From the NCBI GenBank assembly GCA_944362615.1, contig CALVTM010000002.1:124001-188000 (forward strand): a stretch of 64,000 nt of DNA. Reading direction: 5' to 3'. The position numbers were made by a program, and so were the translations under genes. How positions within the stretch are numbered: position 1 is the stretch's first letter; each line of letters begins with the position of its first letter. Positions 1-64,000 of the stretch are shown here, one piece after another. This DNA is from an uncultured Clostridia bacterium (GTDB lineage Bacteria; Bacillota; Clostridia; Christensenellales; Pumilibacteraceae). A model generated the notes under the pieces. It had not been told where the DNA came from. It saw only the letters and a program-made list of their open reading frames with translations, and did no database searches.

Positions 1-2
1 AC

Positions 3-2789
3 GGCAGAAAGTACAGCTCCACAAGAGCCGGATTAAAGAGCGGCGACTTCAAGATCGAACGTCGTAAGAATTACCGCATCAGCGTATGGGTAAAGACCGT
101 AGGAGCTGACTGCGCGGGTATTGCCGTTGCCGGTACCGATTACCGCGGACCGCTTAATAATCCCGGCAATCCCAACCATGGCAAGGGTCAGCTTATCGTC
201 AGTTCCACGGAACTCAGCGGCGAAAGTTCAGACACCGTACGTTACGGCTGGAGCGAAGCTACTTTCTTTGTTCAGGGTTCGGCATTCCGTGATTATGAAA
301 TACATCTTGAGCTTTGGCTCGGTATGCGTGAGACCGAAGACAGCGCTGCCGTTAACGATAACGGTATAGCAATGTTCGACAGCATCCGCATAGAAGAGAT
401 CTCATACACCGAATATACGACCAACAGCGCAAACAACTCTACTGTTACGTTTGATGGCGAAGGCAACAATACGGTTATAAGTAACGGCAGTTTTGACGAA
501 ATCGAAGATATCAGTTATGACGGAAACGGAAATGCCATCACCCCGTATACACCTTCCGACTGGACACTTATGACAGCCGGTGAGGACGGAACTGACGGTA
601 TGAGCACTCATATCTATGATGAGAATTATCGTGACTATGTCGTAAGCGGCACGATAAGCTCCGATATGACGTCTTACAACTATAAATTACCTGATACGAC
701 GAACTCTTATATTACAGGCAAGATCGATGCAGCGGTTCCTTCAGATCCCCTGCCCGATAATCTGCTGATGATAAAAGCTGATGAAAGCACCGGACTTCCC
801 AACGATAAGGCCGGCGTAGCAGTAGGATACCGTTCGCTCAGCTTCAGCGTTTCCACCGATACGATAGTAAGAGTCGATGTCGATATGCGCGTTGATAATA
901 TAAAGGGTTACGGCGCAAACCTCGTTCTTAAGAGCGGAGAAAAGGAAGTCGCAACCATACAGCGCATTAAGGATACGTCTTCTTCCGGACTTCAGATGAA
1001 CGCCGGGGACGGTTATAATACTTATTCATTCTATATCCAGGCCGGTCAGAACAGCCTCAGTGAGCTGTATGTAGAAATCTGGCTCGGTATGTATGATGAC
1101 GAGCTCAATACCAGCAAACTTTCTACGGGTACCGTATACGTTCGCAGTGTGTCTATGACGATGCTTACCTCCACGACTACTGACGAGGACGGCACAACGG
1201 GTACCGACCAGACTTCGCTCAATGAACAACGTGCTGAGTTTGATAACCGTCATGCGGAATACAAGGCTTCAATTAAAAAAGGTATTATCCCCTATTTCGC
1301 TATGTATTCCACTTACGGAAGCACTATCGATTCGTATAATATGTACGACGATGAGTTCCTTAAAACTCCGTACAACTGGACGCGCACTTATGCGATATCC
1401 GACAGTACTGAAAACGAAGCTGTTTCTTACGGCGTTTACGACATGAAAACCGGCGGGGATTCCAGCGTCCTTCCCTCAAATTATACCACAAACGGTGCGG
1501 AAAAAGATGACTCGCTAGTAATCAAAAATAATGTAACGTCTTATTCCAGACTTACCAAAGATGTTTCTTATACGCTTGACAGCGGTTCATATTATCGGAT
1601 CACCGTTCTTATGCAGGTGTATATTCCTAATGTACAGGATTCGAATGACGCTCAGGGCGCATACTTCGGTATCGACGGTACGACATACATGCTCAGCAAT
1701 ATCCGCAGTACAACGGATAAGAACGGAAAAGGCGAATTCCAGGAATTCAATCTTTATATAAAAACAGACGGTACAGCTCCTTCTGAGTCTGAGGATGACA
1801 GCAGCACTACCGAAGAAAGCACGACAAAGACCATAAATCTTATATTCGGTATCGGCGATCAGAATGTAAGCGAACGAGCTATCGGCACGATGATAATCAA
1901 TAACATTGAGCTTGAAGCTATCGACAGCACTACTTTTGACGAAGCAAAAGATAAGATCGAAAACAGCGGCGCTATATCCGGAAGCCACGATGCTATCGCC
2001 GACTATACTGGTGGTAGCAGCGACACCGAACAAGATGAAGATGACGATGATGTTATCAACGAAGATCTTTCCGGCAATAACTGGTATATCTACATTTCCG
2101 TAGTACTTGCTGTTGTCATTATAATAGCGGTTATTGCAGCTCTTGTACGCTATATGGCAATAAAGAGAAAGAAGAGCGGAGATGTATCCCCCACCGATAA
2201 GACCACTTACGACCGTGAAATCACTCTGCTTCGTCAGCATAATGCACGCAATATCGATGAAGTTAATGAAATAACTGAAGGCTACGACGCATTCGATGAG
2301 GATATTGAAGATCACATCGAAATGATGCGCGCACTTGAGGAAGTCGAGCAGCTTGCAGAAGAAAATAGTGACGCCGAAAGTGCCGAAAATGCTGAAGCCG
2401 ATGCTGATGAAGTTAAAGTAACTGATGCGGAAACTTCTGAAGAACCTGCAGAGGAAGAAAGTAAGGAGGCTACGGCGGAAGAAGGTACGACCGAACAGGC
2501 CGAAGAAGCTCCGGCAACAGAGGAAGTTGCAGAACAGGCTGAAACTGCTGAGTCTGCAGAAACCGAAGAAACCGAAGAAGAAGGCTATAGCTACTCTGAC
2601 GAAATAGTGGACTTCACTCCCAGCGAGGAAAGACGCCGTGAGCTTGAAGAAGCAAAGGCGGAAAAAGCCCGCATTAAAGCAGAAAAGGAAGCTGCCAAGA
2701 AGGCTGAAGAAGATGCAAGAGCGCGTCTTGAAGCCGAGCGTAAAGAAGCAACCCGCAGATACAATAAGTGGGATGACTTTGAAGACTGA
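3..2789 (+). CDS. Large surface protein with repeated beta-rich domains, one TM segment and charged cytoplasmic tail (5' partial)
   Basis: The reading frame is open from the left edge, so the N-terminus is missing and 928 residues are visible. The outer part carries about three repeats of roughly 255 residues. Each ends in a similar strand pattern (LELWLGM near base 313, VEIWLGM near 1078, NLIFGIG near 1836) followed by a short segment predicted to be the last beta strands; this looks like a jelly-roll or carbohydrate-binding fold, which is inference. An acidic linker (DTEQDEDDDD) precedes one strongly hydrophobic helix at about residues 694-716, then KRKK, which predicts an N-out/C-in topology. 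The roughly 210-residue tail is Glu/Ala-rich, then a Lys/Glu/Arg-rich probable coiled coil ending RYNKWDDFED. No sortase motif is present. No specific family was recognised; it may bind polysaccharide or anchor to cytoplasmic partners. Confidence 0.8.
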   Translation, partial: GRKYSSTRAGLKSGDFKIERRKNYRISVWVKTVGADCAGIAVAGTDYRGPLNNPGNPNHGKGQLIVSSTELSGESSDTVRYGWSEATFFVQGSAFRDYEIHLELWLGMRETEDSAAVNDNGIAMFDSIRIEEISYTEYTTNSANNSTVTFDGEGNNTVISNGSFDEIEDISYDGNGNAITPYTPSDWTLMTAGEDGTDGMSTHIYDENYRDYVVSGTISSDMTSYNYKLPDTTNSYITGKIDAAVPSDPLPDNLLMIKADESTGLPNDKAGVAVGYRSLSFSVSTDTIVRVDVDMRVDNIKGYGANLVLKSGEKEVATIQRIKDTSSSGLQMNAGDGYNTYSFYIQAGQNSLSELYVEIWLGMYDDELNTSKLSTGTVYVRSVSMTMLTSTTTDEDGTTGTDQTSLNEQRAEFDNRHAEYKASIKKGIIPYFAMYSTYGSTIDSYNMYDDEFLKTPYNWTRTYAISDSTENEAVSYGVYDMKTGGDSSVLPSNYTTNGAEKDDSLVIKNNVTSYSRLTKDVSYTLDSGSYYRITVLMQVYIPNVQDSNDAQGAYFGIDGTTYMLSNIRSTTDKNGKGEFQEFNLYIKTDGTAPSESEDDSSTTEESTTKTINLIFGIGDQNVSERAIGTMIINNIELEAIDSTTFDEAKDKIENSGAISGSHDAIADYTGGSSDTEQDEDDDDVINEDLSGNNWYIYISVVLAVVIIIAVIAALVRYMAIKRKKSGDVSPTDKTTYDREITLLRQHNARNIDEVNEITEGYDAFDEDIEDHIEMMRALEEVEQLAEENSDAESAENAEADADEVKVTDAETSEEPAEEESKEATAEEGTTEQAEEAPATEEVAEQAETAESAETEETEEEGYSYSDEIVDFTPSEERRRELEEAKAEKARIKAEKEAAKKAEEDARARLEAERKEATRRYNKWDDFED

Positions 2790-2815
2790 TAATCGATAAA
2801 TTTACAGTCAATAAT

Positions 2816-2851
2816 AAAAACGCCTGCCGCTTTGACGCGGCAGGCGTTTTT
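2816..2851 (+). terminator. Rho-independent terminator of the surface protein gene
   Basis: A perfect 10-bp GC-rich stem (CGCCTGCCGC / GCGGCAGGCG) with a 5-base loop is flanked by A and T runs. It lies 27 bases after the TGA stop and can work in both directions. Confidence 0.9.
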
Positions 2852-3057
2852 GCATACTCACCTGTTTACGACATTTTATATATACTCACCTGATTTTATT
2901 ATTTTCCTAACTGAAGTTTACGCGTTTTTCAGCGCGTACTTCAATTATGTCATAAGTCTTATATGCGCAACGCATACGTATCATTGCATCTGCGTATTGC
3001 ATCTAACCTGATCCTGCCTCTTATAGTTATAAATTATTTTTTTGCTACAGATACTAA
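2852..3057. other. Intergenic region between convergent units
   Basis: No open frame with a ribosome binding site is seen. The only visible structure is an 11-base direct repeat ATACTCACCTG at 2854-2864 and 2882-2892 (period 28). No function is assigned. Confidence 0.4.
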
Positions 3058-3100
3058 AACAAACGCTCACATGATCATTATTTATCTGTGAGCGTTTGTT
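3058..3100 (-). terminator. Terminator hairpin ending the tsaE-murF-SDR operon
   Basis: An inverted repeat (AACAAACGCTCACA / TGTGAGCGTTTGTT) with a loop of about 15 bases lies 90 bases downstream of the SDR stop. A TTTT follows on the minus strand. It may be bidirectional. Confidence 0.75.
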
Positions 3101-3192
3101 TATATACATTTAAAGATAAGTTCAACTTAAAAGATCTGAATTCGGAATATTAATCATGAAGAGCATTTTTGCGTTTTTAAATTCAGTTGCGC

Positions 3193-3933
3193 TTAAATCA
3201 AATATCCGCCGCTAACATTGAATGTCTGTCCTGTGATATACGAGGAGCAATCATCCGCAAGAAAATATACCGCACATGCCACGTCATGAGGCGCACCCAA
3301 CCTGCCAAGAGGAATTTCAGATATTATATCATTCAATTCCATTTCGCTGAACCGTGCCAGCATGTCCGTTTTTATTGCTCCCGGAGCTACCGCATTAACG
3401 CGTACTCCGCTCGGAGCAAGCTCTTTTGCCATAGCGCGCGTAAACGCGATAACGCCCGCTTTAGCCGCGGAGTATACCGATTCCATACTTGCGCCGCATA
3501 TGCCCCACACCGACGACACATTGACTATACAGCCGTCATGACCGAAAGCAAAGTCATCATAAAAAGCCTTTGTCGCAAAAATAGCGGACATCAGATTATC
3601 CGAAACAGAGCGCCTGATCTCTGTTTCGGAAAAATCCGCAAGCGTCCCATATTCGCAGCTGCCGGCATTATTTATCAGAGCGTGCACTCTTCCGCATTTT
3701 TCAAGAACGCGCGTTCTGAGCGCGTTTGCGCCCGTCATATCGCATAAATCCGCATACACGGCAAACGCATCTCCACCTGCCGCATTCAGCTCATCCGCAA
3801 GCGCAAACGCCGCTTCTTCGCTGTTACGATAGCCTATGGCTACCGTCCAGCCACGCAAGCAAAATAGGCGCGATATTGCCGCGCCTATGCCTTTCGCGCC
3901 GCCTGTAACGACGACGGTTTTTTTATCACACAT
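3193..3933 (-). CDS. SDR-family NAD(P)-dependent oxidoreductase (FabG-like)
   Basis: Short-chain dehydrogenase/reductase with the complete family signature: the cofactor loop TGGAKGIG, NNAG, a catalytic Ser in NVSS, YSAAK as the Tyr-Lys pair, and a C-terminal GQTFNVSGG. It resembles 3-oxoacyl-ACP reductase, but the substrate cannot be read from sequence; no other fatty acid synthesis genes are adjacent. The start at MCDKK overlaps the murF stop (ATGTGTGA), implying translational coupling. An upstream in-frame ATG at 3957 would add eight residues and is less likely. Last gene of the FMN-riboswitch operon. Confidence 0.85.
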   Translation of the reverse strand: MCDKKTVVVTGGAKGIGAAISRLFCLRGWTVAIGYRNSEEAAFALADELNAAGGDAFAVYADLCDMTGANALRTRVLEKCGRVHALINNAGSCEYGTLADFSETEIRRSVSDNLMSAIFATKAFYDDFAFGHDGCIVNVSSVWGICGASMESVYSAAKAGVIAFTRAMAKELAPSGVRVNAVAPGAIKTDMLARFSEMELNDIISEIPLGRLGAPHDVACAVYFLADDCSSYITGQTFNVSGGYLI

Positions 3934-5521
3934 AATTGTCCGGTAAATCATTTTCAAACAATATCACACTGTTATCCGGCAGATCTGAAAGATATTTTTT
4001 TGCTATATCAAGCGAACCTGCCGTCTTTATCATGTGTTCGGGCATACCGTTTTCCAGCGCTCCCTTTTTGATCGTTTTGGCTCTGCTGCCGACAAGTATC
4101 GCTATGTCGCACCCTTCGGCTATATGCTTTCCGAGTTCGCTGTTTGCATCGTTCTCCAATCCGCCAAGCTCTACCATACCGGGAGTCACGATAACTTTCA
4201 GTCCCTCAAAACACCCGAGCACTTCTATCGCGTTTGCAGCACCATTTGGATTTGAATTGTATGAATCGTCTATTATTATCTTGTTTCCGGAGCGGAGCAC
4301 ATCCAGGCGGTGCTCAACCGGCGTAAGCTTCTCACACGCTTTAGCACACTCGGCGACCGATACCCCAAGATCGACCGCAACCGCCATACATGCGCAAATC
4401 AGAGCAGGAATATGCCGTCCGAGCAGCTTCGTATATACGCTTACTTTCTCGTTACCTTTTATAACGTCAAACCTTGTTCCGTCTGCAGAAAACCGCATAT
4501 TTTCAAAACGGATATCACAAGCCGCATCACTTCCGGTTAATAATTTACGTCCCTTACAGCGTTCCGAAAGCTTACGCGCACCTTCATCTGCACAGTTGAA
4601 TACTGAAAGCCCGCCTTTGCTCAATGCTTCCACCAGTTCGTATTTGGTATCCGCTATCGCATCAAGAGAACCGAATGTTTCAAAATGCTGACATCCGATA
4701 CCGGTAATCAGCGCATAGTCCGGCTCTGCTACACTGCATATTTCAGCTATGTCACCTCTGCGTCTTGCGCCCATTTCCGCAATCAGAACGCTGTCGTCCT
4801 CATCAAGCACATCATTTATCGTTCTGCAGATACCAAGCGGTGTATTATAGCTCTTAGGCGTTGCGCACACACGGCATACTCCCGAAAGCATTACGGACAG
4901 TATATTCTTTGCCGTCGTCTTACCGTAACTGCCGGTTATCCCGACTACTTTAAGACCGTTCGTCTTGAGTTTACGCATTTCATCGGACGCATCCTTCATA
5001 AATGATTTAGCGGAAGCTCTCTCAAAAGGATATGTCACAAAATACGATATAGCTGCCATGAGCGGTATAAGTACCGGAAGAATTGCATATCCGCATTCAT
5101 ACATCTGCGTATATTCGCAAAGCGCCCATCCGCCTACACTGAATGCCATACAAACCACAGTCTGAGTCAGGATCAATCTTCTCATCCGCGGCGTTATCGC
5201 AAGCGGTACTTTCGCCTTTTTTGCAAAGCATACGGCAATGAATATTATACCGAACAGTATATATATCAGAAAAGAAAAATAATGTAATCCTTCTTCCCAA
5301 TTTGCCGGAAAGCAAAAACGGAATAACAGCATAAAAGCAGCCGTTATAAACGAGCACGTAAAATAACGAAGGATATAATCAAAGTGAGACGCTTTAATCC
5401 AGTTTACAACTCCCCTGAAACGGTATGAAGATAACTGGTACATATGAAGCATTTTCAAACTTGACAGAGTCAGCAGCGTCGTCGAAAAGAATATAAAAAT
5501 TATGTCGAGTGCTGTGTCCAT
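3926..5521 (-). CDS. murF: Membrane-anchored Mur ligase (MurF-like)
   Basis: Likely adds D-Ala-D-Ala to the UDP-MurNAc-tripeptide in peptidoglycan precursor synthesis. Residues 1-165 hold about five hydrophobic helices instead of the usual soluble MurF UDP-binding domain. The ATP-grasping Mur ligase core follows, with the P-loop GITGSYGKTT (194-203), the central NSNP motif in DDSYNSNPNG, and a C-terminal domain ending FENDLPDNYV. Length 531. It overlaps the hydrolase gene upstream and the SDR gene downstream. MurF is the best fit to me, but ligases with N-terminal membrane domains could use other substrates, and no second murF is visible in this window. Confidence 0.75.
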   Translation of the reverse strand: MDTALDIIFIFFSTTLLTLSSLKMLHMYQLSSYRFRGVVNWIKASHFDYILRYFTCSFITAAFMLLFRFCFPANWEEGLHYFSFLIYILFGIIFIAVCFAKKAKVPLAITPRMRRLILTQTVVCMAFSVGGWALCEYTQMYECGYAILPVLIPLMAAISYFVTYPFERASAKSFMKDASDEMRKLKTNGLKVVGITGSYGKTTAKNILSVMLSGVCRVCATPKSYNTPLGICRTINDVLDEDDSVLIAEMGARRRGDIAEICSVAEPDYALITGIGCQHFETFGSLDAIADTKYELVEALSKGGLSVFNCADEGARKLSERCKGRKLLTGSDAACDIRFENMRFSADGTRFDVIKGNEKVSVYTKLLGRHIPALICACMAVAVDLGVSVAECAKACEKLTPVEHRLDVLRSGNKIIIDDSYNSNPNGAANAIEVLGCFEGLKVIVTPGMVELGGLENDANSELGKHIAEGCDIAILVGSRAKTIKKGALENGMPEHMIKTAGSLDIAKKYLSDLPDNSVILFENDLPDNYV

Positions 5522-6123
5522 TTTTCTATACTGCCCGCAAGCGCTGTCACAAAAGCTGCGTGATCTTCAGCGTATGCGAAATGCCCTCCTTTGATCAGAA
5601 TGACTTCAGCGCCGCGTATGCGACGTTTCATTACTCCGCACATATACATCGGCGTTTCTCTGTCTTCTTTACCCCATATAAGTACGGTCGGACATCGAAT
5701 GTCTCCGAGCTTATCTGTCAGATCCAGGGATACGACTCTGGAAAATATGCCGCGCATATTCTCCGGCAGCGCAAGCCAATCCGGCGAGTAATATTTACTT
5801 ACGTCCAGACCTTTACGCTTATCATGCAGAAATCGTCTGTGACGCAACCGGTACAGCAATCCTCTTCTGGGCTTTACTCCGGCAGCCGATACAAGCGCAA
5901 GTCCTGCAACACGGTCGCTTCCGGACGCTATATCTATAGCAACGCGACCGCCAAAGCTATGTCCTACTAATATTACATTACCTAAGCCGTATTTGTCAAG
6001 CAGGGTAAGCGTTAATGCCGAATAATCGTGGAGCCCCCAGTTTTTGGGCGGCATTCCCGACTCCCCGAATGGTGGGAATGAGAACGAAAAACACGTTCTG
6101 CCGCGAAGAGAAAAATATTCCAT
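5500..6123 (-). CDS. Alpha/beta hydrolase; N-terminus probably extends upstream
   Basis: Serine hydrolase of the alpha/beta fold: nucleophile elbow VGHSFGG, acid in WGKEDRETP, and histidine in KGGHFAY. The first ATG (6123) gives 207 residues but omits the conserved oxyanion-loop motif. The same frame continues open upstream and encodes IVFLHGWGGD directly before this Met, back to a stop near 6286, without any ATG, GTG or TTG. A strong AAGGAG lies at 6241-6246, so translation probably begins around 6232-6237 at a non-standard codon, or the sequence carries an error. The 3' end overlaps murF by 22 bases. Substrate unknown. Confidence 0.75.
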   Translation of the reverse strand: MEYFSLRGRTCFSFSFPPFGESGMPPKNWGLHDYSALTLTLLDKYGLGNVILVGHSFGGRVAIDIASGSDRVAGLALVSAAGVKPRRGLLYRLRHRRFLHDKRKGLDVSKYYSPDWLALPENMRGIFSRVVSLDLTDKLGDIRCPTVLIWGKEDRETPMYMCGVMKRRIRGAEVILIKGGHFAYAEDHAAFVTALAGSIEKWTQHST

Positions 6124-6233
6124 AGCACCGCCGAACGACCTTACATCGCCGCCCCAGCCGTGCAGAAATACTATGGGAATTCCGCCGCCGAAACGAATAT
6201 CCGTTTCTACGTTCAGCCCGTAAACCTGTTCCG

Positions 6234-6647
6234 TTATACGCTCCTTCGCGTCATCACATATGCCGACGCGTCGCCGTAGTACCCCTTACGCACACCGGCT
6301 ATCTCAAAACCGCATGACTTATACAGCGCTATTGCAGGGGCATTGTGTTCGTTTACTTCCAGATAATAGTACGCCGCATTCCCGGACATGCCGGCACTCA
6401 TCAGCGCTTTCCCTATTCCTCTTCCTCTGAATTCAGCACTGACGGCTATTGATGATATACAGCATTCGTCAAGCACGTTTTCGGCTATAACGTATCCGCA
6501 TATCCCGCCGTCCTCATATACAAATATATCCGTACTGTCTGAAGAAAATGCACAGAGTATCTGTTCGTCTGTCCACACCGGTCTGACGCATTGTCCCATG
6601 ATTTGGGTCACTGCCGCGATATCGCTTTCAGACGCCCGCCTTATCAC
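6234..6647 (-). CDS. rimI: Ribosomal protein S18-alanine N-acetyltransferase (RimI-type GNAT)
   Basis: GNAT-fold acetyltransferase with the acetyl-CoA loop in EFRGRGIGKAL and the RimI-like segments YYLEVNEHNAPAIALYKSCGF and RKGYY. RimI acetylates the N-terminus of ribosomal protein S18, and its place beside tsaB and tsaE is the standard Firmicutes arrangement. I chose the GTG at 6647 because GGAGA sits seven bases upstream and the protein then starts VIRRASESD, as family members do; the GTG at 6665 would add six residues. It overlaps the tsaB end by 20 bases. Confidence 0.88.
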   Translation of the reverse strand: MIRRASESDIAAVTQIMGQCVRPVWTDEQILCAFSSDSTDIFVYEDGGICGYVIAENVLDECCISSIAVSAEFRGRGIGKALMSAGMSGNAAYYYLEVNEHNAPAIALYKSCGFEIAGVRKGYYGDASAYVMTRRSV

Positions 6648-7281
6648 TCTTTTTCTCCAGGTCACGCTCCGCCTGCGGCTTTCTGATATACAGCGGCTGC
6701 AACTCGTTGCCGTTTACGGCATCGTTTATATGGCTTTCAACGACCTCTGCAAAAGCCTTACCGCAATCTTCAGGACAACGCGCGCCTATCTCGTCCGCAA
6801 CGCGGCTGTCCGCGACAAGGGCATAAGGTTCGTCTATCTCCGCTATGAATGCAGAAAGTTCATCACGATCCAGCGCCTTGGGAGAAAGAAGCTCGTGCAT
6901 ACAGCCATCATATACCGCTACATAACGCATACCGTTCGACGCATCGCATACGGATACTATCGTATCTTCGCCCTTACAGTTATATGCAAGCAGCTCAAGC
7001 GCAGTTACTCCTATGACCGGTTTGTTGCATACATACGCAAAAGCCTTTATCGTAGCCATGCCTATTCTTATGCCCGTGAATGATCCCGGTCCGGTCACAC
7101 ATGCAAAAAAGTCCATATCAGACAGTTTTGCACCGCTGCGCCTGAGAAGTGCGTCAACTTCGGGCATGAGTTTTACGGACGCCGCCGTGAAATCATTACA
7201 TTGAAAATACTCGTAACTGCCGTTATGGCATACGAGTACTTTAAGTGATTCGGAAGCCGTGTCTATTGCTAGGTAGTTCAT
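6628..7281 (-). CDS. tsaB: tRNA t6A37 threonylcarbamoyl transfer complex protein TsaB
   Basis: TsaB is the ASKHA-fold scaffold that, with TsaD and TsaE, transfers threonylcarbamoyl-AMP to A37 of ANN-decoding tRNAs. Diagnostic features are the N-terminal LAIDTASES and the GPGSFTGIRIGMA segment. Length 217 is usual. The ATG overlaps the stop of yhbY (ATGA type). The tsaE domain is two genes upstream; tsaD is not in the window. Confidence 0.93.
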   Translation of the reverse strand: MNYLAIDTASESLKVLVCHNGSYEYFQCNDFTAASVKLMPEVDALLRRSGAKLSDMDFFACVTGPGSFTGIRIGMATIKAFAYVCNKPVIGVTALELLAYNCKGEDTIVSVCDASNGMRYVAVYDGCMHELLSPKALDRDELSAFIAEIDEPYALVADSRVADEIGARCPEDCGKAFAEVVESHINDAVNGNELQPLYIRKPQAERDLEKKSDKAGV

Positions 7282-7571
7282 AATTCTATGTGTTTGACCC
7301 CCTCTTTTCTGCTGTACCTGTAAAGGATTATTTTATTACCTATGCGGCAGACCGCTTCCGCTTTGAGCTTCATTTCAAGCAGTCGCATAAGATCATCCGC
7401 ATCATAATCGCAGTTTTTAAGCACGGATATTTTAATAAGTTCGCGGGCAGTCAACGCGCTGTCAAGACCTTCGAGAAGATTGTCTGAAACAGCTCCCTTT
7501 CCGATCATGAAGATCGCCGGAGACGTCGCCGCTATTGATTTCAGCTTTGATCTTTGTTTACTGGTCAGCAT
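7278..7571 (-). CDS. yhbY: CRM-domain RNA-binding protein YhbY
   Basis: A 97-residue single CRS1/YhbY (CRM) domain with the family's GKGAVSDNLLEGLDSAL segment (GxxG RNA-binding loop) and LTARELIKI. In other bacteria it associates with pre-50S ribosomal subunits. It overlaps the 3' end of the ribU-tsaE gene by 14 bases and the start of tsaB by 4, so it is coupled into the operon. Confidence 0.9.
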   Translation of the reverse strand: MLTSKQRSKLKSIAATSPAIFMIGKGAVSDNLLEGLDSALTARELIKISVLKNCDYDADDLMRLLEMKLKAEAVCRIGNKIILYRYSRKEGVKHIEL

Positions 7572-8703
7572 TTATCGTGATTTCCCTTTCACTGTCGCCC
7601 GTGCGCAGTATAGTCACTTCTATGCGCTTTGAGGGCAGAATGTCTGAAATTTTTGAAGGCCACTCGATAAGGCATACGCAGGACTTATCGCCGAATCTTT
7701 CATTGATACCGCACGCCTCGGCTTCGGCGCCGCTGTTGAGACGGTATGCATCGATATGTATAAGACGCAGCTTATTACCTTCATACTCACAGCTCAGCGT
7801 AAAAGTAGGGCTCTTTACGTCCTCAGTCACTCCGAGAGCATCTGCCACACCTTTGGCAAATACCGTCTTTCCCGCACCGAGTTCGCCCGTTAAAAGTACG
7901 ACTTCGCCGCCTTTGAAATCGGATGCCAGCTTACGTGCAAGCGCCCTCGTTTCCTCTTCACTTCGAGTGATGATCTTCTGCATAAGATCATTATACACTT
8001 CTTTATCGGGATTTGCAACCGATTTACCCGAATTATCCGGGCATGCCGCCGCTTTATCGGATTTTTTTGTTTTGGCGCCTACGTTTCGGAACATCCATTT
8101 TATTGCTTTGGAAAGACGCTTGTAAAGAAGCAGAGTAAGGATACTGATGGATACGCCTTTTATTGCGTTGAATGCAATTATAAGCCAGAACGTACCGGCG
8201 AACATTTCCGCCGCCTGATCCTTCATATATAACGGATAATTTATATAGCGGTTACATATCAGGGATACGCATATCTGCACAACGCAACCTATACCCATGC
8301 CTGCTGCTACCCAAGGCAATCCTTTTTTGAATTTATAAAGTATGGAAGGCACTATCACAAACGACACTGTGACGAGAAAGTTTGCAAGCTGACCTACTCC
8401 TCCGGAAGTGGAAGTAAACAGACATAATAACTGTTTGACGCCTTCTATGACTATAGCTGCAACAGGTCCCAGCATGTATGCGCCGAGCATTGTAGCGACA
8501 TTGGAAAAGTCCATCTTCAGAAAAAATGCCGATGTCATCGGGAACATGCTGAACTCCAGAAAACTGAGAGCATAGCCGAGCGCCGCAAGTATTGCAAGCG
8601 TAGTTATACGCTGCGCGGTGAAGTACTGTCTTATGCCCCGCTTCGTTTCACCGGTTTCCGCATTCTTTTCAGAAACATTGACTTTGGTATGAGTTTTTTC
8701 CAT
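7558..8703 (-). CDS. tsaE: Fusion of a riboflavin ECF-transporter S component (RibU-like) and TsaE ATPase
   Basis: Residues 30-205 form a multi-helix membrane protein of the ECF S-component type (QRITTLAILAALGYALSFLEF near the N-terminus), which captures riboflavin for import by the shared EcfAA'T module. Residues 241-381 are a complete TsaE domain with Walker A GELGAGKT (273-280), SPTFTLSCEY and IHIDAYRL, needed for tRNA t6A synthesis. A polar linker at 208-240 joins them with no stop codon. The riboflavin assignment rests on the FMN riboswitch upstream. The start at 8703 has AAGGAGG at 8715-8721. An internal consensus promoter (7990-8018) ends just before Met241, so TsaE may also be made alone. 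Confidence 0.88.
   Translation of the reverse strand: MEKTHTKVNVSEKNAETGETKRGIRQYFTAQRITTLAILAALGYALSFLEFSMFPMTSAFFLKMDFSNVATMLGAYMLGPVAAIVIEGVKQLLCLFTSTSGGVGQLANFLVTVSFVIVPSILYKFKKGLPWVAAGMGIGCVVQICVSLICNRYINYPLYMKDQAAEMFAGTFWLIIAFNAIKGVSISILTLLLYKRLSKAIKWMFRNVGAKTKKSDKAAACPDNSGKSVANPDKEVYNDLMQKIITRSEEETRALARKLASDFKGGEVVLLTGELGAGKTVFAKGVADALGVTEDVKSPTFTLSCEYEGNKLRLIHIDAYRLNSGAEAEACGINERFGDKSCVCLIEWPSKISDILPSKRIEVTILRTGDSEREITINADQ
7990..8018 (-). promoter_or_regulatory. Candidate internal promoter for the TsaE domain
   Basis: On the minus strand TTGCAA and TATAAT are spaced by 17 bases. The predicted transcription start falls seven bases past the -10, on the A of the ATG coding for Met241 of the fusion protein. 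Transcription here would give a leaderless message for stand-alone TsaE. No strong ribosome binding site precedes this ATG. Confidence 0.5.
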
Positions 8704-8710
8704 AAAAACA

Positions 8711-8736
8711 ACCGCCTCCTTATATAAAGGGGCGGT
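8711..8736 (-). promoter_or_regulatory. Riboswitch expression platform: hairpin covering the ribosome binding site
   Basis: ACCGCCCCTT pairs with AAGGAGGCGGT, burying the only AAGGAGG before the ribU-tsaE ATG. The hairpin is followed by TTGTTTTT, so it could act both as a translation blocker and as a terminator when FMN is bound. Confidence 0.7.
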
Positions 8737-8774
8737 ATATATTCAGCACAAGAAAACTAACCGAACAAACGCTT

Positions 8775-8882
8775 TATAACATCCGGACTATACCGTCGGT
8801 CGGGGAATTTCACCCCGTCGGGCCTTTCGGCTTCGCGGACTTTTACCGCCGGTGGGGAATCTCGCCCCGCCCCTAAAGCTGT
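8775..8882 (-). ncRNA. FMN riboswitch (RFN element)
   Basis: Read on the minus strand, the conserved RFN blocks are present in order: AGGGGCGGGGCGAGATTCCC, ACCGGCGGTAAA, the AAGCCGAAAGGCC stem-loop, GTGAAATTCCCCGACC, and GACGGTATAGTCCGGATG. It lies between a consensus promoter and the RibU-like gene, the usual place for FMN control of riboflavin uptake. The whole downstream operon would share this control. Confidence 0.95.
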
Positions 8883-8895
8883 AATTGCGTTTATT

Positions 8896-8924
8896 ATATT
8901 AGTACACTTTATCCGTTATGTCAA
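8896..8924 (-). promoter_or_regulatory. Promoter of the riboswitch-led operon
   Basis: TTGACA, 17-base spacer, TAATAT on the minus strand, ending about 15 bases before the riboswitch. A 7-bp inverted repeat ATCCGTT/AACGGAT at 8911-8929 overlaps the -35 box. Confidence 0.85.
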
Positions 8925-8938
8925 CGGATTTTAAGAAG

Positions 8939-9853
8939 TTATGCAATTTTTTTCTTTGTTCCGGCATCAGTTTTTTGTAATCCGAGTGCTTTGAAAACTA
9001 TCGGCGCACCGAGGATCAGCCATACTCCCAGGACAAAGTATCTTGCAAAAGACGTTATCCATAAGCTCGCATCAGTCATTGCGGAAAGCTCAAACGGCAG
9101 GTATAACACCATTGCCCCCGCGCTGCCGATAAGAAATTTCAGTACGTTCTGAAGCAGACTTGCCTTCTCGTTCCACTTAACTGCATGCTTCTCAATGAAA
9201 TAACAGATATATATTCCCGTCATTACTCCGGTAAGAGTGAGCGCGGTGTCTTTGAAATCAGGATCAGCGTATATACCTATGAACACGGCTGCAACAATGG
9301 AAAGCGGCGTAAGTACGAATGCAAGATACTCTTCCTTATTACCGAGAAAATCATACAGCCAACCGAAGAGCAGTACGCTCACAATGCCGAACGCTGCGCC
9401 CGCAAGCACATCCGTCGGATAATGCTGACCGAGGTACATACGGGAAAACATTACAAAAAGCACTATCACTATGCCTATGGGAATAGTGAATTTTCTCGAT
9501 TTCGGAAATTCACGCACACATAATGCGGCAAGCGTTGTCGCGCTGTTCGTATGTCCGCTCGGGAAACAGGGATCCGTGTTACCGTCGCCCACGCTTTCCA
9601 CCTTGCCCGGATATCTGTCGAACGGACGGGTCCTTCCCGCAAGCGCTTTGACTCCCGCAACTACTGCACAGCTGAGAAAATAGACGTTCATCATTTTAAA
9701 GCCTTTACGCTTATCTATACACCAATAGACAAGCATAATGACAGCTATCACCACTACTTCTTCCCCGAAAAGCGTTAAAACGCTCCATAACACATCGAGA
9801 AAGGAGTTGCGTGTAGTTTGCAGCGCGTGCAGAAAATCCGCTTCCCATTCCAT
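8939..9853 (-). CDS. PAP2-family membrane phosphatase
   Basis: Membrane-bound phosphatase of the type 2 phosphatidic acid phosphatase superfamily with all three catalytic motifs: KALAGRTRP (69-77), PSGH (98-101) and SRMYLGQHYPTD (Arg138, His144, Asp148). Several hydrophobic helices surround them and continue to the C-terminus. Likely substrates in this family are undecaprenyl or other lipid pyrophosphates; which one is not shown here. It is the last gene of the nth-obgE-nadD-rsfS unit, six bases after rsfS. Confidence 0.87.
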   Translation of the reverse strand: MEWEADFLHALQTTRNSFLDVLWSVLTLFGEEVVVIAVIMLVYWCIDKRKGFKMMNVYFLSCAVVAGVKALAGRTRPFDRYPGKVESVGDGNTDPCFPSGHTNSATTLAALCVREFPKSRKFTIPIGIVIVLFVMFSRMYLGQHYPTDVLAGAAFGIVSVLLFGWLYDFLGNKEEYLAFVLTPLSIVAAVFIGIYADPDFKDTALTLTGVMTGIYICYFIEKHAVKWNEKASLLQNVLKFLIGSAGAMVLYLPFELSAMTDASLWITSFARYFVLGVWLILGAPIVFKALGLQKTDAGTKKKIA

Positions 9854-9859
9854 AAATGA

Positions 9860-10225
9860 TTATTCTCCGTAATGCTCGCAGTTGGCTTCATCCGCCCACA
9901 GACGTTCCAACCGGTAATACTCGCGCGTTTCTTCGTGAAATACATGAAGTATGACGCTGCCGTAATCCATTACTATCCATTTAGTCTCATTCATGCCGTC
10001 GCGGCGGGCAGGATCAATTCCCTCTTTAGAAAGCTTTTCTTCCACATTGTCACACAGAGATTTAACTGCCGTCGTCGATTTTCCGCTCGCTATGACAAAA
10101 TAATCCGCCAGCACCGACTTTTCCGATATGTCTATGATAACGATATCTCTGCCTTTTTTTTCATCAAGAACAGCCGCTATCTTTTTTGCAAGCTCGTACG
10201 CCTGCTCTTTAGTCATTGTCTTCAT
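9860..10225 (-). CDS. rsfS: Ribosomal silencing factor RsfS
   Basis: A 121-residue RsfS/YbeB/Iojap protein. Matching segments are DIVIIDISEKSVLADYFVI, ASGKSTTAVKSL, and WIVMDYGSVILHVFHEETREYY followed by LERLWADE. It binds uL14 on the 50S subunit and blocks subunit joining under nutrient limitation. The start overlaps the nadD-yqeK stop by four bases, the usual Firmicutes order. Confidence 0.95.
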   Translation of the reverse strand: MKTMTKEQAYELAKKIAAVLDEKKGRDIVIIDISEKSVLADYFVIASGKSTTAVKSLCDNVEEKLSKEGIDPARRDGMNETKWIVMDYGSVILHVFHEETREYYRLERLWADEANCEHYGE

Positions 10226-11376
10226 TTATTCTCCTTGTAATAGTTATACGCATCTACCGTTGCCGGGTAAAGTTCTTCCTGACCGACATGCTCCACCGAA
10301 TTTGCCAAAGCTGCCCGTAAACCGTCGTCAATACTTCGCTCGGTGGCTTCTCTGAGCACGTTTACCGTCGGGAATCTGCGTAAAGGTTCTATATAATCCG
10401 CAAGATACACTATCTTTTCCATGGGAGTCATATCCGGCTTTCCGGTAGTATGCCAACGCACTGCCTCAATTATCTCACCGTCCGTTTCACCGAGCAGCTG
10501 ACGAAGTATCTCAGCGCCTATCTCAGCATGTCGTATCGGCAGCGGCATCCTGTCTATTCTTCCGTCAAACCGCACGCCCATTTTCTCTGCGTCTTCTTTC
10601 GTGAGGTATTTCCCTATATCATGAAGAAGCAAAGCTTTTGACGCCTTATGCGTATCCACGCATACCCGCTTCGCTAACTTTACTCCGCAAAGCGCCGTGG
10701 AAAAAGAATGCTCTATCCGCGTCTGTTTCATTCCGAACCGTTTGTAAAGCTCATTCACATAACAAAAATCACGGTAAAGCCCGTTATGCGTCACATAGTC
10801 CGCAACTTCTTCGGTCAGAAACATGTCCGGTCTGTCCATTGCTACGGATATGCGCACCTCTGAAGATGAGCCGTCCTCTCCGCTGAAATCAGCTATCTCA
10901 TACTTAAAGCCGAGCTCGTTCATCTTGCGTATGTCGTTATCCGTGATCGGATAATGCGGACGCGGCACTATGTAAAGCGTTGCAAGCTCCGCCATTATAT
11001 CCGTTCGTTTCCACCTTTCCAGCTCTATGAGCATTTCACTGCCCATGCAGAGATAAAATTTCTTATCGGCGAACTTTTCACGAAAATGCAACAGGGTTAT
11101 ATAAGTATAGTCCGTTCCCTCTCTGTCAAGTTCGAACGTATCCGTTTCCACTCCGCTTATTCCGTCTGTTATCATCCCGAGCATTTCCAGTCTTCGGAAT
11201 GCAGGCGCACCCGCCGAAACTTTGAACGGAGACACTTTACAAGGCACAATGAACGTACGTCCGAAACGCGATGACAGATCTCTTATAAGCTTAGCGTGCG
11301 CGGACGTGGGCGGATCAAACGTGCCGCCGTATATTACATAACTGTCTTTCTTATTCAACGTATTCAAACTCCACAT
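10222..11376 (-). CDS. nadD: Fused nicotinate-nucleotide adenylyltransferase and HD-domain YqeK hydrolase
   Basis: Residues 10-200 are a NadD nucleotidyltransferase (IYGGTFDPPTSAH, YIVPRPHYP, SSEVRIS), which makes nicotinate adenine dinucleotide in NAD synthesis. Its nucleotide motif reads TSAH rather than the usual (H/T)xGH. Residues 205-384 are a YqeK-type HD phosphohydrolase (EHSFSTA, LLHDIGKY with His252-Asp253, IVYLADYIEP), a family with Ap4A hydrolase activity. The two are separate neighbouring genes in many Firmicutes. The ATG at 11376 lies inside the end of obgE; a TTG at 11358 with GGAG ten bases upstream is an alternative start. Confidence 0.92.
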   Translation of the reverse strand: MWSLNTLNKKDSYVIYGGTFDPPTSAHAKLIRDLSSRFGRTFIVPCKVSPFKVSAGAPAFRRLEMLGMITDGISGVETDTFELDREGTDYTYITLLHFREKFADKKFYLCMGSEMLIELERWKRTDIMAELATLYIVPRPHYPITDNDIRKMNELGFKYEIADFSGEDGSSSEVRISVAMDRPDMFLTEEVADYVTHNGLYRDFCYVNELYKRFGMKQTRIEHSFSTALCGVKLAKRVCVDTHKASKALLLHDIGKYLTKEDAEKMGVRFDGRIDRMPLPIRHAEIGAEILRQLLGETDGEIIEAVRWHTTGKPDMTPMEKIVYLADYIEPLRRFPTVNVLREATERSIDDGLRAALANSVEHVGQEELYPATVDAYNYYKENK

Positions 11377-12610
11377 CCAGCATTCTGACAGTATCGCCCG
11401 TCTTTACGCCCGCTTTTCTGAGCGCTTTGTCTATACCGCGTTCGCGTATCTGACGCTGGAAATATTGCATGCTGTCGTAGCTGTCAAGCACTACATTACG
11501 CGCAAGCTCGTCTATCAGTCCGCCGAATACCTCGTATTCTCCGTCGTCATTCTTGACTATATCAAAACTTTCCTTATCCGGCTTTTCATAAACAAACGGC
11601 TCGTACTCCATAGGCTGAGGAGGAGGCAGTTCGGAAAGAACCGCGTATATCGTCTTTATCAGCTCTTCCACACCGCTGTGAATAACCGCGCTCATAAGTA
11701 TCGGACGTTTTCCGGAGCAGCTTGCTATTTTATCGACTACGGAAAAATCCGTTATCAGATCCGCTTTATTGAGCACCACAATCTGAGGCTTGTTTATAAG
11801 CTCCGCATTGTAATTCTCAAGCTCGCGGCATATCGATTTATAATCTTCGACCGGATCTCTGCCCTCGCTTCCGCTTCCGTCTATAACGTGCACAAGCAAA
11901 CGCGTGCGCTCTATGTGGCGCAAAAAATCGTGTCCGAGTCCCGCGCCCTCTGCTGCTCCGTCAATAAGCCCGGGTATATCCGCAACGGAAAAAGACTCGT
12001 CATATACACTCACCATACCGAGATTGGGAGACAATGTCGTGAAATGATAATTCGCTATCTTCGGACGCGCAGAACTTATCACCGAAAGTATCGTTGACTT
12101 ACCTACGTTAGGATAACCTATAAGACCAACATCCGCTATCGTCTTCAGCTCAAGCAACACTGAGTGCTCTTCAGTCTGTTCTCCCGCCTGGGAAAAGTGA
12201 GGCGCCTGACGACGTGAGTTCCGGAAAAAGGCATTGCCTTTACCGCCTCTTCCGCCTTCCGCAGCTATTACTACAGTACCTTCGGTAAACATGTCCGCTA
12301 TGATACCGCCCGTTTCTTCATCGCGCACTACAGTACCTACCGGAACATCTATTATCAGATCTTTTCCTTTCTTACCGGCTGAGTACCTCGATTTTCCGTT
12401 TTCGCCATTTTCGGCACGGAAATGCTTGGCGTACTTGAAATCAGCCAAAGTGTTTTTATTCGCCACAGCGCGAAATCCGACTCTACCGCCTACACCGCCG
12501 TTTCCGCCGTCCGGACCGCCGTTATTGACGTACTTTTCCGTATAAAAGGAAGTGCAGCCGTTACCGCCGTTTCCCGCTTTTATATAAATTTTAGCAGTGT
12601 CTATAAACAT
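11351..12610 (-). CDS. obgE: GTPase ObgE/CgtA, ribosome assembly factor
   Basis: Three-part Obg protein of 419 residues: the glycine-rich Obg domain (GGNGGNGCTSF near the N-terminus; GGRGGKGNAFF), the GTPase domain with GYPNVGKST, DIPGLIDGAAEGAGLG and NKAD, and a C-terminal OCT-type domain from about residue 345. It acts in 50S maturation and stress control. It is eleven bases from nth and overlaps nadD. Confidence 0.96.
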   Translation of the reverse strand: MFIDTAKIYIKAGNGGNGCTSFYTEKYVNNGGPDGGNGGVGGRVGFRAVANKNTLADFKYAKHFRAENGENGKSRYSAGKKGKDLIIDVPVGTVVRDEETGGIIADMFTEGTVVIAAEGGRGGKGNAFFRNSRRQAPHFSQAGEQTEEHSVLLELKTIADVGLIGYPNVGKSTILSVISSARPKIANYHFTTLSPNLGMVSVYDESFSVADIPGLIDGAAEGAGLGHDFLRHIERTRLLVHVIDGSGSEGRDPVEDYKSICRELENYNAELINKPQIVVLNKADLITDFSVVDKIASCSGKRPILMSAVIHSGVEELIKTIYAVLSELPPPQPMEYEPFVYEKPDKESFDIVKNDDGEYEVFGGLIDELARNVVLDSYDSMQYFQRQIRERGIDKALRKAGVKTGDTVRMLDVEFEYVE

Positions 12611-12620
12611 GTTTTTCTGT

Positions 12621-13250
12621 TCAGTCCTCTTTCTTTATGTACTCACAGTAATCTGTAAGCGTGCATTTCTCACACTCCGGATTTCTGCTGTGGCATATGT
12701 ATCTTCCGTGAAATATAAGAAGATGATGCGCCTTGGATCGTAATTCCGGGCGCAATTTTTCAGTAAGGTCTTTTTCCACTCCTTCGGGAGTCGGTTTGTC
12801 CGATAATCCGAGACGATGCGCCAGACGGAAAACGTGCGTGTCCACCGCTATCGCGGATTCGCCGAACGCAACGCTGAGCATCACGTTCGCCGTTTTCCTT
12901 CCGACACCGCGAAGCGTCAGAAGCTCCTCCATCGTATGCGGAACTTTCCCTCCGTACCGCTCAATAATATCCGTCGACGCCGAAATTATACTGTGCGCTT
13001 TTGACCTGTAAAATCCACACGAGTGAATAAGCTCTTCCAGCGTCTCCCGCGACATTACCGCAAAGTCCGCAGGCGTCGAATACTTCCTGAACAACTTGTC
13101 CGTGACAATGTTCACGCGCTTATCTGTACACTGTGCGGAAAGTATCACAGCCACGAGCAATTCAAAGTCCGTACTGTAGTTCAGCTCACAGTGCGCGTCA
13201 GGATGAGCAATCTCAAGAAGCTCCATTATTTTATCTGCCCGGTCGGTCAT
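12621..13250 (-). CDS. nth: Endonuclease III (DNA glycosylase/AP lyase)
   Basis: Base-excision repair enzyme for oxidised pyrimidines. The helix-hairpin-helix LRGVGRKTAN holds the catalytic Lys119; Asp137 is in AVDTHVFRLAHRLG. The [4Fe-4S] motif C-x6-C-x2-C-x5-C is complete (Cys186, 193, 196, 202). Length 209 is standard. It is the first gene behind the promoter at 13277-13305. Confidence 0.95.
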   Translation of the reverse strand: MTDRADKIMELLEIAHPDAHCELNYSTDFELLVAVILSAQCTDKRVNIVTDKLFRKYSTPADFAVMSRETLEELIHSCGFYRSKAHSIISASTDIIERYGGKVPHTMEELLTLRGVGRKTANVMLSVAFGESAIAVDTHVFRLAHRLGLSDKPTPEGVEKDLTEKLRPELRSKAHHLLIFHGRYICHSRNPECEKCTLTDYCEYIKKED

Positions 13251-13276
13251 TCATCATCGCCTCTTTGGTTTTCTCG

Positions 13277-13305
13277 ATTATATCACAGTACCCTGTTTTT
13301 GTAAA
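13277..13305 (-). promoter_or_regulatory. Promoter of nth-obgE-nadD-rsfS-PAP2
   Basis: TTTACA, 17-base spacer, TATAAT on the minus strand, followed by a leader of about 20 bases with AAGAGGCG before the nth ATG. Confidence 0.75.
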
Positions 13306-13312
13306 GCGTTAT

Positions 13313-13552
13313 TCAAAATATTCGGGCATACTTTCCCCCTGTCATATCATACGCACCTTTGAATGAACTGTACGTTCCCGCCGTATGGGTAAAATATACA
13401 AATCCGGCTCTGTCCGTACGCACGGCAAGAGTGCAGCTTCCACGCAGGAATACCGGCGCATCGGTAACGGCAGCGGCATAAGAAGAGGCGCGCAACATAT
13501 TGGCACACCTTAAAGTCTGGGATCTTGCCCCGAATACGAGCAGTATTTCCAT
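13313..13552 (-). CDS. DUF3343 small protein (putative Se/S carrier-like)
   Basis: A 79-residue protein starting MEILLVFGARSQTLRC, with one further cysteine in RGSCTLAVR, matching the DUF3343 family by eye. Members often sit beside cysteine desulfurases and selenium genes and are thought to carry sulfur or selenium, though this has not been firmly shown. The ATG at 13552 has GGAGGAG just upstream; the in-frame ATG at 13570 lies above that site. It diverges from a cysteine desulfurase gene 107 bases away. Confidence 0.7.
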   Translation of the reverse strand: MEILLVFGARSQTLRCANMLRASSYAAAVTDAPVFLRGSCTLAVRTDRAGFVYFTHTAGTYSSFKGAYDMTGGKYARIF

Positions 13553-13659
13553 ATCTCCTCCGTTCATCATATGTTATGCCGGCGTTCTCTTTCGAGCAAA
13601 TACGCCATAAATTAGAACGGCGGCTGTTACATTATATGCCGTCACACGGAGGACTGTCG

Positions 13660-14784
13660 ATGATATATCTCGATAACGCAGCTACTACTTATTTCAAACC
13701 TACACCCGTAATAAATGCGGTCGGATCAACGCTGAAATACCTGTCCGCAAACCCTACGCGCTCATCCCATTCATTAGCTGTTAAAGCAGGTATGCTTGTA
13801 GAGGATACTCGAGAAAATGCCGCTAAAATGTTCGGTACTACGCCTGACAGAGTAGTTTTTACCCTTAATTGTACAGACGCGCTTAACACGGCAATATTCG
13901 GAACCGTCAAAAAAGGCGGGCATATTATCACAACCGTTTTTGAGCACAACAGTGTTTTACGACCGCTTATACGTCTGAAAGAACTCGGCATGATAGATTA
14001 TACGGTGCTTTCTCCCCTTATGGGCGGGTTTGTTTCTGCCGAACAGGTAGCTTCAGCTATCAGACAAAATACTTATATGATAATAACAAATCATGTGAGC
14101 AACGTAACCGGCGCAGTGCAACCTATAGCGGACATAGGTTATCTGGCTGAAAAGTATGGACTGATCTTTCTTGTTGACAGCGCCCAGAGCGCCGGTTATC
14201 GTGAGATCAATATGGACAGAGATAAAATTTCCATGCTCGCCGTCGCGCCTCACAAAGGTCTGCACGCGCCTCAGGGAGTCGGTCTCCTGCTCATACGGGG
14301 AAAAACCGTCGTAAGACCTTTCCGCTACGGCGGCACGGGGACAGACAGCGCAAAGCCGCAGCCTTCCGAACTGCCTGAAGCTCTTGAGAGCGGAACTCTC
14401 CCCACTCCTGCTATAGCCGGATTGAACGCCGCGCTAAAGTACACAGTTGAGCATGCTGACGAGAACCGGAAAAAGCTCAACGGAATGTTCTACTATACTA
14501 TCGGTGAAATGTCAAAGATAAACGGAATAAGGCTTTATACAAAAAAAGAATTCGGAGGAAATATCATCGCATTTTCAGTGCGCGGTATGTCCAGCTCGGA
14601 AGCCGGCAATATACTCGCAGACGAGTACGATATCTGCGTCCGTTCCGGTCTTCACTGCGCCCCGCTCGCGCACAAGCATTACGGCACCCTCAAAGAAGGC
14701 ATGGTGCGCATAGCTTTGGGCGTTGAAAATACAGTGGATGAATTGAATTTCTTTCTGCAAGCCGTATCCGAGATCTCACGCTGA
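13660..14784 (+). CDS. Cysteine desulfurase family PLP enzyme
   Basis: Class V aminotransferase fold of 374 residues, of the SufS/NifS type. PLP-binding features are FEHNSVLRP, the His-Asp pair region LVDSAQSAG, and the Schiff-base lysine in VAPHKGLHAPQG. The persulfide cysteine is in RSGLHCAPLAH. It would release sulfur (or selenium) from cysteine or selenocysteine. The start ATG at 13660 has GGAGG seven bases upstream and yields the canonical MIYLDNAATT. The divergent DUF3343 gene suggests a shared sulfur or selenium transfer role. Confidence 0.9.
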   Translation: MIYLDNAATTYFKPTPVINAVGSTLKYLSANPTRSSHSLAVKAGMLVEDTRENAAKMFGTTPDRVVFTLNCTDALNTAIFGTVKKGGHIITTVFEHNSVLRPLIRLKELGMIDYTVLSPLMGGFVSAEQVASAIRQNTYMIITNHVSNVTGAVQPIADIGYLAEKYGLIFLVDSAQSAGYREINMDRDKISMLAVAPHKGLHAPQGVGLLLIRGKTVVRPFRYGGTGTDSAKPQPSELPEALESGTLPTPAIAGLNAALKYTVEHADENRKKLNGMFYYTIGEMSKINGIRLYTKKEFGGNIIAFSVRGMSSSEAGNILADEYDICVRSGLHCAPLAHKHYGTLKEGMVRIALGVENTVDELNFFLQAVSEISR

Positions 14785-14824
14785 AACAGATATTACCGCG
14801 TGCCGCAAAAAAATGTACGACCGG

Positions 14825-15877
14825 TCACACCAGCTCGTCTTCAGCGCGCGACATGCACAGCAGACCGGCGCCTACGTCGTCTATACTTCCCGGCATCGCT
14901 CCGGCGTGCTTTTTCAGTTCTTCTTTTACCCTGTCCGGAGTAAATCCGGGATGAGCCGATACGATACGCGCACATGCTCCCGCTACGATCGGAGCCGCTA
15001 TCGACGTTCCAGAAAACGGTGCATAATCCCGCTTTTCCGGGCAGACGATATCTTCTGCGGGCGCAAGCAGATCGGGCTTTGCTATGCCGTTACAAGGTCC
15101 TCTCGATGAAAAATCAGACACCTCGGCTTTATCTCCCGCAATACGCGCTCCGCCAACGGTGATCGCATAAGGACTTATTCCGGGTGACATTACCGTTCCG
15201 TGTTCAGGTCCGCCGTTTCCCGCGCTTGCAACTACCGTCAGTCCTCTCGAATGAAGAGCTTTTACTCCAGCTGCAAGCGGGTCTCGCTTGGCGGCAGGAG
15301 TCGCACCGAAAGACATGCAAACTATGCGTATGCCGTACGTTTCCGCATTGCTCCATACCCATTGCATCGCCTGAAGTATATCTGCGGTACTGCCCTCTCC
15401 GTCCGCGTCAAGCGCTTTGATCGCAACGATATTCGCACCGGACGCTACCCCGGCGTACCTGCCTCCAGACATAAGCCCGTTACCGGCAAGAGCTCCGGTT
15501 ACCGCCGTACCGTGACCGTTATCGTCATACGGGCTTTCTTTTCCGGATATGAGATCAATGAACGCTTTCAGTCTGTTGGGCAGCATAAAATCGACATGAG
15601 GCTCTATGCCCGTGTCTATGACCGCCACGGTCGTTCCGGATCCGGCAAAAGGCTCTATCGGATAATCCGGACACTGCACTGCCGCCTTTGCGCGATATAA
15701 AGCAGCCGAAACGCTTGTGACGCGCACGGCTGTTGCAGCATATCCGCCGAGATCATCAGCACTTCCCTCAAACACCGCACGAGATATAAACGGAAATATG
15801 TGCGTAAGCCTCAGCCTGCGTGATAAGAAGTGTACTTCTGCGCTCATGTCATCAAGCGCGACTATGTAACTGTCCAT
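14825..15877 (-). CDS. S8 subtilisin-like serine protease, probably intracellular
   Basis: Complete subtilase with Asp88 (AVIDTGIE), His122 (DDNGHGTAVTG), oxyanion Asn221 (ASAGNGG) and Ser292 (FSGTSIAAP). Residues 1-70 may be a short propeptide. No signal peptide or anchor is visible, so a cytoplasmic or forespore location is likely. It begins seven bases after the small gene upstream. Clostridia use subtilases in spore germination (Csp) and in protein turnover; nothing here decides between them. Confidence 0.92.
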   Translation of the reverse strand: MDSYIVALDDMSAEVHFLSRRLRLTHIFPFISRAVFEGSADDLGGYAATAVRVTSVSAALYRAKAAVQCPDYPIEPFAGSGTTVAVIDTGIEPHVDFMLPNRLKAFIDLISGKESPYDDNGHGTAVTGALAGNGLMSGGRYAGVASGANIVAIKALDADGEGSTADILQAMQWVWSNAETYGIRIVCMSFGATPAAKRDPLAAGVKALHSRGLTVVASAGNGGPEHGTVMSPGISPYAITVGGARIAGDKAEVSDFSSRGPCNGIAKPDLLAPAEDIVCPEKRDYAPFSGTSIAAPIVAGACARIVSAHPGFTPDRVKEELKKHAGAMPGSIDDVGAGLLCMSRAEDELV

Positions 15878-15883
15878 GACTTG

Positions 15884-16135
15884 TCAGCTGCCTATTATAC
15901 GCAAAAGATGATTGAGCTTTTCCACCTGCTCATGTGTCAGATACGGACGCATGCGATCGACATCCGCTGCAAGTTCCTCGGCTGAAAAACTGCCGTTGGA
16001 CTTTGCCGCTGCCACTTCCTGCATCAGTTTGGCGTACAAAGCGTCTTCACTCATATTGCCGTACTTTTCCATAAGTTCCGCAGCGCGCTTTTCTCCCTGC
16101 TGTTCGGGTTTGAAATTTTTAAGTTTTTTACGCAT
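15884..16135 (-). CDS. Small helical protein upstream of the subtilase
   Basis: An 83-residue charged, all-helical-looking protein (KRAAELMEKYGNMSEDALY; EELAADVDRMRPYLTHEQVEKL). No family recognised. It forms a two-gene unit with the subtilase (seven-base gap), so a role as partner, inhibitor or substrate is possible but unproven. Confidence 0.65.
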   Translation of the reverse strand: MRKKLKNFKPEQQGEKRAAELMEKYGNMSEDALYAKLMQEVAAAKSNGSFSAEELAADVDRMRPYLTHEQVEKLNHLLRIIGS

Positions 16136-16144
16136 ACATTCTAC

Positions 16145-16160
16145 TATATGCCGGCATATA
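16145..16160. promoter_or_regulatory. Perfect palindrome between divergent small genes
   Basis: TATATGCCGGCATATA is a perfect 16-base palindrome, placed 10 bases above the minus-strand gene start and 28 bases before the plus-strand ATG. It is a candidate operator shared by both directions. Confidence 0.4.
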
Positions 16161-16187
16161 AATTATTGTTATAACAGGAGGAATTTT

Positions 16188-16445
16188 ATGGATATCAGCG
16201 CACTTCTTCCCCTTCTTTTGGGCAAAACGGATATGGGCGACAAAACGAAACTGTTTGCAGCGCTTGCCAACGGCGGAAAACCGGAGGACATACTTTCCGG
16301 AGCTCTGCCGCCGGAAGCAAGCAGTCTTCTCGGACTGCTTAAAGACAGAAGATCCAATCAGCCACGCCCGGTAATGGGGCTTAAGGCTGTCCTGCCATTT
16401 GCTCCTGCGGATATTGTGGGGACGTTGTATAAACTTCTTGCCTAA
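16188..16445 (+). CDS. Small hypothetical protein
   Basis: An 85-residue protein starting MDISALLPLLLGKTDMGDK. AGGAGG lies at the normal distance before the ATG at 16188. It is rich in Leu, Ala and Pro, with no membrane helix or known motif. It diverges from the subtilase unit. Function unknown. Confidence 0.65.
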   Translation: MDISALLPLLLGKTDMGDKTKLFAALANGGKPEDILSGALPPEASSLLGLLKDRRSNQPRPVMGLKAVLPFAPADIVGTLYKLLA

Positions 16446-16455
16446 GGCATGAAAA

Positions 16456-16478
16456 AAGAGGCTGTTGTAAAGCCTCTT
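16456..16478 (-). terminator. Terminator between the small gene and pnuC
   Basis: An 8-bp stem AAGAGGCT/AGCCTCTT with a 7-base loop. The T run lies on the minus-strand side, which fits termination of pnuC; it may also stop the plus-strand gene, whose stop is 11 bases away. Confidence 0.75.
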
Positions 16479-16589
16479 GTAACAGTTTTTATCAGTTTAT
16501 TCGCAATTTATCATTTCTCTCTTCCGTACAGGAAAAGACGTTTTTCTTTCGCGCGCATAATCTGCGTCCGCTATTACCGCAATTTATTT

Positions 16590-17288
16590 TCAGGAAACCG
16601 CGGCATTCTGTCTTCGATACATTCTTCTCCAGCTGATATATCCGTATATGTCGTTCGCAAGAAAAGCCATAAAACAAACAACGACTGATAGATACATTAA
16701 CTTCTCCACCGTCGCCATTATCCACATGACTATCAGAACGACGTCGTTTGCGGCATAAGCAAGCGCAAAATATTCGCTTCTTCTGAAAGTCAGATATACG
16801 GCAAGAAAACTGGTGGATACGGATATCGTACTCGGTATTATATTAGCGGTATTGAACGCCTTCAGAATAAAATAAAAAGCAACTGTGACGACTGCGGTAA
16901 GAATAAATATCAGAACTGATTCCTTACGTCTGAGCTTATTTACCGTCACTTCCGATCTGCTCCCATTGTAAGGATTTTTCAGCCATACTATCAGTGTGAC
17001 AATCGCCATCGGTGCAGTCATACCGAGATAAGTTATCATTTCACCGTAGTATGAAAACGTAAACGAAATGATCCCGTATAATACGCTGAATACCACCCCG
17101 AGTACAGGTCCCGTCGGATTCCCTTTTGCATTGAAGATCAAGGACGTGACTCCGATAACGGAAGCTATTAAAGTAAGATAATTTCCGCCGCCGAAAAAAC
17201 AAAAAGAAAGCACGATACTCAGCACGGATAAAATCCAGAGTATCAATTCGGGTATAGTAAAATAATTGAATACTGCCTTGCGTTCCAA
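16590..17288 (-). CDS. pnuC: PnuC-family nicotinamide mononucleotide/riboside transporter
   Basis: A 232-residue membrane protein with about seven hydrophobic helices and PnuC-type segments (NAKGNPTGPVLGVVFSVLYG; YAANDVVLIVMW). PnuC proteins import NAD precursors by facilitated diffusion; relatives carry thiamine or riboflavin, so the substrate is not certain. I use the TTG at 17288 because GAAAGAGG sits six bases upstream and no ATG is available in frame. No riboswitch could be recognised in the 209 bases upstream. Confidence 0.8.
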   Translation of the reverse strand: MERKAVFNYFTIPELILWILSVLSIVLSFCFFGGGNYLTLIASVIGVTSLIFNAKGNPTGPVLGVVFSVLYGIISFTFSYYGEMITYLGMTAPMAIVTLIVWLKNPYNGSRSEVTVNKLRRKESVLIFILTAVVTVAFYFILKAFNTANIIPSTISVSTSFLAVYLTFRRSEYFALAYAANDVVLIVMWIMATVEKLMYLSVVVCFMAFLANDIYGYISWRRMYRRQNAAVS

Positions 17289-17435
17289 AGTATGCCTCTT
17301 TCATTATCTTACCCACGGATAAAAGCGCCTACATACGCATTCTCAAAGAGCTGACGATGTATATATAAACGCTTTCGCATTCAAGTTACCCGGAGGTAAA
17401 GATAATTTTTCAATCTGCTACTGACGTAAATTTGT

Positions 17436-17463
17436 AAAATGCACGGGATGTTCCGTGCATTTT
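17436..17463 (-). terminator. Terminator of the tyrS-ilvE-metY operon
   Basis: An 11-bp stem AAAATGCACGG / CCGTGCATTTT with a 6-base loop lies 35 bases after the metY stop. Confidence 0.9.
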
Positions 17464-17497
17464 AACTGCTGATTTTATTATTCTGAAGGCTTCACTA

Positions 17498-18766
17498 TCA
17501 AGCTTTGAGTGCCTGAGTTATATCCTCTATTATATCATCCGGATCTTCTATGCCGACAGAGAAGCGTATGAGCGAAGGATCTATGCCCGCCGCTTTAAGC
17601 TGTTCGTCGGTAAGCTGACGGTGAGTATGACTTGCAGGATGAAGCATGCAAGACTGAGCATCCGCAACGTGCGTGTATATGCGGATCAGCTTCAGACTGT
17701 CCATGAACTTCTCGGCTGCCGCTCTGCCTCCCTTAAGACCGAAGCACAATACGCCGCAAGCTCCGTTCGGGCAGTACTTCTTACCCAGCTCGTAGTACTT
17801 ATCCGATTTAAGTCCGGGATACGAAACCCATGCCACTTCGGGACGAGCTTCAAGAAATTCAGCAAGCTTCTGAGCGTTTGAACAATGTCTCTGCATACGC
17901 AGATGAAGCGATTCAAGACCGAGCCCGAGATAAAACGCATTCTGCGGCGCCTGGATAGAGCCGAGGTCGCGCATGAGCTGTGCTGTCGCCTTGGTAATAT
18001 ATGCGCCCTTCCCGAACTTCTGCGTGTATATTATACCGTGGTATGACTCATCCGGAGTATTGAGACCGGGATATTTTTCCTTGTAGTCGGCAAAGTTGAA
18101 ATTACCGCTGTCTACGATACAGCCGCCTACTGCCGTACCATGACCGTCCATATACTTTGTAGTCGAATGCGTTACTATATCCGCACCCCATTCAAACGGA
18201 CGGCAACCTACCGGCGTCGGGAAAGTGTTATCCACGATAAGCGGTACGTTATGCGCATGCGCTATGCGCGCGAATTTCTCTATATCCAGTACCTTTACGC
18301 CGGGATTGGAGACAGTCTCTCCGAACATACATTTGGTGTTGGGGCGGAACGCCGCAGCTATTTCCTCCTCACTCGCATCCTGATCCACAAACGTACATTC
18401 TATGCCCATTTTCTTCATTGTTACGCCGAACAGATTGAACGTACCGCCGTATATCGTGGACGATGCCACAAAGTGATCGCCTGCCTCGCAGATGTTGAAT
18501 ACTGCAAAAAAGTTTGCCGCCTGTCCGGAACTCGTAAGCATTCCCGCTACACCGCCCTCAAGAGCGGTTATACGTGCCGCGACATTATCATTCGTCGGAT
18601 TCTGAAGCCGGGTATAGAAATATCCGGACTTTTCCAGATCGAATAATGCGCCCATTTCTTCGCTTGTAGTGTAGCGGAATGTGGTAGACTGTATTATAGG
18701 TAACTGACGGGGTTCTCCGTTGCCCGGAGTATATCCCGCGCGTACGCATTCGGTATCTTTTCTCAT
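17498..18766 (-). CDS. metY: O-acetylhomoserine sulfhydrylase / aminocarboxypropyltransferase
   Basis: Cys/Met-metabolism PLP enzyme of 422 residues that makes homocysteine from O-acetylhomoserine and sulfide. Typical MetY features are IIQSTTFRY, YFYTRLQNPTND, the PLP lysine in HSTTKYMDGHG, and GVLCFGLKGG. It is 30 bases after ilvE and last in an amino-acid operon. No S-box or T-box is seen directly upstream. Confidence 0.93.
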   Translation of the reverse strand: MRKDTECVRAGYTPGNGEPRQLPIIQSTTFRYTTSEEMGALFDLEKSGYFYTRLQNPTNDNVAARITALEGGVAGMLTSSGQAANFFAVFNICEAGDHFVASSTIYGGTFNLFGVTMKKMGIECTFVDQDASEEEIAAAFRPNTKCMFGETVSNPGVKVLDIEKFARIAHAHNVPLIVDNTFPTPVGCRPFEWGADIVTHSTTKYMDGHGTAVGGCIVDSGNFNFADYKEKYPGLNTPDESYHGIIYTQKFGKGAYITKATAQLMRDLGSIQAPQNAFYLGLGLESLHLRMQRHCSNAQKLAEFLEARPEVAWVSYPGLKSDKYYELGKKYCPNGACGVLCFGLKGGRAAAEKFMDSLKLIRIYTHVADAQSCMLHPASHTHRQLTDEQLKAAGIDPSLIRFSVGIEDPDDIIEDITQALKA

Positions 18767-18796
18767 ATGGCTCCTTAATTCTCAGTTGTAAGGCTT

Positions 18797-19852
18797 TTAG
18801 ATTATTTCTTCAACCCATCCGAATTCATCGGGTTTGACTCCGGTCTGAATGCCGGTAAGCTCATCGTATACATATTTGGTTATCTTGCCGAGTTTGCCGT
18901 CGCCTACAGTGTAATCTTTACCTTTGTAACCGAAACCGCCTACAGGCGATACGACGGCGGCGGTACCCGTACCGAATATCTCATTCAGAGTGCCGTTTTC
19001 AGCCGCGCTGACCACTTCATCCACGCTTACAAGACGTTCCTCAACGTCATATCCGCGCGCCTTGAGCAAAGCAATCGTGCTCTTTCTCGTTATACCGGGA
19101 AGTATGGATCCTCCGAGCATCGGAGTGACTACTTTGCCGTTTATGACAAAGAATATGTTCATAGAACCGACTTCTTCCATGTATTTATTCTCTGCCGCAT
19201 CCAGCCAGAGCGTCTGGTCATATCCTCTCTTTTCTGCCTCATCAGCGGCAAGTATGGACGCTGCGTAGTTGCCTGCGACCTTATGATGTCCGGTACCGCC
19301 CTTGCACGCTCTCTTATAATGTTCCTCTACGTACAGTCTGACAGGATCAAAACCGTGCGCATAGTACGCGCCTACAGGGGAAAGTATGATCGCCATGATG
19401 TAATTTCTTGAAGAGTGTACGCCGAGCGCCTCATCCGTAGCTATTACAAACGGACGGATGTAGAGGGATGTGCCGGGCGCGGTCGGGATCCAGTCCTTCT
19501 CCGTCTTTACAAGTTCCACAAGCGCATCGTGAACGAACTTTGCGTCAAACTGAGGTATGCAGAGACGCCAGCAGGATTCGTTCATTCTGTTCATGTTGTC
19601 CATCGGACGGAACAGACGAACTTCACCCTTTTCGTTTCTGTATGCCTTAAGCCCTTCGAATACCGCTTGTCCGTAATGGAATACCGATGTTGACGGATCA
19701 AGCACAAACGGCTCATACGGCTTTATACATGCGTTTTCATAATCCCAACCGCCGTCATGGTATTTCATCATGAACATATAATCGGTGAAATGTTTTCCGA
19801 ACTGAAGATCGGAAGGTCTTTCTTTAAGCTGTGTACGTTTGATAAATTTCAT
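18797..19852 (-). CDS. ilvE: Branched-chain amino acid aminotransferase
   Basis: Class IV PLP transaminase interconverting Leu/Ile/Val and their keto acids. Visible features are YGQAVFEGLKAYR, RPFVIATD, the PLP lysine in HHKVAGNYAAS, EEVGSMNIFFV and GTGTAAVVSPVG. The ATG at 19852 (MKFIKRTQL, with AGAGGCG upstream) gives 351 residues; a frame opening at 19888 would add 12 unlikely residues. It overlaps the end of the YigZ gene. Confidence 0.94.
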   Translation of the reverse strand: MKFIKRTQLKERPSDLQFGKHFTDYMFMMKYHDGGWDYENACIKPYEPFVLDPSTSVFHYGQAVFEGLKAYRNEKGEVRLFRPMDNMNRMNESCWRLCIPQFDAKFVHDALVELVKTEKDWIPTAPGTSLYIRPFVIATDEALGVHSSRNYIMAIILSPVGAYYAHGFDPVRLYVEEHYKRACKGGTGHHKVAGNYAASILAADEAEKRGYDQTLWLDAAENKYMEEVGSMNIFFVINGKVVTPMLGGSILPGITRKSTIALLKARGYDVEERLVSVDEVVSAAENGTLNEIFGTGTAAVVSPVGGFGYKGKDYTVGDGKLGKITKYVYDELTGIQTGVKPDEFGWVEEII

Positions 19853-20456
19853 ATCTATCGCCTCTTTTGATAAATTCCGTTTTACCACCCGTCAAGTCGG
19901 TAAGAGCTTCAGTTCTATCCGTCCCTGCGGGGAATACCGCTTCAAACGCAACGGTCTCGCCGTAGCTGATCGTTACGATCTTCCCGCCCATACGCGGCAC
20001 CGCCGCGTTTATGCGCGCATACATATTATAATCCGTTTCCGCCGCCCACACGGAACATAACCGCATGTTGATCTCTTTCGCATTGGAAACGCCTGCTGTC
20101 GCCGCCTCGGTGTAAGCGCGGACAAGTCCGCCGGCTCCCAGCTTCGTCCCACCGAAATATCTCACTACCGCTATCAATACCTGTCTCAGCCCGCCCTTGT
20201 TTATCACTGACAGTATGGGCGCTCCGGCAGTAGACGACGGCTCGCCGTCATCCGAGAAACGCACTGTCCGCCCTTCTATATCAGCGCAATAAGCATAACA
20301 TACATGCGTGGCGTCATAATGCTTTTTTCTGAGCGCGGCAAGTCTTTCGGTACACTCTTCCTCGCTCTCACAATGATATACGTATGCAAGAAACCGGGAA
20401 CGCAGTATGACAATCTCGGCGAAAGCATCCGTCAGCGTGACGTAGCTTTCGGTCAT
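19824..20456 (-). CDS. YigZ/IMPACT family protein
   Basis: A 210-residue YigZ protein with the family signatures FSDDGEPSSTAGAPIL and VVRYFGGTKLGAGGLVRAY. Family members bind nucleic acid or ribosomes and relate to yeast Yih1/IMPACT; the bacterial role is not settled. Start overlaps the tyrS stop by four bases; the gene is co-transcribed with tyrS and ilvE. Confidence 0.92.
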   Translation of the reverse strand: MTESYVTLTDAFAEIVILRSRFLAYVYHCESEEECTERLAALRKKHYDATHVCYAYCADIEGRTVRFSDDGEPSSTAGAPILSVINKGGLRQVLIAVVRYFGGTKLGAGGLVRAYTEAATAGVSNAKEINMRLCSVWAAETDYNMYARINAAVPRMGGKIVTISYGETVAFEAVFPAGTDRTEALTDLTGGKTEFIKRGDRYEIYQTYTA

Positions 20457-21664
20457 CCGAGGATTACTCGTACGTGAAATTTCTTGCCCTTATGGAGCAC
20501 AAATTCATTGGCAGTCGTATATGCCGAAAGCGCGTCGGTCACATTGCTTACCTTGCTTTCGTCTATCTTTACTCCGCCGCCTTCAATAAGTCTGCGCGCT
20601 TCGCTCTTGGACGTACATGCACCGGCAAGCACAAGTATGTCTGTAACGGGTGTGTTACCGTCCGCATTTATATTCACAGCCGGCATGTCCTCCGCGTTAC
20701 CGCCGAATGCGGCGCGCGCCTGAGCTCTTGCCTTTTCCGCAGCCTCTTCTCCGTGTACAAGCTTCGTGACCTCATACGCAAGGCGCTCTTTCGCAACGTT
20801 CATGCGTTCGTCGTTGTAACGCGTAAGTTCCTTTATTTCATCAAGCGGAACAAAGGTAAGCAGTCTGAGGCATTCCTCCGTTTTGACGTCTTCGACGTTA
20901 CGGAAGTACTGATAAAACTCATAAGGAGTGGTACGCTCGGCAGAAAGCCATAATGCGCCCTTTGCCGTTTTGCCCATCTTGGTGCCGTCCGAGTTAAGAA
21001 GCAGCGGGCACGTTATCGCAAACGCATCCTTCCTCTCCTTACGACGAATAAGATCCGCACCTGCAAGTATGTTGCTCCACTGATCGTTGCCGCCCATTTC
21101 AAGCAGGCAGCCGAACTTCTTATAAAGCATAAGGAAGTCATACGCCTGCATCAGCATATAGTTGAATTCCAGGAATGTAAGACCTTTTTCGTAACGTATC
21201 TTGAAGCACTCCGCCGTAAGCATTTTATTTACAGAGAAGTATACGCCTACGTCACGCAAAAATTCTATATAATTAAGCCCGAGCAGCCAGTCAGCATTAT
21301 TGACTATTACGGCGGCATTTTCGCCCTCAAAGGACAGGAAGCGCTCCATCTGCTTCTTTATGCTTGCAACGTTGTGCTCTACCTGCTCTTTCGTGAGCAT
21401 ACTGCGAAGATCGCTTCTGCCGGACGGGTCACCTATCATACCTGTACCGCCGCCCACAAGAACAATGGGCTTATGACCGCATTTCTGCATATGCGCCATC
21501 GCCATTATAGGTATGTAATGCCCGATATGAAGACTGTCCGCGGTAGGGTCAAAACCGACGTAGAACGGGATCTTCTCGCTGCCTAGCACCTTGTAAAGAT
21601 CCTCCTCGTATACAGTCTGTCCGACGTAGCCTCTTTCTTTAAGTATATCGAATGCGTTTACCAT
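20453..21664 (-). CDS. tyrS: Tyrosyl-tRNA synthetase
   Basis: Class I synthetase of 403 residues: the HIGH motif is HIGHY, the KMSKS loop is KMGKT, the tyrosine pocket includes YMLMQAYD and GGNDQW, and an S4 RNA-binding domain is at the C-terminus (SKSEARRLIEGGGVKI). Only 23 bases separate it from the aminotransferase gene, so there is no room for a T-box. Confidence 0.97.
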   Translation of the reverse strand: MVNAFDILKERGYVGQTVYEEDLYKVLGSEKIPFYVGFDPTADSLHIGHYIPIMAMAHMQKCGHKPIVLVGGGTGMIGDPSGRSDLRSMLTKEQVEHNVASIKKQMERFLSFEGENAAVIVNNADWLLGLNYIEFLRDVGVYFSVNKMLTAECFKIRYEKGLTFLEFNYMLMQAYDFLMLYKKFGCLLEMGGNDQWSNILAGADLIRRKERKDAFAITCPLLLNSDGTKMGKTAKGALWLSAERTTPYEFYQYFRNVEDVKTEECLRLLTFVPLDEIKELTRYNDERMNVAKERLAYEVTKLVHGEEAAEKARAQARAAFGGNAEDMPAVNINADGNTPVTDILVLAGACTSKSEARRLIEGGGVKIDESKVSNVTDALSAYTTANEFVLHKGKKFHVRVILG

Positions 21665-21687
21665 TTATAACTCCGTTAATTTCTTAA

Positions 21688-22878
21688 TTATTTTGCAAGT
21701 TTTTCTTTGAACAATCCGGCAAGACGAGCTATGCCTTCTTCTATCTGACTGAGGTTTGCGTAAGAGTAATTCAATCTTACATAATTTGTTCCGCTTCCGT
21801 CAGCATAGAATACACTGCCTTGTATGTAGGCGACTTTACGCTCCACCGCTTCAGGCAGCATCTTAACCATATCAATGCGCTCGGGCAGGCTTCCCCATAT
21901 GAACAAGCCGCCGTCCGGATCGGTACATCTGAACTCCTCGGGCATATACTTCTTTATCGCGTCGCTCATAGCGCCCTTTTTCTCTCCGTATATACGCACC
22001 GCTTTCTTAAGATCAGGCTCAAGATAGCCGCGGCGCAGATATTCGTAAGTTATCATCTGGGAAAGATTGGGCGTATGCAGATCCGTTCCCTGCTTTCCGA
22101 TCTCCATCTTTCTGATGATCTCAGGAGCGCCGACCGCAACACCCGTTCTGTTACCGGGCGATATGATCTTGGAGAACGACGATATGAATATCACATTTCC
22201 CGCTTTGTCAAAGCTCTTCATTGAAGGTACATATTCGCCCTTGAAACGCAATTTGCTGTACGGGTCGTCCTCTATGACTATTACTCCGTATTTAGCAGTC
22301 ATTTCCGCTATGGCTTTTCTGTTTTCAACCGAATATGTCTTGCCCGTGGGGTTGGAGAACGTCGGGACACAGTAAAGCATCTTGGGATTATATTTCTTTA
22401 TTTTCTCTTCAAGGTCGCAAAGGTCGAGTCCGTCATCATTGGCTTTTACTCCCTTGCATATGCCTTCATACGAATTCGCAAGCTGAAGGAACGCAAGATA
22501 AGTCGGATCTTCGACAAGTATTACATCGCCGGGATTGATAAAAGCTTTGAGCGCAAGATCTATACCCTGCTGTCCTCCGCTTATCACAAGTACGTTCTCT
22601 GTCTTGGTGCCGTATATATCCGCCGTCTCTACGTACTTGCACAACAGTTCACGCAGTTCGGGAAAACCTGCCGTAAGACCATACTGCAGTACGCGCGCAA
22701 AGTTCGGAGACGAGCATATGTCCGCCGTTATTTCCTTTACCCTTTCTGTGGGAAGGCACTCTATAGCCGGATTACCGCCCGCAAAACTGATTATCTCAGG
22801 ATTACCGAGAAGCTTGAATATTTCTCGCGTGGCAGTACCGTTCATATTCTTCATTCTTTCGGAAAATGTGTAATTCAT
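21688..22878 (-). CDS. PLP-dependent aminotransferase, class I/II (2-aminoadipate/aromatic type)
   Basis: A 396-residue fold-type I aminotransferase. Evidence: SFAGGNPAIECLP, ISGGQQGIDLALKAF, VEDPTYLAF, FSNPTGKTYS, the PLP lysine in SSFSKIISPGNRTG, and the C-terminal Arg region NYVRLNYSY. It resembles LysN/MocR-like transaminases without a DNA-binding domain. First gene of a five-gene operon; an aromatic or branched-chain substrate would suit the neighbours tyrS and ilvE, but this is inference. Confidence 0.88.
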   Translation of the reverse strand: MNYTFSERMKNMNGTATREIFKLLGNPEIISFAGGNPAIECLPTERVKEITADICSSPNFARVLQYGLTAGFPELRELLCKYVETADIYGTKTENVLVISGGQQGIDLALKAFINPGDVILVEDPTYLAFLQLANSYEGICKGVKANDDGLDLCDLEEKIKKYNPKMLYCVPTFSNPTGKTYSVENRKAIAEMTAKYGVIVIEDDPYSKLRFKGEYVPSMKSFDKAGNVIFISSFSKIISPGNRTGVAVGAPEIIRKMEIGKQGTDLHTPNLSQMITYEYLRRGYLEPDLKKAVRIYGEKKGAMSDAIKKYMPEEFRCTDPDGGLFIWGSLPERIDMVKMLPEAVERKVAYIQGSVFYADGSGTNYVRLNYSYANLSQIEEGIARLAGLFKEKLAK

Positions 22879-22907
22879 CGTTCTTACCTTTCGTTTCTTT
22901 ATAAAAC

Positions 22908-22936
22908 ATTATACAAACGCATGCTTCAAAAGTCAA
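22908..22936 (-). promoter_or_regulatory. Promoter of the aminotransferase-tyrS-yigZ-ilvE-metY operon
   Basis: TTGACT, 17-base spacer, TATAAT on the minus strand, about 30 bases before the start codon. Confidence 0.85.
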
Positions 22937-22982
22937 GGAATTGAACGCTTAAGACTCTATTTCATGCGTCTTTTCCGCGCCG

Positions 22983-23681
22983 TTACCGCTCTATAACGCG
23001 CACACGTTTTCGCTTTGAGTATTTTCGGCGCAGCAGTACGCCTTTTATTACCATAAAAAAACCTATCACTACTCCCGCACTTCCCAGCATTGCACCCAAT
23101 CGGCCAGTTGCCGAATTATACCCGCCCAGCATTGCACCTACAGTGTTTACTGCCGTCGAAACCGCCGCAAATGCAGCCGATATGCTGACAAACTTCAATC
23201 CCTCCATAAGAAGATCGCCTTCTCTTCTTGCCCTTACGAGTCCGCCGAACGACAGCGCAAGTTCAAAAGCTGCTATAGCGCACACGATGATCACAGTTAC
23301 CGGACCGGGTGTTCCCACTGCGGCTTTGATCGAATACCTGAACATATACAAGGCGTAAAATAAAGACGATACCGTAAATGTCGCGCCCATTGCAAGATAA
23401 TAACCGCACTCCCTGCTCTCATCCCCCATGCTTGATCTCATACCGTTAAAGTATATGCGTTTTGTCAAGCCGCAAAAAAATGAGTTGAGACCTCCCGCAC
23501 AAAGCGTAAAAACGAACGTTGCAATGCCCATTGCAAACTTAAGCATACCTGTAGAAAAATCAAATACCATAGATACGACTGCCGTTATCTTTGCTCGCTC
23601 ATACGGCGAAAGCTGTTTATAAAACTGTATCGGTGTTGCCAACCTTTTCCGCCTCCGCAAGTATTTCAGATAACTGATCAC
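22983..23681 (-). CDS. Hypothetical multi-pass membrane protein
   Basis: A 232-residue protein with about six hydrophobic helices, a basic N-terminus (YLRRRKR) and a basic C-terminus (RRKYSKRKRVRVIER). Not recognised. It overlaps the preceding gene by 65 bases, so its true start may be at a later codon; the two are surely one transcription unit. Confidence 0.65.
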   Translation of the reverse strand: MISYLKYLRRRKRLATPIQFYKQLSPYERAKITAVVSMVFDFSTGMLKFAMGIATFVFTLCAGGLNSFFCGLTKRIYFNGMRSSMGDESRECGYYLAMGATFTVSSLFYALYMFRYSIKAAVGTPGPVTVIIVCAIAAFELALSFGGLVRARREGDLLMEGLKFVSISAAFAAVSTAVNTVGAMLGGYNSATGRLGAMLGSAGVVIGFFMVIKGVLLRRKYSKRKRVRVIER

Positions 23682-24123
23682 TGAGCCGCCTGCGCTTTCC
23701 GTCCGTTATCGTCATCGCCAGTCCACGCACTATCCGTCCCGCGGCAAAAGATAAAGCGGCTGTGATCAGCCCTATCACACACAGACAGCCCCCGACTGCA
23801 ATATCAGATACACTGCCCCGCATAAGTACATTCATTCCAGAATAAACTGCAATAAACGACGAAAAAGCCGTCATGCCGGACGCAATGCGTCCTGCCATGC
23901 GGCATTTATTTCGCAATCTGTCTATTTCTGCGGCTGTGACATCACATCTTTGTTGCAAACTGTCAAGTTCCCGCTTATTCTTCGTCTTGCTGTTACGCCT
24001 GAAAGATATACCGCCGCCCTTTTCGCTTGCGTCACAGACATATCTCCAACCGAACCTGGCGTACCGGCATTCGCATTCTCTCAGCCTTTCGGACCGCACA
24101 CACATATAATCATAATGATCCAT
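23617..24123 (-). CDS. Hypothetical membrane protein with coiled-coil segment
   Basis: A 168-residue protein. Its N-terminal third has four cysteines and many Arg/Tyr. A helical stretch at about 50-75 (RELDSLQQRCDVTAAEIDRL) is followed by two hydrophobic helices and a basic helical C-terminus. No family recognised. First gene of a two-gene unit. Confidence 0.6.
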   Translation of the reverse strand: MDHYDYMCVRSERLRECECRYARFGWRYVCDASEKGGGISFRRNSKTKNKRELDSLQQRCDVTAAEIDRLRNKCRMAGRIASGMTAFSSFIAVYSGMNVLMRGSVSDIAVGGCLCVIGLITAALSFAAGRIVRGLAMTITDGKRRRLSDQLSEILAEAEKVGNTDTVL

Positions 24124-24206
24124 ATATCATTTATTTTTTCTCATGCATTTCAGAATATGCGCCTGAGAATTTCACGGACTCCCGTTCAGTGCAACAGGGT
24201 AAAAAC

Positions 24207-24239
24207 AAAGAGTATCCCGAACTATCCGAGATACTCTTT
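24207..24239 (-). terminator. Terminator of the MATE exporter gene
   Basis: A 10-bp stem AAAGAGTATC/GATACTCTTT, followed by GTTTTT on the minus strand, 13 bases after the stop codon. Confidence 0.88.
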
Positions 24240-24251
24240 CATGATGATTTT

Positions 24252-25616
24252 TCAAACAATCTTTTCTTTAAATTTACCTATACGCAATAGTCGGTTTTTA
24301 CCTGCGAACAGGCAGAGCACAACGGAAAGTACCGTAGCTGCCGACCAGCCGATAGGCCATGACAACCAGAGCCCTGTGGATCCCATGCCCATAAGAGGAT
24401 CGAATATAAAGCACAGCGCAACTCTGATCACAAGGTCAAACAACGTCGTTATCATGAATGCCGTCATACGCTCCGAACCGCGCATTACGGAATCGCATAG
24501 AAGTTTGAGTGATACGACTATATAGAACGGGACCACCATGCGCAGGAATTCCACTCCTGTCGACATTGCTTCACCCTCTACGTCCTGAGTGAACAGCAGC
24601 AACGCCGTTTCGGGGAATGCCATATAGAATACTACGAACGGGACCAGAATAGCAAGGCAGATCGTTGCGCATGCCAAGAGTCCGGTCTTTACTCGTTCAG
24701 GTTTTCTTGCCCCTAAGTTCTGAGCCGTGTAAGCGGACATTGCACCTGTGACCGTTGTTATCGTCGTAAGAAAAAATGTGTTCAGTTTTACAGAAGCGGT
24801 ATATCCCGCAAGCACAAGTTCGCCATGACCGTTCACAAGAGACTGTATGAACAGATTGCCTACGGATATAAAACTCTGCTGCAGCACGCTCGGTATCGCA
24901 ACGGTACACATGCGCGAAAGCAGTTTCCACGAAAACAAACGGGGTTTCCTGTCGCTCGGCAGCTTGCGCATCCTTAACAACAGCATAGCAAGACAAAGTA
25001 CCGCCGCAAGTCCCTGACAGATGAATGTAGCCCATGCAAGTCCTTTGACACCCATGTCAAATACAAGCACGAACAACAGATCAAGCCCTATATTGCAAAG
25101 ACTGGAAGCTACAAGGAACCAGAAAGGCGTAAGCGAATCCCCGAGCGCAGTATAAATACCCGTACTTACGTTATATAAAAGCACAAACAAAAACCCGCCT
25201 ATGTATATATAGAGATACATAAGCGCATCTTCGATGATACTTTCCGGGGTGCTCAGAAGCCGCATTATCGGCTCCCCTATACCTATGCCGATACCCGTCA
25301 TAACTATTCCGAGCACGGCAACGGAAATTATTATGGTCGAAACGCTCTCTCTTACTTCCGTGTAATGTTTCTGTCCGAAAAACCGGGAAACTATAACGGA
25401 ACACCCGAGGTTACACCCGAGAGCGACAGCCATGAATATCATTGTGACGGGATACGATGCACCGACTGCTGCAAGAGCGTAGTCGCCTATCGCTCTGCCT
25501 GCAATAACGGTATCCGCCATATTGTACATTTGCTGAAATATTACGCTGCCAATAAGCGGCAACGAATACAGCCACAACAGTTTGAAGGGATTTCCCTCGG
25601 ACAGATCTTTTACCAA
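24252..25616 (-). CDS. MATE-family multidrug/metabolite exporter
   Basis: A 12-helix MATE protein of 454 residues in two homologous halves (PLIGSVIFQQMYNMADTVIAG in the first, TVAIPSVLQQSFISVGNLFIQ in the second). It exports cationic compounds by Na+ or H+ antiport. An ATG at 25640 is in frame, but the promoter -10 box at 25643-25648 puts the transcript start below it. The TTG at 25616, with GGGAGG seven bases upstream, is therefore preferred. Confidence 0.88.
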   Translation of the reverse strand: MVKDLSEGNPFKLLWLYSLPLIGSVIFQQMYNMADTVIAGRAIGDYALAAVGASYPVTMIFMAVALGCNLGCSVIVSRFFGQKHYTEVRESVSTIIISVAVLGIVMTGIGIGIGEPIMRLLSTPESIIEDALMYLYIYIGGFLFVLLYNVSTGIYTALGDSLTPFWFLVASSLCNIGLDLLFVLVFDMGVKGLAWATFICQGLAAVLCLAMLLLRMRKLPSDRKPRLFSWKLLSRMCTVAIPSVLQQSFISVGNLFIQSLVNGHGELVLAGYTASVKLNTFFLTTITTVTGAMSAYTAQNLGARKPERVKTGLLACATICLAILVPFVVFYMAFPETALLLFTQDVEGEAMSTGVEFLRMVVPFYIVVSLKLLCDSVMRGSERMTAFMITTLFDLVIRVALCFIFDPLMGMGSTGLWLSWPIGWSAATVLSVVLCLFAGKNRLLRIGKFKEKIV

Positions 25617-25642
25617 AAATTTGCCTCCCTTCCCCCGCATTA

Positions 25643-25671
25643 GGTATAGACCTATCCGAACGGAAAGTCAA
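25643..25671 (-). promoter_or_regulatory. Promoter of the MATE exporter gene
   Basis: TTGACT, 17-base spacer, TATACC on the minus strand. Confidence 0.65.
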
Positions 25672-25711
25672 GCGTTTTCGAATGAACCGCATTTAAAATT
25701 TTAAACAACGG

Positions 25712-27220
25712 CTATTTTACATTTGTATTTCCGCTTTCGGTTCGCTTCGCCTCAGTTGCCTTTTCCTCTTCGATTTTCGCATGAGGTTTACATGACCGCA
25801 CAGAAGGGGCGGATAATATATTACCGTACCTGTCAAACCGCGAGCCGTGACAAGGACAGTCCCATGTCTTTGTTTCGGAATTCCATCTCAATTCTGCGTG
25901 CAGATGAGGACACATAGCCTCAGTCGCATATAATCTTCCGTCCGGCTCTTTATAAACGGCTCTTTTTTTACCGTGTAATCTTACTATTTTTCCCTCTCCG
26001 GGCATTATCGAACGTGCCGTTGAAAGAGGAAAATGCAAATTACCTGTTATAAGATAAGCCGCGCTGCGCACCGTATTGCGTAAGAATTCTCCGGCAACAC
26101 CGCGGCGTTTGCGTAACGGAGAATACAGCTCTTCGTACGGGTTTTCCTTTCCGTCCGCAAGGTCTGATATCAACATAGCTGCTGTAGCCGAGTTCGCCAT
26201 GCCCCATTTATTGAATCCGGTTATTACATATATATCTCTCAGTTCGGGAGAATAATATCCGACATAAGGTATACCGTCAAATGACATGCAATCCTGTGCC
26301 GCCCACTCCGCTATTATTTCACGCTCTCCGAACATCCTGGATACAGCAGATAACAAGCCGTAAAACGCCCGGTCGTCACCCGTACCCGTGCGGCGATCAA
26401 AACCGCCTACGGTCACGCCGCCTTTATACGGGCGTATGGAAAGTCCGTCTTCTCTTGCATCAAGGTATGTCCCGTCCAGTATCGGACCTTTTACCGCCGC
26501 CGTATAAGACATCGACGGTCTGACTTTGAGAAAATATGAACCGTGCGACTGTATTATCGGAAAGCGTGTCGCAACTACGATAATATCGGCATGTATACCG
26601 CCTTCTTCCGTATAAACCGTTTTTTTCGACACGTCTATATTAACTGCCCGAGTGTTCTCATATATATCAAAATTGACCGGAAGAGCGCGCAAGAATTTTA
26701 ACGGATGAAACGCATACTGAGCGGGCGCCTGTACGGCAAGTGCGCTTCCCACCGGCGTTTCCACACGTTTTAACGCAACTTTTACGCCTATGTCAGACAT
26801 AGCACAATATATTTTCTGAGTTACTTCACTGCTTTCAGATGAATATACGTTGCCGGTAAGCACCTGCCAATCACAGTCTATATCATATTCGTCTCTGAGC
26901 TTCTTGATAGCATCCATACCGCAGCGCTGCGCTTCATAATACCGTTTTGCGACAGAAACTCCATAATTTTTCAATAGCTTGGAGTATACGTCCCCGTGCA
27001 TGTATGTGATCTTAGCGGTTGTATGTCCTGTCGTTCCGGAGAATAATTTATACCCTTCAATGAGCACCGTTTTCCTTCCGGTACTCGCAAGTTTATATGC
27101 GGTAAGATAACCGGCTATGCCTCCGCCGATCACAAGCGCATTCACACTTATATTTTCTCTGAGTCGCGGATAACTTTTTACTCCGCTGTCCGTCATTTGC
27201 CAAACAGAAATATTTTCCAT
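25712..27220 (-). CDS. FAD-dependent oxidoreductase with C-terminal Rieske [2Fe-2S] domain
   Basis: The N-terminal part is a DAO-type FAD enzyme with the dinucleotide motif VIGGGIAGYLTAYKLA and GTTGHTTAK. The last 90 residues are a Rieske domain with both ligand pairs (CPHLH and CPCHG). Such fusions occur in many Bacillota and Bacteroidota; the substrate is unknown. The ATG at 27220 (MENISVWQ) gives 502 residues; a GTG at 27277 would add 19 residues and is less likely. It is a single gene upstream of the MATE unit. Confidence 0.87.
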   Translation of the reverse strand: MENISVWQMTDSGVKSYPRLRENISVNALVIGGGIAGYLTAYKLASTGRKTVLIEGYKLFSGTTGHTTAKITYMHGDVYSKLLKNYGVSVAKRYYEAQRCGMDAIKKLRDEYDIDCDWQVLTGNVYSSESSEVTQKIYCAMSDIGVKVALKRVETPVGSALAVQAPAQYAFHPLKFLRALPVNFDIYENTRAVNIDVSKKTVYTEEGGIHADIIVVATRFPIIQSHGSYFLKVRPSMSYTAAVKGPILDGTYLDAREDGLSIRPYKGGVTVGGFDRRTGTGDDRAFYGLLSAVSRMFGEREIIAEWAAQDCMSFDGIPYVGYYSPELRDIYVITGFNKWGMANSATAAMLISDLADGKENPYEELYSPLRKRRGVAGEFLRNTVRSAAYLITGNLHFPLSTARSIMPGEGKIVRLHGKKRAVYKEPDGRLYATEAMCPHLHAELRWNSETKTWDCPCHGSRFDRYGNILSAPSVRSCKPHAKIEEEKATEAKRTESGNTNVK

Positions 27221-27349
27221 ATCCGGGTATTGTTGCCCGCTGTGAAAAAAATATTCCGCTTTAATTAAACAGATCACTTATGCGTCAAAATTACCATGCG
27301 GCTGTAAACTATAAAACGCGAAATTTTTATTATTTTTGCGTTTATATAG

Positions 27350-27378
27350 TTGACAATTCCACTAAAATATAGTATTAT
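27350..27378 (+). promoter_or_regulatory. Promoter of tRNA-Leu
   Basis: TTGACA, 17-base spacer, TATTAT, ending 21 bases before the tRNA. Confidence 0.88.
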
Positions 27379-27399
27379 ATCAAAGCTGTCGATAAGTAT

Positions 27400-27482
27400 G
27401 CGGTTGTGGCGGAATTGGCAGACGCGCAAGACTAAGGATCTTGTGGGCGACCGTGCAGGTTCAACTCCTGTCAACCGCACCA
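27400..27482 (+). tRNA. tRNA-Leu (anticodon AAG)
   Basis: The acceptor stem GCGGTTG/CAACCGC, encoded CCA end, D-arm, anticodon stem CAAGA/TCTTG with loop CTAAGGA (anticodon AAG), a variable arm longer than usual, and the TTCAACT T-loop are all present. A34 reading CUN codons would probably need deamination to inosine or restricted reading. Confidence 0.93.
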
Positions 27483-27494
27483 AACCGAGGATAA

Positions 27495-27514
27495 GGGCGC
27501 ATCTTGCGCCCTTT
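27495..27514 (+). terminator. Terminator after tRNA-Leu (start of repeat copy 1)
   Basis: GGGCGCA/TGCGCCC with a 3-base loop followed by TTTC, 12 bases after the tRNA. The same hairpin opens the second repeat copy at 27660. Confidence 0.8.
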
Positions 27515-27611
27515 CTTCATGCCTCGGACTTCGGTCATTTACGTCCGTGTAAACTCCCTCGTCCTCACATTTGAAAGAACACAATCTGCAACCCTTCTGC
27601 TCGCTTTGGAG
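27495..27611. repeat. 117-bp direct repeat, copy 1
   Basis: Matches 27660-27776 with only three substitutions over 117 bases. It begins with the GGGCGCA hairpin and ends at TTTGGAG. The offset between copies is 165 bases. No coding capacity with a ribosome binding site was found in it. Confidence 0.9.
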
Positions 27612-27659
27612 GCTTGATGGGGTGGCAACAGCTTTATGGCAATACTGTAAACTAACATT

Positions 27660-27776
27660 GGGCGCATCTTGCGCCCTTTCTTCATGTCTCGGACTTCGGT
27701 CATTTACGTCCGTGTAAACTCCCTCGTCCTCACATTCGAAAGAACACAATCTGCAACCCTTCTGCTCGGTTTGGAG
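27660..27776. repeat. 117-bp direct repeat, copy 2
   Basis: Second copy of the element at 27495-27611, separated from it by 48 unique bases. It repeats the terminator-like hairpin at its start. From 27777 to 27877 nothing further was recognised. Confidence 0.9.
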
Positions 27777-27886
27777 CGTTGTATTTTTATTTCACTGAAG
27801 CTCAAAAGACTGAAGAACGCTTGACATAAATGAGTGCGCAGTGTGTTCAAGAAAGCGGTATATAATTTTTCAGAGGATGAAGCTGT

Positions 27887-28546
27887 TCAGCTTTTTTTGC
27901 GGCTTCCTCTTTTTTTCATGTCTTTTCTGATTTCGTCCAGACCGGTTTCAGATAACTTACCGCTCTTGCGGAAATCTGCGACGGCATCGCCCAAAACACA
28001 GAAATTAAGCTCTACGCCTTTGCTGTCAGGAACGTAATCGACAGCTCTGTCAGCACGTATACCGAATCTTCCCGCCGTCTCCACTGCGTCGATATTTGCT
28101 CCAAGAAAAATGAATTCCCATCCATATTGTTTTTCCTGCCGTGCAATCATTTCTTTGATCTGCGTTGAAGAATAGTCGCGACTGGCGTTTTCTTCACCGT
28201 CCGTAATAATGACGAACATCACTTTTTCGGCTCTGTAATCTGCCGCAGTGTTTTTATGCACATTGATGATTTTTTGAATGGTCTTGCCTATGGCATCCAA
28301 CAGCGCCGTACAACCGCCTACGGAGTAATCTTTTTGCGTCATGGGTCTTACCGCCCTTATATCTATGCGATCGTGAAGCAATTCATACCCGCTGTCAAAC
28401 AGTACCGTAGTGATCACGCACTCACCGCTTATTTCTTTTTGTTTTTTCAGCATCGAATTGTAGCCGCCTATCGTATCTCCTTCCAGTCCGCTCATAGAAC
28501 CGCTCTTGTCCAGAATAAATACCAGTTCCGTCAAATTCTTTTTCAT
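27887..28546 (-). CDS. von Willebrand factor A domain protein (TerY-like)
   Basis: A 219-residue single vWA domain with a complete metal-ion-dependent adhesion site: DKSGSMSG (DxSxS), the Thr in GGCTALLDAIG, and the Asp in IITDGEENAS. No signal peptide, so it is cytoplasmic; such TerY-like proteins occur in stress and chemical-warfare clusters. It follows the macrodomain gene by 79 bases and its ribosome binding site lies in a hairpin (28554-28593). Its partner protein is unknown. Confidence 0.88.
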   Translation of the reverse strand: MKKNLTELVFILDKSGSMSGLEGDTIGGYNSMLKKQKEISGECVITTVLFDSGYELLHDRIDIRAVRPMTQKDYSVGGCTALLDAIGKTIQKIINVHKNTAADYRAEKVMFVIITDGEENASRDYSSTQIKEMIARQEKQYGWEFIFLGANIDAVETAGRFGIRADRAVDYVPDSKGVELNFCVLGDAVADFRKSGKLSETGLDEIRKDMKKRGSRKKS

Positions 28547-28553
28547 AAAAATA

Positions 28554-28593
28554 CCCTCCTGCTTTTTTGTGCTTTAAGTATACGGCAGGAGGG
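28554..28593 (-). promoter_or_regulatory. Hairpin that covers the vWA gene ribosome binding site
   Basis: A perfect 9-bp stem CCCTCCTGC/GCAGGAGGG with a loop of about 23 bases. The 3' arm is the AGGAGG of the vWA gene and is followed by TATTTTT and the ATG. It could limit translation or act as a weak terminator after the macrodomain gene. Confidence 0.55.
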
Positions 28594-28625
28594 TCTTGCT
28601 TTGGTCGCTCTGAAAGCGACACTTA

Positions 28626-29636
28626 TCAAATTGCGCCGAGTAGCGGCTGATCGTATTCAAACAATACTTCGTTTATCTCATAAATATCGTATTTCCGGTT
28701 GATTATAAAGAATTCTACTATAACATCGAATTTCCGGCTGTGCGACAATATATAGCCGGCTCTCGACAAAAGGTCATTCGTCTCTTCCAGCGTCAGTTCC
28801 AACGCAACGGCAAGCGCAAGTATCGTGCGCTTACCGGGCATATATCCTTTGCCTTTGCGGATTTTGGAAAACAGTTTTCTGTCTATGTTTGCACGCTTGT
28901 AAACTTCAGTATCGGTCTTTCCCTTTTTGTCGATCAGTCGGAGCAGTGTTGCATTAAACGGCTCGTCCAGATTTTCGATAAGCTCATCCAGTCCTTTGCT
29001 GCTCTTCTCGCTGTAAATCGAGCCAAGACACTGAGTATGTGCCTTACCGTCATTCTCGTTATCTTCGGCAATCGCCGACTTACAGCCATTGACGCGGTAT
29101 ACGTCCGTATACTTTTCGCTTATATAATTTTCTACCTCTTCCGTCAGTTCTTTACTTATCGAAAATGACGTTCGGTCAAAGATCGCTAAATAAATATCTA
29201 TATCGTGATCGGAAAGAAAATCCCTGATTGCGGCAATCGCTACCCGAAGAGCCTCATCCTTCGGGTAACCGTAAATTCCGCTCGATATAAGCGGAAACGC
29301 TATACTTTCGCACTTATTCTTGCATGCAAGTTTCAGTGACTCGATATAAGCAGAGCGGAGCAGCCGTTCACTCTGCTCCGCGTCAAAATGACTGTATACC
29401 GGGCCGGCAGCGTGAATGACATACTTCGAGGGCAGATCAAAACCTGGAGTGATCGCAGCCTCCCCCGTTTTTATCGGTGATACTTTGGCGCACGCTGCCT
29501 GTAACTTCGCCGCTCCTGCCGCCTTGAATATTGCACCGCAGACTCCGCCACCCATGATCAGCTCGGTGTTAGCCGCATTTACGATGGCATCCACATGCAT
29601 AAGAGTTATATCCTGTCGGACGATTGTAAATGGCAT
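28626..29636 (-). CDS. Macrodomain (ADP-ribose hydrolase type) fused to an HTH-like domain
   Basis: Residues 1-175 are a macrodomain: DAIVNAANTELIMGGGVCGAIF is the ADP-ribose pocket, with YVIHAAGPVY and SSGIYGYP completing it. This fold removes or binds ADP-ribose on proteins or metabolites. Residues 225-336 resemble an XRE-like helix-turn-helix (TDTEVYKRANIDRKLFSKIR, TILALAVALELTLEETNDLL) with a C-terminal extension. The ATG at 29636 is preceded by AAGGAG. It is the first gene of a unit with the vWA protein. The HTH may regulate, or bind RNA polymerase or another partner; this is inference. Confidence 0.87.
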   Translation of the reverse strand: MPFTIVRQDITLMHVDAIVNAANTELIMGGGVCGAIFKAAGAAKLQAACAKVSPIKTGEAAITPGFDLPSKYVIHAAGPVYSHFDAEQSERLLRSAYIESLKLACKNKCESIAFPLISSGIYGYPKDEALRVAIAAIRDFLSDHDIDIYLAIFDRTSFSISKELTEEVENYISEKYTDVYRVNGCKSAIAEDNENDGKAHTQCLGSIYSEKSSKGLDELIENLDEPFNATLLRLIDKKGKTDTEVYKRANIDRKLFSKIRKGKGYMPGKRTILALAVALELTLEETNDLLSRAGYILSHSRKFDVIVEFFIINRKYDIYEINEVLFEYDQPLLGAI

Positions 29637-29704
29637 TGTTTACTCCTTATAAATACAAACACTTAAATTCCGTAACTGCTTCTGCTAAACTGTAATAAGG
29701 CTTT

Positions 29705-30574
29705 TCACTTAATCTTGCGAGGCGGCAAAAGAAGTAAACGCGATGTCGTCATGCGGTATTCTTTATAAGCTTCCCTGCGCTCCAGTTGCCGCTTTTCCGC
29801 AAGCGTTATCGAGACAAAGTTAAATAACAATATTATGAGCAACGCTCCGACAAACGTGTACCAGTATTCTGTCACGGCGGGAAAAAGTACAAAGTATGCA
29901 CCCACCCAAATAAGGATCTCTCCGAAATAATTGGGATGGCGGGAGTACTTCCATAACCCGCTGCGGATAACGTCTCCGCTGTCTTTACTTCTTAAAAACG
30001 CGTGCATCTGTCTGTCTGCAAAAAATTCCAGAGCGGTTCCGATCAGAATTACAGCCGACCCGATAAGTGAAAAAGCATTCAATTTGCTTCCGAAAGCCAG
30101 TATAAGCGGAACAAATCCCGCGAAAACGAGCAGAGTCGGCATGAGCATTATACCGAAAAGATTAGCTATCTGCCACACAAAGGGATTATTTTTTTCCTTT
30201 ATCTGTCTGTAACGCCAGTCTACCCATTTAATATCCTGAAATGTAATGACCCAGTTTATCGTAAGGCGGAAACTCCACACCGCGAAAACCGCGTATGCAA
30301 TAAAGTGATATACATTGAGATTTTCACTTACTACCAACAAATATGTTGCCATGACAAATGGCGTAAGACTCCAGTATGCATCGTACAGACTGGAGTTTTT
30401 TATCGGCAATGAAAGCAGGTATATCACCAATGTTGCGACAATATCAAAGATAAACAGTCGCAATATGAGTTCGTCAATATAAAACGCGCTGAAATACCCG
30501 ATTACATATGCCGCTATATAGAAAACGGCAAACAGCAGTAAACCGAAAATTTTATTTCTGATTTTTTCATTCAT
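29705..30574 (-). CDS. DUF1295 membrane protein (steroid reductase/isoprenylcysteine methyltransferase-like)
   Basis: A 289-residue protein with about eight hydrophobic helices and the diagnostic C-terminal segment GLWKYSRHPNYFGEI. The related fold is found in steroid 5-alpha reductases and isoprenylcysteine methyltransferases, which use NADPH or SAM. Substrate unknown. It sits 68 bases above the macrodomain gene start and may be co-transcribed. Confidence 0.85.
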   Translation of the reverse strand: MNEKIRNKIFGLLLFAVFYIAAYVIGYFSAFYIDELILRLFIFDIVATLVIYLLSLPIKNSSLYDAYWSLTPFVMATYLLVVSENLNVYHFIAYAVFAVWSFRLTINWVITFQDIKWVDWRYRQIKEKNNPFVWQIANLFGIMLMPTLLVFAGFVPLILAFGSKLNAFSLIGSAVILIGTALEFFADRQMHAFLRSKDSGDVIRSGLWKYSRHPNYFGEILIWVGAYFVLFPAVTEYWYTFVGALLIILLFNFVSITLAEKRQLERREAYKEYRMTTSRLLLLPPRKIK

Positions 30575-30644
30575 ATTTTTTTCTTTTGTGCCGCATCCGC
30601 TTCATACGACAGATGAAATCAAACTCCTGTATCAGCGGCTTTTA

Positions 30645-31283
30645 TCACATAGCAATAAGTTTTTTCATAAATTCATCAGTTACCGGAGAGGGCGTGCATA
30701 ACATACCTGATGCGGCAAGATATATCAAATGACTTTCAAAAGCCAGATCCGCTTCCCTGTTGTATTTGCCCGTACCCGTCCCCAGACGTACTGTAGCGCC
30801 AAGTCCGGCAAGCATACGGAGCGGTGGTATACCGCAACCGTTACCCATGCTGTCGGACGGAGTGAGTATTACTTTAGCTCCGGACTGTATAATGAGATCT
30901 ATATCATCCTTATCCAGATACACTCCACCCGCTATATAGGTCTGATCGCAAAGCAATCCGTACTTATGCGCAAGTCCTATCGGCGTCATGCCGTACTTCT
31001 TATCACATGTCCCCACTTCATCCAGCGTTGCGCATGCAGACAATATGATTTCCGCACCGGAAAAAATTCCGTCTATCGCTGCGTCTGTCTCATCATCGCT
31101 CGCAAACAACGACGGAAGATATATACCGTCACCCGTTACAAAATCCTCACTTCCCGCGCGTATGAAATTTTTTACGCGGGCATCGGCTATTCTGTCGCTG
31201 CCCGCGTAATAAATCATTCCGCACGCATCAGCGCCTTTTCGGAGAAGTATATCTCTGTCAAAGGTCAATGCGTTAAAGTTCAT
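30645..31283 (-). CDS. Degenerate amidohydrolase-like protein (probable pseudoenzyme)
   Basis: A 212-residue protein that aligns by eye with the second half of MtaD/SsnA-type amidohydrolases (KYGMTPIGLAHKYGLL, YIAGGVYLDKDDIDLI, GCGIPPLRML, VRLGTGTG). The metal and catalytic residues normally in these segments are replaced: the His of AHGV reads AGGV, the HNPxSN motif reads LTPSDS, and the Asp of LGTDG reads LGTGT. The N-terminal HxH half of the barrel is missing. Hydrolase activity is therefore unlikely. The start overlaps galU by four bases; it ends the dgt-rpoD operon. Confidence 0.7.
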   Translation of the reverse strand: MNFNALTFDRDILLRKGADACGMIYYAGSDRIADARVKNFIRAGSEDFVTGDGIYLPSLFASDDETDAAIDGIFSGAEIILSACATLDEVGTCDKKYGMTPIGLAHKYGLLCDQTYIAGGVYLDKDDIDLIIQSGAKVILTPSDSMGNGCGIPPLRMLAGLGATVRLGTGTGKYNREADLAFESHLIYLAASGMLCTPSPVTDEFMKKLIAM

Positions 31284-32152
31284 AATTTAAGTCCCTTTAT
31301 AAACTGCTCTGTTTCCTCTTTTGTCTCGGGATGCTGGAGCGCGTAGCTTATCGTTGCCTGCACTGCACCCGCTTTGCTGCCCATATCGTAACGATACCCT
31401 TCAAAGTCATATGCACATACTTTGCCGTCCTCGCACATAAGTTGCAATGCGTCTGTAACCTGAAGTTCGCCCTTTTTATCCGGTTCGGTCCTGCCTATCT
31501 TTTCAAAAATCCTGGGGCTGAGCACATACCTTCCGAGCGCCGCAAACAAACTGGGCGCTTCCTCCGCTGTTTTGGGCTTTTCCACAAGCCGTCTGCATTC
31601 ATACGCGCGCGGATTACCGAACATGTTATCCCCGAGCTCCGCACTGCCGTACAAATGTATTTTATCCGGAGTCACCATCTGTCCGCCGATAACCGCATCA
31701 CAACCGCTGTCATACGCGGATATGAGCTGCTTTGAAACCGGCACTTCCGCTCTGACAAGATCGTCACCCGTAGACAGTACAAACGGATCGTTTCCGATAA
31801 ATTCACGCGCTTTCAGCAGAGCATCAGCCATACCCTTGGGGTATTTCTGTACAGCGAATATAAATCGTGCGCCCCTGTTGATTCTATGTAAAGCCGCTAT
31901 TCCGCGGTCATCGCCTTTCTTTCGAAGCGTTTTTTCCAGCTTCCCTTTCGGGGAAAAGTAACGTACGATCTCCTCTTTACCGGGTGAAATAACTATACAT
32001 ATTTCAGTTATTCCGCTGTCTATCATCTCATCTACGATATATTGCAATACCGGAGTATCGACTACAGGCAGCATTTCTTTCGGCAATGCTTTGGTCGCGG
32101 GCAGGAAACGCGTTCCCTGACCTCCGCAAAGTATGACTCCTTTCCTAACCAT
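31280..32152 (-). CDS. galU: UTP-glucose-1-phosphate uridylyltransferase
   Basis: GalU makes UDP-glucose for wall, lipid and exopolysaccharide synthesis. The nucleotide-binding signature GGQGTRFLPATKALPKEMLP, VDTPVLQYIVDEM, GMADALLKAR, FVLSTGDDL and LVEKPK match the family. Length 290 is standard. It follows the zinc-ribbon gene by 18 bases. Confidence 0.95.
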   Translation of the reverse strand: MVRKGVILCGGQGTRFLPATKALPKEMLPVVDTPVLQYIVDEMIDSGITEICIVISPGKEEIVRYFSPKGKLEKTLRKKGDDRGIAALHRINRGARFIFAVQKYPKGMADALLKAREFIGNDPFVLSTGDDLVRAEVPVSKQLISAYDSGCDAVIGGQMVTPDKIHLYGSAELGDNMFGNPRAYECRRLVEKPKTAEEAPSLFAALGRYVLSPRIFEKIGRTEPDKKGELQVTDALQLMCEDGKVCAYDFEGYRYDMGSKAGAVQATISYALQHPETKEETEQFIKGLKL

Positions 32153-32170
32153 GACGTCCCCCTTTCTTTA

Positions 32171-32881
32171 TCAGTCAATATATACTATGCGCCGGCATGT
32201 ATCACACCTGCACATTTTATCCGACTTCAGTTTTCCGGTACTGCTTGACGATAATTGCATTCCACAATAACATGTATAATCATCACCGCTTACGCGCGCC
32301 TTGACGAATACCGGAGGAGCACCGTCCTTACGGTACTTCAAGTAAAAATCCATAAGCTCTTTATCCGCAGCGTCTCGTAACTCGCGCATACGCGATTTTA
32401 TTTTCTCACGCTCCGGCTGTATTGTAGCAAGCTGCTTTTCAAGCATCGCTTTTATTTTATCAAATTCTGTTTTTATGCTCTTTTTTTCATGCTGCTTCTG
32501 AGAACATGCCGCAAGCAACTTTCTTATTTTATCTATTTTGTTTGTGACCTTGTTTTTATAACTGTCCAGTTTGGATTTCTCCGTTTCCATTGCCGGCAGA
32601 AGCGCTGCCTTTGCCGTGTCATCCGCAGCGGAATTAAATGCCTTTTCCAGCTCATCTATACGCTTTTCGGACGCACGCGCATCAGCATATACCTGTTCGA
32701 TTTCCTTAGCTAAGGCTTCAGCTTCGCTTACGCTTGCCGTAAACTCTTTCTGTACGGCATTGAAATCGTTTTTCACGGTATCGAGCTTTTTCTTATCTGA
32801 ATTCTTATTGAATTCATTGTCGATTTTTCTGAGCTCGATATCCAGTTCCTGATATTCCAATATCTTACTTAAATCTTTCAT
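32171..32881 (-). CDS. Coiled-coil protein with C-terminal C4 zinc ribbon
   Basis: A 236-residue protein: long coiled-coil from about 1 to 180, then a zinc ribbon with CYCG and CRCDTCRRIVY. This architecture is common next to nif3 and trmK in Clostridia. It may bind nucleic acid or other proteins; the function is not known to me. The ATG overlaps nif3. Confidence 0.8.
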   Translation of the reverse strand: MKDLSKILEYQELDIELRKIDNEFNKNSDKKKLDTVKNDFNAVQKEFTASVSEAEALAKEIEQVYADARASEKRIDELEKAFNSAADDTAKAALLPAMETEKSKLDSYKNKVTNKIDKIRKLLAACSQKQHEKKSIKTEFDKIKAMLEKQLATIQPEREKIKSRMRELRDAADKELMDFYLKYRKDGAPPVFVKARVSGDDYTCYCGMQLSSSSTGKLKSDKMCRCDTCRRIVYID

Positions 32882-33687
32882 ACTTCCTCCATACGAATGG
32901 GGTTACGTTCATACTCGCTGACCTCAAATTGTACGTCTGTATTATTATTCCGGGCAAGTCCGGACAGTATTTCTCCCAGTCGCTTTATATAAATTCTTTC
33001 CGCTGCATAATGTTGCAATATTATTATGGGAAGTCCGCTCTGATCGGCGTATAAAGCCACATGATGAGGAACGTCTCCTGTCACATAGCAGTCTGCGTTA
33101 CACGACGCCGCAAGAGTGAGAAATGATATGTCACCTCCGCCGCCGTTCACAACCGCCACTCTCTTTACCGTTTTATTCCCGTTGCCGGCAACGGCTGCAC
33201 GCTTATCCGAAAATATATCAGCAACCTTTCCGGCAAGCACGGTCGCCGTTACGGAATCATCCAGCTCTCCGATACGCCCTATCCCTATGTCGTTTTCCAC
33301 TGCCATAGGACGGATATTTTTAAGCCCGATCAGTTCTGCCGCGAAATCATTAAGACCGCCCTGACAAAAATCCAGATTGGTATGCGCACTGTATACGCTT
33401 ATTCCTTCACGCGCCGCGGCAAGTATCATTCTGCCGGTGGGCGTTTCATCCGTTACTCTGGAAACAGAACGGAATATAGCCGGATGATGAGATATCACCA
33501 GCTTATAACCCTTTTCTTTCGCTTCCGCGATAACGCCTTCTGTACAATCCAGACACAGTAACGCACCGATGCTCTCACCGTTCTGGCTGCCTACAATCAG
33601 CCCGACGTTGTCCTCGAAATCCGGCTCGGTTGCATTTTCCGGAGCGAATCTTCGTATAAGCGAAAGTATATCTGCTATCTTTGCCAT
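32878..33687 (-). CDS. Nif3-like dinuclear metal-centre protein
   Basis: A 269-residue Nif3/YqfO family protein, with the metal-binding segments VISHHPAIF, YSAHTNLD and LQHYAAERI. Some members are described as GTP cyclohydrolase I type 2, but the general role is uncertain. It overlaps trmK by 13 bases and is part of the common rpoD-trmK-nif3 arrangement. The long internal insertion of some homologues is absent. Confidence 0.92.
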   Translation of the reverse strand: MAKIADILSLIRRFAPENATEPDFEDNVGLIVGSQNGESIGALLCLDCTEGVIAEAKEKGYKLVISHHPAIFRSVSRVTDETPTGRMILAAAREGISVYSAHTNLDFCQGGLNDFAAELIGLKNIRPMAVENDIGIGRIGELDDSVTATVLAGKVADIFSDKRAAVAGNGNKTVKRVAVVNGGGGDISFLTLAASCNADCYVTGDVPHHVALYADQSGLPIIILQHYAAERIYIKRLGEILSGLARNNNTDVQFEVSEYERNPIRMEEV

Positions 33688-34283
33688 CTGAGCACCTCTC
33701 TTATCCGTTCCGTCTCGTCAGCCGTCCTGTCTCCTCCGCCGAGAACATTGTCCAGCCGTATTTTAAGTTTACGTCTGAGTGCGGCATTCGGTTCTTTCCA
33801 GTGTACGCCGTATAGTTCGCTCATCATGTCAAGCTGCATATCACCGCGTTCCGCCGTTATCAGATCGTAAAACTTACCGTCAGCTTCAAAACACTCGTCT
33901 CTTATAATGCGGTAACCTTTGACGGCAAGCTCGCGCCTCACTACTTCCGAATGGCTTTGCGGGGATAATAACAGTCCCGAATCACCATCGTACCTTGACA
34001 GTATGTCTCTTATGAGATGCCCGCCCATACCGCATATCATTATGCAATCCGCTTTATACGCCGGTTCAGGTACACCGTCGCATACGGCGTATTCCACAAG
34101 ATCGCCATACCTTTTCAACGTCCTTCGCGCCTTTTCCAGGCATTTTTCGCTTATATCCGAGACTATCGCCCTGCTGCACAAACCACGCACGAATGCAAGC
34201 TCGGTAAGCTTGGCATGGTCACAACCCACTTCGGCGACAATATCGACTTTACCGAGTGCGCTTATGATCTTCTCAAATCTCAA
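33675..34283 (-). CDS. trmK: tRNA (adenine22-N1)-methyltransferase TrmK
   Basis: Class I SAM methyltransferase of 202 residues with the family's [24 protein letters not shown] (motif IV region) and [15 protein letters not shown]. TrmK methylates A22 of tRNAs. Its position between rpoD and nif3 is typical of Firmicutes. Start overlaps the rpoD stop. Confidence 0.93.
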
Positions 34284-35401
34284 CTTTCCGAATAGTAGCT
34301 CTTGAGCCGCTTACTACGCGCGGGGTTACGCAATTTACGCAGAGCCTTAGCTTCTATCTGACGTATACGCTCACGGGTAACGCCGAAACGTTTCCCCACC
34401 TCTTCCAGCGTGCGCGGGTGTGATCCGTCTATTCCGTAACGCAGACGAATGACCGCCTGCTCACGAGGCGTAAGCGTTTCGAGCACGCTCATGAGCTCCT
34501 CTTTGAGCATAGTCGTCGTAGCCTGCTCCTGAGGGCTCGCAGCGTGGCTGTCCTCAAGGAAATCTCCGAGATGGCTGTCCTCTTCTTCGCCGATGGGCGT
34601 TTCCAACGATACGGGATCCTGTGCGATTTTCTGTATCTCGCGTACCTTATCTTCGCTTATGCCCATTTCTTTTCCTATCTCGGCAGGCGTGGGATCTCGT
34701 CCGAGTTCCTGCACAAGGAATCTCGTCGTGCGTGTAAGTTTATTGATCGTCTCCACCATATGGACGGGGATACGTATTGTACGTGCCTGATCGGCTATCG
34801 CACGAGTTATTGCCTGACGTATCCACCATGTGGCGTACGTCGAAAAACGGAACCCTTTGGTATAATCAAACTTCTCGACCGCTTTCATGAGTCCGAGATT
34901 GCCTTCCTGAATAAGATCAAGGAAAAGCATACCGCGTCCTACATATCTTTTTGCAATTGATACCACAAGTCTGAGGTTCGCTTCGGAAAGGCGCGCTTTT
35001 GCTGCTTCATTGCCTTCTGCCATCTTCTGCGCGAGCTCCACCTCTTCGTTTCCGGAAAGCAGAGGCACCTTGCCGATATCTTTAAGATATACTTTGACGG
35101 GATCATCCGAAGAAATTGTCGCATCGCTTATCAGCTTATCGAGAGAATCGTCCTTGACGATATCTATCTTTGTATCCTTGACTTCGATGTTGTTTTCTTC
35201 GAGAATACGAAGTACTTCCTCTATCTCGTTTACCGTCGCATCACAGCCTATTGCTATCTTTTCACCTACTTCGTCGTAAGTTACGCTTCCGCGGTGTTTG
35301 CCGATCGATATCAGCTTATTTACTTCTTTCTGAATTTTTTCACTCAGCGCCTTTACATCCTTACGCTCTGTGCTTTCGGCAGCGATTTCTTTTTCGCTCA
35401 T
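34280..35401 (-). CDS. rpoD: Primary sigma factor RpoD (sigma-A)
   Basis: A 373-residue group 1 sigma factor: a short region 1.1, region 1.2/2 ([44 protein letters not shown]), region 3, and region 4 with [20 protein letters not shown] and [17 protein letters not shown]. It directs transcription from the -35/-10 promoters seen throughout the window. The start overlaps the dnaG stop by four bases. Confidence 0.97.
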
Positions 35402-37146
35402 TTATTGCCTCCGTTTTCTCTCAATGCTTTGATCTGTTTTCGATATTCATTGCTCTGCTGTAAAAACTTCACGTCTTTCGTCTTGTCATAAGAGGCTGCC
35501 AGTTCATTACACTTTTTTTCCAGCCTTATGATCTTCAGTTTTTTTACGCACGAGTCATATACATTTTTATCGTCCATCGACGATATATCAAATTCTATTA
35601 TTTCCGGCAGTCTGTTTTGTACACCTTCAGGTAAATCGGTGTACAGCATCGCCGCCGTATCTTTTATTCCCTTTAACCTGCTGTCTGTTACTGAATCCAC
35701 AAGATTTCTTTCAAATCCGTCCGGGAACAATTCCACCATATCATCCGGCTCAACGTATGGTCTTCCTGCGACATATGCCGCAAGCAGATACGTTTCATTG
35801 ATATCTCTTGCCGGCGGCTCCTCCTTGTTTTCAGTCTTCGGAGCTTCCTTTTCGTCGCCGGTGTATACCTTTGCCTGTGCTCGTAAAATTCCTATGTCAT
35901 ATCCGGTTTCGTCCGCAACCGTACGCAAGTATTCCTCTCGCTCTACCGGGTTCTCCAGCTGCTTTATGCACCTGACCGCTTCCGCCGCATATTTGGTCTT
36001 GTCATCCCTGTCTGAAAGATCATACCCTTTACGCAACATGTCCAGTTTATACTGAGTAAGGGGAAGCGCATCTTCCAGTATTTTCATATATGCGTCTCTT
36101 CCCTGCTCGTTGATGACTTCGTCCGGATCTTTACCTTCAGGCATCTTAGCGACTTTTACAGTCAAACCGCTCTCCCTCAGAATGTCCAGACCGCGCATCG
36201 TGGCTTTCTGACCGGCTGAATCCCCGTCGTAGCTTATTATGACTTTATCCGAATAATTCTTAAGCTGCTTCGCCTGCTGGTATGTAAGCGACGTTCCCAT
36301 GCTTGCAACCGCCGTATCGAATCCCGCTTTATGAAGGGCTATGACGTCCATATATCCCTCACACATGATCACATACGGAAGCGGACCTGTCCTGCGCTTT
36401 TTCTTCAGAAGATTAAGCGCATACACCGTTTTGCTTTTATCGAAAATCTCCGTCTGTGTGGAATTACGATACTTTGCCGGAACGTCCTTACTGAGCGCTC
36501 TGCCGCCGAATGCGACAACCTCTCCCGTATTGCTTATTATCGGAAATATCAATCTGCCGTGAAAAACATCATACCACCCGGATGCACTGCGCTCGATAAG
36601 CCCTGCTTCCTTCATTTCCGCTTCTGTGTATCCTTTTTTCTTAAGATATGTGATTATATCCGTATAATCAAGCGAATACCCCAAGCCGAACCGCGTCACT
36701 ATGTTCTGCGGTAGATGACGTTTCTCTATATAATCACGCGCAATCTGCGCTTTCGGCAACGATAGATTCACGTTATATCTGCGAGCAGCTTCCCGCATCA
36801 GCGAATATAACCGGAGACGCTTGTTCTTGTCTATACCGTGCTTGCTTCCGCCGGTAAATGCAGGCAATTCCATATGCGCTTCGTCCGCAAGCATCTTTAT
36901 CGCGTCTATCGTGTCTATATTTTCTATATCACGCAAAAACGTGATAGCATTGCCGCCTTTACCGCAACCGAAACAGTGATACAGCTGCTTATTCGGATCA
37001 ACACTGAAAGACGGCGTCCGCTCATTATGAAACGGACAGCAAGCTTTGTAGCTGCTGCCTGCTCTTTTAAGCGTTACATACCGCGATATCAGTTTGACAA
37101 TGTCCGTGCTCTCTATAAGCCGACTGCAAAATTCACTGAAATCCAT
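35398..37146 (-). CDS. dnaG: DNA primase
   Basis: A 582-residue primase. The N-terminal CHC2 zinc finger has [14 protein letters not shown] and [10 protein letters not shown]; the catalytic TOPRIM core has [12 protein letters not shown] and [12 protein letters not shown]; the C-terminal helicase-binding part is helical. Second gene after dgt; replication and transcription initiators share one operon. Confidence 0.96.
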
Positions 37147-37155
37147 TTACGCACC

Positions 37156-38148
37156 TTACAGCAATGCCCAGCCTTTGGGCACATATATTTTCTCAAACAT
37201 TCTGACAAGATAATTATCCGTCATCGTCGATATGTAATCACATACGCGACGCTCGGGTATCTCGGACGCCTGCCGTATGTATTCGGGTATCTCCCACTCA
37301 TGAGTAAGATAATACTCAAACATAAACAGTACAATGTTATCGACTTTCCCCTCTTCCGCTTTCGCTATCGGAGAAAAATATACTTTCTCAAACATGAAGT
37401 CACGGAACTCTTCCGTCAAAGCCGCCGCGCGCGTGCTCGGCGCTATGAAATCTTTACCGTAGCTGTTCTCTATTATGTCCGAGATCATCGAGTCGATACG
37501 CTTTCCGTGCGTATCTCCGAATTCATTCAATACTGACTGCGGCAGATCGCCCGCTTCCAGTACGCCCGCACGTATAGCGTCGTCCACATCATGATTGAGA
37601 TACGCTATCTGGTCGCTCGCTTTGACGATCATTCCCTCAAGCGTTGAAGGATCCCCGCGTCTGCTGTGGTTCGCTATTCCGTTAAGCACTTCAGCGGTAA
37701 GATTCATTTTTTCAAGAATTTCCGCAACTCGCGCCGACTGGGCTTCGTGCCGGAATCCTCCGAAATCCTTCATTCGCGCATCCAAAGCCCGCTCACCGGC
37801 GTGCCCGAACGGAGTATGTCCAAGATCATGCCCGAGACTGATCGCCTCGGTAAGGTCTTCATTCATACGCAATGCACGAGCTATCGTGCGCGCTATCTGA
37901 CTCACTTCAAGTGTGTGCGTAAGCCTTGTCCTGTAATGATCGCCTTCGGGAGCAAGAAATACCTGCGTCTTGTGTTTAAGCCTGCGAAAAGCTTTGGAAT
38001 GGATTATCCTGTCACGGTCGCGCTGAAAATCCGTCCTAATAAAACAGGGCGTTATCGGAGCTTTTCTCCCCTTCGTCTGCGCAGATTTACATGCATACGG
38101 AGAGAGATATTTTTCCTCTATTTCATAAACAACTTTTCTGTAATCCAT
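37156..38148 (-). CDS. dgt: Deoxyguanosinetriphosphate triphosphohydrolase-like protein
   Basis: HD-domain dNTPase of 330 residues with RRLKHKTQVF, RTRLTHTLEVSQIARTIAR and LGHDLGHTPFGHAGE, the metal-binding His/Asp set. It would hydrolyse dNTPs to nucleosides and triphosphate. The gene is first behind a perfect consensus promoter and nine bases before dnaG, as in other Clostridia. Confidence 0.95.
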   Translation of the reverse strand: MDYRKVVYEIEEKYLSPYACKSAQTKGRKAPITPCFIRTDFQRDRDRIIHSKAFRRLKHKTQVFLAPEGDHYRTRLTHTLEVSQIARTIARALRMNEDLTEAISLGHDLGHTPFGHAGERALDARMKDFGGFRHEAQSARVAEILEKMNLTAEVLNGIANHSRRGDPSTLEGMIVKASDQIAYLNHDVDDAIRAGVLEAGDLPQSVLNEFGDTHGKRIDSMISDIIENSYGKDFIAPSTRAAALTEEFRDFMFEKVYFSPIAKAEEGKVDNIVLFMFEYYLTHEWEIPEYIRQASEIPERRVCDYISTMTDNYLVRMFEKIYVPKGWALL

Positions 38149-38204
38149 GTCCCCCGCTTAATTACAACAGTATACACTCTCGGTAATATAATTTTAATTT
38201 TTAT

Positions 38205-38233
38205 ATTATAACAGAAGAACCCAATATTGTCAA
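38205..38233 (-). promoter_or_regulatory. Promoter of the dgt-dnaG-rpoD operon
   Basis: TTGACA, 17-base spacer, TATAAT: full consensus on the minus strand, about 57 bases before the dgt ATG. The remaining bases from 38234 to 38385 are AT-rich with nothing recognised. Confidence 0.92.
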
Positions 38234-38385
38234 GCTAAATTTGAACGAACGGTCTCCATTTTAAACGGTAAAAAATTAATAAATTTCCAATACAAATATT
38301 TACGGTTAAATCATATCGTACATATCTGCTTCATATTTAAAAATTAAAAAAACAACAAACTGTTAAACATTAACTGTATATAAAA

Positions 38386-38414
38386 AGAGGGCAAAATTAG
38401 TCGTTCTGCCCTCT
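38386..38414 (-). terminator. Terminator of the GH16 gene
   Basis: An 8-bp stem AGAGGGCA/TGCCCTCT with a 13-base loop, followed by TTTTTATA on the minus strand, 53 bases after the stop. Confidence 0.88.
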
Positions 38415-38466
38415 CTTTAAGATCAAGCCGCTATGGCTTTGACATTTCTTAAAACAATCTGTTATG

Positions 38467-40587
38467 TTAATTGTTTTCACTCGGGATATAAGCTATCCAT
38501 TTATATTGAGCTGTAGCCGGAAGCGCTCCGTCGTCTAATGCACCTGTCCAATCATCATGCCCTATACAATTCCAAATATTTATCATTATTTGCTGCGGAT
38601 ATTCAGGTATATCCTGATTAACTGAATATACAGCTACTCCGTCTACATACCAAGTAATTGAATCCGGTTTCCATTCAAAAGCATATACATGAAAATCTTC
38701 TGCAGCGTCAAATCCAAGGTCATAAAGCTTTTCATGATTTCCAACGCCATCGGTGTAATAATTGAACTGGACTTTCGTAGTGTCCTTTCCGAGAAATTCA
38801 ATATCAATCTCATCCCAGCGTGGATTATTAGTATACGTAAAGAATGACGAAACCAATCCAGAGCCTTTTGCAGGCTTCATGCAAACAGCGTAATAGCCGT
38901 ATGAACGTTTTACATCAGTGCGGTATTCCGCCCCAAGATAACCGGTTGGATTTTTGTTATTACTATCCTTTTTAACGGTCATATTCATAACACCGTTTTC
39001 AATAACAGCGCATTCATTTTCCCAGTAACAATTAAACATGTCGTCATTATTAGCGTAACCGTCAGCCGCATAAAAACCCTGTTCGCCTTGCTTGGCAAAA
39101 TCAATTATCCAATATTTCGGATCCACCAAATCATCCGAGACCGTTCCTGCCTCGCCGCTGAATTCAAATCCGGAGAATGTTATATCACCGCTGTGAACGC
39201 TCTCGTCACCCCATGTTGCAGAGTCTATGAATATGTTCACTGTTCCGGGAGTGCCGCTGTATGTTACGGTTATTGTCTCTGTTGCAGCTGCCGCTATTGT
39301 TACAACAGCTCCGTCACTTGATGTAAATATACATTCGGATCCGTTTACAACAGTTATTCCGTCTGCTTTATTTTCACTGCCGGCAAGCAGGTCTATACGC
39401 AGTTTGACAGACTCGGTTCCATTGTTAAGGACCGTAAACGTAAATTTATTATGCCCTTCGCTTAACGTGTCTGTTCCTGCACTTATATTCTTGTAACTGT
39501 TTCCCGATACGTTCTCATATTTTACGTTCATTGTATTGTTTTCACTGTCAGTGGATACAATGTACGTATCTGTTTCAAACTTTACATTTACTCCGTCTAT
39601 GGTTATTCCGTTGTTCTCGGGAAGTACGGGGACAGGTTCTTCTTCGCCAGGTTCTTCACCACCGGGTTCCTCGCCGCCAGGTTCTTCACCACCGGGTTCT
39701 TCGCCGCCAGGTTCTTCGCCGCCGGGTTCTTCACCACCGGGTTCTTCACCAGGTTCCTCGCCGACAACATCATTCTCGCTCCACTCTACCTGGGCGGAAG
39801 TCGTTATCCATTTATATTCAGTACCCTCGTTTCCGGGATTGCTGAATTCCCCAATTGTGCCTTCTGTTTCTTCGGTACTGCATATGTAATTCATTATAAT
39901 TCTACCTGCAGATGAAGGAAGGGGCGTTTTCTCGGAAGCTTTTACTTTATAAACAGGAATATCGTCAACAAACCAAACTATGCATTCTCTTGTCCAACGA
40001 TATCCGTATTCATGAAAATTTTCAGACGCATCAAAGCCAAGGTCATATTCAAACTCATGCCCGCCGACTCCGTTTATGTAATAATTGAATACAACTTTTG
40101 TGGTTATATTACCGAAAAACTCAATACTAATCTCATCCCAGGGATTAGGTTCTGTTGAACCTGTCGGAGTATCATAATTGCCGGTACGCATCAAAAAACT
40201 GCTCACCGTACCTTGTTTACCGGAAGGTTTCATACATACTTCAAAATCACCGTACCCGTAAAAATCAAATGATTTGACCTCACTACTTGAATAGTCAGCC
40301 GTACATTCACCTGGTCTTTCGTTATCGGAAATTTTATTAATCGTAAGCTTCATTGTATCTTCTGGATACAACACGTTACTTTTACTCCACCATGCATCAT
40401 ATATACTACCGTCAGTATATCCATTTGATGCATAAAAAGCATCAGACTCTCCATTACTAAAATCTGCTATTGTGGTAATATTGGCAAGAGGCTTATCTTT
40501 AAGTTCTCCGCTGCTTTGTGAACAACCCGTAACACAAATAAGCATTAATGCCAACAATAGTATCAGCACAATTCTTGTCTTTCTCAT
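38467..40587 (-). CDS. Lipoprotein with two GH16 beta-glucanase domains and a central carbohydrate-binding-like domain
   Basis: Secreted lipoprotein of 706 residues. It has a signal peptide with lipobox ICVTGC, a first GH16 domain (about 40-275, numbering from an upstream ATG at 40599), a (GGEEPG)n linker (280-320), a beta-rich domain (330-485), and a second GH16 domain (490-705). The second keeps the catalytic ExDxE as DEIDIEF (Glu597, Asp599, Glu601). The first reads DEISIEF, with Ser at the central position. Likely substrates are mixed-linkage or beta-1,3-glucans, by family. The ATG at 40587 has GGAGG five bases upstream. Neighbouring DNA is AT-rich, which suggests acquisition. Confidence 0.9.
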   Translation of the reverse strand: MRKTRIVLILLLALMLICVTGCSQSSGELKDKPLANITTIADFSNGESDAFYASNGYTDGSIYDAWWSKSNVLYPEDTMKLTINKISDNERPGECTADYSSSEVKSFDFYGYGDFEVCMKPSGKQGTVSSFLMRTGNYDTPTGSTEPNPWDEISIEFFGNITTKVVFNYYINGVGGHEFEYDLGFDASENFHEYGYRWTRECIVWFVDDIPVYKVKASEKTPLPSSAGRIIMNYICSTEETEGTIGEFSNPGNEGTEYKWITTSAQVEWSENDVVGEEPGEEPGGEEPGGEEPGGEEPGGEEPGGEEPGGEEPGEEEPVPVLPENNGITIDGVNVKFETDTYIVSTDSENNTMNVKYENVSGNSYKNISAGTDTLSEGHNKFTFTVLNNGTESVKLRIDLLAGSENKADGITVVNGSECIFTSSDGAVVTIAAAATETITVTYSGTPGTVNIFIDSATWGDESVHSGDITFSGFEFSGEAGTVSDDLVDPKYWIIDFAKQGEQGFYAADGYANNDDMFNCYWENECAVIENGVMNMTVKKDSNNKNPTGYLGAEYRTDVKRSYGYYAVCMKPAKGSGLVSSFFTYTNNPRWDEIDIEFLGKDTTKVQFNYYTDGVGNHEKLYDLGFDAAEDFHVYAFEWKPDSITWYVDGVAVYSVNQDIPEYPQQIMINIWNCIGHDDWTGALDDGALPATAQYKWIAYIPSENN

Positions 40588-40670
40588 CTTTTCCTCCATT
40601 CTTTTATTTAACAGTTATTCTTCCTGCTTAATTTAAAATTTATGTTATTGAAATTTGAAACAAAACACAT

Positions 40671-40721
40671 ATAAAAAATAAAACAGCGTCGTGCAGTTTG
40701 ACCCATTCCCGAACACTGTTT
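40671..40721 (-). terminator. Terminator-like hairpin in the GH16 leader (possible attenuator)
   Basis: AAACAG-T-GT and AC-G-CTGTTT arms form an imperfect stem of about 11 bp around a loop, followed by TTATTTTTTA on the minus strand. It lies between the mini-ORF at 40727-40744 and the GH16 start 84 bases further on. Confidence 0.55.
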
Positions 40722-40726
40722 AAAAC

Positions 40727-40744
40727 TTAAACTGATTTATCCAT
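40727..40744 (-). CDS. Possible five-codon leader peptide (MDKSV)
   Basis: ATG GAT AAA TCA GTT TAA is preceded by a perfect AAGGAGG (40751-40757) at six bases, a stronger site than most genes here have. The stop lies just before the terminator hairpin. It may be a true leader, or the remnant of a gene end or start. From 40758 to 40970 the DNA is AT-rich; a TTGACA at 40793-40798 (minus) has no good -10 partner. Confidence 0.35.
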   Translation of the reverse strand: MDKSV

Positions 40745-40970
40745 AATCATCCTCCTTATATCGTATTTATTTTGCAATAATAATTTATTTAATGTCAATA
40801 TGCGTTTCTTAAATTGTAATATTTTTACTTGATTTGCAAGCCAGCTAAATAAATTTGAAACTTTTATTTTAAGCATTATACCAAGCACAAAGCAATTCTG
40901 TTAATGTATTAATTAAAATACTTTTACCGCACTATATCATATTTGTAGTTTAAGTTTTTTAAATAAAAGT

Positions 40971-41006
40971 AAAACGGAGCTTGACATATAAATCAAGCTC
41001 CGTTTT
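40971..41006 (-). terminator. Terminator of ppdK
   Basis: A perfect 14-bp stem (AAAACGGAGCTTGA / TCAAGCTCCGTTTT), 8-base loop, 20 bases after the ppdK stop. Confidence 0.93.
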
Positions 41007-41025
41007 GATATTGTTTACTGTGCTT

Positions 41026-43650
41026 TTAGCGAGGGTTGCGAATGTTAGCCTGCGCAGCCGCAAGACGTGCTATAGGAACACGGAACGGTGAGCAGGATAC
41101 ATATGTAAGTCCGGCATTATGGAAGAACTCTACGCTGAACGGATCGCCGCCATGCTCTCCGCATACACCCAGCTTGATGTTCGGACGCGTTGCTTTTCCC
41201 TTCTCGGCAGCCATCTTTATCAGCTGACCTACGCCGTCAACGTCCACACGTGCGAACGGATCGAACTCGTATATCTTCTTATTATAATACTCGGGAAGGA
41301 ACTTGCCTGCATCGTCACGCGAGAAACCAAAGGTCATCTGAGTGAGGTCGTTCGTACCGAACGAGAAGAACTCGGCTTCCTTTGCTATCTCATCGGCAGT
41401 TACGGCAGCACGAGGTATCTCAATCATCGTTCCGACAAGATAGTTCATATCGGAATTCTTTGCTTTGATAATCTCTTCAGCCGTGGAGCAGATGATGCTC
41501 TTAACGTACTTAAGCTCTTTGACGTCGCCTACAAGCGGAACCATTATCTCGGGTACGATGTCCCATCCCTTTTCTTCTCTTACCTCGAGCGCCGCTTCAA
41601 TGACAGCTCTGGTCTGCATCTTCGCAATCTCGGGATAAGTTATCGTAAGACGGCATCCGCGGTGACCCATCATCGGGTTCGCCTCGTGAAGTCCGATAAC
41701 CGTAGCCTTAAGTTCATCGAACGTCAGACCCATATCCTTCGCCAGCGCTTCAATCTCCTCGTCCTCGTGAGGTACGAATTCGTGAAGAGGCGGGTCAAGG
41801 AAACGTACGGTCATAGGTCTGCCCTCAAGTGCAATATACATTGCTTTGAAGTCGCCCTTCTGCATCGGAAGCAGTTTTGCAAGAGCACGTTCGCGCTCAC
41901 CCTGAGTCTTGGAAACGATCATTTCACGAATCGCAGGTATTCTCTCGGGATCAAAGAACATATGCTCGGTACGGCAAAGACCTATACCTTCAGCGCCAAA
42001 CAGCACAGCCTGAGCTGCATCTCTCGGAGTGTCGGCATTGGTACGTACATGAAGAGCACGATGCTTGTCCGCCCAGTTCATAAGGGTACCGAAATCGCCG
42101 CCTACGTCAGCAGGCTGAGTGGGTATCTTTTCTGCGTAAATATTACCGGTGGAACCGTCCAGGCTGAGCCAGTCATCCGGACCGTATGTCTTACCTGCAA
42201 GAGTGATCGTTCTGTTCTCTTCGTCCACTTTGAGGTTAGCGCAACCGGATACACAGCATACACCCATACCTCTCGCAACGACTGCCGCGTGGCTCGTCAT
42301 ACCGCCGCGTGCGGTGAGTATACCTTCGGATGCGTTCATACCCTCGATGTCCTCGGGGCTGGTCTCCAAACGAACGAGTACGACTTTCTCGCCCTTTGCC
42401 GCGCGCTCTACCGCTTCTTCTGCGCTGAACGCTATCTTACCGCAAGCCGCTCCGGGTGATGCGGGAAGCGCCGCACTTACAGGCTTTGCCGCCTTGAGAG
42501 CTGTCGGGTTGAACTGAGGATGAAGCAACGTATCAAGCTGTTTGGGCTCTATCATACATACTGCAGCTTCTTCGGTTATAAGTCCCTCGGAAACAAGGTC
42601 AACTGCTATCTTAAGCGCTGCCTGAGCAGTACGCTTACCGTTTCTCGTCTGCAGCATATAGAGTTTACCTTCTTCTATCGTGAACTCCATATCCTGCATA
42701 TCCTTGTAATGCTGCTCCAGCTTCTGGGTTATCTTTTCAAATTCGTCGTAAAGTTTAGGGTTCTGCGCCTTAAGCTCGTCGATATGCTTGGGCGTACGGA
42801 TACCGGCAACAACGTCCTCGCCCTGAGCGTTCATAAGATACTCGCCGAACAGGCCCTTTTCACCAGTCGCAGGGTTACGCGTGAATGCAACGCCGGTGCC
42901 TGAGGTCTCTCCCTTATTACCGAATACCATGCACTGGATATTTACTGCCGTACCCCAGTTATAAGGTATATCGTTCATGCGGCGATATACGTTTGCACGG
43001 GGGTTGTCCCAGCTGCGGAATACCGCTTTAGCCGCTTCTATAAGCTGTACTTTCGGATCCTGAGGGAATTCTACGCCCTGGTTCTTTTTGTAGTTATCCT
43101 TGAACAGCTTGACGATCTCTTTGAGGTCTTCTGCCGTAAGCTCCGGATCGGAAGCGTATCCCTTTTCCTTCTTTATTGTATCGAGTATTCTCTCGTATAC
43201 CGTCTTATCCTGCTCCATAACGACATCGGAGAACATCTGGATGAAACGACGATATGAGTCGTATGCAAAACGGGCATTATTGGTCTTTTTCGCAAGACCC
43301 TCAACCGACTTATCATTAAGACCGAGGTTAAGTATCGTGTCCATCATGCCGGGCATGGATGCGCGCGATCCGCTTCTTACGGATACGAGCAGAGGATCTT
43401 TCTCATCACCCAATTTCTTCCCCATTCTCTTTTCCAGCTGTGCGAGTGCATCAAAGATCTGCGCCTTTATATCCGCGTTGATCTCTCTTCCATCCTCATA
43501 ATACTGGGTGCAGGCTTCGGTCGTGACCGTGAATCCCGGAGGTACGGGCAGTCCGAGTACCGTCATCTCCGCAAGGTTCGCGCCCTTGCCGCCAAGAAGT
43601 TCACGCATTTTGCCGTTGCCTTCTTCGAACTTGTAAACGAATTTTTTCAC
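41026..43650 (-). CDS. ppdK: Pyruvate, phosphate dikinase
   Basis: Interconverts pyruvate, ATP and Pi with PEP, AMP and PPi. An N-terminal nucleotide-binding domain (LGGKGANLAEM; SVRSGSRASMPGMMDT), a swivelling phosphohistidine domain (GGMTSHAAVVARGMG), and a C-terminal PEP/pyruvate barrel (CRTEHMFF; FSFGTNDLTQMTFGFSRDD; GVCGEHGGDP) are all present. The GTG at 43650 has AAAGGAG six bases upstream and gives 874 residues, the family length; an ATG at 43668 would place the ribosome site inside the gene. Single gene with its own promoter and terminator. Confidence 0.97.
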   Translation of the reverse strand: MKKFVYKFEEGNGKMRELLGGKGANLAEMTVLGLPVPPGFTVTTEACTQYYEDGREINADIKAQIFDALAQLEKRMGKKLGDEKDPLLVSVRSGSRASMPGMMDTILNLGLNDKSVEGLAKKTNNARFAYDSYRRFIQMFSDVVMEQDKTVYERILDTIKKEKGYASDPELTAEDLKEIVKLFKDNYKKNQGVEFPQDPKVQLIEAAKAVFRSWDNPRANVYRRMNDIPYNWGTAVNIQCMVFGNKGETSGTGVAFTRNPATGEKGLFGEYLMNAQGEDVVAGIRTPKHIDELKAQNPKLYDEFEKITQKLEQHYKDMQDMEFTIEEGKLYMLQTRNGKRTAQAALKIAVDLVSEGLITEEAAVCMIEPKQLDTLLHPQFNPTALKAAKPVSAALPASPGAACGKIAFSAEEAVERAAKGEKVVLVRLETSPEDIEGMNASEGILTARGGMTSHAAVVARGMGVCCVSGCANLKVDEENRTITLAGKTYGPDDWLSLDGSTGNIYAEKIPTQPADVGGDFGTLMNWADKHRALHVRTNADTPRDAAQAVLFGAEGIGLCRTEHMFFDPERIPAIREMIVSKTQGERERALAKLLPMQKGDFKAMYIALEGRPMTVRFLDPPLHEFVPHEDEEIEALAKDMGLTFDELKATVIGLHEANPMMGHRGCRLTITYPEIAKMQTRAVIEAALEVREEKGWDIVPEIMVPLVGDVKELKYVKSIICSTAEEIIKAKNSDMNYLVGTMIEIPRAAVTADEIAKEAEFFSFGTNDLTQMTFGFSRDDAGKFLPEYYNKKIYEFDPFARVDVDGVGQLIKMAAEKGKATRPNIKLGVCGEHGGDPFSVEFFHNAGLTYVSCSPFRVPIARLAAAQANIRNPR

Positions 43651-43694
43651 GTTTTTCTCCTTTATCATAGTTTAGGTCTTATTCAAACCGATTA

Positions 43695-43723
43695 ATTATA
43701 CCATATATCATCACACAAATCAA
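43695..43723 (-). promoter_or_regulatory. Promoter of ppdK
   Basis: TTGATT, 17-base spacer, TATAAT on the minus strand. Confidence 0.85.
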
Positions 43724-43813
43724 GACGTTTATTTTGTTTTTTATGCTGTTTTTCGTTTTGTGTAAAACTTTCACAAAATTAACACTGATTTGTATATCAT
43801 TCTCCATTTGATT

Positions 43814-44395
43814 TTACTTCTTTTCCGCTCTAATGGATAATATCTCAAATGTAACGGAATTCAATGTGAGCACCGCTTCCGGAGCGTGGCAGAATATATA
43901 GTGTCCTCCATACGGACAACCGGATATCATACCGTCCTCTTCTATACGTGTTGCTTTGTTTATAACACCGAGACAATATGACCTGACTTCTTCGTCACTT
44001 TTCAACGCGAACACATGCTTTATCTTTTTTAACAGTCTGTCGTTTATTTTAAGTTTATCCGCATTTTCCGTCAACCGGCTTTTGGTTTTTTCGCTCTCCA
44101 AACGTTCTGCTTCTTTCAGGACATTTATTGCTTGCATCAGTTGCCCGAAAGGCACATATAACCGACGTCTGAAAGCAGGTACGGCAAAACTCATCTCTAT
44201 GCCGGACAGACCGGGCATTGTTACGCACTGTATCCCATTCGCCCTTAACGCTCCGTCACATATATCGCTTTCTATAGAATCCCGCTCCGTAAGAAAACAA
44301 AAGTCACCATCATTCACTTTTCTGACCCTATCCGTTCCGCATACCGGACACACATCGCCATCAAAAGCACAATAGCAATCAGCGCAGTAATTCAT
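43814..44395 (-). CDS. Zinc-ribbon protein with DUF2007-like domain
   Basis: A 193-residue protein. It has a zinc ribbon at 1-25 (MNYCADCYCAF and CPVCGTD), then a segment resembling DUF2007 putative signal-transducing domains (ESDICDGALRANGIQCV; RLYVPFGQLMQAINVL), then a helical C-terminal half. The start at 44395 has a G-rich ribosome site; an upstream ATG at 44449 is less likely. Last in the yqfC-era-recO unit, 60 bases after recO. Function unknown. Confidence 0.7.
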   Translation of the reverse strand: MNYCADCYCAFDGDVCPVCGTDRVRKVNDGDFCFLTERDSIESDICDGALRANGIQCVTMPGLSGIEMSFAVPAFRRRLYVPFGQLMQAINVLKEAERLESEKTKSRLTENADKLKINDRLLKKIKHVFALKSDEEVRSYCLGVINKATRIEEDGMISGCPYGGHYIFCHAPEAVLTLNSVTFEILSIRAEKK

Positions 44396-44455
44396 ATTAC
44401 CAATCCCCCCCTGAAAAACTATGATACTGAAGACGTTAGACCTCATCATTCATTT

Positions 44456-45049
44456 TCACACGATTGAAGCGTAAGTCTTCAGCTTTATAAAATACTTTTT
44501 CTCGAATAATGACAAATATGCTTTCAGCAAACTTTTAGCTCTGTCCGCAGGCAGATCTTTCTGCTCGTCCATATCCACGTTATAATCAGAGTCTCGCGCT
44601 CCCGGCGCTATATGTCCGCCGCGCACCAAAAGCCGATAGACGAAATTCAGACCCAATGAATAACTGTTTACTCCGGAATATATCAGTTTTTTCAGCGCAG
44701 TCAAAAGATCTATAAAAACCGTTGCGCTATCAGTTCCGTCCGCACTCGCAGCCGCCGTCTCAAGCATGACAGAGCCGATGACGTACTTATCCGGAGAGGA
44801 CGTAACGCCGAAAAGACTTTCACACTGGGATGCAGTTTTAACGGAAAAGAACGAGCCGCGCTTCATCAGTACATATTCGCAAAACGAAAACGGCATAGCT
44901 GCAAACTTCAGCTTTGCCTTTTCATTTTTCACTCCTCTCATGCGGGCGACTATCACGCCGTGATCGGGAGTGAGAATACGTATAAGCTTGTCCGTTTCCC
45001 CGTAGTCTTCTCCGCCTACTACTATACCTGTAGTTTTAAGCTCTTCCAT
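44456..45049 (-). CDS. recO: DNA repair protein RecO, short form
   Basis: RecO works with RecF/RecR to load RecA on SSB-coated gaps. The N-terminal OB fold is clear (TTGIVVGGEDYGETDKLIRILT; FCEYVLMKRGSFFSV). At 197 residues it is about 45 shorter than usual, and the C-terminal CxxC zinc motif common in RecO is absent. Position after era is conserved. Gap to era is one base. Confidence 0.85.
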   Translation of the reverse strand: MEELKTTGIVVGGEDYGETDKLIRILTPDHGVIVARMRGVKNEKAKLKFAAMPFSFCEYVLMKRGSFFSVKTASQCESLFGVTSSPDKYVIGSVMLETAAASADGTDSATVFIDLLTALKKLIYSGVNSYSLGLNFVYRLLVRGGHIAPGARDSDYNVDMDEQKDLPADRAKSLLKAYLSLFEKKYFIKLKTYASIV

Positions 45050-45050
45050 G

Positions 45051-45950
45051 TCACTCGCCGTATCCGAGATCGCGCATATAATTGCGTTTGTTGCGCCACC
45101 CCTCGCGCACTTTTACAAAAAGCTTCAAATACACGTTTTTGCCCGTCATATCGCTTATACCCTTTCGGGCAGCCTCGCCGATACGTTTTATCATACTGCC
45201 GCCTTCACCGATAATTATGCGCTTATGACTCTCACGCTCGCAAACCACGTCGGCTTCTATGTATACCGATTCTTTTTTATCTTCATAAATGTTTACTATT
45301 ATTCCGACTCCGTGCGGGACTTCATCCTGAAGCAACAGCAAAGCTTTTTCGCGAATGATCTCGCCCGCGACATACCGCATGGGTCTGTCCGTTACGTCGC
45401 CTTCCGGATAGTACATGACCTCGTCATGCAATTCACCCGCAAGCATATCACGAAGAACGTCTATGTTTTCTCCCGTCTCGCAGGAAACGGGTACTACTTC
45501 CTTGACCGCATGACGTCCGTCGGCTTCAGTCATAAGCGGAGACAAGGCGGAAAGTATCGGGTACACTTTTTCATATCCCGCTATATCCGTCTTATTCACG
45601 GCGACATATACCGGCACGCTGCTCCTGAGTTTACTTTCTATCAGTTCGGTATCCTTTACCGTAAAAGGACGGCTGCCGTCTATGACTATAACTATTGCAT
45701 CGACGTCTTTTGACGACTGGTCGGTCTCTCTGCTCATGTACTTGCCGAGCTCGGTGCGCGGTCTCAGCAATCCCGGCGTATCCACGAATATCATCTGATA
45801 CTCATCAGTCGTCAGTATCGCACGCACTGCATCCCTCGTAGTCTGCGGCTTCGGGGATACTATGGATATTTTTTCGCCTGTAAGTCTGTTTGTCAGGCTG
45901 CTTTTTCCGGCGTTCGGCTTACCTATTATTGCTATAAATCCTGATCTCAT
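45051..45950 (-). CDS. era: GTPase Era
   Basis: A 299-residue ribosome assembly GTPase: G1 GKPNAGKSS, G3 DTPG, G4 NKTD, then a C-terminal KH domain with IIGEGGSMIKRIG that binds 16S rRNA near its 3' end. The start overlaps ybeY by four bases. Confidence 0.97.
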   Translation of the reverse strand: MRSGFIAIIGKPNAGKSSLTNRLTGEKISIVSPKPQTTRDAVRAILTTDEYQMIFVDTPGLLRPRTELGKYMSRETDQSSKDVDAIVIVIDGSRPFTVKDTELIESKLRSSVPVYVAVNKTDIAGYEKVYPILSALSPLMTEADGRHAVKEVVPVSCETGENIDVLRDMLAGELHDEVMYYPEGDVTDRPMRYVAGEIIREKALLLLQDEVPHGVGIIVNIYEDKKESVYIEADVVCERESHKRIIIGEGGSMIKRIGEAARKGISDMTGKNVYLKLFVKVREGWRNKRNYMRDLGYGE

Positions 45951-46405
45951 CTGTTTATCCCTATTGCGCCAAGTACTTTTTCTTCCGTATCACGCATAAT
46001 ACGTTTATCTTCCTCTTTTTCGTGATCATACCCAAGTAGATGTAATAATCCGTGCAAGAACAAATACGTCATCTCCCGTGTAACAGAATGCCCGTACTCC
46101 GCTGCCTGCTCTTCCGCAACCTCACGGCAGATCACTATCGATCCGAGCATGACCCCGTTGTTATAATCATCATACTCAAACGGATAATTTTCATATGTGA
46201 ACGGGTGTATCTCATCCAGCGCAGGATAACTCAGGACGTCAGTGGAATTATCAACGCCGCGCGTACGCTTGTTGAGCGCACGCATGTCCTCTTTGTCAAC
46301 GTATTCTATCTCAGCTACGCAATCGCCTTCCAACCCGAGCTGTCTGAATGCTTCGTCTGCTGCTGCGACCATTTCATCAGTCGCTTCTCCCAATACTTTT
46401 ATCAT
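45947..46405 (-). CDS. ybeY: Endoribonuclease YbeY
   Basis: A 152-residue rRNA maturation RNase with the zinc motif HGLLHLLGYDH and the upstream segments LNKRTRGVDNSTDVLSYP and MLGSIVIC. It acts in 16S processing and ribosome quality control. ATGA overlap with the pgpH stop. Confidence 0.96.
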   Translation of the reverse strand: MIKVLGEATDEMVAAADEAFRQLGLEGDCVAEIEYVDKEDMRALNKRTRGVDNSTDVLSYPALDEIHPFTYENYPFEYDDYNNGVMLGSIVICREVAEEQAAEYGHSVTREMTYLFLHGLLHLLGYDHEKEEDKRIMRDTEEKVLGAIGINR

Positions 46406-47883
46406 TGCTTTTCTCCCCCGGGATATTTGATCCTTGTGTGGAACAGTCCGCCGTATGCGCTTATTATCGTTCTGCGTATAATGTCAAGCTCTTTCAATGA
46501 TATAGAGCAATTATCAAACTGTCCACGTGATATTCTGTCGGATATTATTCCGCGCAGAAGTCTGTCTACACGCTCGCCGTCCGGTCTGTCCATTGCGCGT
46601 ATCGCAGCTTCGCTACTGTCGCATATCATGATTATCGCCGCTATTCTGCTTGTAGGACATGTACCGTGATAGCTGTAATCGTCAATGTCCACTTCACCGT
46701 CTGTCAGACGTTTCGCACGTTCATAAAATACAACCATAGGCAGAGTGCCGTGATGCTGCACGGTTACCGCGGCAATTTCCTCGGGTAAGCCGTATTCGCG
46801 ACAAAGTTTATAGCCCTCAGTTGTATGCTTGCGTATTATTTCCGCACTCACTTCAGGCAAAATATCATCGTGAGGATTATATCCTGCCTGATTTTCCGAG
46901 AAATAGAACGGATTTGAAAGCTTCCCTACATCATGATAATATGCAGCCGCCCGCGCAAAATACGGATCTTCGCCTATCGCATTCGCGCACATTTCAGCAA
47001 AGTTTGCAACCGCCAGACTGTGATTATACGTTCCGGGGGCTTCCGCGGCAAGCCGCATGAGCAGCGGCTGCCTGGTGTCCGTCAGCTCAATCAACCTGTT
47101 ATCCGTAACGAGCCCGAATACTTTTTCCAGAACCGGAACACAGAATTGAGAAAGTATTATCGGCACAAATCCCGAAATTATCACCAGCCAGAAATATGAT
47201 AACACAAGCGGTATGTCCGGATATGCCAAAGACATCAGAACATAAAGCACTACAGACGCCGCAGTAACAAGCAGTCCTACGACAACAGAATGCAATCTGC
47301 CCGTATTATCACGAAGCGCCACCGGTATGAACGCTCCGACACTTACGCCTATTACGGATATGACTATGAGCAGCCACAAATGAAGATTCGCCGAATTCTC
47401 TCCGCCGCCTATCAGCATGAATACTTCGCCGTCCGTCATTATCGATTCGTATAAAAGTACGCTCATTGCCATGCAGGTTTCTATCAGATTGAATACAAAG
47501 GAATCCTGCTTCTTTCTCGAAAGCTGCACTATAAGCGTCGCCGTAAGTCCGGGCGCCATAAGAAGCGGCGAGATCAGACTTATGAACAAATGGAAAATAA
47601 ATACAAAAGTCATTGCTACGATAAATGACCTGTAATATCTGTTGTTTTTAATGATAAAGGACCTCGACAGCATTATGAACATAAGCAATCCGCCATAGAA
47701 TGCCGAGGTAAGTATCAGCGCGTAAATCACACACAGCGCAAAATTTGCTATAATCGCGTCTCCCGTCAAATAAAATTTGACCATTGCCGCAAATACCGCC
47801 ACCGCGCCGCATATTACCGTATCGAGTACGGCGAATAACAACTGTTTACGACTGTACTTTCGTAGTCTGTACTTTACTTTCAT
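46402..47883 (-). CDS. Membrane HD-domain phosphodiesterase, PgpH-like without the extracellular domain
   Basis: A 493-residue protein with about seven hydrophobic helices, then a cytoplasmic HD domain (TYNHSLAVANFAEM; AAAYYHDVGKLSNPFYF; VQHHGT). PgpH (YqfF) degrades c-di-AMP. Typical members are near 700 residues because a large extracellular domain follows the first helix; here that domain is absent. The ribosome site AAAGAGGT precedes the ATG. Genomic place between phoH and ybeY is that of pgpH. Confidence 0.87.
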   Translation of the reverse strand: MKVKYRLRKYSRKQLLFAVLDTVICGAVAVFAAMVKFYLTGDAIIANFALCVIYALILTSAFYGGLLMFIMLSRSFIIKNNRYYRSFIVAMTFVFIFHLFISLISPLLMAPGLTATLIVQLSRKKQDSFVFNLIETCMAMSVLLYESIMTDGEVFMLIGGGENSANLHLWLLIVISVIGVSVGAFIPVALRDNTGRLHSVVVGLLVTAASVVLYVLMSLAYPDIPLVLSYFWLVIISGFVPIILSQFCVPVLEKVFGLVTDNRLIELTDTRQPLLMRLAAEAPGTYNHSLAVANFAEMCANAIGEDPYFARAAAYYHDVGKLSNPFYFSENQAGYNPHDDILPEVSAEIIRKHTTEGYKLCREYGLPEEIAAVTVQHHGTLPMVVFYERAKRLTDGEVDIDDYSYHGTCPTSRIAAIIMICDSSEAAIRAMDRPDGERVDRLLRGIISDRISRGQFDNCSISLKELDIIRRTIISAYGGLFHTRIKYPGGEKQ

Positions 47884-48832
47884 CTTTACCTCTTTCGTAC
47901 GCCCGTATTATCTTCTGGACAAGCTCATGACGCACGACATCTTTATCTGTCATGTGACATACCGCAATGTCATCAATGCCCTCAAGTAAAGCCGCCGCCT
48001 GCTTGAGACCGCTTCGCCCTCCCTGCGGCAGGTCTATCTGCGTTATGTCACCGGTTACGACCACCTTGCTTCCTTCGCCCATACGAGTCAGGAACATCTT
48101 CATCTGCTCCTCTGTCGTGTTCTGAGCCTCATCGAGAATTATAAAAGCCCTGGACAGAGTTCTTCCTCTCATGTATGCAAGCGGCGCTATTTCTATAATG
48201 CCGCGCTCTATAAGATGACCGTAATTCTCCACCCCGAAAAGCTCTTCGAGCGCATCGTACAGAGGGCGAAGATAAGGATCCACCTTCATCTGCAGATCGC
48301 CGGGCAAAAAACCGAGTTTTTCACCCGCTTCTATCGCCGGACGCGTGAGTATTATACGATCGGCATCCCCTCTCCTGTATGCGGATACGGCAAGCGCTAC
48401 CGCAAGATACGTCTTTCCCGTTCCTGCAGGTCCGATGCCGAAAGTCAGTGTGTTCTTTTTGATGGCGCGGCAGTACTCACGCTGGTTGAACGTCTTGCAA
48501 AATATCTTTTTACCGCGGGCGGTTACTGCAACCGACTCACTGTACAGATCGGTTATTTCTCCGGCATCTACCCGTTCTATCATGTCCGCACAACGCTCAA
48601 CGACTACCCGATCTACGGTCTGCCCCTGACGGGCAAGCGCTGAAAGCGCGGAAATCAGTTCTGCGCATTCCTCCACTCCGTGCTGCTCGTTCCCGCTTAT
48701 CTTTATGCCTTCACTCGTCGCATGTATACGCACCCCGAAACGCTTTTCCATCAGCTCGAGGTTCGCATCCATTGCTCCTGAAATGCGAAAGAAAATTTCA
48801 CTGCTCAGTTTTATATCCTTTTCGTATGTCAT
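47846..48832 (-). CDS. phoH: PhoH-like ATPase (YbeZ)
   Basis: A P-loop ATPase of 328 residues: Walker A GPAGTGKTYLAVA, RPAIEAGEKLGFLPGD, Walker B FIILDEAQNTT and VVTGDITQIDLP. It works with YbeY in RNA metabolism. I chose the ATG at 48832, which overlaps the yqfD stop (ATGA) with GGAGG just upstream; an ATG at 48847 is possible. Confidence 0.93.
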   Translation of the reverse strand: MTYEKDIKLSSEIFFRISGAMDANLELMEKRFGVRIHATSEGIKISGNEQHGVEECAELISALSALARQGQTVDRVVVERCADMIERVDAGEITDLYSESVAVTARGKKIFCKTFNQREYCRAIKKNTLTFGIGPAGTGKTYLAVALAVSAYRRGDADRIILTRPAIEAGEKLGFLPGDLQMKVDPYLRPLYDALEELFGVENYGHLIERGIIEIAPLAYMRGRTLSRAFIILDEAQNTTEEQMKMFLTRMGEGSKVVVTGDITQIDLPQGGRSGLKQAAALLEGIDDIAVCHMTDKDVVRHELVQKIIRAYERGKDESKVQTTKVQS

Positions 48833-49905
48833 ATTCCTCCAACGCATATCTCAGCCGTAAAATATACAGTCATCACATTAATACCGTTTCTCTCCGCAAT
48901 GTCTGTCCGTATATCAAACGAAACACCGTATGTACTTTCCAGCTCATCCGCTTTTTCACGGATAAATGCTTCCGCCTCTTCATCAAACGAACTTACGTCA
49001 AGCTCGTGATAGCAGACGCGCACTACCTCTACGGGCAACGGACTGAGACGCTTGCGCTCGGTAACGCTTTCACAAAACTGATAGCTGCTCTCAGTCCCGC
49101 CTATTGTCAGTCCGAACAATTTAAGCGCCGTGACTGTCTCCGATCTCCCGGTGCGCCGCAATCCTCCGCTTTCTGCTATAGGTACGGAAAACGTGAACGT
49201 CACTCTGCCGTATGCCCTGCCTGCTGCTGCAACAATACCGAGCTCGCTGCCGTCTGCCGTAGCATACTCTTTCCCCTCGATGAGCACATCGCCGCGCCTT
49301 ACAACGTCACCCGCTTTTACTACCGGCGTTCCGCAGTTCGCGACCACTCTCGTTATGACACAGTCATAACCGCTTACAACGGCATCGCCGTATACTGCAT
49401 GCTCATCATAGAAGTCAGACATCAGTACATCCACTTTGAGCACACTGCCGCTTTTTGTCACGCTTGCCGCAGATATATCACCGGACTCCGTAAGCAAACG
49501 CTCAATTTCATGCCTGTCCAGTCGGTTTATCAACGCGCCGGCGCGCACGCCCATGTCGTCAAGCATGTTGCTGATCTTCAGAGCCGCGGCGCCTTCAACG
49601 CCCGCTATTTCCACTCTCCAGACAAAAGCATTTGATCCGAACACTACCACTGCCATGACCAGAGAAGCTATTATAGCAGGCAGTACGGACAGCAATTTTC
49701 TAACGGTTACAGAGAATGACGTACCTATAATTGTATAATTATAACACCTTTCATCACAAATTGCAATAGCTTTCTGTAATTCTTTTCTCGCGATGCCTAT
49801 CTCCACACCTTCCGCTCTTTCAGTTATATTCATAACGCCTGTCTCGCGGAAAGCGGATAATACGGATGTAACGCTTTTGCCGTCAATTCTGATAAATACC
49901 ATCAC
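48829..49905 (-). CDS. yqfD: Sporulation protein YqfD
   Basis: A 358-residue YqfD-family protein. It has an N-terminal soluble domain, a membrane helix near residue 80 (LPAIIASLVMAVVVFG), and an outer domain with VEGAAALKISNMLDDMGVRAGAL and the family-typical NCGTPVVKAGDVVRRGDVLI. It is needed in forespore/mother-cell development in Bacillus relatives. Coupled to yqfC by a four-base overlap. Good evidence that the organism forms spores. Confidence 0.92.
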   Translation of the reverse strand: MMVFIRIDGKSVTSVLSAFRETGVMNITERAEGVEIGIARKELQKAIAICDERCYNYTIIGTSFSVTVRKLLSVLPAIIASLVMAVVVFGSNAFVWRVEIAGVEGAAALKISNMLDDMGVRAGALINRLDRHEIERLLTESGDISAASVTKSGSVLKVDVLMSDFYDEHAVYGDAVVSGYDCVITRVVANCGTPVVKAGDVVRRGDVLIEGKEYATADGSELGIVAAAGRAYGRVTFTFSVPIAESGGLRRTGRSETVTALKLFGLTIGGTESSYQFCESVTERKRLSPLPVEVVRVCYHELDVSSFDEEAEAFIREKADELESTYGVSFDIRTDIAERNGINVMTVYFTAEICVGGI

Positions 49906-50156
49906 TCTTCACCTATATTCTTTATATGACCTTTGATCATAACGCTGTCCTTTTCCAGTTCGCTTACCGCCATATCACTTCCCGTTATCGCTATTATGCG
50001 CTTCTCGGACGCGAAAGCCATTCGCTCCGGCCCTATCTCCAGCACGCGCGTTATACCGTTCATATAAACCGCCTCACCGCCAAACAGTACAATACTGTAT
50101 CCGTATTTTATTCCGGTCGCCGCGCACCGTCTTATATCGTCAAAAAAGCTCATCAC
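49902..50156 (-). CDS. yqfC: Sporulation protein YqfC (YabP/YqfC family)
   Basis: An 84-residue YabP/YqfC protein with GEAVYMNGITRVLEIGPERM and a C-terminal VMIKGHIKNI. The pair yqfC-yqfD opens the phoH-era operon in most spore-forming Firmicutes. The ribosome site is weak, and no clear promoter was identified in the bases upstream. Confidence 0.9.
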   Translation of the reverse strand: MMSFFDDIRRCAATGIKYGYSIVLFGGEAVYMNGITRVLEIGPERMAFASEKRIIAITGSDMAVSELEKDSVMIKGHIKNIGEE

Positions 50157-50219
50157 TGAAATTTATGCAGAAAGCATCTTATTTAGTATTGATCGCCGTA
50201 CTTAACACATACTATAACC

Positions 50220-50327
50220 ATGAAAAACAAAACAAACGACAAATCAGTATCACGTAACGATCCTTCCGGTTCCTATACCGGCAACGCAAAATGGGGAGAA
50301 CCCGAACAAGACGCCGACGACTTATGA
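50220..50327 (+). CDS. Small conserved-looking protein of 35 residues
   Basis: ATG to TGA encodes a polar peptide with the middle motif DPSGSYTG and a C-terminal end QDADDL, a pattern I recall from very small clostridial proteins. No cysteines or membrane segment. No clear ribosome binding site precedes the ATG; TTGATC-18-TATAAC lies directly upstream, which would place the RNA start within the frame, so the exact start is uncertain. A minus-strand frame over the same region has low coding likelihood. Confidence 0.5.
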   Translation: MKNKTNDKSVSRNDPSGSYTGNAKWGEPEQDADDL

Positions 50328-50432
50328 CCGGCAATTGAAATTTTGACTGTCCCCTCTTCCTGCGCGCGTTTTTACAAAATGCAGACGGGATCAGCATCAG
50401 CCATAAACTTTTAACAACGTAAAAAACGAAAA

Positions 50433-50478
50433 AAAGTATGCACCCCGGCAACCTTTAAAGCTCCGGAGTGCATACTTT
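50433..50478 (-). terminator. Terminator of the ABC exporter operon
   Basis: A 16-bp stem with one mismatch (AAAGTATGCAC / GTGCATACTTT at its base) followed by eight T on the minus strand, 68 bases after the exporter stop. It may also stop the plus-strand small gene. Confidence 0.92.
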
Positions 50479-50545
50479 GTTTACTGTCTTTTATCCGTTT
50501 GTCCGGACGGCATCCTTGATAATGCCGCGGAAAACAGCTCGGTTT

Positions 50546-52579
50546 TTATTCAAGTTCAAAAGCACCGGTGTAAAGTTTGTAATAAGTGCCTTTCTGTTCA
50601 AGCAGCTGCTCATGCGTGCCTCTTTCAATTATACGTCCGTGGTCAAGCACCATGATTACATTCGAGTTGCGTACGGTCGACAGTCTGTGAGCTATGACGA
50701 ACACGGTTCTGCCTGTCATCAGCTTATCCATACCGCTCTGAACTATCTGCTCTGTGCGGGTATCAATAGAGCTTGTTGCTTCGTCCAGTACAAGTACGGG
50801 AGCGTTCTCGCACGCCGTACGCGCTATCGAAAGCAACTGACGCTGACCCTGCGACAAATTCGCGCCGTCCGATTCAAGCATCGTATCGTAACCGTCCGGC
50901 AGACGCATTATAAAGTCATGAGCGTTTGCAAGCTTTGCCGCCTCGATAACTTCTTCATCCGTCGCATCGAGTTTACCGTACCGGATATTGTCCTTTATCG
51001 TTCCGGTAAACAGGTTGGTATCCTGGAGAACCATACCGAGTGAACGACGCAGATCGGGCTTCTTGATCTTATTGATATTTATCCCGTCGTAACGTATCTT
51101 ACCGTCTTCAATATCGTAGAAACGGTTGATAAGGTTAGTGATCGTCGTCTTGCCCGCACCGGTTGAACCGACAAATGCGATCTTCTGTCCCGGTTTTGCG
51201 TAAAGAGTAACGTCGTGCAATACCGTCTTGCCGGGTACGTACGCGAAATCTACGTTGTGCATTTCTATCTCGCCCTTAAGCTCGACATACGTTACCGTAC
51301 CCTCTGCTTTGTGCGGATGCTTCCATGCCCAGAGTCCGGTATAAGTATCGCTCGGCTCTACGCCGCCGTCCGCCGTCCTCTTAGCCCATACGAGCTCGAC
51401 ATAACCGTTATCCTCTTCTGAAGGTTCATCCATTATTGCGAATATACGGTTGCCGCCCGCACGAGCCATTGCAACGAAGTTTATCTGCTGGGATATGCTT
51501 GCTATCTGCTGCGTGAACGACTTTGCTATGGACAAGAAGCCTACAACTACAGCTATAAGTCCCATATCGAATCCGGGAATTGCGTTGCCCAGTCCTATAT
51601 TGAAGCCGTGGAGCACTATGATCAGCGAACCGACTATTGCTATTATAACGTAAAGTATGTTGCCTATGTTCTGCAAAACGGGCATCAGTACGTTCGCATA
51701 GGTATTCGCTTTTGTAGCATGGCTGCAAAGCATCTCGTTTTTATCGTCGAAATCTTTCTTCGCTTCTTCTTCGTGACAGAATACCTTTATTACCTTCTGT
51801 CCGTGCATTGATTCCTCAATGTAACCGTCTACTTTACCAAGCGCCGACTGCTGAAGAATGAAGTAACGGGAAGATGCACTGCCGATCTTTGTAACAACAA
51901 ATATCATCACGCCTACTATCGCAAGCACTATGAGCAACAGCCATAAGCTGTATACAAGCATGATTATCAATAGCGCCGTAAGCGTAACTGCCGATATTAT
52001 CAGCTGAGGAAGCGTCTGGCATATGAACTGACGTAACGCGTCTACGTCGTTCGTGTAAACACTCATGATATCTCCGGAAAGATGACGATCAAAATAACTT
52101 ATGGGCAGCGACTGCATCTTAACAAACATATCACGACGTATATAGTACAGAACGCCCTGACCTATACGCGCCATAAGCACGTTATACGTTGTTGAAAATC
52201 CTACCGCAACGATATAACACGATGCGCAGATTACAAGGAATGTCCACAACGGCAATACTCCCGTGTCGCCTCCGCCGAGTGTGGGAACTCCTCCGTTTAC
52301 CGGCTCGATATAGGTGTTGGTGAGAAGCATCAGTATGACAGGTATCATCGCCGTTCCTATCGAACCAGCTATTATGGATATTATGACGATCACAAAACGC
52401 GCCTTGTAATATTTGAATATATAGCCGAGAATGCGACTGAAGACTTTTTTCTTCGGCTCTGCTTTCTGCTGCTTCTTATGATCTTTCAACATTTTTTTAA
52501 GCGTTTTCGCGTCGCTTACATTCGCCGCGTCAAACCCTTCAGGCATTACTCCAGCCGGTTTATTTTTAAGCGATGGCAT
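50546..52579 (-). CDS. Heterodimeric ABC exporter, canonical ATPase subunit
   Basis: A 677-residue half-transporter: six membrane helices, then an ATPase domain with Walker A GSTGAGKTT, signature LSQGQ, Walker B LVLDEATSSID with the catalytic Glu, and the H-loop AHRLST. The altered signature (LSQGQ) would face the partner's degenerate site. An insert of about 40 residues precedes the ATPase domain. The ATG at 52579 has AGGAGGG six bases upstream; 52621 would add 14 residues. It is the second gene of the MarR-ABC-ABC operon; drug or peptide export is likely. Confidence 0.92.
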   Translation of the reverse strand: MPSLKNKPAGVMPEGFDAANVSDAKTLKKMLKDHKKQQKAEPKKKVFSRILGYIFKYYKARFVIVIISIIAGSIGTAMIPVILMLLTNTYIEPVNGGVPTLGGGDTGVLPLWTFLVICASCYIVAVGFSTTYNVLMARIGQGVLYYIRRDMFVKMQSLPISYFDRHLSGDIMSVYTNDVDALRQFICQTLPQLIISAVTLTALLIIMLVYSLWLLLIVLAIVGVMIFVVTKIGSASSRYFILQQSALGKVDGYIEESMHGQKVIKVFCHEEEAKKDFDDKNEMLCSHATKANTYANVLMPVLQNIGNILYVIIAIVGSLIIVLHGFNIGLGNAIPGFDMGLIAVVVGFLSIAKSFTQQIASISQQINFVAMARAGGNRIFAIMDEPSEEDNGYVELVWAKRTADGGVEPSDTYTGLWAWKHPHKAEGTVTYVELKGEIEMHNVDFAYVPGKTVLHDVTLYAKPGQKIAFVGSTGAGKTTITNLINRFYDIEDGKIRYDGININKIKKPDLRRSLGMVLQDTNLFTGTIKDNIRYGKLDATDEEVIEAAKLANAHDFIMRLPDGYDTMLESDGANLSQGQRQLLSIARTACENAPVLVLDEATSSIDTRTEQIVQSGMDKLMTGRTVFVIAHRLSTVRNSNVIMVLDHGRIIERGTHEQLLEQKGTYYKLYTGAFELE

Positions 52580-54440
52580 TGTCACCCTCCTCGTCATCCG
52601 ACTTTTTGTTCTGGATCTCATAAGCTTCTCTGTATATCACGGAGCTCTTCATGAGTTCGTCATGCGTGCCAATTGCCGATATCTTACCGCCGTCCATAAC
52701 TATAATCCTGTCAGCGCCCTCAAAACTGGATACTCGCTGAGCTATGACTATCTTGGTGGCATCCGGCAATGTTTCCGCCATTGATTTACGTATAAGCGCA
52801 TCCGTCTTGGTATCGACAGCACTTGTAGAGTCATCGAAAATTATTATTTTCGGCGACGCTATAAGCGCTCGTGCTATACAAAGACGCTGACGCTGTCCTC
52901 CGGAAACGTTTGTACCGCCCTGCTCAATGTATGTGTCGTAGCCGTCCGGCATCTGGGATATGAATTCATCCGCCTGCGCAAGTTTGCATGCCGCGACTAT
53001 TTCCTCGTCGGTCGCATCCTCCTTGCCCCAACGGATATTGTCCTTTATCGTACCGGAGAACAATACGTTTTTCTGAAGTACCATTGCTATGTTTTTACGC
53101 AAAGATTCAAGATCGTAATCTCGCACGTCCACTCCGCCGACTTTGACTGATCCTTCGGTCACGTCGTACAGTCTGGGGATCAGCTGTACAAGTGTAGTTT
53201 TACTTGAACCCGTGCCACCGAGTATGCCTATCGTCTCGCCTGATTTTATGCTTATGTTAGCATCTTTAAGAGCGCACTTTTCATCGTCACCGGCATACGA
53301 GAAGTCAACGTGATCGAAGACTATAGAGCCGTCCGCCACTTCTTTGACCCCGTTTTCCGGAGATTCCAGAGTGCTTTCAGTGCCAAGCACCGTCACTATT
53401 CGACGAGCCGACTCAACTGCCATGACTATCATTACAAATACCATGACGAGCATTATCATACTCATAAGTATCATGATCGCGTACTGAACAAGAGCGGAAA
53501 GATCTCCGAGGTTCAGCTTGCCTCCCAGTGATTCATAGCCCTCTATCGTTTTGCCATTTACTATGAATACCGTGCAAAGCGTACACGTGATCAGTATCAG
53601 TACGAACATTATGAAGTACACTATCGGGTTACTGAAAGCAAGTAACGTCTCAGCTTTTGTGAAATCTTTACGAACATCTGTAGCCGCGGTATCGAACTTC
53701 TGTATTTCGTAATCCTCGCGCACAAACGCTTTGACTGCACGAGCTGCATGTACGTTTTCCTGTATTCTGAGGTTCATGCTGTCGTACTTTTTGAATACGC
53801 GGTTGAATATAGGCATGGCGCGCTTCGGAATAAGCGCCATAGCTCCGAGAAGCAGAAACGCAGCTATGAAGAATATCAAAGCCATAAACCAGTTCTTAGT
53901 AAACGCCATCACCAGAGCCGAGATAAACATAAGAGGGCTTCTGACCGCTATTCTTATTATCATCATGTACGCGTTCTGTACGTTTGTTACGTCCGTAGTA
54001 AGACGGGTAACAAGCGACGACGTCGAAAACGAGTCTATGTTTTCGAATGAGAAGTCCTGTATTTTATAATACAGATCCTTGCGCAGGTTCTTTGCAAATC
54101 CCGCACTTGCTCGCGCACAGAACATGCCGGACAATAAACCGCATGTAAGTGATAATCCCGCCATTACAAGCAATATAGCCGCGTAGATGAATACATAGCC
54201 TATCGCACTCGCTTCAAGATCACCCGGAAAACTTATGCCGGTTGAAATATTGAGCAAGTTAAAGTTATGCCATATAGCTTCATCCGCACCGGGCATGCGC
54301 ACTCCCTCTATAAAATTTATGAGGTCGGAACATACGAGCGGGATAAATACTTCCAGTATGACTTCAAACACAATGAATACTACCGAAAGTATACTCGGCA
54401 GCTTGTATTCTCTTACGCTCCTTGCCAGTTTTCCTATCAT
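52566..54440 (-). CDS. Heterodimeric ABC exporter, degenerate ATPase subunit
   Basis: A 624-residue half-transporter with six membrane helices and an ATPase domain: Walker A GGTGSSKTT, signature VSGGQ, Walker B IIIFDDSTSAVD. The catalytic Glu after Walker B is Asp and the switch histidine region reads AQRVSS (Gln for His). This is the pattern of the inactive site in heterodimeric exporters such as TM287/288. Starts four bases inside the marR stop. Confidence 0.92.
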   Translation of the reverse strand: MIGKLARSVREYKLPSILSVVFIVFEVILEVFIPLVCSDLINFIEGVRMPGADEAIWHNFNLLNISTGISFPGDLEASAIGYVFIYAAILLVMAGLSLTCGLLSGMFCARASAGFAKNLRKDLYYKIQDFSFENIDSFSTSSLVTRLTTDVTNVQNAYMMIIRIAVRSPLMFISALVMAFTKNWFMALIFFIAAFLLLGAMALIPKRAMPIFNRVFKKYDSMNLRIQENVHAARAVKAFVREDYEIQKFDTAATDVRKDFTKAETLLAFSNPIVYFIMFVLILITCTLCTVFIVNGKTIEGYESLGGKLNLGDLSALVQYAIMILMSMIMLVMVFVMIVMAVESARRIVTVLGTESTLESPENGVKEVADGSIVFDHVDFSYAGDDEKCALKDANISIKSGETIGILGGTGSSKTTLVQLIPRLYDVTEGSVKVGGVDVRDYDLESLRKNIAMVLQKNVLFSGTIKDNIRWGKEDATDEEIVAACKLAQADEFISQMPDGYDTYIEQGGTNVSGGQRQRLCIARALIASPKIIIFDDSTSAVDTKTDALIRKSMAETLPDATKIVIAQRVSSFEGADRIIVMDGGKISAIGTHDELMKSSVIYREAYEIQNKKSDDEEGDNAIA

Positions 54441-54877
54441 TTATTCTCTGCCTCCAAATTATTACAAATTTTATCCACTACCTTAAAATATACGGAAAGC
54501 TCCTCGGGTGATATGCCGCGGGTCAACGTCTTTTCCATATCCCTGAAGTGTACAGACAGGTTTTCATAAGCTGATTTCGCACTTTCCGTTGGCGTCACTA
54601 CCTTCAGCCTTCTGTCCGCATTATCCGATTTACGCTCTACGTACCCCTCCTGCTCCAGCTGACTTATAGCCGTAGCCATGGTGGAACCACGCACGAAAAA
54701 TTCCGACTCGAGGTCCTTCTGACATATCCTCTCGCCGGGATGTTCGCAAAGATATGAAACGATCATTCCCTGCAGCTTATACCTTCTGCGTTCTTTATCG
54801 TCTCCGCTTATACAGCGCATCTTTCTGAATATTAAATTGTGCAGACGACGCTCTTCAAATAAAATGTGCCTTTCCAT
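54437..54877 (-). CDS. MarR-family transcriptional regulator
   Basis: A 146-residue winged-helix protein with the MarR pattern ICQKDLESEFFVRGSTMATAISQLEQEGYVERKSDNADRRLKVVTPT. It probably represses its own operon with the two ABC subunits, and responds to a substrate of the exporter. The ATG at 54877 (MERHILF) with GAGG upstream is preferred over a TTG at 54901. A palindrome at 54958-54979 is a good candidate operator. Confidence 0.9.
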   Translation of the reverse strand: MERHILFEERRLHNLIFRKMRCISGDDKERRRYKLQGMIVSYLCEHPGERICQKDLESEFFVRGSTMATAISQLEQEGYVERKSDNADRRLKVVTPTESAKSAYENLSVHFRDMEKTLTRGISPEELSVYFKVVDKICNNLEAENK

Positions 54878-54957
54878 CTCCGTATCCTCACTTACCTTCA
54901 ATCACGATTCCGCTTCGTCGTTATGCAAAACTCAATAGTAAACTAACTAAATATGTT

Positions 54958-54979
54958 TTATTTCAATTAGGTGAAATAA
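54958..54979. promoter_or_regulatory. Candidate MarR operator
   Basis: TTATTTCA-N6-TGAAATAA is a perfect inverted repeat with 8-base arms, 80 bases above the regulator start. An AAACTAAC direct repeat flanks it at 54940-54947 and 55000-55007. Confidence 0.55.
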
Positions 54980-55065
54980 GGATTAAAAATAGTGAGCAAA
55001 CTAACCTTTATTATTTACCCACTATTTACGTTCTTAATAGTTGTATTTTCCGGCTCCGAACATTA

Positions 55066-56079
55066 TCAATCAACCTTCCTTGACATTGCATCCAGTTGTT
55101 CTGATATTTTTTCCGTCATTTTTGAAAGTATCATGGAGCGCATAAGACCTACCGCATACGGTATCGTGCGCTCATTAGCCGCACCGTGAATTTTTTCCAC
55201 AGGCTTCCGGCAACCGAGGAGATATGCGCCGCCATAAGAATTATAGTCGTAATTGCGCATAACTTCATGTGCGGTTTGTTCTATTATCTCATCGTCAATT
55301 TTTCCGGCAAGTTTACAGCGCAGTTTTTCAGCCATTTCAGATACTACGTATGCCGCCGTCCCTTCTATGCTTTTCAAAAGCACGTTTCCGACGAAACCGT
55401 CACACACCAGTACGTCGTATTTACCGGATAATGCTTCCCTAGCCTCCATATTACCTACAAAATTAAGAGGCATTTCAGAAAGTATTTTCGCTGCCTGCGT
55501 CGTAAGCACGTTTCCTTTGTGCGACTCTAAACCCACGTTGACAAGAGCGACTCTCGGCTCGCTGACACCGCACAAACTGCGCATAAGTCCGGTGCCGAGA
55601 AGCGCAAACTGACCGAGATATTCACTGCGGCAATCCGCATTCGCCCCGCAATCTATAAGACATACGTTTCCGCCGTCCACCGTAGGCAATACCGGCGCAA
55701 GAGCAGGTCTGTCTATGCCGCGGATTCTGCCAAGGATGAATATTCCGCAACACAGTATCGCACCTGTACTTCCGGCGCTGATCATGCCCCCTACTTCGGG
55801 ATCGTTCCTGAGCAAAGTAGCACCGCGTACAAGAGACGAGTCCTTTTTCTGCCGGATCGCCATAGTCGGAGATTCATCGTTGCCTATTATCTCGCTTGCG
55901 GGAAGTATTTCCAGCCGCTTCGTATCATAATCGCAACAAGCAAGCTCGCGCTCAAGATACGTAGGATCTCCAGGCATTATGATATGTACATCCGGATATA
56001 CATTGACTGCCGCGGCTGTGCCGCGTATCAGTGCTTTCGGATCGTCTCCGCTGAATACGTCTACAACTATTTTAATCAC
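55066..56079 (-). CDS. plsX: Phosphate acyltransferase PlsX
   Basis: Makes acyl-phosphate from acyl-ACP for phosphatidic acid synthesis. The family segments SPTMAIRQKKDSSLVRGATLL, SAGSTGAILC, LIDCGANADCR and DGFVGNVLLK are present, 337 residues. Start is the GTG at 56079 (VIKIVVDVF), overlapping the plsC stop as GTGA, rather than the upstream ATG at 56103. Confidence 0.93.
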   Translation of the reverse strand: MIKIVVDVFSGDDPKALIRGTAAAVNVYPDVHIIMPGDPTYLERELACCDYDTKRLEILPASEIIGNDESPTMAIRQKKDSSLVRGATLLRNDPEVGGMISAGSTGAILCCGIFILGRIRGIDRPALAPVLPTVDGGNVCLIDCGANADCRSEYLGQFALLGTGLMRSLCGVSEPRVALVNVGLESHKGNVLTTQAAKILSEMPLNFVGNMEAREALSGKYDVLVCDGFVGNVLLKSIEGTAAYVVSEMAEKLRCKLAGKIDDEIIEQTAHEVMRNYDYNSYGGAYLLGCRKPVEKIHGAANERTIPYAVGLMRSMILSKMTEKISEQLDAMSRKVD

Positions 56080-56801
56080 TCTTTGTTTTCCTCTATGCCG
56101 CATAAAGCGGGAACGGTATGTTCTGCGTCAAATGCTGCAAGCGCCGGCGGTACCTCTCCTTCACCCAATCTATTCTTCTTTTTCCAACGCTTATTCTCAA
56201 CGTAATCGTTGAATTCGACTCTTAATCTCGCAAACTCATACGCATAACGCAATGTGATCGCTTCAGCGTCGCTCGCTGAAGGCAATCTGCCCTTGTTCTT
56301 GATTATATCTATCGGCTTGCCGATATACAAATAATTCTTATGAAAGATCTTAGGGCGGCGATACACCAAAACCGGAACTACCGGCGCGCCGCTCTTTGCC
56401 GCGAACAGAGCAAGTCCGGTTTTAAGCTCCTGCATCTCGTTTTCATTGCCCTTGTTTCTCGTCCCTTCCGGAAATATGAAAATCTGACCGTCGTCAAGTA
56501 CGCTGAAGATCTCACGCATGGTGGAAAGCGCCGGTTTATCACGATCTATGAATATTACTCCGAACTTATCCAGCAGAAATTTTGATAACTTATGTGTCGT
56601 AAAATCCACCTTTCCTATATACCGTCTGTATCCGGGTATATGTACCTGCGTCATAGGAATATCTATCGCGGAAAGGTGATTACAGGCGTAAATACACTTG
56701 CCTTTTTTGATTATATTTTCCCTGCCGATCACTTTGGTCGGATACAACGGACGACCGAGCCCGTACAGAAATTTACTGAAATAATAAAACGGTTTTCCCA
56801 T
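56076..56801 (-). CDS. plsC: 1-acyl-glycerol-3-phosphate acyltransferase PlsC
   Basis: A 241-residue PlsC with the catalytic NHLSAID (HxxxxD) and the acceptor-binding FPEGTRNKG. It forms phosphatidic acid, the step after PlsX/PlsY; plsY is not in the window. First gene of the plsC-plsX pair. Confidence 0.93.
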   Translation of the reverse strand: MGKPFYYFSKFLYGLGRPLYPTKVIGRENIIKKGKCIYACNHLSAIDIPMTQVHIPGYRRYIGKVDFTTHKLSKFLLDKFGVIFIDRDKPALSTMREIFSVLDDGQIFIFPEGTRNKGNENEMQELKTGLALFAAKSGAPVVPVLVYRRPKIFHKNYLYIGKPIDIIKNKGRLPSASDAEAITLRYAYEFARLRVEFNDYVENKRWKKKNRLGEGEVPPALAAFDAEHTVPALCGIEENKE

Positions 56802-56858
56802 ATAGAATCTTACCCTGCTTCTTCTGATCCGGTTTTTAACTTTGCCCCTCTTTTGTTA

Positions 56859-56887
56859 GTTTAACACATATCAAACACATTAGTCAA
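56859..56887 (-). promoter_or_regulatory. Candidate promoter of plsC-plsX
   Basis: TTGACT, 17-base spacer, TTAAAC on the minus strand, about 60 bases before the plsC start. A direct repeat ATGTGTT with an 11-base period lies in the spacer and -10 region. Confidence 0.55.
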
Positions 56888-56940
56888 TACGAAAACTCAA
56901 AATTTTACATTCCTTATTATATGGAAATCTCCGGAAATGA

Positions 56941-57951
56941 TCATAAAAATACAGCCGTTACCATCAGAAATAAAGGTACGATCACAAGTGAAGCAACAGT
57001 AGAAAATACTATACATTCGCCGGCGACGGCTGAATCTCCGTCAAACCGTTCGGCAAATGCAAGCGCCGTAGTCGCCGTAGGCGTTGCCGCCATTACGACC
57101 ATTGCTATCACAAGCTCGCCGCCTATTCCTCCGAAAGAATACAGCGCAAGGCATAACGCAAAAGTTATTGCAGGTACGATGATCATTTTTACGCCGAACG
57201 ACGCGTACATATACTTACTCCTGAATATCCTGCCTATATTCATATCGGCAAGCCGCACTCCGAGTATACACATCGAAACGGGTACACAGATATTGTAAAG
57301 ATATGTGATGAGTTTGGATATCTGATCAATCTCCATATCGCCTATCGTGATCGGTTCAAGCAGACGCATCCCGAGCAGAGTGAACGGAAGCGCCGCAACC
57401 AGTGCAATAGTACACGGGTTGAGCAATGCTTTGCGGAGCATTACGCTCTTTTTTTCCGCACCGCCGTATAATGTGACGCCGAGCGTCCAGTTCAGAAGGT
57501 TGAATACAACGTTGAACAGCGTTACGTATATCCTTACGCGGCTCATCGACTCGTCCGCAGTGTCGGCAAATGCCTCGCAGTACTTTACGGCTATTTCAGA
57601 CAAAGGAATGCCGAGAAAGCCGCAGTTGGAAAATATAGCCGAAAACGATGCCGCCGCCTTCGCACCGCTTTTCGGAGAACGGATAAGTATGAGTTTTATC
57701 GCTATGTAACCGATGAGATGCACGATCACCGCAAGCAGTATGCTTATTATTACTTCCTGCCATAAAACGTCGCTTATGTCCACTCCCATCATACAATAGA
57801 AGATCAGCGCGGGCATGCCGATATAGATCAGCACTGATGAAAGATCTTTTGCCGCGGTATCGCTGACAAGACGGGTCTTACGCAATATATATCCCGGAAC
57901 AAGTAACAACAATAATACCGCTACACTGAAAAATGTGGATAAAAAATACAT
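56941..57951 (-). CDS. AEC-family (auxin efflux carrier-like) transporter
   Basis: A 336-residue protein with about ten hydrophobic helices in two halves, matching the AEC family (VPGYILRKTRLVSDTAAKDLS near the start; FSNCGFLGIPL; PVSMCILGVRLA; TPTATTALAFAERF). These move small organic acids such as malate. The ATG at 57951 gives the normal family start; a GTG at 58026 adds 25 unusual residues. Confidence 0.88.
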   Translation of the reverse strand: MYFLSTFFSVAVLLLLLVPGYILRKTRLVSDTAAKDLSSVLIYIGMPALIFYCMMGVDISDVLWQEVIISILLAVIVHLIGYIAIKLILIRSPKSGAKAAASFSAIFSNCGFLGIPLSEIAVKYCEAFADTADESMSRVRIYVTLFNVVFNLLNWTLGVTLYGGAEKKSVMLRKALLNPCTIALVAALPFTLLGMRLLEPITIGDMEIDQISKLITYLYNICVPVSMCILGVRLADMNIGRIFRSKYMYASFGVKMIIVPAITFALCLALYSFGGIGGELVIAMVVMAATPTATTALAFAERFDGDSAVAGECIVFSTVASLVIVPLFLMVTAVFL

Positions 57952-58049
57952 AGATTTATACTTCGCCGATTTAAAATTTAGCCGTAACGGCAATAGCGTG
58001 AGTCTTATCCGGACAGCTTCCGACACTTGCCGTACAATACAGCCGTAAC

Positions 58050-58078
58050 ATTATATCACACTGAAAAAACATGCGCAA
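58050..58078 (-). promoter_or_regulatory. Promoter of the AEC transporter gene
   Basis: TTGCGC, 17-base spacer, TATAAT on the minus strand. Confidence 0.65.
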
Positions 58079-58161
58079 GAATTTTACGTCATATACGGAA
58101 ATTTATGTCGAACCCGTCCGTCCGCCGATTATGCGTATCGGTATAATTTAACGGTATTGAG

Positions 58162-58190
58162 TTGATTTATCCGCAGCTTTCTGTTATACT
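58162..58190 (+). promoter_or_regulatory. Promoter of the membrane HTH regulator
   Basis: TTGATT, 17-base spacer, TATACT, about 28 bases before the ATG. Confidence 0.8.
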
Positions 58191-58218
58191 TGAATTAATC
58201 TCATTCAAGGCGGGGAAA

Positions 58219-58758
58219 ATGGACATTCGGGGAAAACTGATCAATTTAAGGAACAGCGAAAAACTGTCTCAGCAGGAATTTGCGGATATGCTCGACGTAT
58301 CGAGGATAACCGTTGCGCGCTGGGAATCCGGAAAGAACTCCCCTTCCTCCGCGCAGCTCGCCAAAATCTGCAAAGTATTCAAGCTGGATTATACCCGTCT
58401 TATGGACTCTTCGGACGAGGTGCCGTATATAAACGAGCCCGAAACGCCTAACAGCACCGGCGCCGAGGATAGCGAGGAGCATGCGGAAGCCGAAAGCTCC
58501 GGCGCTTACAAATTGTCCCGCCGCAAATTTATCGGTCTGATGGTCTGCCTCGGGCTCATTGCCGCCGTAGCCGTAGCCGGACTTATCGTAACCATTGTAT
58601 ATGCAGTGAAAGACGCTATGTACGACGCAAGTTCTACCGTCTGGATAATTTCCATACCGCGGAATACCCCGATGATCGTACTTTGCATCTTCCTGTTCAT
58701 ATTTATCGTCATCATCGGCGCGATCATGTTCTACCTTTTCAGGAGGCGCAAGCAATGA
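58219..58758 (+). CDS. Membrane-bound XRE-family HTH regulator
   Basis: A 179-residue protein. Residues 1-65 are an XRE helix-turn-helix (LSQQEFADMLDVSRITVARWESGKNSP). An acidic linker (about 70-100) leads to two membrane helices (IGLMVCLGLIAAVAVAGLIV and IVLCIFLFIFIVIIGAIMF) and a basic end RRRKQ. Such membrane-tethered HTH proteins can pass a surface signal to a promoter. The ATG at 58219 has GGCGGGG upstream. The stop overlaps the ATG of the lipoprotein gene. Confidence 0.88.
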   Translation: MDIRGKLINLRNSEKLSQQEFADMLDVSRITVARWESGKNSPSSAQLAKICKVFKLDYTRLMDSSDEVPYINEPETPNSTGAEDSEEHAEAESSGAYKLSRRKFIGLMVCLGLIAAVAVAGLIVTIVYAVKDAMYDASSTVWIISIPRNTPMIVLCIFLFIFIVIIGAIMFYLFRRRKQ

Positions 58759-59189
58759 AACGGCGTTACGTCATCATATGTCTTTTTCTCCTGATCGCCT
58801 GCTGCATACCTTTTGCCGGATGCGGCTCCGGAGATCCGTCTGTGTTCGTATTCCTTTCCGTACGCATGAAAGGCAACGGAGACGGCACTATCACAGCCGT
58901 GGCACAGAATGAATTCGAGCTTGCGCATACCGCTGTTCCGATAGAGCTTTCGGTGATGTTCTCCGAAGACTATCAGTCGGATATTTCCAAAATGCAGACC
59001 GTCAAAAGTGAACGGACGGACGACCTGAAACCTTTCGGCAGCTTTTCCGTTGACGTGACCGCCGCGGACGGCTATTTCTGCGCCGTAGTCAGTTATTCCG
59101 TAAACGGCGACGTGCGTTATATTCAGACGGAAACTTTACAGTATGACTTAAACGGCAACCGCGTTCAGTCACCGGAAAACGGCTCCTGA
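58755..59189 (+). CDS. Small lipoprotein coupled to the membrane HTH regulator
   Basis: A 144-residue protein. Signal peptide and lipobox are clear: MKRRYVIICLFLLIACC followed by PFAGC. The rest looks beta-rich (GDGTITAVAQNEFELAHTAVPIELSV). AGGAGG precedes the ATG, which overlaps the regulator stop (ATGA). No family recognised; a sensor or cofactor of the HTH protein is plausible from gene coupling. Confidence 0.8.
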   Translation: MKRRYVIICLFLLIACCIPFAGCGSGDPSVFVFLSVRMKGNGDGTITAVAQNEFELAHTAVPIELSVMFSEDYQSDISKMQTVKSERTDDLKPFGSFSVDVTAADGYFCAVVSYSVNGDVRYIQTETLQYDLNGNRVQSPENGS

Positions 59190-59222
59190 ATGCTTAAACT
59201 AAAACAAAAAATCCATAAGTTA

Positions 59223-59256
59223 AGGTGAAGCGCATAACGCGCCTCACCTCTTTTTT
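59223..59256 (+). terminator. Terminator of the regulator-lipoprotein pair
   Basis: AGGTGA-GCGC and GCGC-TCACCT arms with one internal mismatch, then CTTTTTT, 33 bases after the stop. Confidence 0.92.
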
Positions 59257-59289
59257 GTTGCTTAAGCGCAAATAAAGAGCCGTTGCACC

Positions 59290-60489
59290 CTAAGTGCGAC
59301 AGCTCCTTCTCAGTATATCGTATTTTTCCAGACACATACCGGTGCGCAGCTTTACGCGCTCCTGCACTTTGTCAGCCACCAGCACGCGCTCGTGCGCGCT
59401 GTTTTCTATTTCCGTAACCGTAAAAGTTCTGCCGAATGTGTCCGTCGGGGAAAGCACTTCAAGAGTGTCTCCCGCTGCAAACCGATTGCGCATCTCCACT
59501 TCCGCGTATCCGTCGCCTCCTTCGGTAACTACAGCTATGAAGTCGTATGACGCCGTGGGTTTCGGCTCGCCCGTGCTTCCGCCGCGCTCACCGAAGTAAA
59601 ACCCTGTCGTATATCCGCGGTGGGAGATCTTCTGCATCTCTTCCAGCAGTCTTACGTCAAACGGTCTGCCTGCCGCCATATCGTCAATCGCGCGGCGGTA
59701 AGCATTGACTACGCCCGCAACATAATACTCGCTCTTTATCCTGCCTTCGATCTTGAATGAATCCACGCCCGCATCCGCAAGCTCATGAAGGTACTCTATC
59801 AGACATAAATCCTTGCTCGAAAGCAGGTATGTACCCCGTTTATCCTCTTCTATCGGCAGAGTCTCGCCTCTTGACAGTTCCGTTATGCCGTACTGCCACC
59901 GGCAGCTCTGCACGCACTCGCCTCTGTTGCCCGATCTGTCCGTAAAGTATGCCGACAGCAGACAGCGCCCCGAATACGCTATGCACATGGCTCCGTGTAC
60001 GAACGCCTCTATCTCCACGCCTGCGCCGCGTTTTATCGCCGGTATGTCCTTAAGCTGCGTTTCGCGTGCAAGCACTATGCGGCTCGCCCCGAGATCCGCC
60101 CACATCGCGGCGGCAGCTGAGTTAGTGACATTTGCCTGAGTGCTGACATGGAGCTGCAATCCCGGAGCATACTTCTTCATGATCGAAAACACGCCGAGAT
60201 CACTTACGAGAGCGGCGTCCGCACCCGTATCGGACAGACGCTCGGCAAATTCTTCCAGCCCTTTAAGATCTCGTTCATCCGCATATGTATTCACAGTCAC
60301 ATAAAGTTTCCTGCCCTGACTGTGCAGCAGCTCCGCCGCCCGTTTCAGCTCGTCAAACGTGAAGTTATCCGCGAATGCGCGCAAACCGTATTCCTTTGCC
60401 GCAGCGTAAACGGCATCAGCGCCGAAGCGTATCGCCGTTTCTAATTTATTCATGTTCCCCGCAGGCGCGAGTAATTCGGGTTTTTTCAT
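59290..60489 (-). CDS. trhP: U32 family protein, probable tRNA 5-hydroxyuridine synthase TrhP
   Basis: A 399-residue peptidase U32 homologue with the signature FVHGAMCIAYSGRCLLS and GNRGECVQSCRW, whose cysteines fit the iron-sulfur-type U32 set. U32 proteins TrhP/YrrN/YrrO hydroxylate U34 of tRNA using prephenate-derived chemistry. The coupled methyltransferase (TrmR) supports this role over a protease. Its start overlaps the trmR stop by four bases. Confidence 0.88.
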   Translation of the reverse strand: MKKPELLAPAGNMNKLETAIRFGADAVYAAAKEYGLRAFADNFTFDELKRAAELLHSQGRKLYVTVNTYADERDLKGLEEFAERLSDTGADAALVSDLGVFSIMKKYAPGLQLHVSTQANVTNSAAAAMWADLGASRIVLARETQLKDIPAIKRGAGVEIEAFVHGAMCIAYSGRCLLSAYFTDRSGNRGECVQSCRWQYGITELSRGETLPIEEDKRGTYLLSSKDLCLIEYLHELADAGVDSFKIEGRIKSEYYVAGVVNAYRRAIDDMAAGRPFDVRLLEEMQKISHRGYTTGFYFGERGGSTGEPKPTASYDFIAVVTEGGDGYAEVEMRNRFAAGDTLEVLSPTDTFGRTFTVTEIENSAHERVLVADKVQERVKLRTGMCLEKYDILRRSCRT

Positions 60490-61133
60490 GATCTCACCTT
60501 TATCGAAAGACTCATTCCGTCTCCCACCGGAAGCACGGACGTCATTATCCGCTCATCGGAATTTACCGCTTCCATGAACAGTCCGAGACGCTCCGCTATC
60601 GTGTGCTTTGAATGCGGTACGGCGCGCTCACCGCTCATGCGTTCGGAGTAAAGAACGTTATCGCATAACAATACGCCGCCTTTGGGCATAAGGTCGATGA
60701 GATAAGGAAGGAATTCATAGTACCTGCCTTTCGGTCCGTCAAGAAATATCAGATCGAACCTGCCCTCCACCATAGGAAGCACTTCGGAAGCATCCCCTTC
60801 GTATATCTCCGTGCGGCCGGACATTCCGGCATCGCGGAAGTTGCGCCGGGCGCATTCCACAGCCGCGGAATCAAAATCTATCGTGTATAATTTTGCTTTT
60901 GAGTTGAGCAGCATTATAAGTCCGCTGTACCCAGTTCCCGTTCCTATTTCAAGTATGCGCGCCGGTCTGACAAGCGTTACGATAAGTTTAAGGAACTGTG
61001 CGCCGGTCTCGCTTATGACGGGTACGCCCATATCCAGCGCTTCCGACCGCACATTCTCAAGCTCAGGCTGTACCGATTCCGGGAGAAGAGACAGCAAGTA
61101 CTTTTCGGTTTTACCGTACTCGTAATAGCTCAT
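60486..61133 (-). CDS. trmR: tRNA 5-hydroxyuridine methyltransferase TrmR (YrrM), O-methyltransferase family
   Basis: Class I SAM O-methyltransferase of about 215 residues with ILEIGTGTGYSGL, DFDSAAVECARRN, DLIFLDGPKGRY and DNVLYSE. It methylates ho5U34 to mo5U34 in tRNAs, the step after TrhP. The ATG at 61133 is preferred; a GTG at 61145 overlaps the rnj stop. Confidence 0.87.
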   Translation of the reverse strand: MSYYEYGKTEKYLLSLLPESVQPELENVRSEALDMGVPVISETGAQFLKLIVTLVRPARILEIGTGTGYSGLIMLLNSKAKLYTIDFDSAAVECARRNFRDAGMSGRTEIYEGDASEVLPMVEGRFDLIFLDGPKGRYYEFLPYLIDLMPKGGVLLCDNVLYSERMSGERAVPHSKHTIAERLGLFMEAVNSDERIMTSVLPVGDGMSLSIKVRS

Positions 61134-61141
61134 GCGACCGG

Positions 61142-62815
61142 TCACCCCTCCGTCACGATCGGAAGTATCATAGGACTGCGTCTGGTCTCTTTATACAGAA
61201 AAGCTTTCATCTCACGACGCACTATGTTCTTGAAGATTGCGGGATCTTCCATCTCCTTGAGATCCGTCTTCGAGCCCAGCCTTATGACCAATTTCTTTGC
61301 TTCTTCAAGCAGTTCTTCAGCATCTTCAGCGTATACAAATCCGCGGCTTATAACGTCCACGCTCGTTATCTTTCCTTCTTCCTTATCCAGTCCTATGACT
61401 ATCACAAAAAGTCCTTCTTCCGCAAGATGCTTTCTGTCGCGCAGAACTGTGCTGCCTACGTCACCTACTCCGAGACCGTCAACGAGCACGGCGCCGGCGG
61501 AGACGTTATCGCTCAGCGACATTGTACGGCGCGTCACCAGTACCTGATTGCCTATGTCCGGTACTATTATGTTGGAAGAAGGTACGCCCATGCGCATTGC
61601 AAGCTCAGCATGCTTTTTCTGATGACGGTGCTCTCCGTGCACGGGCATGAAGAACTTAGGTTTCAGAAGAGAGTGCATGAGCTTGAGCTCTTCCTGATAG
61701 GCGTGTCCGGAAACATGCACTTCGGCAAGCGATTCGTATATGACCTTGCATCCGTGCCTGTAGAGGTTGTTTATTACGTTATAAACCATACGCTCGTTGC
61801 CGGGAATGGGCGACGCAGAGATTATGACGGTGTCGTTATAGCCCAGACGGACTTTACTCATTTCATCACTCGCCATACGGGTAAGCGCACTCATAGGCTC
61901 GCCCTGACTGCCCGTAGAGATGATGACAAGACTTTTATCGTCTATGTTCTTTATCTTGTCTATATCCACCACGACGTCATCCGAATACCTCAGCTCGCCT
62001 ATCTTCGCCGCCGCTGCCGCTATGTTGATCATGCTTCTGCCGCAGAATGCTACTTTCCTCTTGTACTTTACCGCAAGATCGATTATCTGCTGCAGGCGGT
62101 GTATGTTGGACGCAAACGTCGCTATGATTATGCGTCGCTCGGGATTGTCCGCAAAGATGTTATTGAATGATGCGCCGACCGTCGATTCACTCATCGATGA
62201 ACCTTTACGCTCGATATTCGTGCTTTCGCAAAGCAGCAAAAGTACTCCGTGATTGCCTATTTCCGCAATGCGCTGAAGGTTGATCACGTTACCATCAATA
62301 GGCGTGAAATCCACTTTGAAATCACCGGTATGGAATACTATCCCTATCGGCGTCGTGATCGAAAGAGCGCAACTTCCCGCTATCGAATGGGATACGTTGA
62401 CAAACTCCACCTTGAAACAGCCGAACTGTACTGTACTGCCCGGCTTGATTATGTTAAGTTTTGTGTTCTCTATTTTCTGCTCACGCAATTTTGCATCGAC
62501 CAGAGTAAGAGTGATCTTTGTTCCGTATACCGGAACATTCAGATCTTTAAGTACGTAAGGAAGAGCGCCGATATGGTCTTCGTGTCCGTGCGTAAGCACT
62601 ATGCCGCGCACACGGTCTTTGTTGGCAAGCAGATAAGACGTGTCCGGAATGACCAGGTCTATTCCGGGCATATCGACATTCGGAAAAGATGACCCGCCGT
62701 CTATGATGATGATATCACCAGCATATTCGAGCGCAGTCATGTTCTTTCCGATCTCCCCGACGCCGCCCAAAAAAATCACCTTGAGCGCAGGCGAATCGGT
62801 TTTTGATCTGTGCAA
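61142..62815 (-). CDS. rnj: Ribonuclease J
   Basis: A 557-residue metallo-beta-lactamase/beta-CASP nuclease: THGHEDHIGALPYVL gives the HxHxDH metal site, HTGDFKVDFTP, STGSQGEPMSAL and the C-terminal VSGHAYQEELKLM and PVHGEHRH complete it. It performs 5'-to-3' and endonucleolytic RNA decay and rRNA maturation. First gene behind the promoter at 62896-62924, followed by trmR and trhP. Confidence 0.96.
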   Translation of the reverse strand: MHRSKTDSPALKVIFLGGVGEIGKNMTALEYAGDIIIIDGGSSFPNVDMPGIDLVIPDTSYLLANKDRVRGIVLTHGHEDHIGALPYVLKDLNVPVYGTKITLTLVDAKLREQKIENTKLNIIKPGSTVQFGCFKVEFVNVSHSIAGSCALSITTPIGIVFHTGDFKVDFTPIDGNVINLQRIAEIGNHGVLLLLCESTNIERKGSSMSESTVGASFNNIFADNPERRIIIATFASNIHRLQQIIDLAVKYKRKVAFCGRSMINIAAAAAKIGELRYSDDVVVDIDKIKNIDDKSLVIISTGSQGEPMSALTRMASDEMSKVRLGYNDTVIISASPIPGNERMVYNVINNLYRHGCKVIYESLAEVHVSGHAYQEELKLMHSLLKPKFFMPVHGEHRHQKKHAELAMRMGVPSSNIIVPDIGNQVLVTRRTMSLSDNVSAGAVLVDGLGVGDVGSTVLRDRKHLAEEGLFVIVIGLDKEEGKITSVDVISRGFVYAEDAEELLEEAKKLVIRLGSKTDLKEMEDPAIFKNIVRREMKAFLYKETRRSPMILPIVTEG

Positions 62816-62895
62816 AGCTGTTCCTCCGCTAATTAAATTGAATCTATCCGTGTGAAGGGGCAGACGCGTCCGCCCTCTTCGTATGTTCCACGGAT

Positions 62896-62924
62896 ATTAT
62901 ACATTAATCGGAAGGCAATTACAA
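62896..62924 (-). promoter_or_regulatory. Promoter of rnj-trmR-trhP
   Basis: TTGTAA, 17-base spacer, TATAAT on the minus strand; the -35 overlaps the stop region of the upstream gene. Confidence 0.8.
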
Positions 62925-63920
62925 GTTTATTAAAGTAAAAAGGCGGAAAATATTTGACGAATTATCCGTATTATTGAGGTTTACTCCCCCAAGAAGCGGA
63001 TCGAGAGTGAAATCTCTGCCGATTATACATCCGCACCTGCTCCCGGTAACGACCTCTCCGGGCAGCACTATGCACGACTCAAGACGCGCGGAGCTCGCTA
63101 TTACGGCGCCTTCGCCGACTATGCAGTTCTTTATACGCCCGCATACTCTTGCGCCTGAGGCTATAAGATTATCGCCTATATAACTTGAATACGGCCGGAA
63201 TATGTGCCTTGCAGCCGGAAACGGCGCTCCACGCTTCATATCATAGTTTGCCACATAATATTCCGGCAGACTGCCTATGTCTCTCCAATACCCTCTGGAA
63301 CGCTTTTCGCATATGCGCTTGCCAAGACGTATCAGATACGGAAACAAATCGCGCGAAAAATCGAACGGTACGCCTGACGGGACATACCCGAGCGCCCTTG
63401 CGCTTATGATGTAAGTACCCGTATTCGCTATACCGCGTTTCCCCGCGTTTTCGGGCAGCTTTTCACGCACTTCGCGCACTACACCGTTTTCGGTTACTAC
63501 TTCTCCGTATGCGCCGAGGTCATCAGTCATCGCCGTCTCCATCGTTACCATTGCACCGCTTTCGGTATGAGCTTTTATCAGTTCTTTTATATCGAAATCA
63601 GTCAAGGTGTCCGCAGAACATACGATGATATCTCCGTCATATCCTCCCGCAGCCAGCTTGACCGCTCCCGCCGTACCGAGAGGCTCGTCTTCGGCAACGT
63701 ATTCGGCGTTCAGATCGGTATATCCTTCAACATAACTTACAACGTCGTAAGGTCTGTAGCCAAGCGCAAACGTCATTTCCCGCACTCCAGCCGCACGCAG
63801 ACGGGAAATGGTATAGTCTATCGCCGGTCTGTTCGCAACCGGCAACATGGGTTTGCACTTGTAGTGCGTAAGCGGCATTATCCGCCTGCCGTATCCTCCT
63901 GCAAGTATAACTGCTCTCAC
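62919..63920 (-). CDS. Sugar-phosphate nucleotidyltransferase with left-handed beta-helix domain
   Basis: The N-terminal 230 residues are an NDP-sugar pyrophosphorylase (VILAGGYGRRIMPLT, KPMLPVANRPAIDYTI, GTAGAVKL, IVCSADTLTDFD, WRDIGSLPEYY). The C-terminal hexapeptide-repeat helix follows (NLIASGARVCGRIKNCIVGEGAVI). It resembles mannose-1-phosphate guanylyltransferase or GlmU-like enzymes; the sugar is not clear. Start codon is GTG at 63920; no strong ribosome site. At 333 residues it lacks the phosphomutase-like extension of some relatives. Confidence 0.87.
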   Translation of the reverse strand: MRAVILAGGYGRRIMPLTHYKCKPMLPVANRPAIDYTISRLRAAGVREMTFALGYRPYDVVSYVEGYTDLNAEYVAEDEPLGTAGAVKLAAGGYDGDIIVCSADTLTDFDIKELIKAHTESGAMVTMETAMTDDLGAYGEVVTENGVVREVREKLPENAGKRGIANTGTYIISARALGYVPSGVPFDFSRDLFPYLIRLGKRICEKRSRGYWRDIGSLPEYYVANYDMKRGAPFPAARHIFRPYSSYIGDNLIASGARVCGRIKNCIVGEGAVIASSARLESCIVLPGEVVTGSRCGCIIGRDFTLDPLLGGVNLNNTDNSSNIFRLFTLINL

Positions 63921-63950
63921 ATGATTTAGTATTTTTCAACGGGCGGACGT

Positions 63951-64000
63951 TTATGCGTGATCGGCGCTGAACCAAAGCCATTTTAACAGCGCGAAAAACT
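63951..64000 (-). CDS. C-terminal end of a gene running off the window (partial)
   Basis: On the minus strand one frame from the right edge encodes a hydrophobic tail (FFALLKWLWFSADHA) and stops at 63951-63953, 31 bases before the nucleotidyltransferase start. It is probably the end of the next operon gene, but 15 residues do not identify it. Confidence 0.35.
   Translation of the reverse strand, partial: FFALLKWLWFSADHA

Follow-up and report, generated by a model that had tools for sequence, protein, structure and literature searches.

In the alr-groEL1 operon of M. tuberculosis, the genes tsaE-tsaB-rimI-tsaD lie behind an unrelated gene, and internal promoters are found in coding sequence, one of them within alr, upstream of tsaE (PMC5335608). 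Among bacterial genes transcribed without a leader, those described as TA-led have a -10-like TATAAT located approximately 12 bp upstream of the start codon (PMC3160421). The locus studied here appears to bring an internal promoter and a leaderless start together within a gene for a riboflavin transporter component fused to TsaE. It is encoded on a 64,000-nucleotide stretch (here, the window) of the genome of an uncultured bacterium belonging to a group of gut Clostridia (GCA_944362615.1, contig CALVTM010000002.1, positions 124,001 to 188,000). All of the single parts of the arrangement are of known kinds. As the first-pass annotation of this DNA had supposed, we found no description of a RibU-TsaE fusion in the literature searched, a weak negative result, as the coverage omits most subscription papers. 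The words fused, fusion, and YjeE are absent from the main text of a 2015 survey of riboflavin transporters (PMC4418817). The literature searched on internal promoters, leaderless genes, and fused genes contained no precedent for a leaderless promoter that is translated as a fusion linker.

The fused reading frame and its surroundings

The fused open reading frame (ORF) runs for 381 codons without a stop (8703..7558, minus strand). Pfam identifies an ECF transporter domain (ECF_trnsprt, PF12822) at residues 31-194 (8122..8613; 2.8e-20, above the cut-off) and a TsaE domain (PF02367) at residues 247-375 (1.6e-38), the latter matching profile positions 2-128 of 128. The TsaE part also scores 121.7 bits against TIGR00150 (cut-off, 60.1). 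Searched against the PDB, the N-terminal part retrieves RibU structures (3p5n, 1.7e-22) and, at E <= 0.01, no entries other than RibU; the C-terminal part matches the solved TsaE 5mvr (2.2e-32). The Walker A motif (GELGAGKT), SPTFT, and the C-terminal IEW align with solved TsaE, and the fold is whole. AlphaFold2 predicts two confident domains joined by a disordered linker (residues 209-241, pLDDT < 50). The polar linker proper covers residues 209-240 (7984..8079), and the TsaE fold is predicted to start at residue 241, which is a methionine (Met241). By match and by context, the RibU part is predicted to be a riboflavin-type ECF S component that binds riboflavin and takes part in its import, and the TsaE part is predicted to be a complete TsaE that works with TsaB and TsaD in t6A synthesis. 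A profile search of the genome recovered no second TsaE above the family cut-off. EcfT-type (CbiQ family) proteins are encoded elsewhere in the genome and no lumazine synthase was detected in it, and the organism thus probably relies on riboflavin import.

Upstream of the fused ORF is an FMN riboswitch aptamer (RF00050; 8883..8767, minus strand), with 102.7 bits against a threshold of 66.2 (E value, 9.8e-23). Between the aptamer and the ORF is a predicted expression platform (8704..8736), consisting of the terminator-like hairpin ACCGCCCCUUUAUAUAAGGAGGCGGU and a U-rich tail (fold z, -3.3), which contains the ribU Shine-Dalgarno sequence AAGGAGG. Comparable hairpins that hold the Shine-Dalgarno sequence are predicted in five other species of the genus (L004, L005, L007, L008, and L011). 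The likely promoter of the riboswitch-ribU transcript is TTGACA-17-TAATAT (8896..8924, minus strand; 10/12 matches), which ends 13 nt ahead of the aptamer. This call rests mainly on position, because the consensus promoter scan was overall at chance level (10 found versus 11.4 expected) and is uninformative alone.

Downstream, on the same strand, are genes for the RNA-binding CRM domain protein YhbY (7278..7571; PF01985, 2.3e-24), for TsaB, the partner of TsaE in t6A synthesis and the second gene after the fused ORF (6628..7281; TIGR03725, 3.8e-36), and for a RimI-like acetyltransferase (6234..6665; TIGR01575, 5.2e-23, slightly below its cut-off). These are followed by an alpha/beta hydrolase (5500..6240; PF12697, 7.7e-19), a MurF-like Mur ligase (3926..5521; PF08245, 1.9e-29, below the murF cut-off), and, as the last of the row, a short-chain dehydrogenase-like (SDR) gene (3193..3957), recognized from its ORF, its translation, and its same place in relatives. 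From yhbY onward, the genes overlap or almost abut. For the hydrolase, the open frame and homology (VFLHGWGG) reach upstream of the first ATG, GTG, or TTG; its start codon is uncertain, and a rare start codon is possible. A frameshift in this gene was rejected, as the frame continues without a stop up to 6240 at least. The row obg-nadD-rsfS-PAP2-ribU-tsaE-yhbY-tsaB-rimI-hydrolase-murF-SDR recurs within the genus, and the order ribU-tsaE-tsaB-rimI is kept in most relatives examined. Thus, the first-pass annotation correctly described the single frame with its complete TsaE and polar linker, the FMN riboswitch, and the genes downstream, but it missed the promoter and start codon in the linker (8018..7981) that are described below.

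That annotation had also suggested a search for the same fusion in related genomes, and we find an in-frame ribU-tsaE junction in 11 genomes of the genus, including the one studied here. Eight of the others encode a full-length fused ORF, and in G001 and G013 the junction is in frame and the gene is cut by the contig end (in G012, the contig stops within ribU). The linkers of the 11 genomes have seven different lengths, every one a multiple of three (87 to 156 nt from the YKRLS motif to the internal ATG; 129 nt in L004), and none contains a stop codon. In a tree built from RibU plus TsaE at 69 loci, seven changes are required to explain the fused state, which indicates that the fusion arose or was lost repeatedly. 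Judged by these comparisons of sequence, the fusion is genuine and its frame is maintained across the genus. The sole out-of-frame member is G011 (L020, L059, and L113), in which the promoter is present and ribU reads through it to stop just past the overlapping tsaE start. This arrangement could be a precursor of the fusion or have arisen by its reversal; the fused protein is therefore not indispensable in the genus. Two observations on single genomes are recorded here. The tail of the fused ORF at the 3' contig end of L012 (G001:C101), RSEERRVGKECACQ, resembles a translated sequencing adapter and not TsaE, and L040 is Candidatus Protoclostridium gallicola, of the class Clostridia and the same genus.

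A promoter-like sequence conserved within the linker

The linker DNA reads TTGCAA-17-TATAAT-6-ATG (8018..7981, minus strand). The candidate promoter (7990..8018) comprises a -35 box (TTGCAA, 8018-8013), 17 nt, and a -10 box (TATAAT, 7995-7990), and the ATG six bases further on is the codon of Met241. Both hexamers and the 17-nt spacing are unchanged in 11/11 fused genomes, although nearby residues vary (SVAN, SFAN, SLAK, and TLAK). Over the promoter, the codons are xTT GCA AAx ... GTG TAT AAT. Among the 125 columns with conserved residues in the 11 genomes, for which the commonest codon averages 63%, only K227, A230, V236, Y237, and N238 are encoded by a single codon in all genomes. The last four are promoter codons, and the codon for K227 is four bases upstream of the -35 box. 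The chance that exactly these five columns would be frozen is approximately 1 in 2x10^8 if columns are exchangeable (125 choose 5). As codons are frozen only in or beside the promoter, we conclude that this segment is conserved as DNA and not as protein. The case for a promoter rests on conservation, since the consensus scan and the count of TATAAT-N6-ATG within the window (2 found versus 0.91 expected) are uninformative alone; the -35 box agrees with the consensus at just 4/6 positions.

The sigma-70 -10 box occupies positions -12 to -7, and six bases between it and the ATG place +1 on the A of that codon. We infer that transcripts would start at the A of the Met241 ATG or next to it and that the linker promoter would give rise to a leaderless mRNA that is translated. 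The nested tsaE so defined (7558..7983, minus strand) would encode 141 residues, beginning at the start of the predicted fold and containing the matches to PF02367 and to solved TsaE. The sequence contains no Shine-Dalgarno motif at the usual spacing upstream of Met241.

A -10 box that places the predicted transcript start at the start codon is beyond chance at tsaE. In 14 genomes of the genus, we counted 79 occurrences of the pattern TTGCAA-N16-18-TATAAT-N5-8-ATG, compared to 0 in the reversed control, and six of its seven matches in the genome studied here start evident genes, tsaE included. On the 293-kb contig that carries the locus, occurrences of TATAAT peak exactly six bases before ATG (6, versus a background of approximately 1.1 per spacing); the leaderless statistics comprise this one contig and the pattern searches. 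With the last spacing widened to N5-9, the pattern is found at many genes (e.g., those for Lon and TilS-like, MnmA-like, and LepA-like proteins) in the 14 genomes and in G050 and G061-G064, again with 0 in the reversed control. Overall, leaderless mRNAs seem to be common in these Clostridia.

The ribU-tsaE junction in relatives

In unfused relatives, the same promoter sequence lies after the ribU stop and before tsaE, where it is untranslated. Promoter scores of <=3 were obtained for 36/49 unfused neighbours versus 4/2450 shuffles. In the G027 lineage, from the same family (L130), the spacer contains two in-frame TAG codons, and a TAA precedes TTGCAA by one base. A tsaE without an adjoining ribU may also have the promoter (L057, L073, and L086). 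Two other fused lineages retain a promoter and start codon at this point, with TTGCAA-17-TATAAT-6-ATG at the junction of L038 and TTGATT-17-TATACT-7-ATG or GTG at those of L026, L046, L047, and L050. In L038, the -10 box is six bases from the start codon, compared to 8 or 9 in its nearest relatives; with a spacing of 8, the TAA in TATAAT would be in frame with tsaE. In the fused L054, L066, L141 (G038), and L019 (G056), the search revealed no embedded tsaE promoter. An FMN riboswitch is present there, and TsaE may be under FMN control in these cases.

Strong hairpins (-17 to -25 kcal/mol, with z from about -4 to -8) enclose the tsaE -10 box in their loops at approximately 20 loci of unfused relatives, among them those of Candidatus Coproplasma and Candidatus Scatosoma. 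The right arm is the tsaE start, ATGGC, and is followed by a T-rich run. These hairpins, with an A-tract and a T-run, are located at the tsaE start, mostly right after ribU (L043, L044, L048, L053, L057, L058, L060-L062, L064, L065, L072-L075, L079, L084, L089, L094, and L150). The stem covaries, with 15 cells changed on both sides versus 4.7 in shuffles, and pairing is observed in 85% of cells versus 33-49% when the arms are slid; the hairpin is absent in 3/17 aligned loci (L041, L086, and L100). The dyad may be a DNA operator, but G-U pairs are frequent in the stem (columns 11-35, 13-33, and 15-31 of alignment A3), and we therefore prefer an RNA structure. The simplest reading of the RNA hairpin is a ribU terminator with the leaderless tsaE promoter in its loop, and transcripts started at the tsaE ATG would be without its left arm. 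In five such genomes, a screen of leaderless promoters of the TTGCAA type returned a similar hairpin at tsaE and at a single further gene (L190). In this latter case (G063), the loop of a perfect hairpin, ACGTACCCCTATGTTATAATAGGGGTATGTTTCACGT, encloses the -10 box, and the gene that follows encodes a 389-aa protein that is not TsaE.

Two probable products from one frame

We consider it likely that this single ORF is read from two promoters and yields two products, the fused RibU-TsaE and a free TsaE. The linker promoter would be the tsaE promoter of the ancestral state, in which it lay between two separate genes, ribU and tsaE. With loss of the ribU stop in the genus, the frame would have crossed this promoter, the bases of which would now double as linker codons. 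At low FMN, the riboswitch would be open and the long mRNA would give RibU-TsaE, in which a flexible tail would connect TsaE to a membrane-bound riboflavin-binding subunit; on this mRNA, the internal tsaE start would have no Shine-Dalgarno sequence. At any FMN level, polymerase would start at the linker promoter, and the leaderless mRNA would provide free TsaE and then YhbY, TsaB, RimI, and the rest. Probably, tsaE can still be activated alone at any level of riboflavin supply. As the linker promoter would be independent of the riboswitch, t6A synthesis and the downstream genes would be largely free of FMN control. Transcription from ahead of ribU could still add to the expression of tsaE and the genes that follow. 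The fused protein is predicted to be present in cells and may have a function there. The kept frame and repeated origin favour its importance, and the out-of-frame G011 and the completeness of free TsaE favour its dispensability; cells may simply tolerate the fused ORF without benefiting from it.

The first-pass annotation saw a single riboswitch-controlled protein at the head of an operon, with FMN setting TsaE, t6A modification, and cell wall genes along with riboflavin uptake. The riboswitch, the one ORF, the tightly packed genes of the same strand, and the lack of a further TsaE above the cut-off in the genome are what such control would predict. Nevertheless, we consider it improbable, as the embedded promoter is conserved as DNA, is common to unfused relatives, and should act independently of the riboswitch, and it seems implausible that an essential enzyme would depend on a vitamin shortage. 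A second possibility is that the frame is open by accident. In this case, ribU would simply have lost its stop, free TsaE made from the internal promoter would be the only product of importance, and the fused protein would be a by-product or would undergo degradation or cleavage. In favour of this view, G011 is out of frame, TsaE from Met241 would be complete, and a linker predicted to be disordered would be easily cleaved. However, the fusions are of repeated origin, and seven linker lengths are in frame, with no stop, across 11 genomes. Shuffled linkers remain open with a probability of 0.16-0.60 per genome, for a product of 1.6e-6 if the genomes were independent, which they are not. Accidental opening is rather unlikely in our estimation.

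The invariance of residues A230, V236, Y237, and N238 could instead suggest a protein motif (e.g., a cleavage site around VYN), with the conserved bases not being a promoter. We rejected this explanation, which we regard as very improbable, because the bases are also conserved in untranslated positions, both in unfused relatives and ahead of the ribU-less tsaE genes. Moreover, the codons are fixed too, unlike in the rest of the protein, and the -35 box persists even though the residues there vary. An assembly or frameshift artefact that joins two genes might be suspected, given that the genomes of the genus are drafts, apparently assembled from metagenomes. This too was rejected, and its probability is close to nil, as the junction is in frame in 11 genomes that derive from several assembly projects where the record named one.

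Returning to two promoters and two products, a broader proposal, on which we are evenly divided, is that the ribU-tsaE junction is a convertible regulatory joint, in which the end of ribU is occupied by a leaderless tsaE promoter. The -10 box of some lineages would lie in the loop of the ribU terminator, with the tsaE start codon in the descending arm. In other lineages, the ribU frame would have been opened through the promoter on at least three independent occasions to create a dual-product gene, FMN deciding if membrane-tethered TsaE is added to the free one.

A riboswitch-led fused ORF need not mean fused regulation, as a coding linker can conceal the promoter of the partner. If so, the free TsaE would escape gene callers and operon predictors, and FMN control of t6A would be the wrong reading. 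The locus would be a clear example of double selection on the same bases, as promoter and as codons, with the unfused relatives representing the state before. It also offers a case, open to testing, in which the only effect of a riboswitch may be on the location of an essential enzyme.

Compared to known systems, the RibU part resembles RibU (YpaA) in its match to solved structures, in the upstream FMN riboswitch, and in the EcfT-type proteins of the genome, but here it bears a C-terminal TsaE. The TsaE part has the whole fold and the GELGAGKT, SPTFT, and IEW motifs of the known TsaE (YjeE) ATPase, and differs in that it would be tethered to a membrane protein when translated from the long mRNA. 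The alr-groEL1 operon of M. tuberculosis shares the tsaE-tsaB-rimI row and a promoter inside the preceding coding sequence. In contrast, it has no fusion and no riboswitch, and its authors state that leaderless architecture is completely absent (PMC5335608). The position of the -10-like box matches the published signature of TA-led leaderless genes (PMC3160421), whereas the promoter here is inside an in-frame upstream ORF and hence would also be translated.
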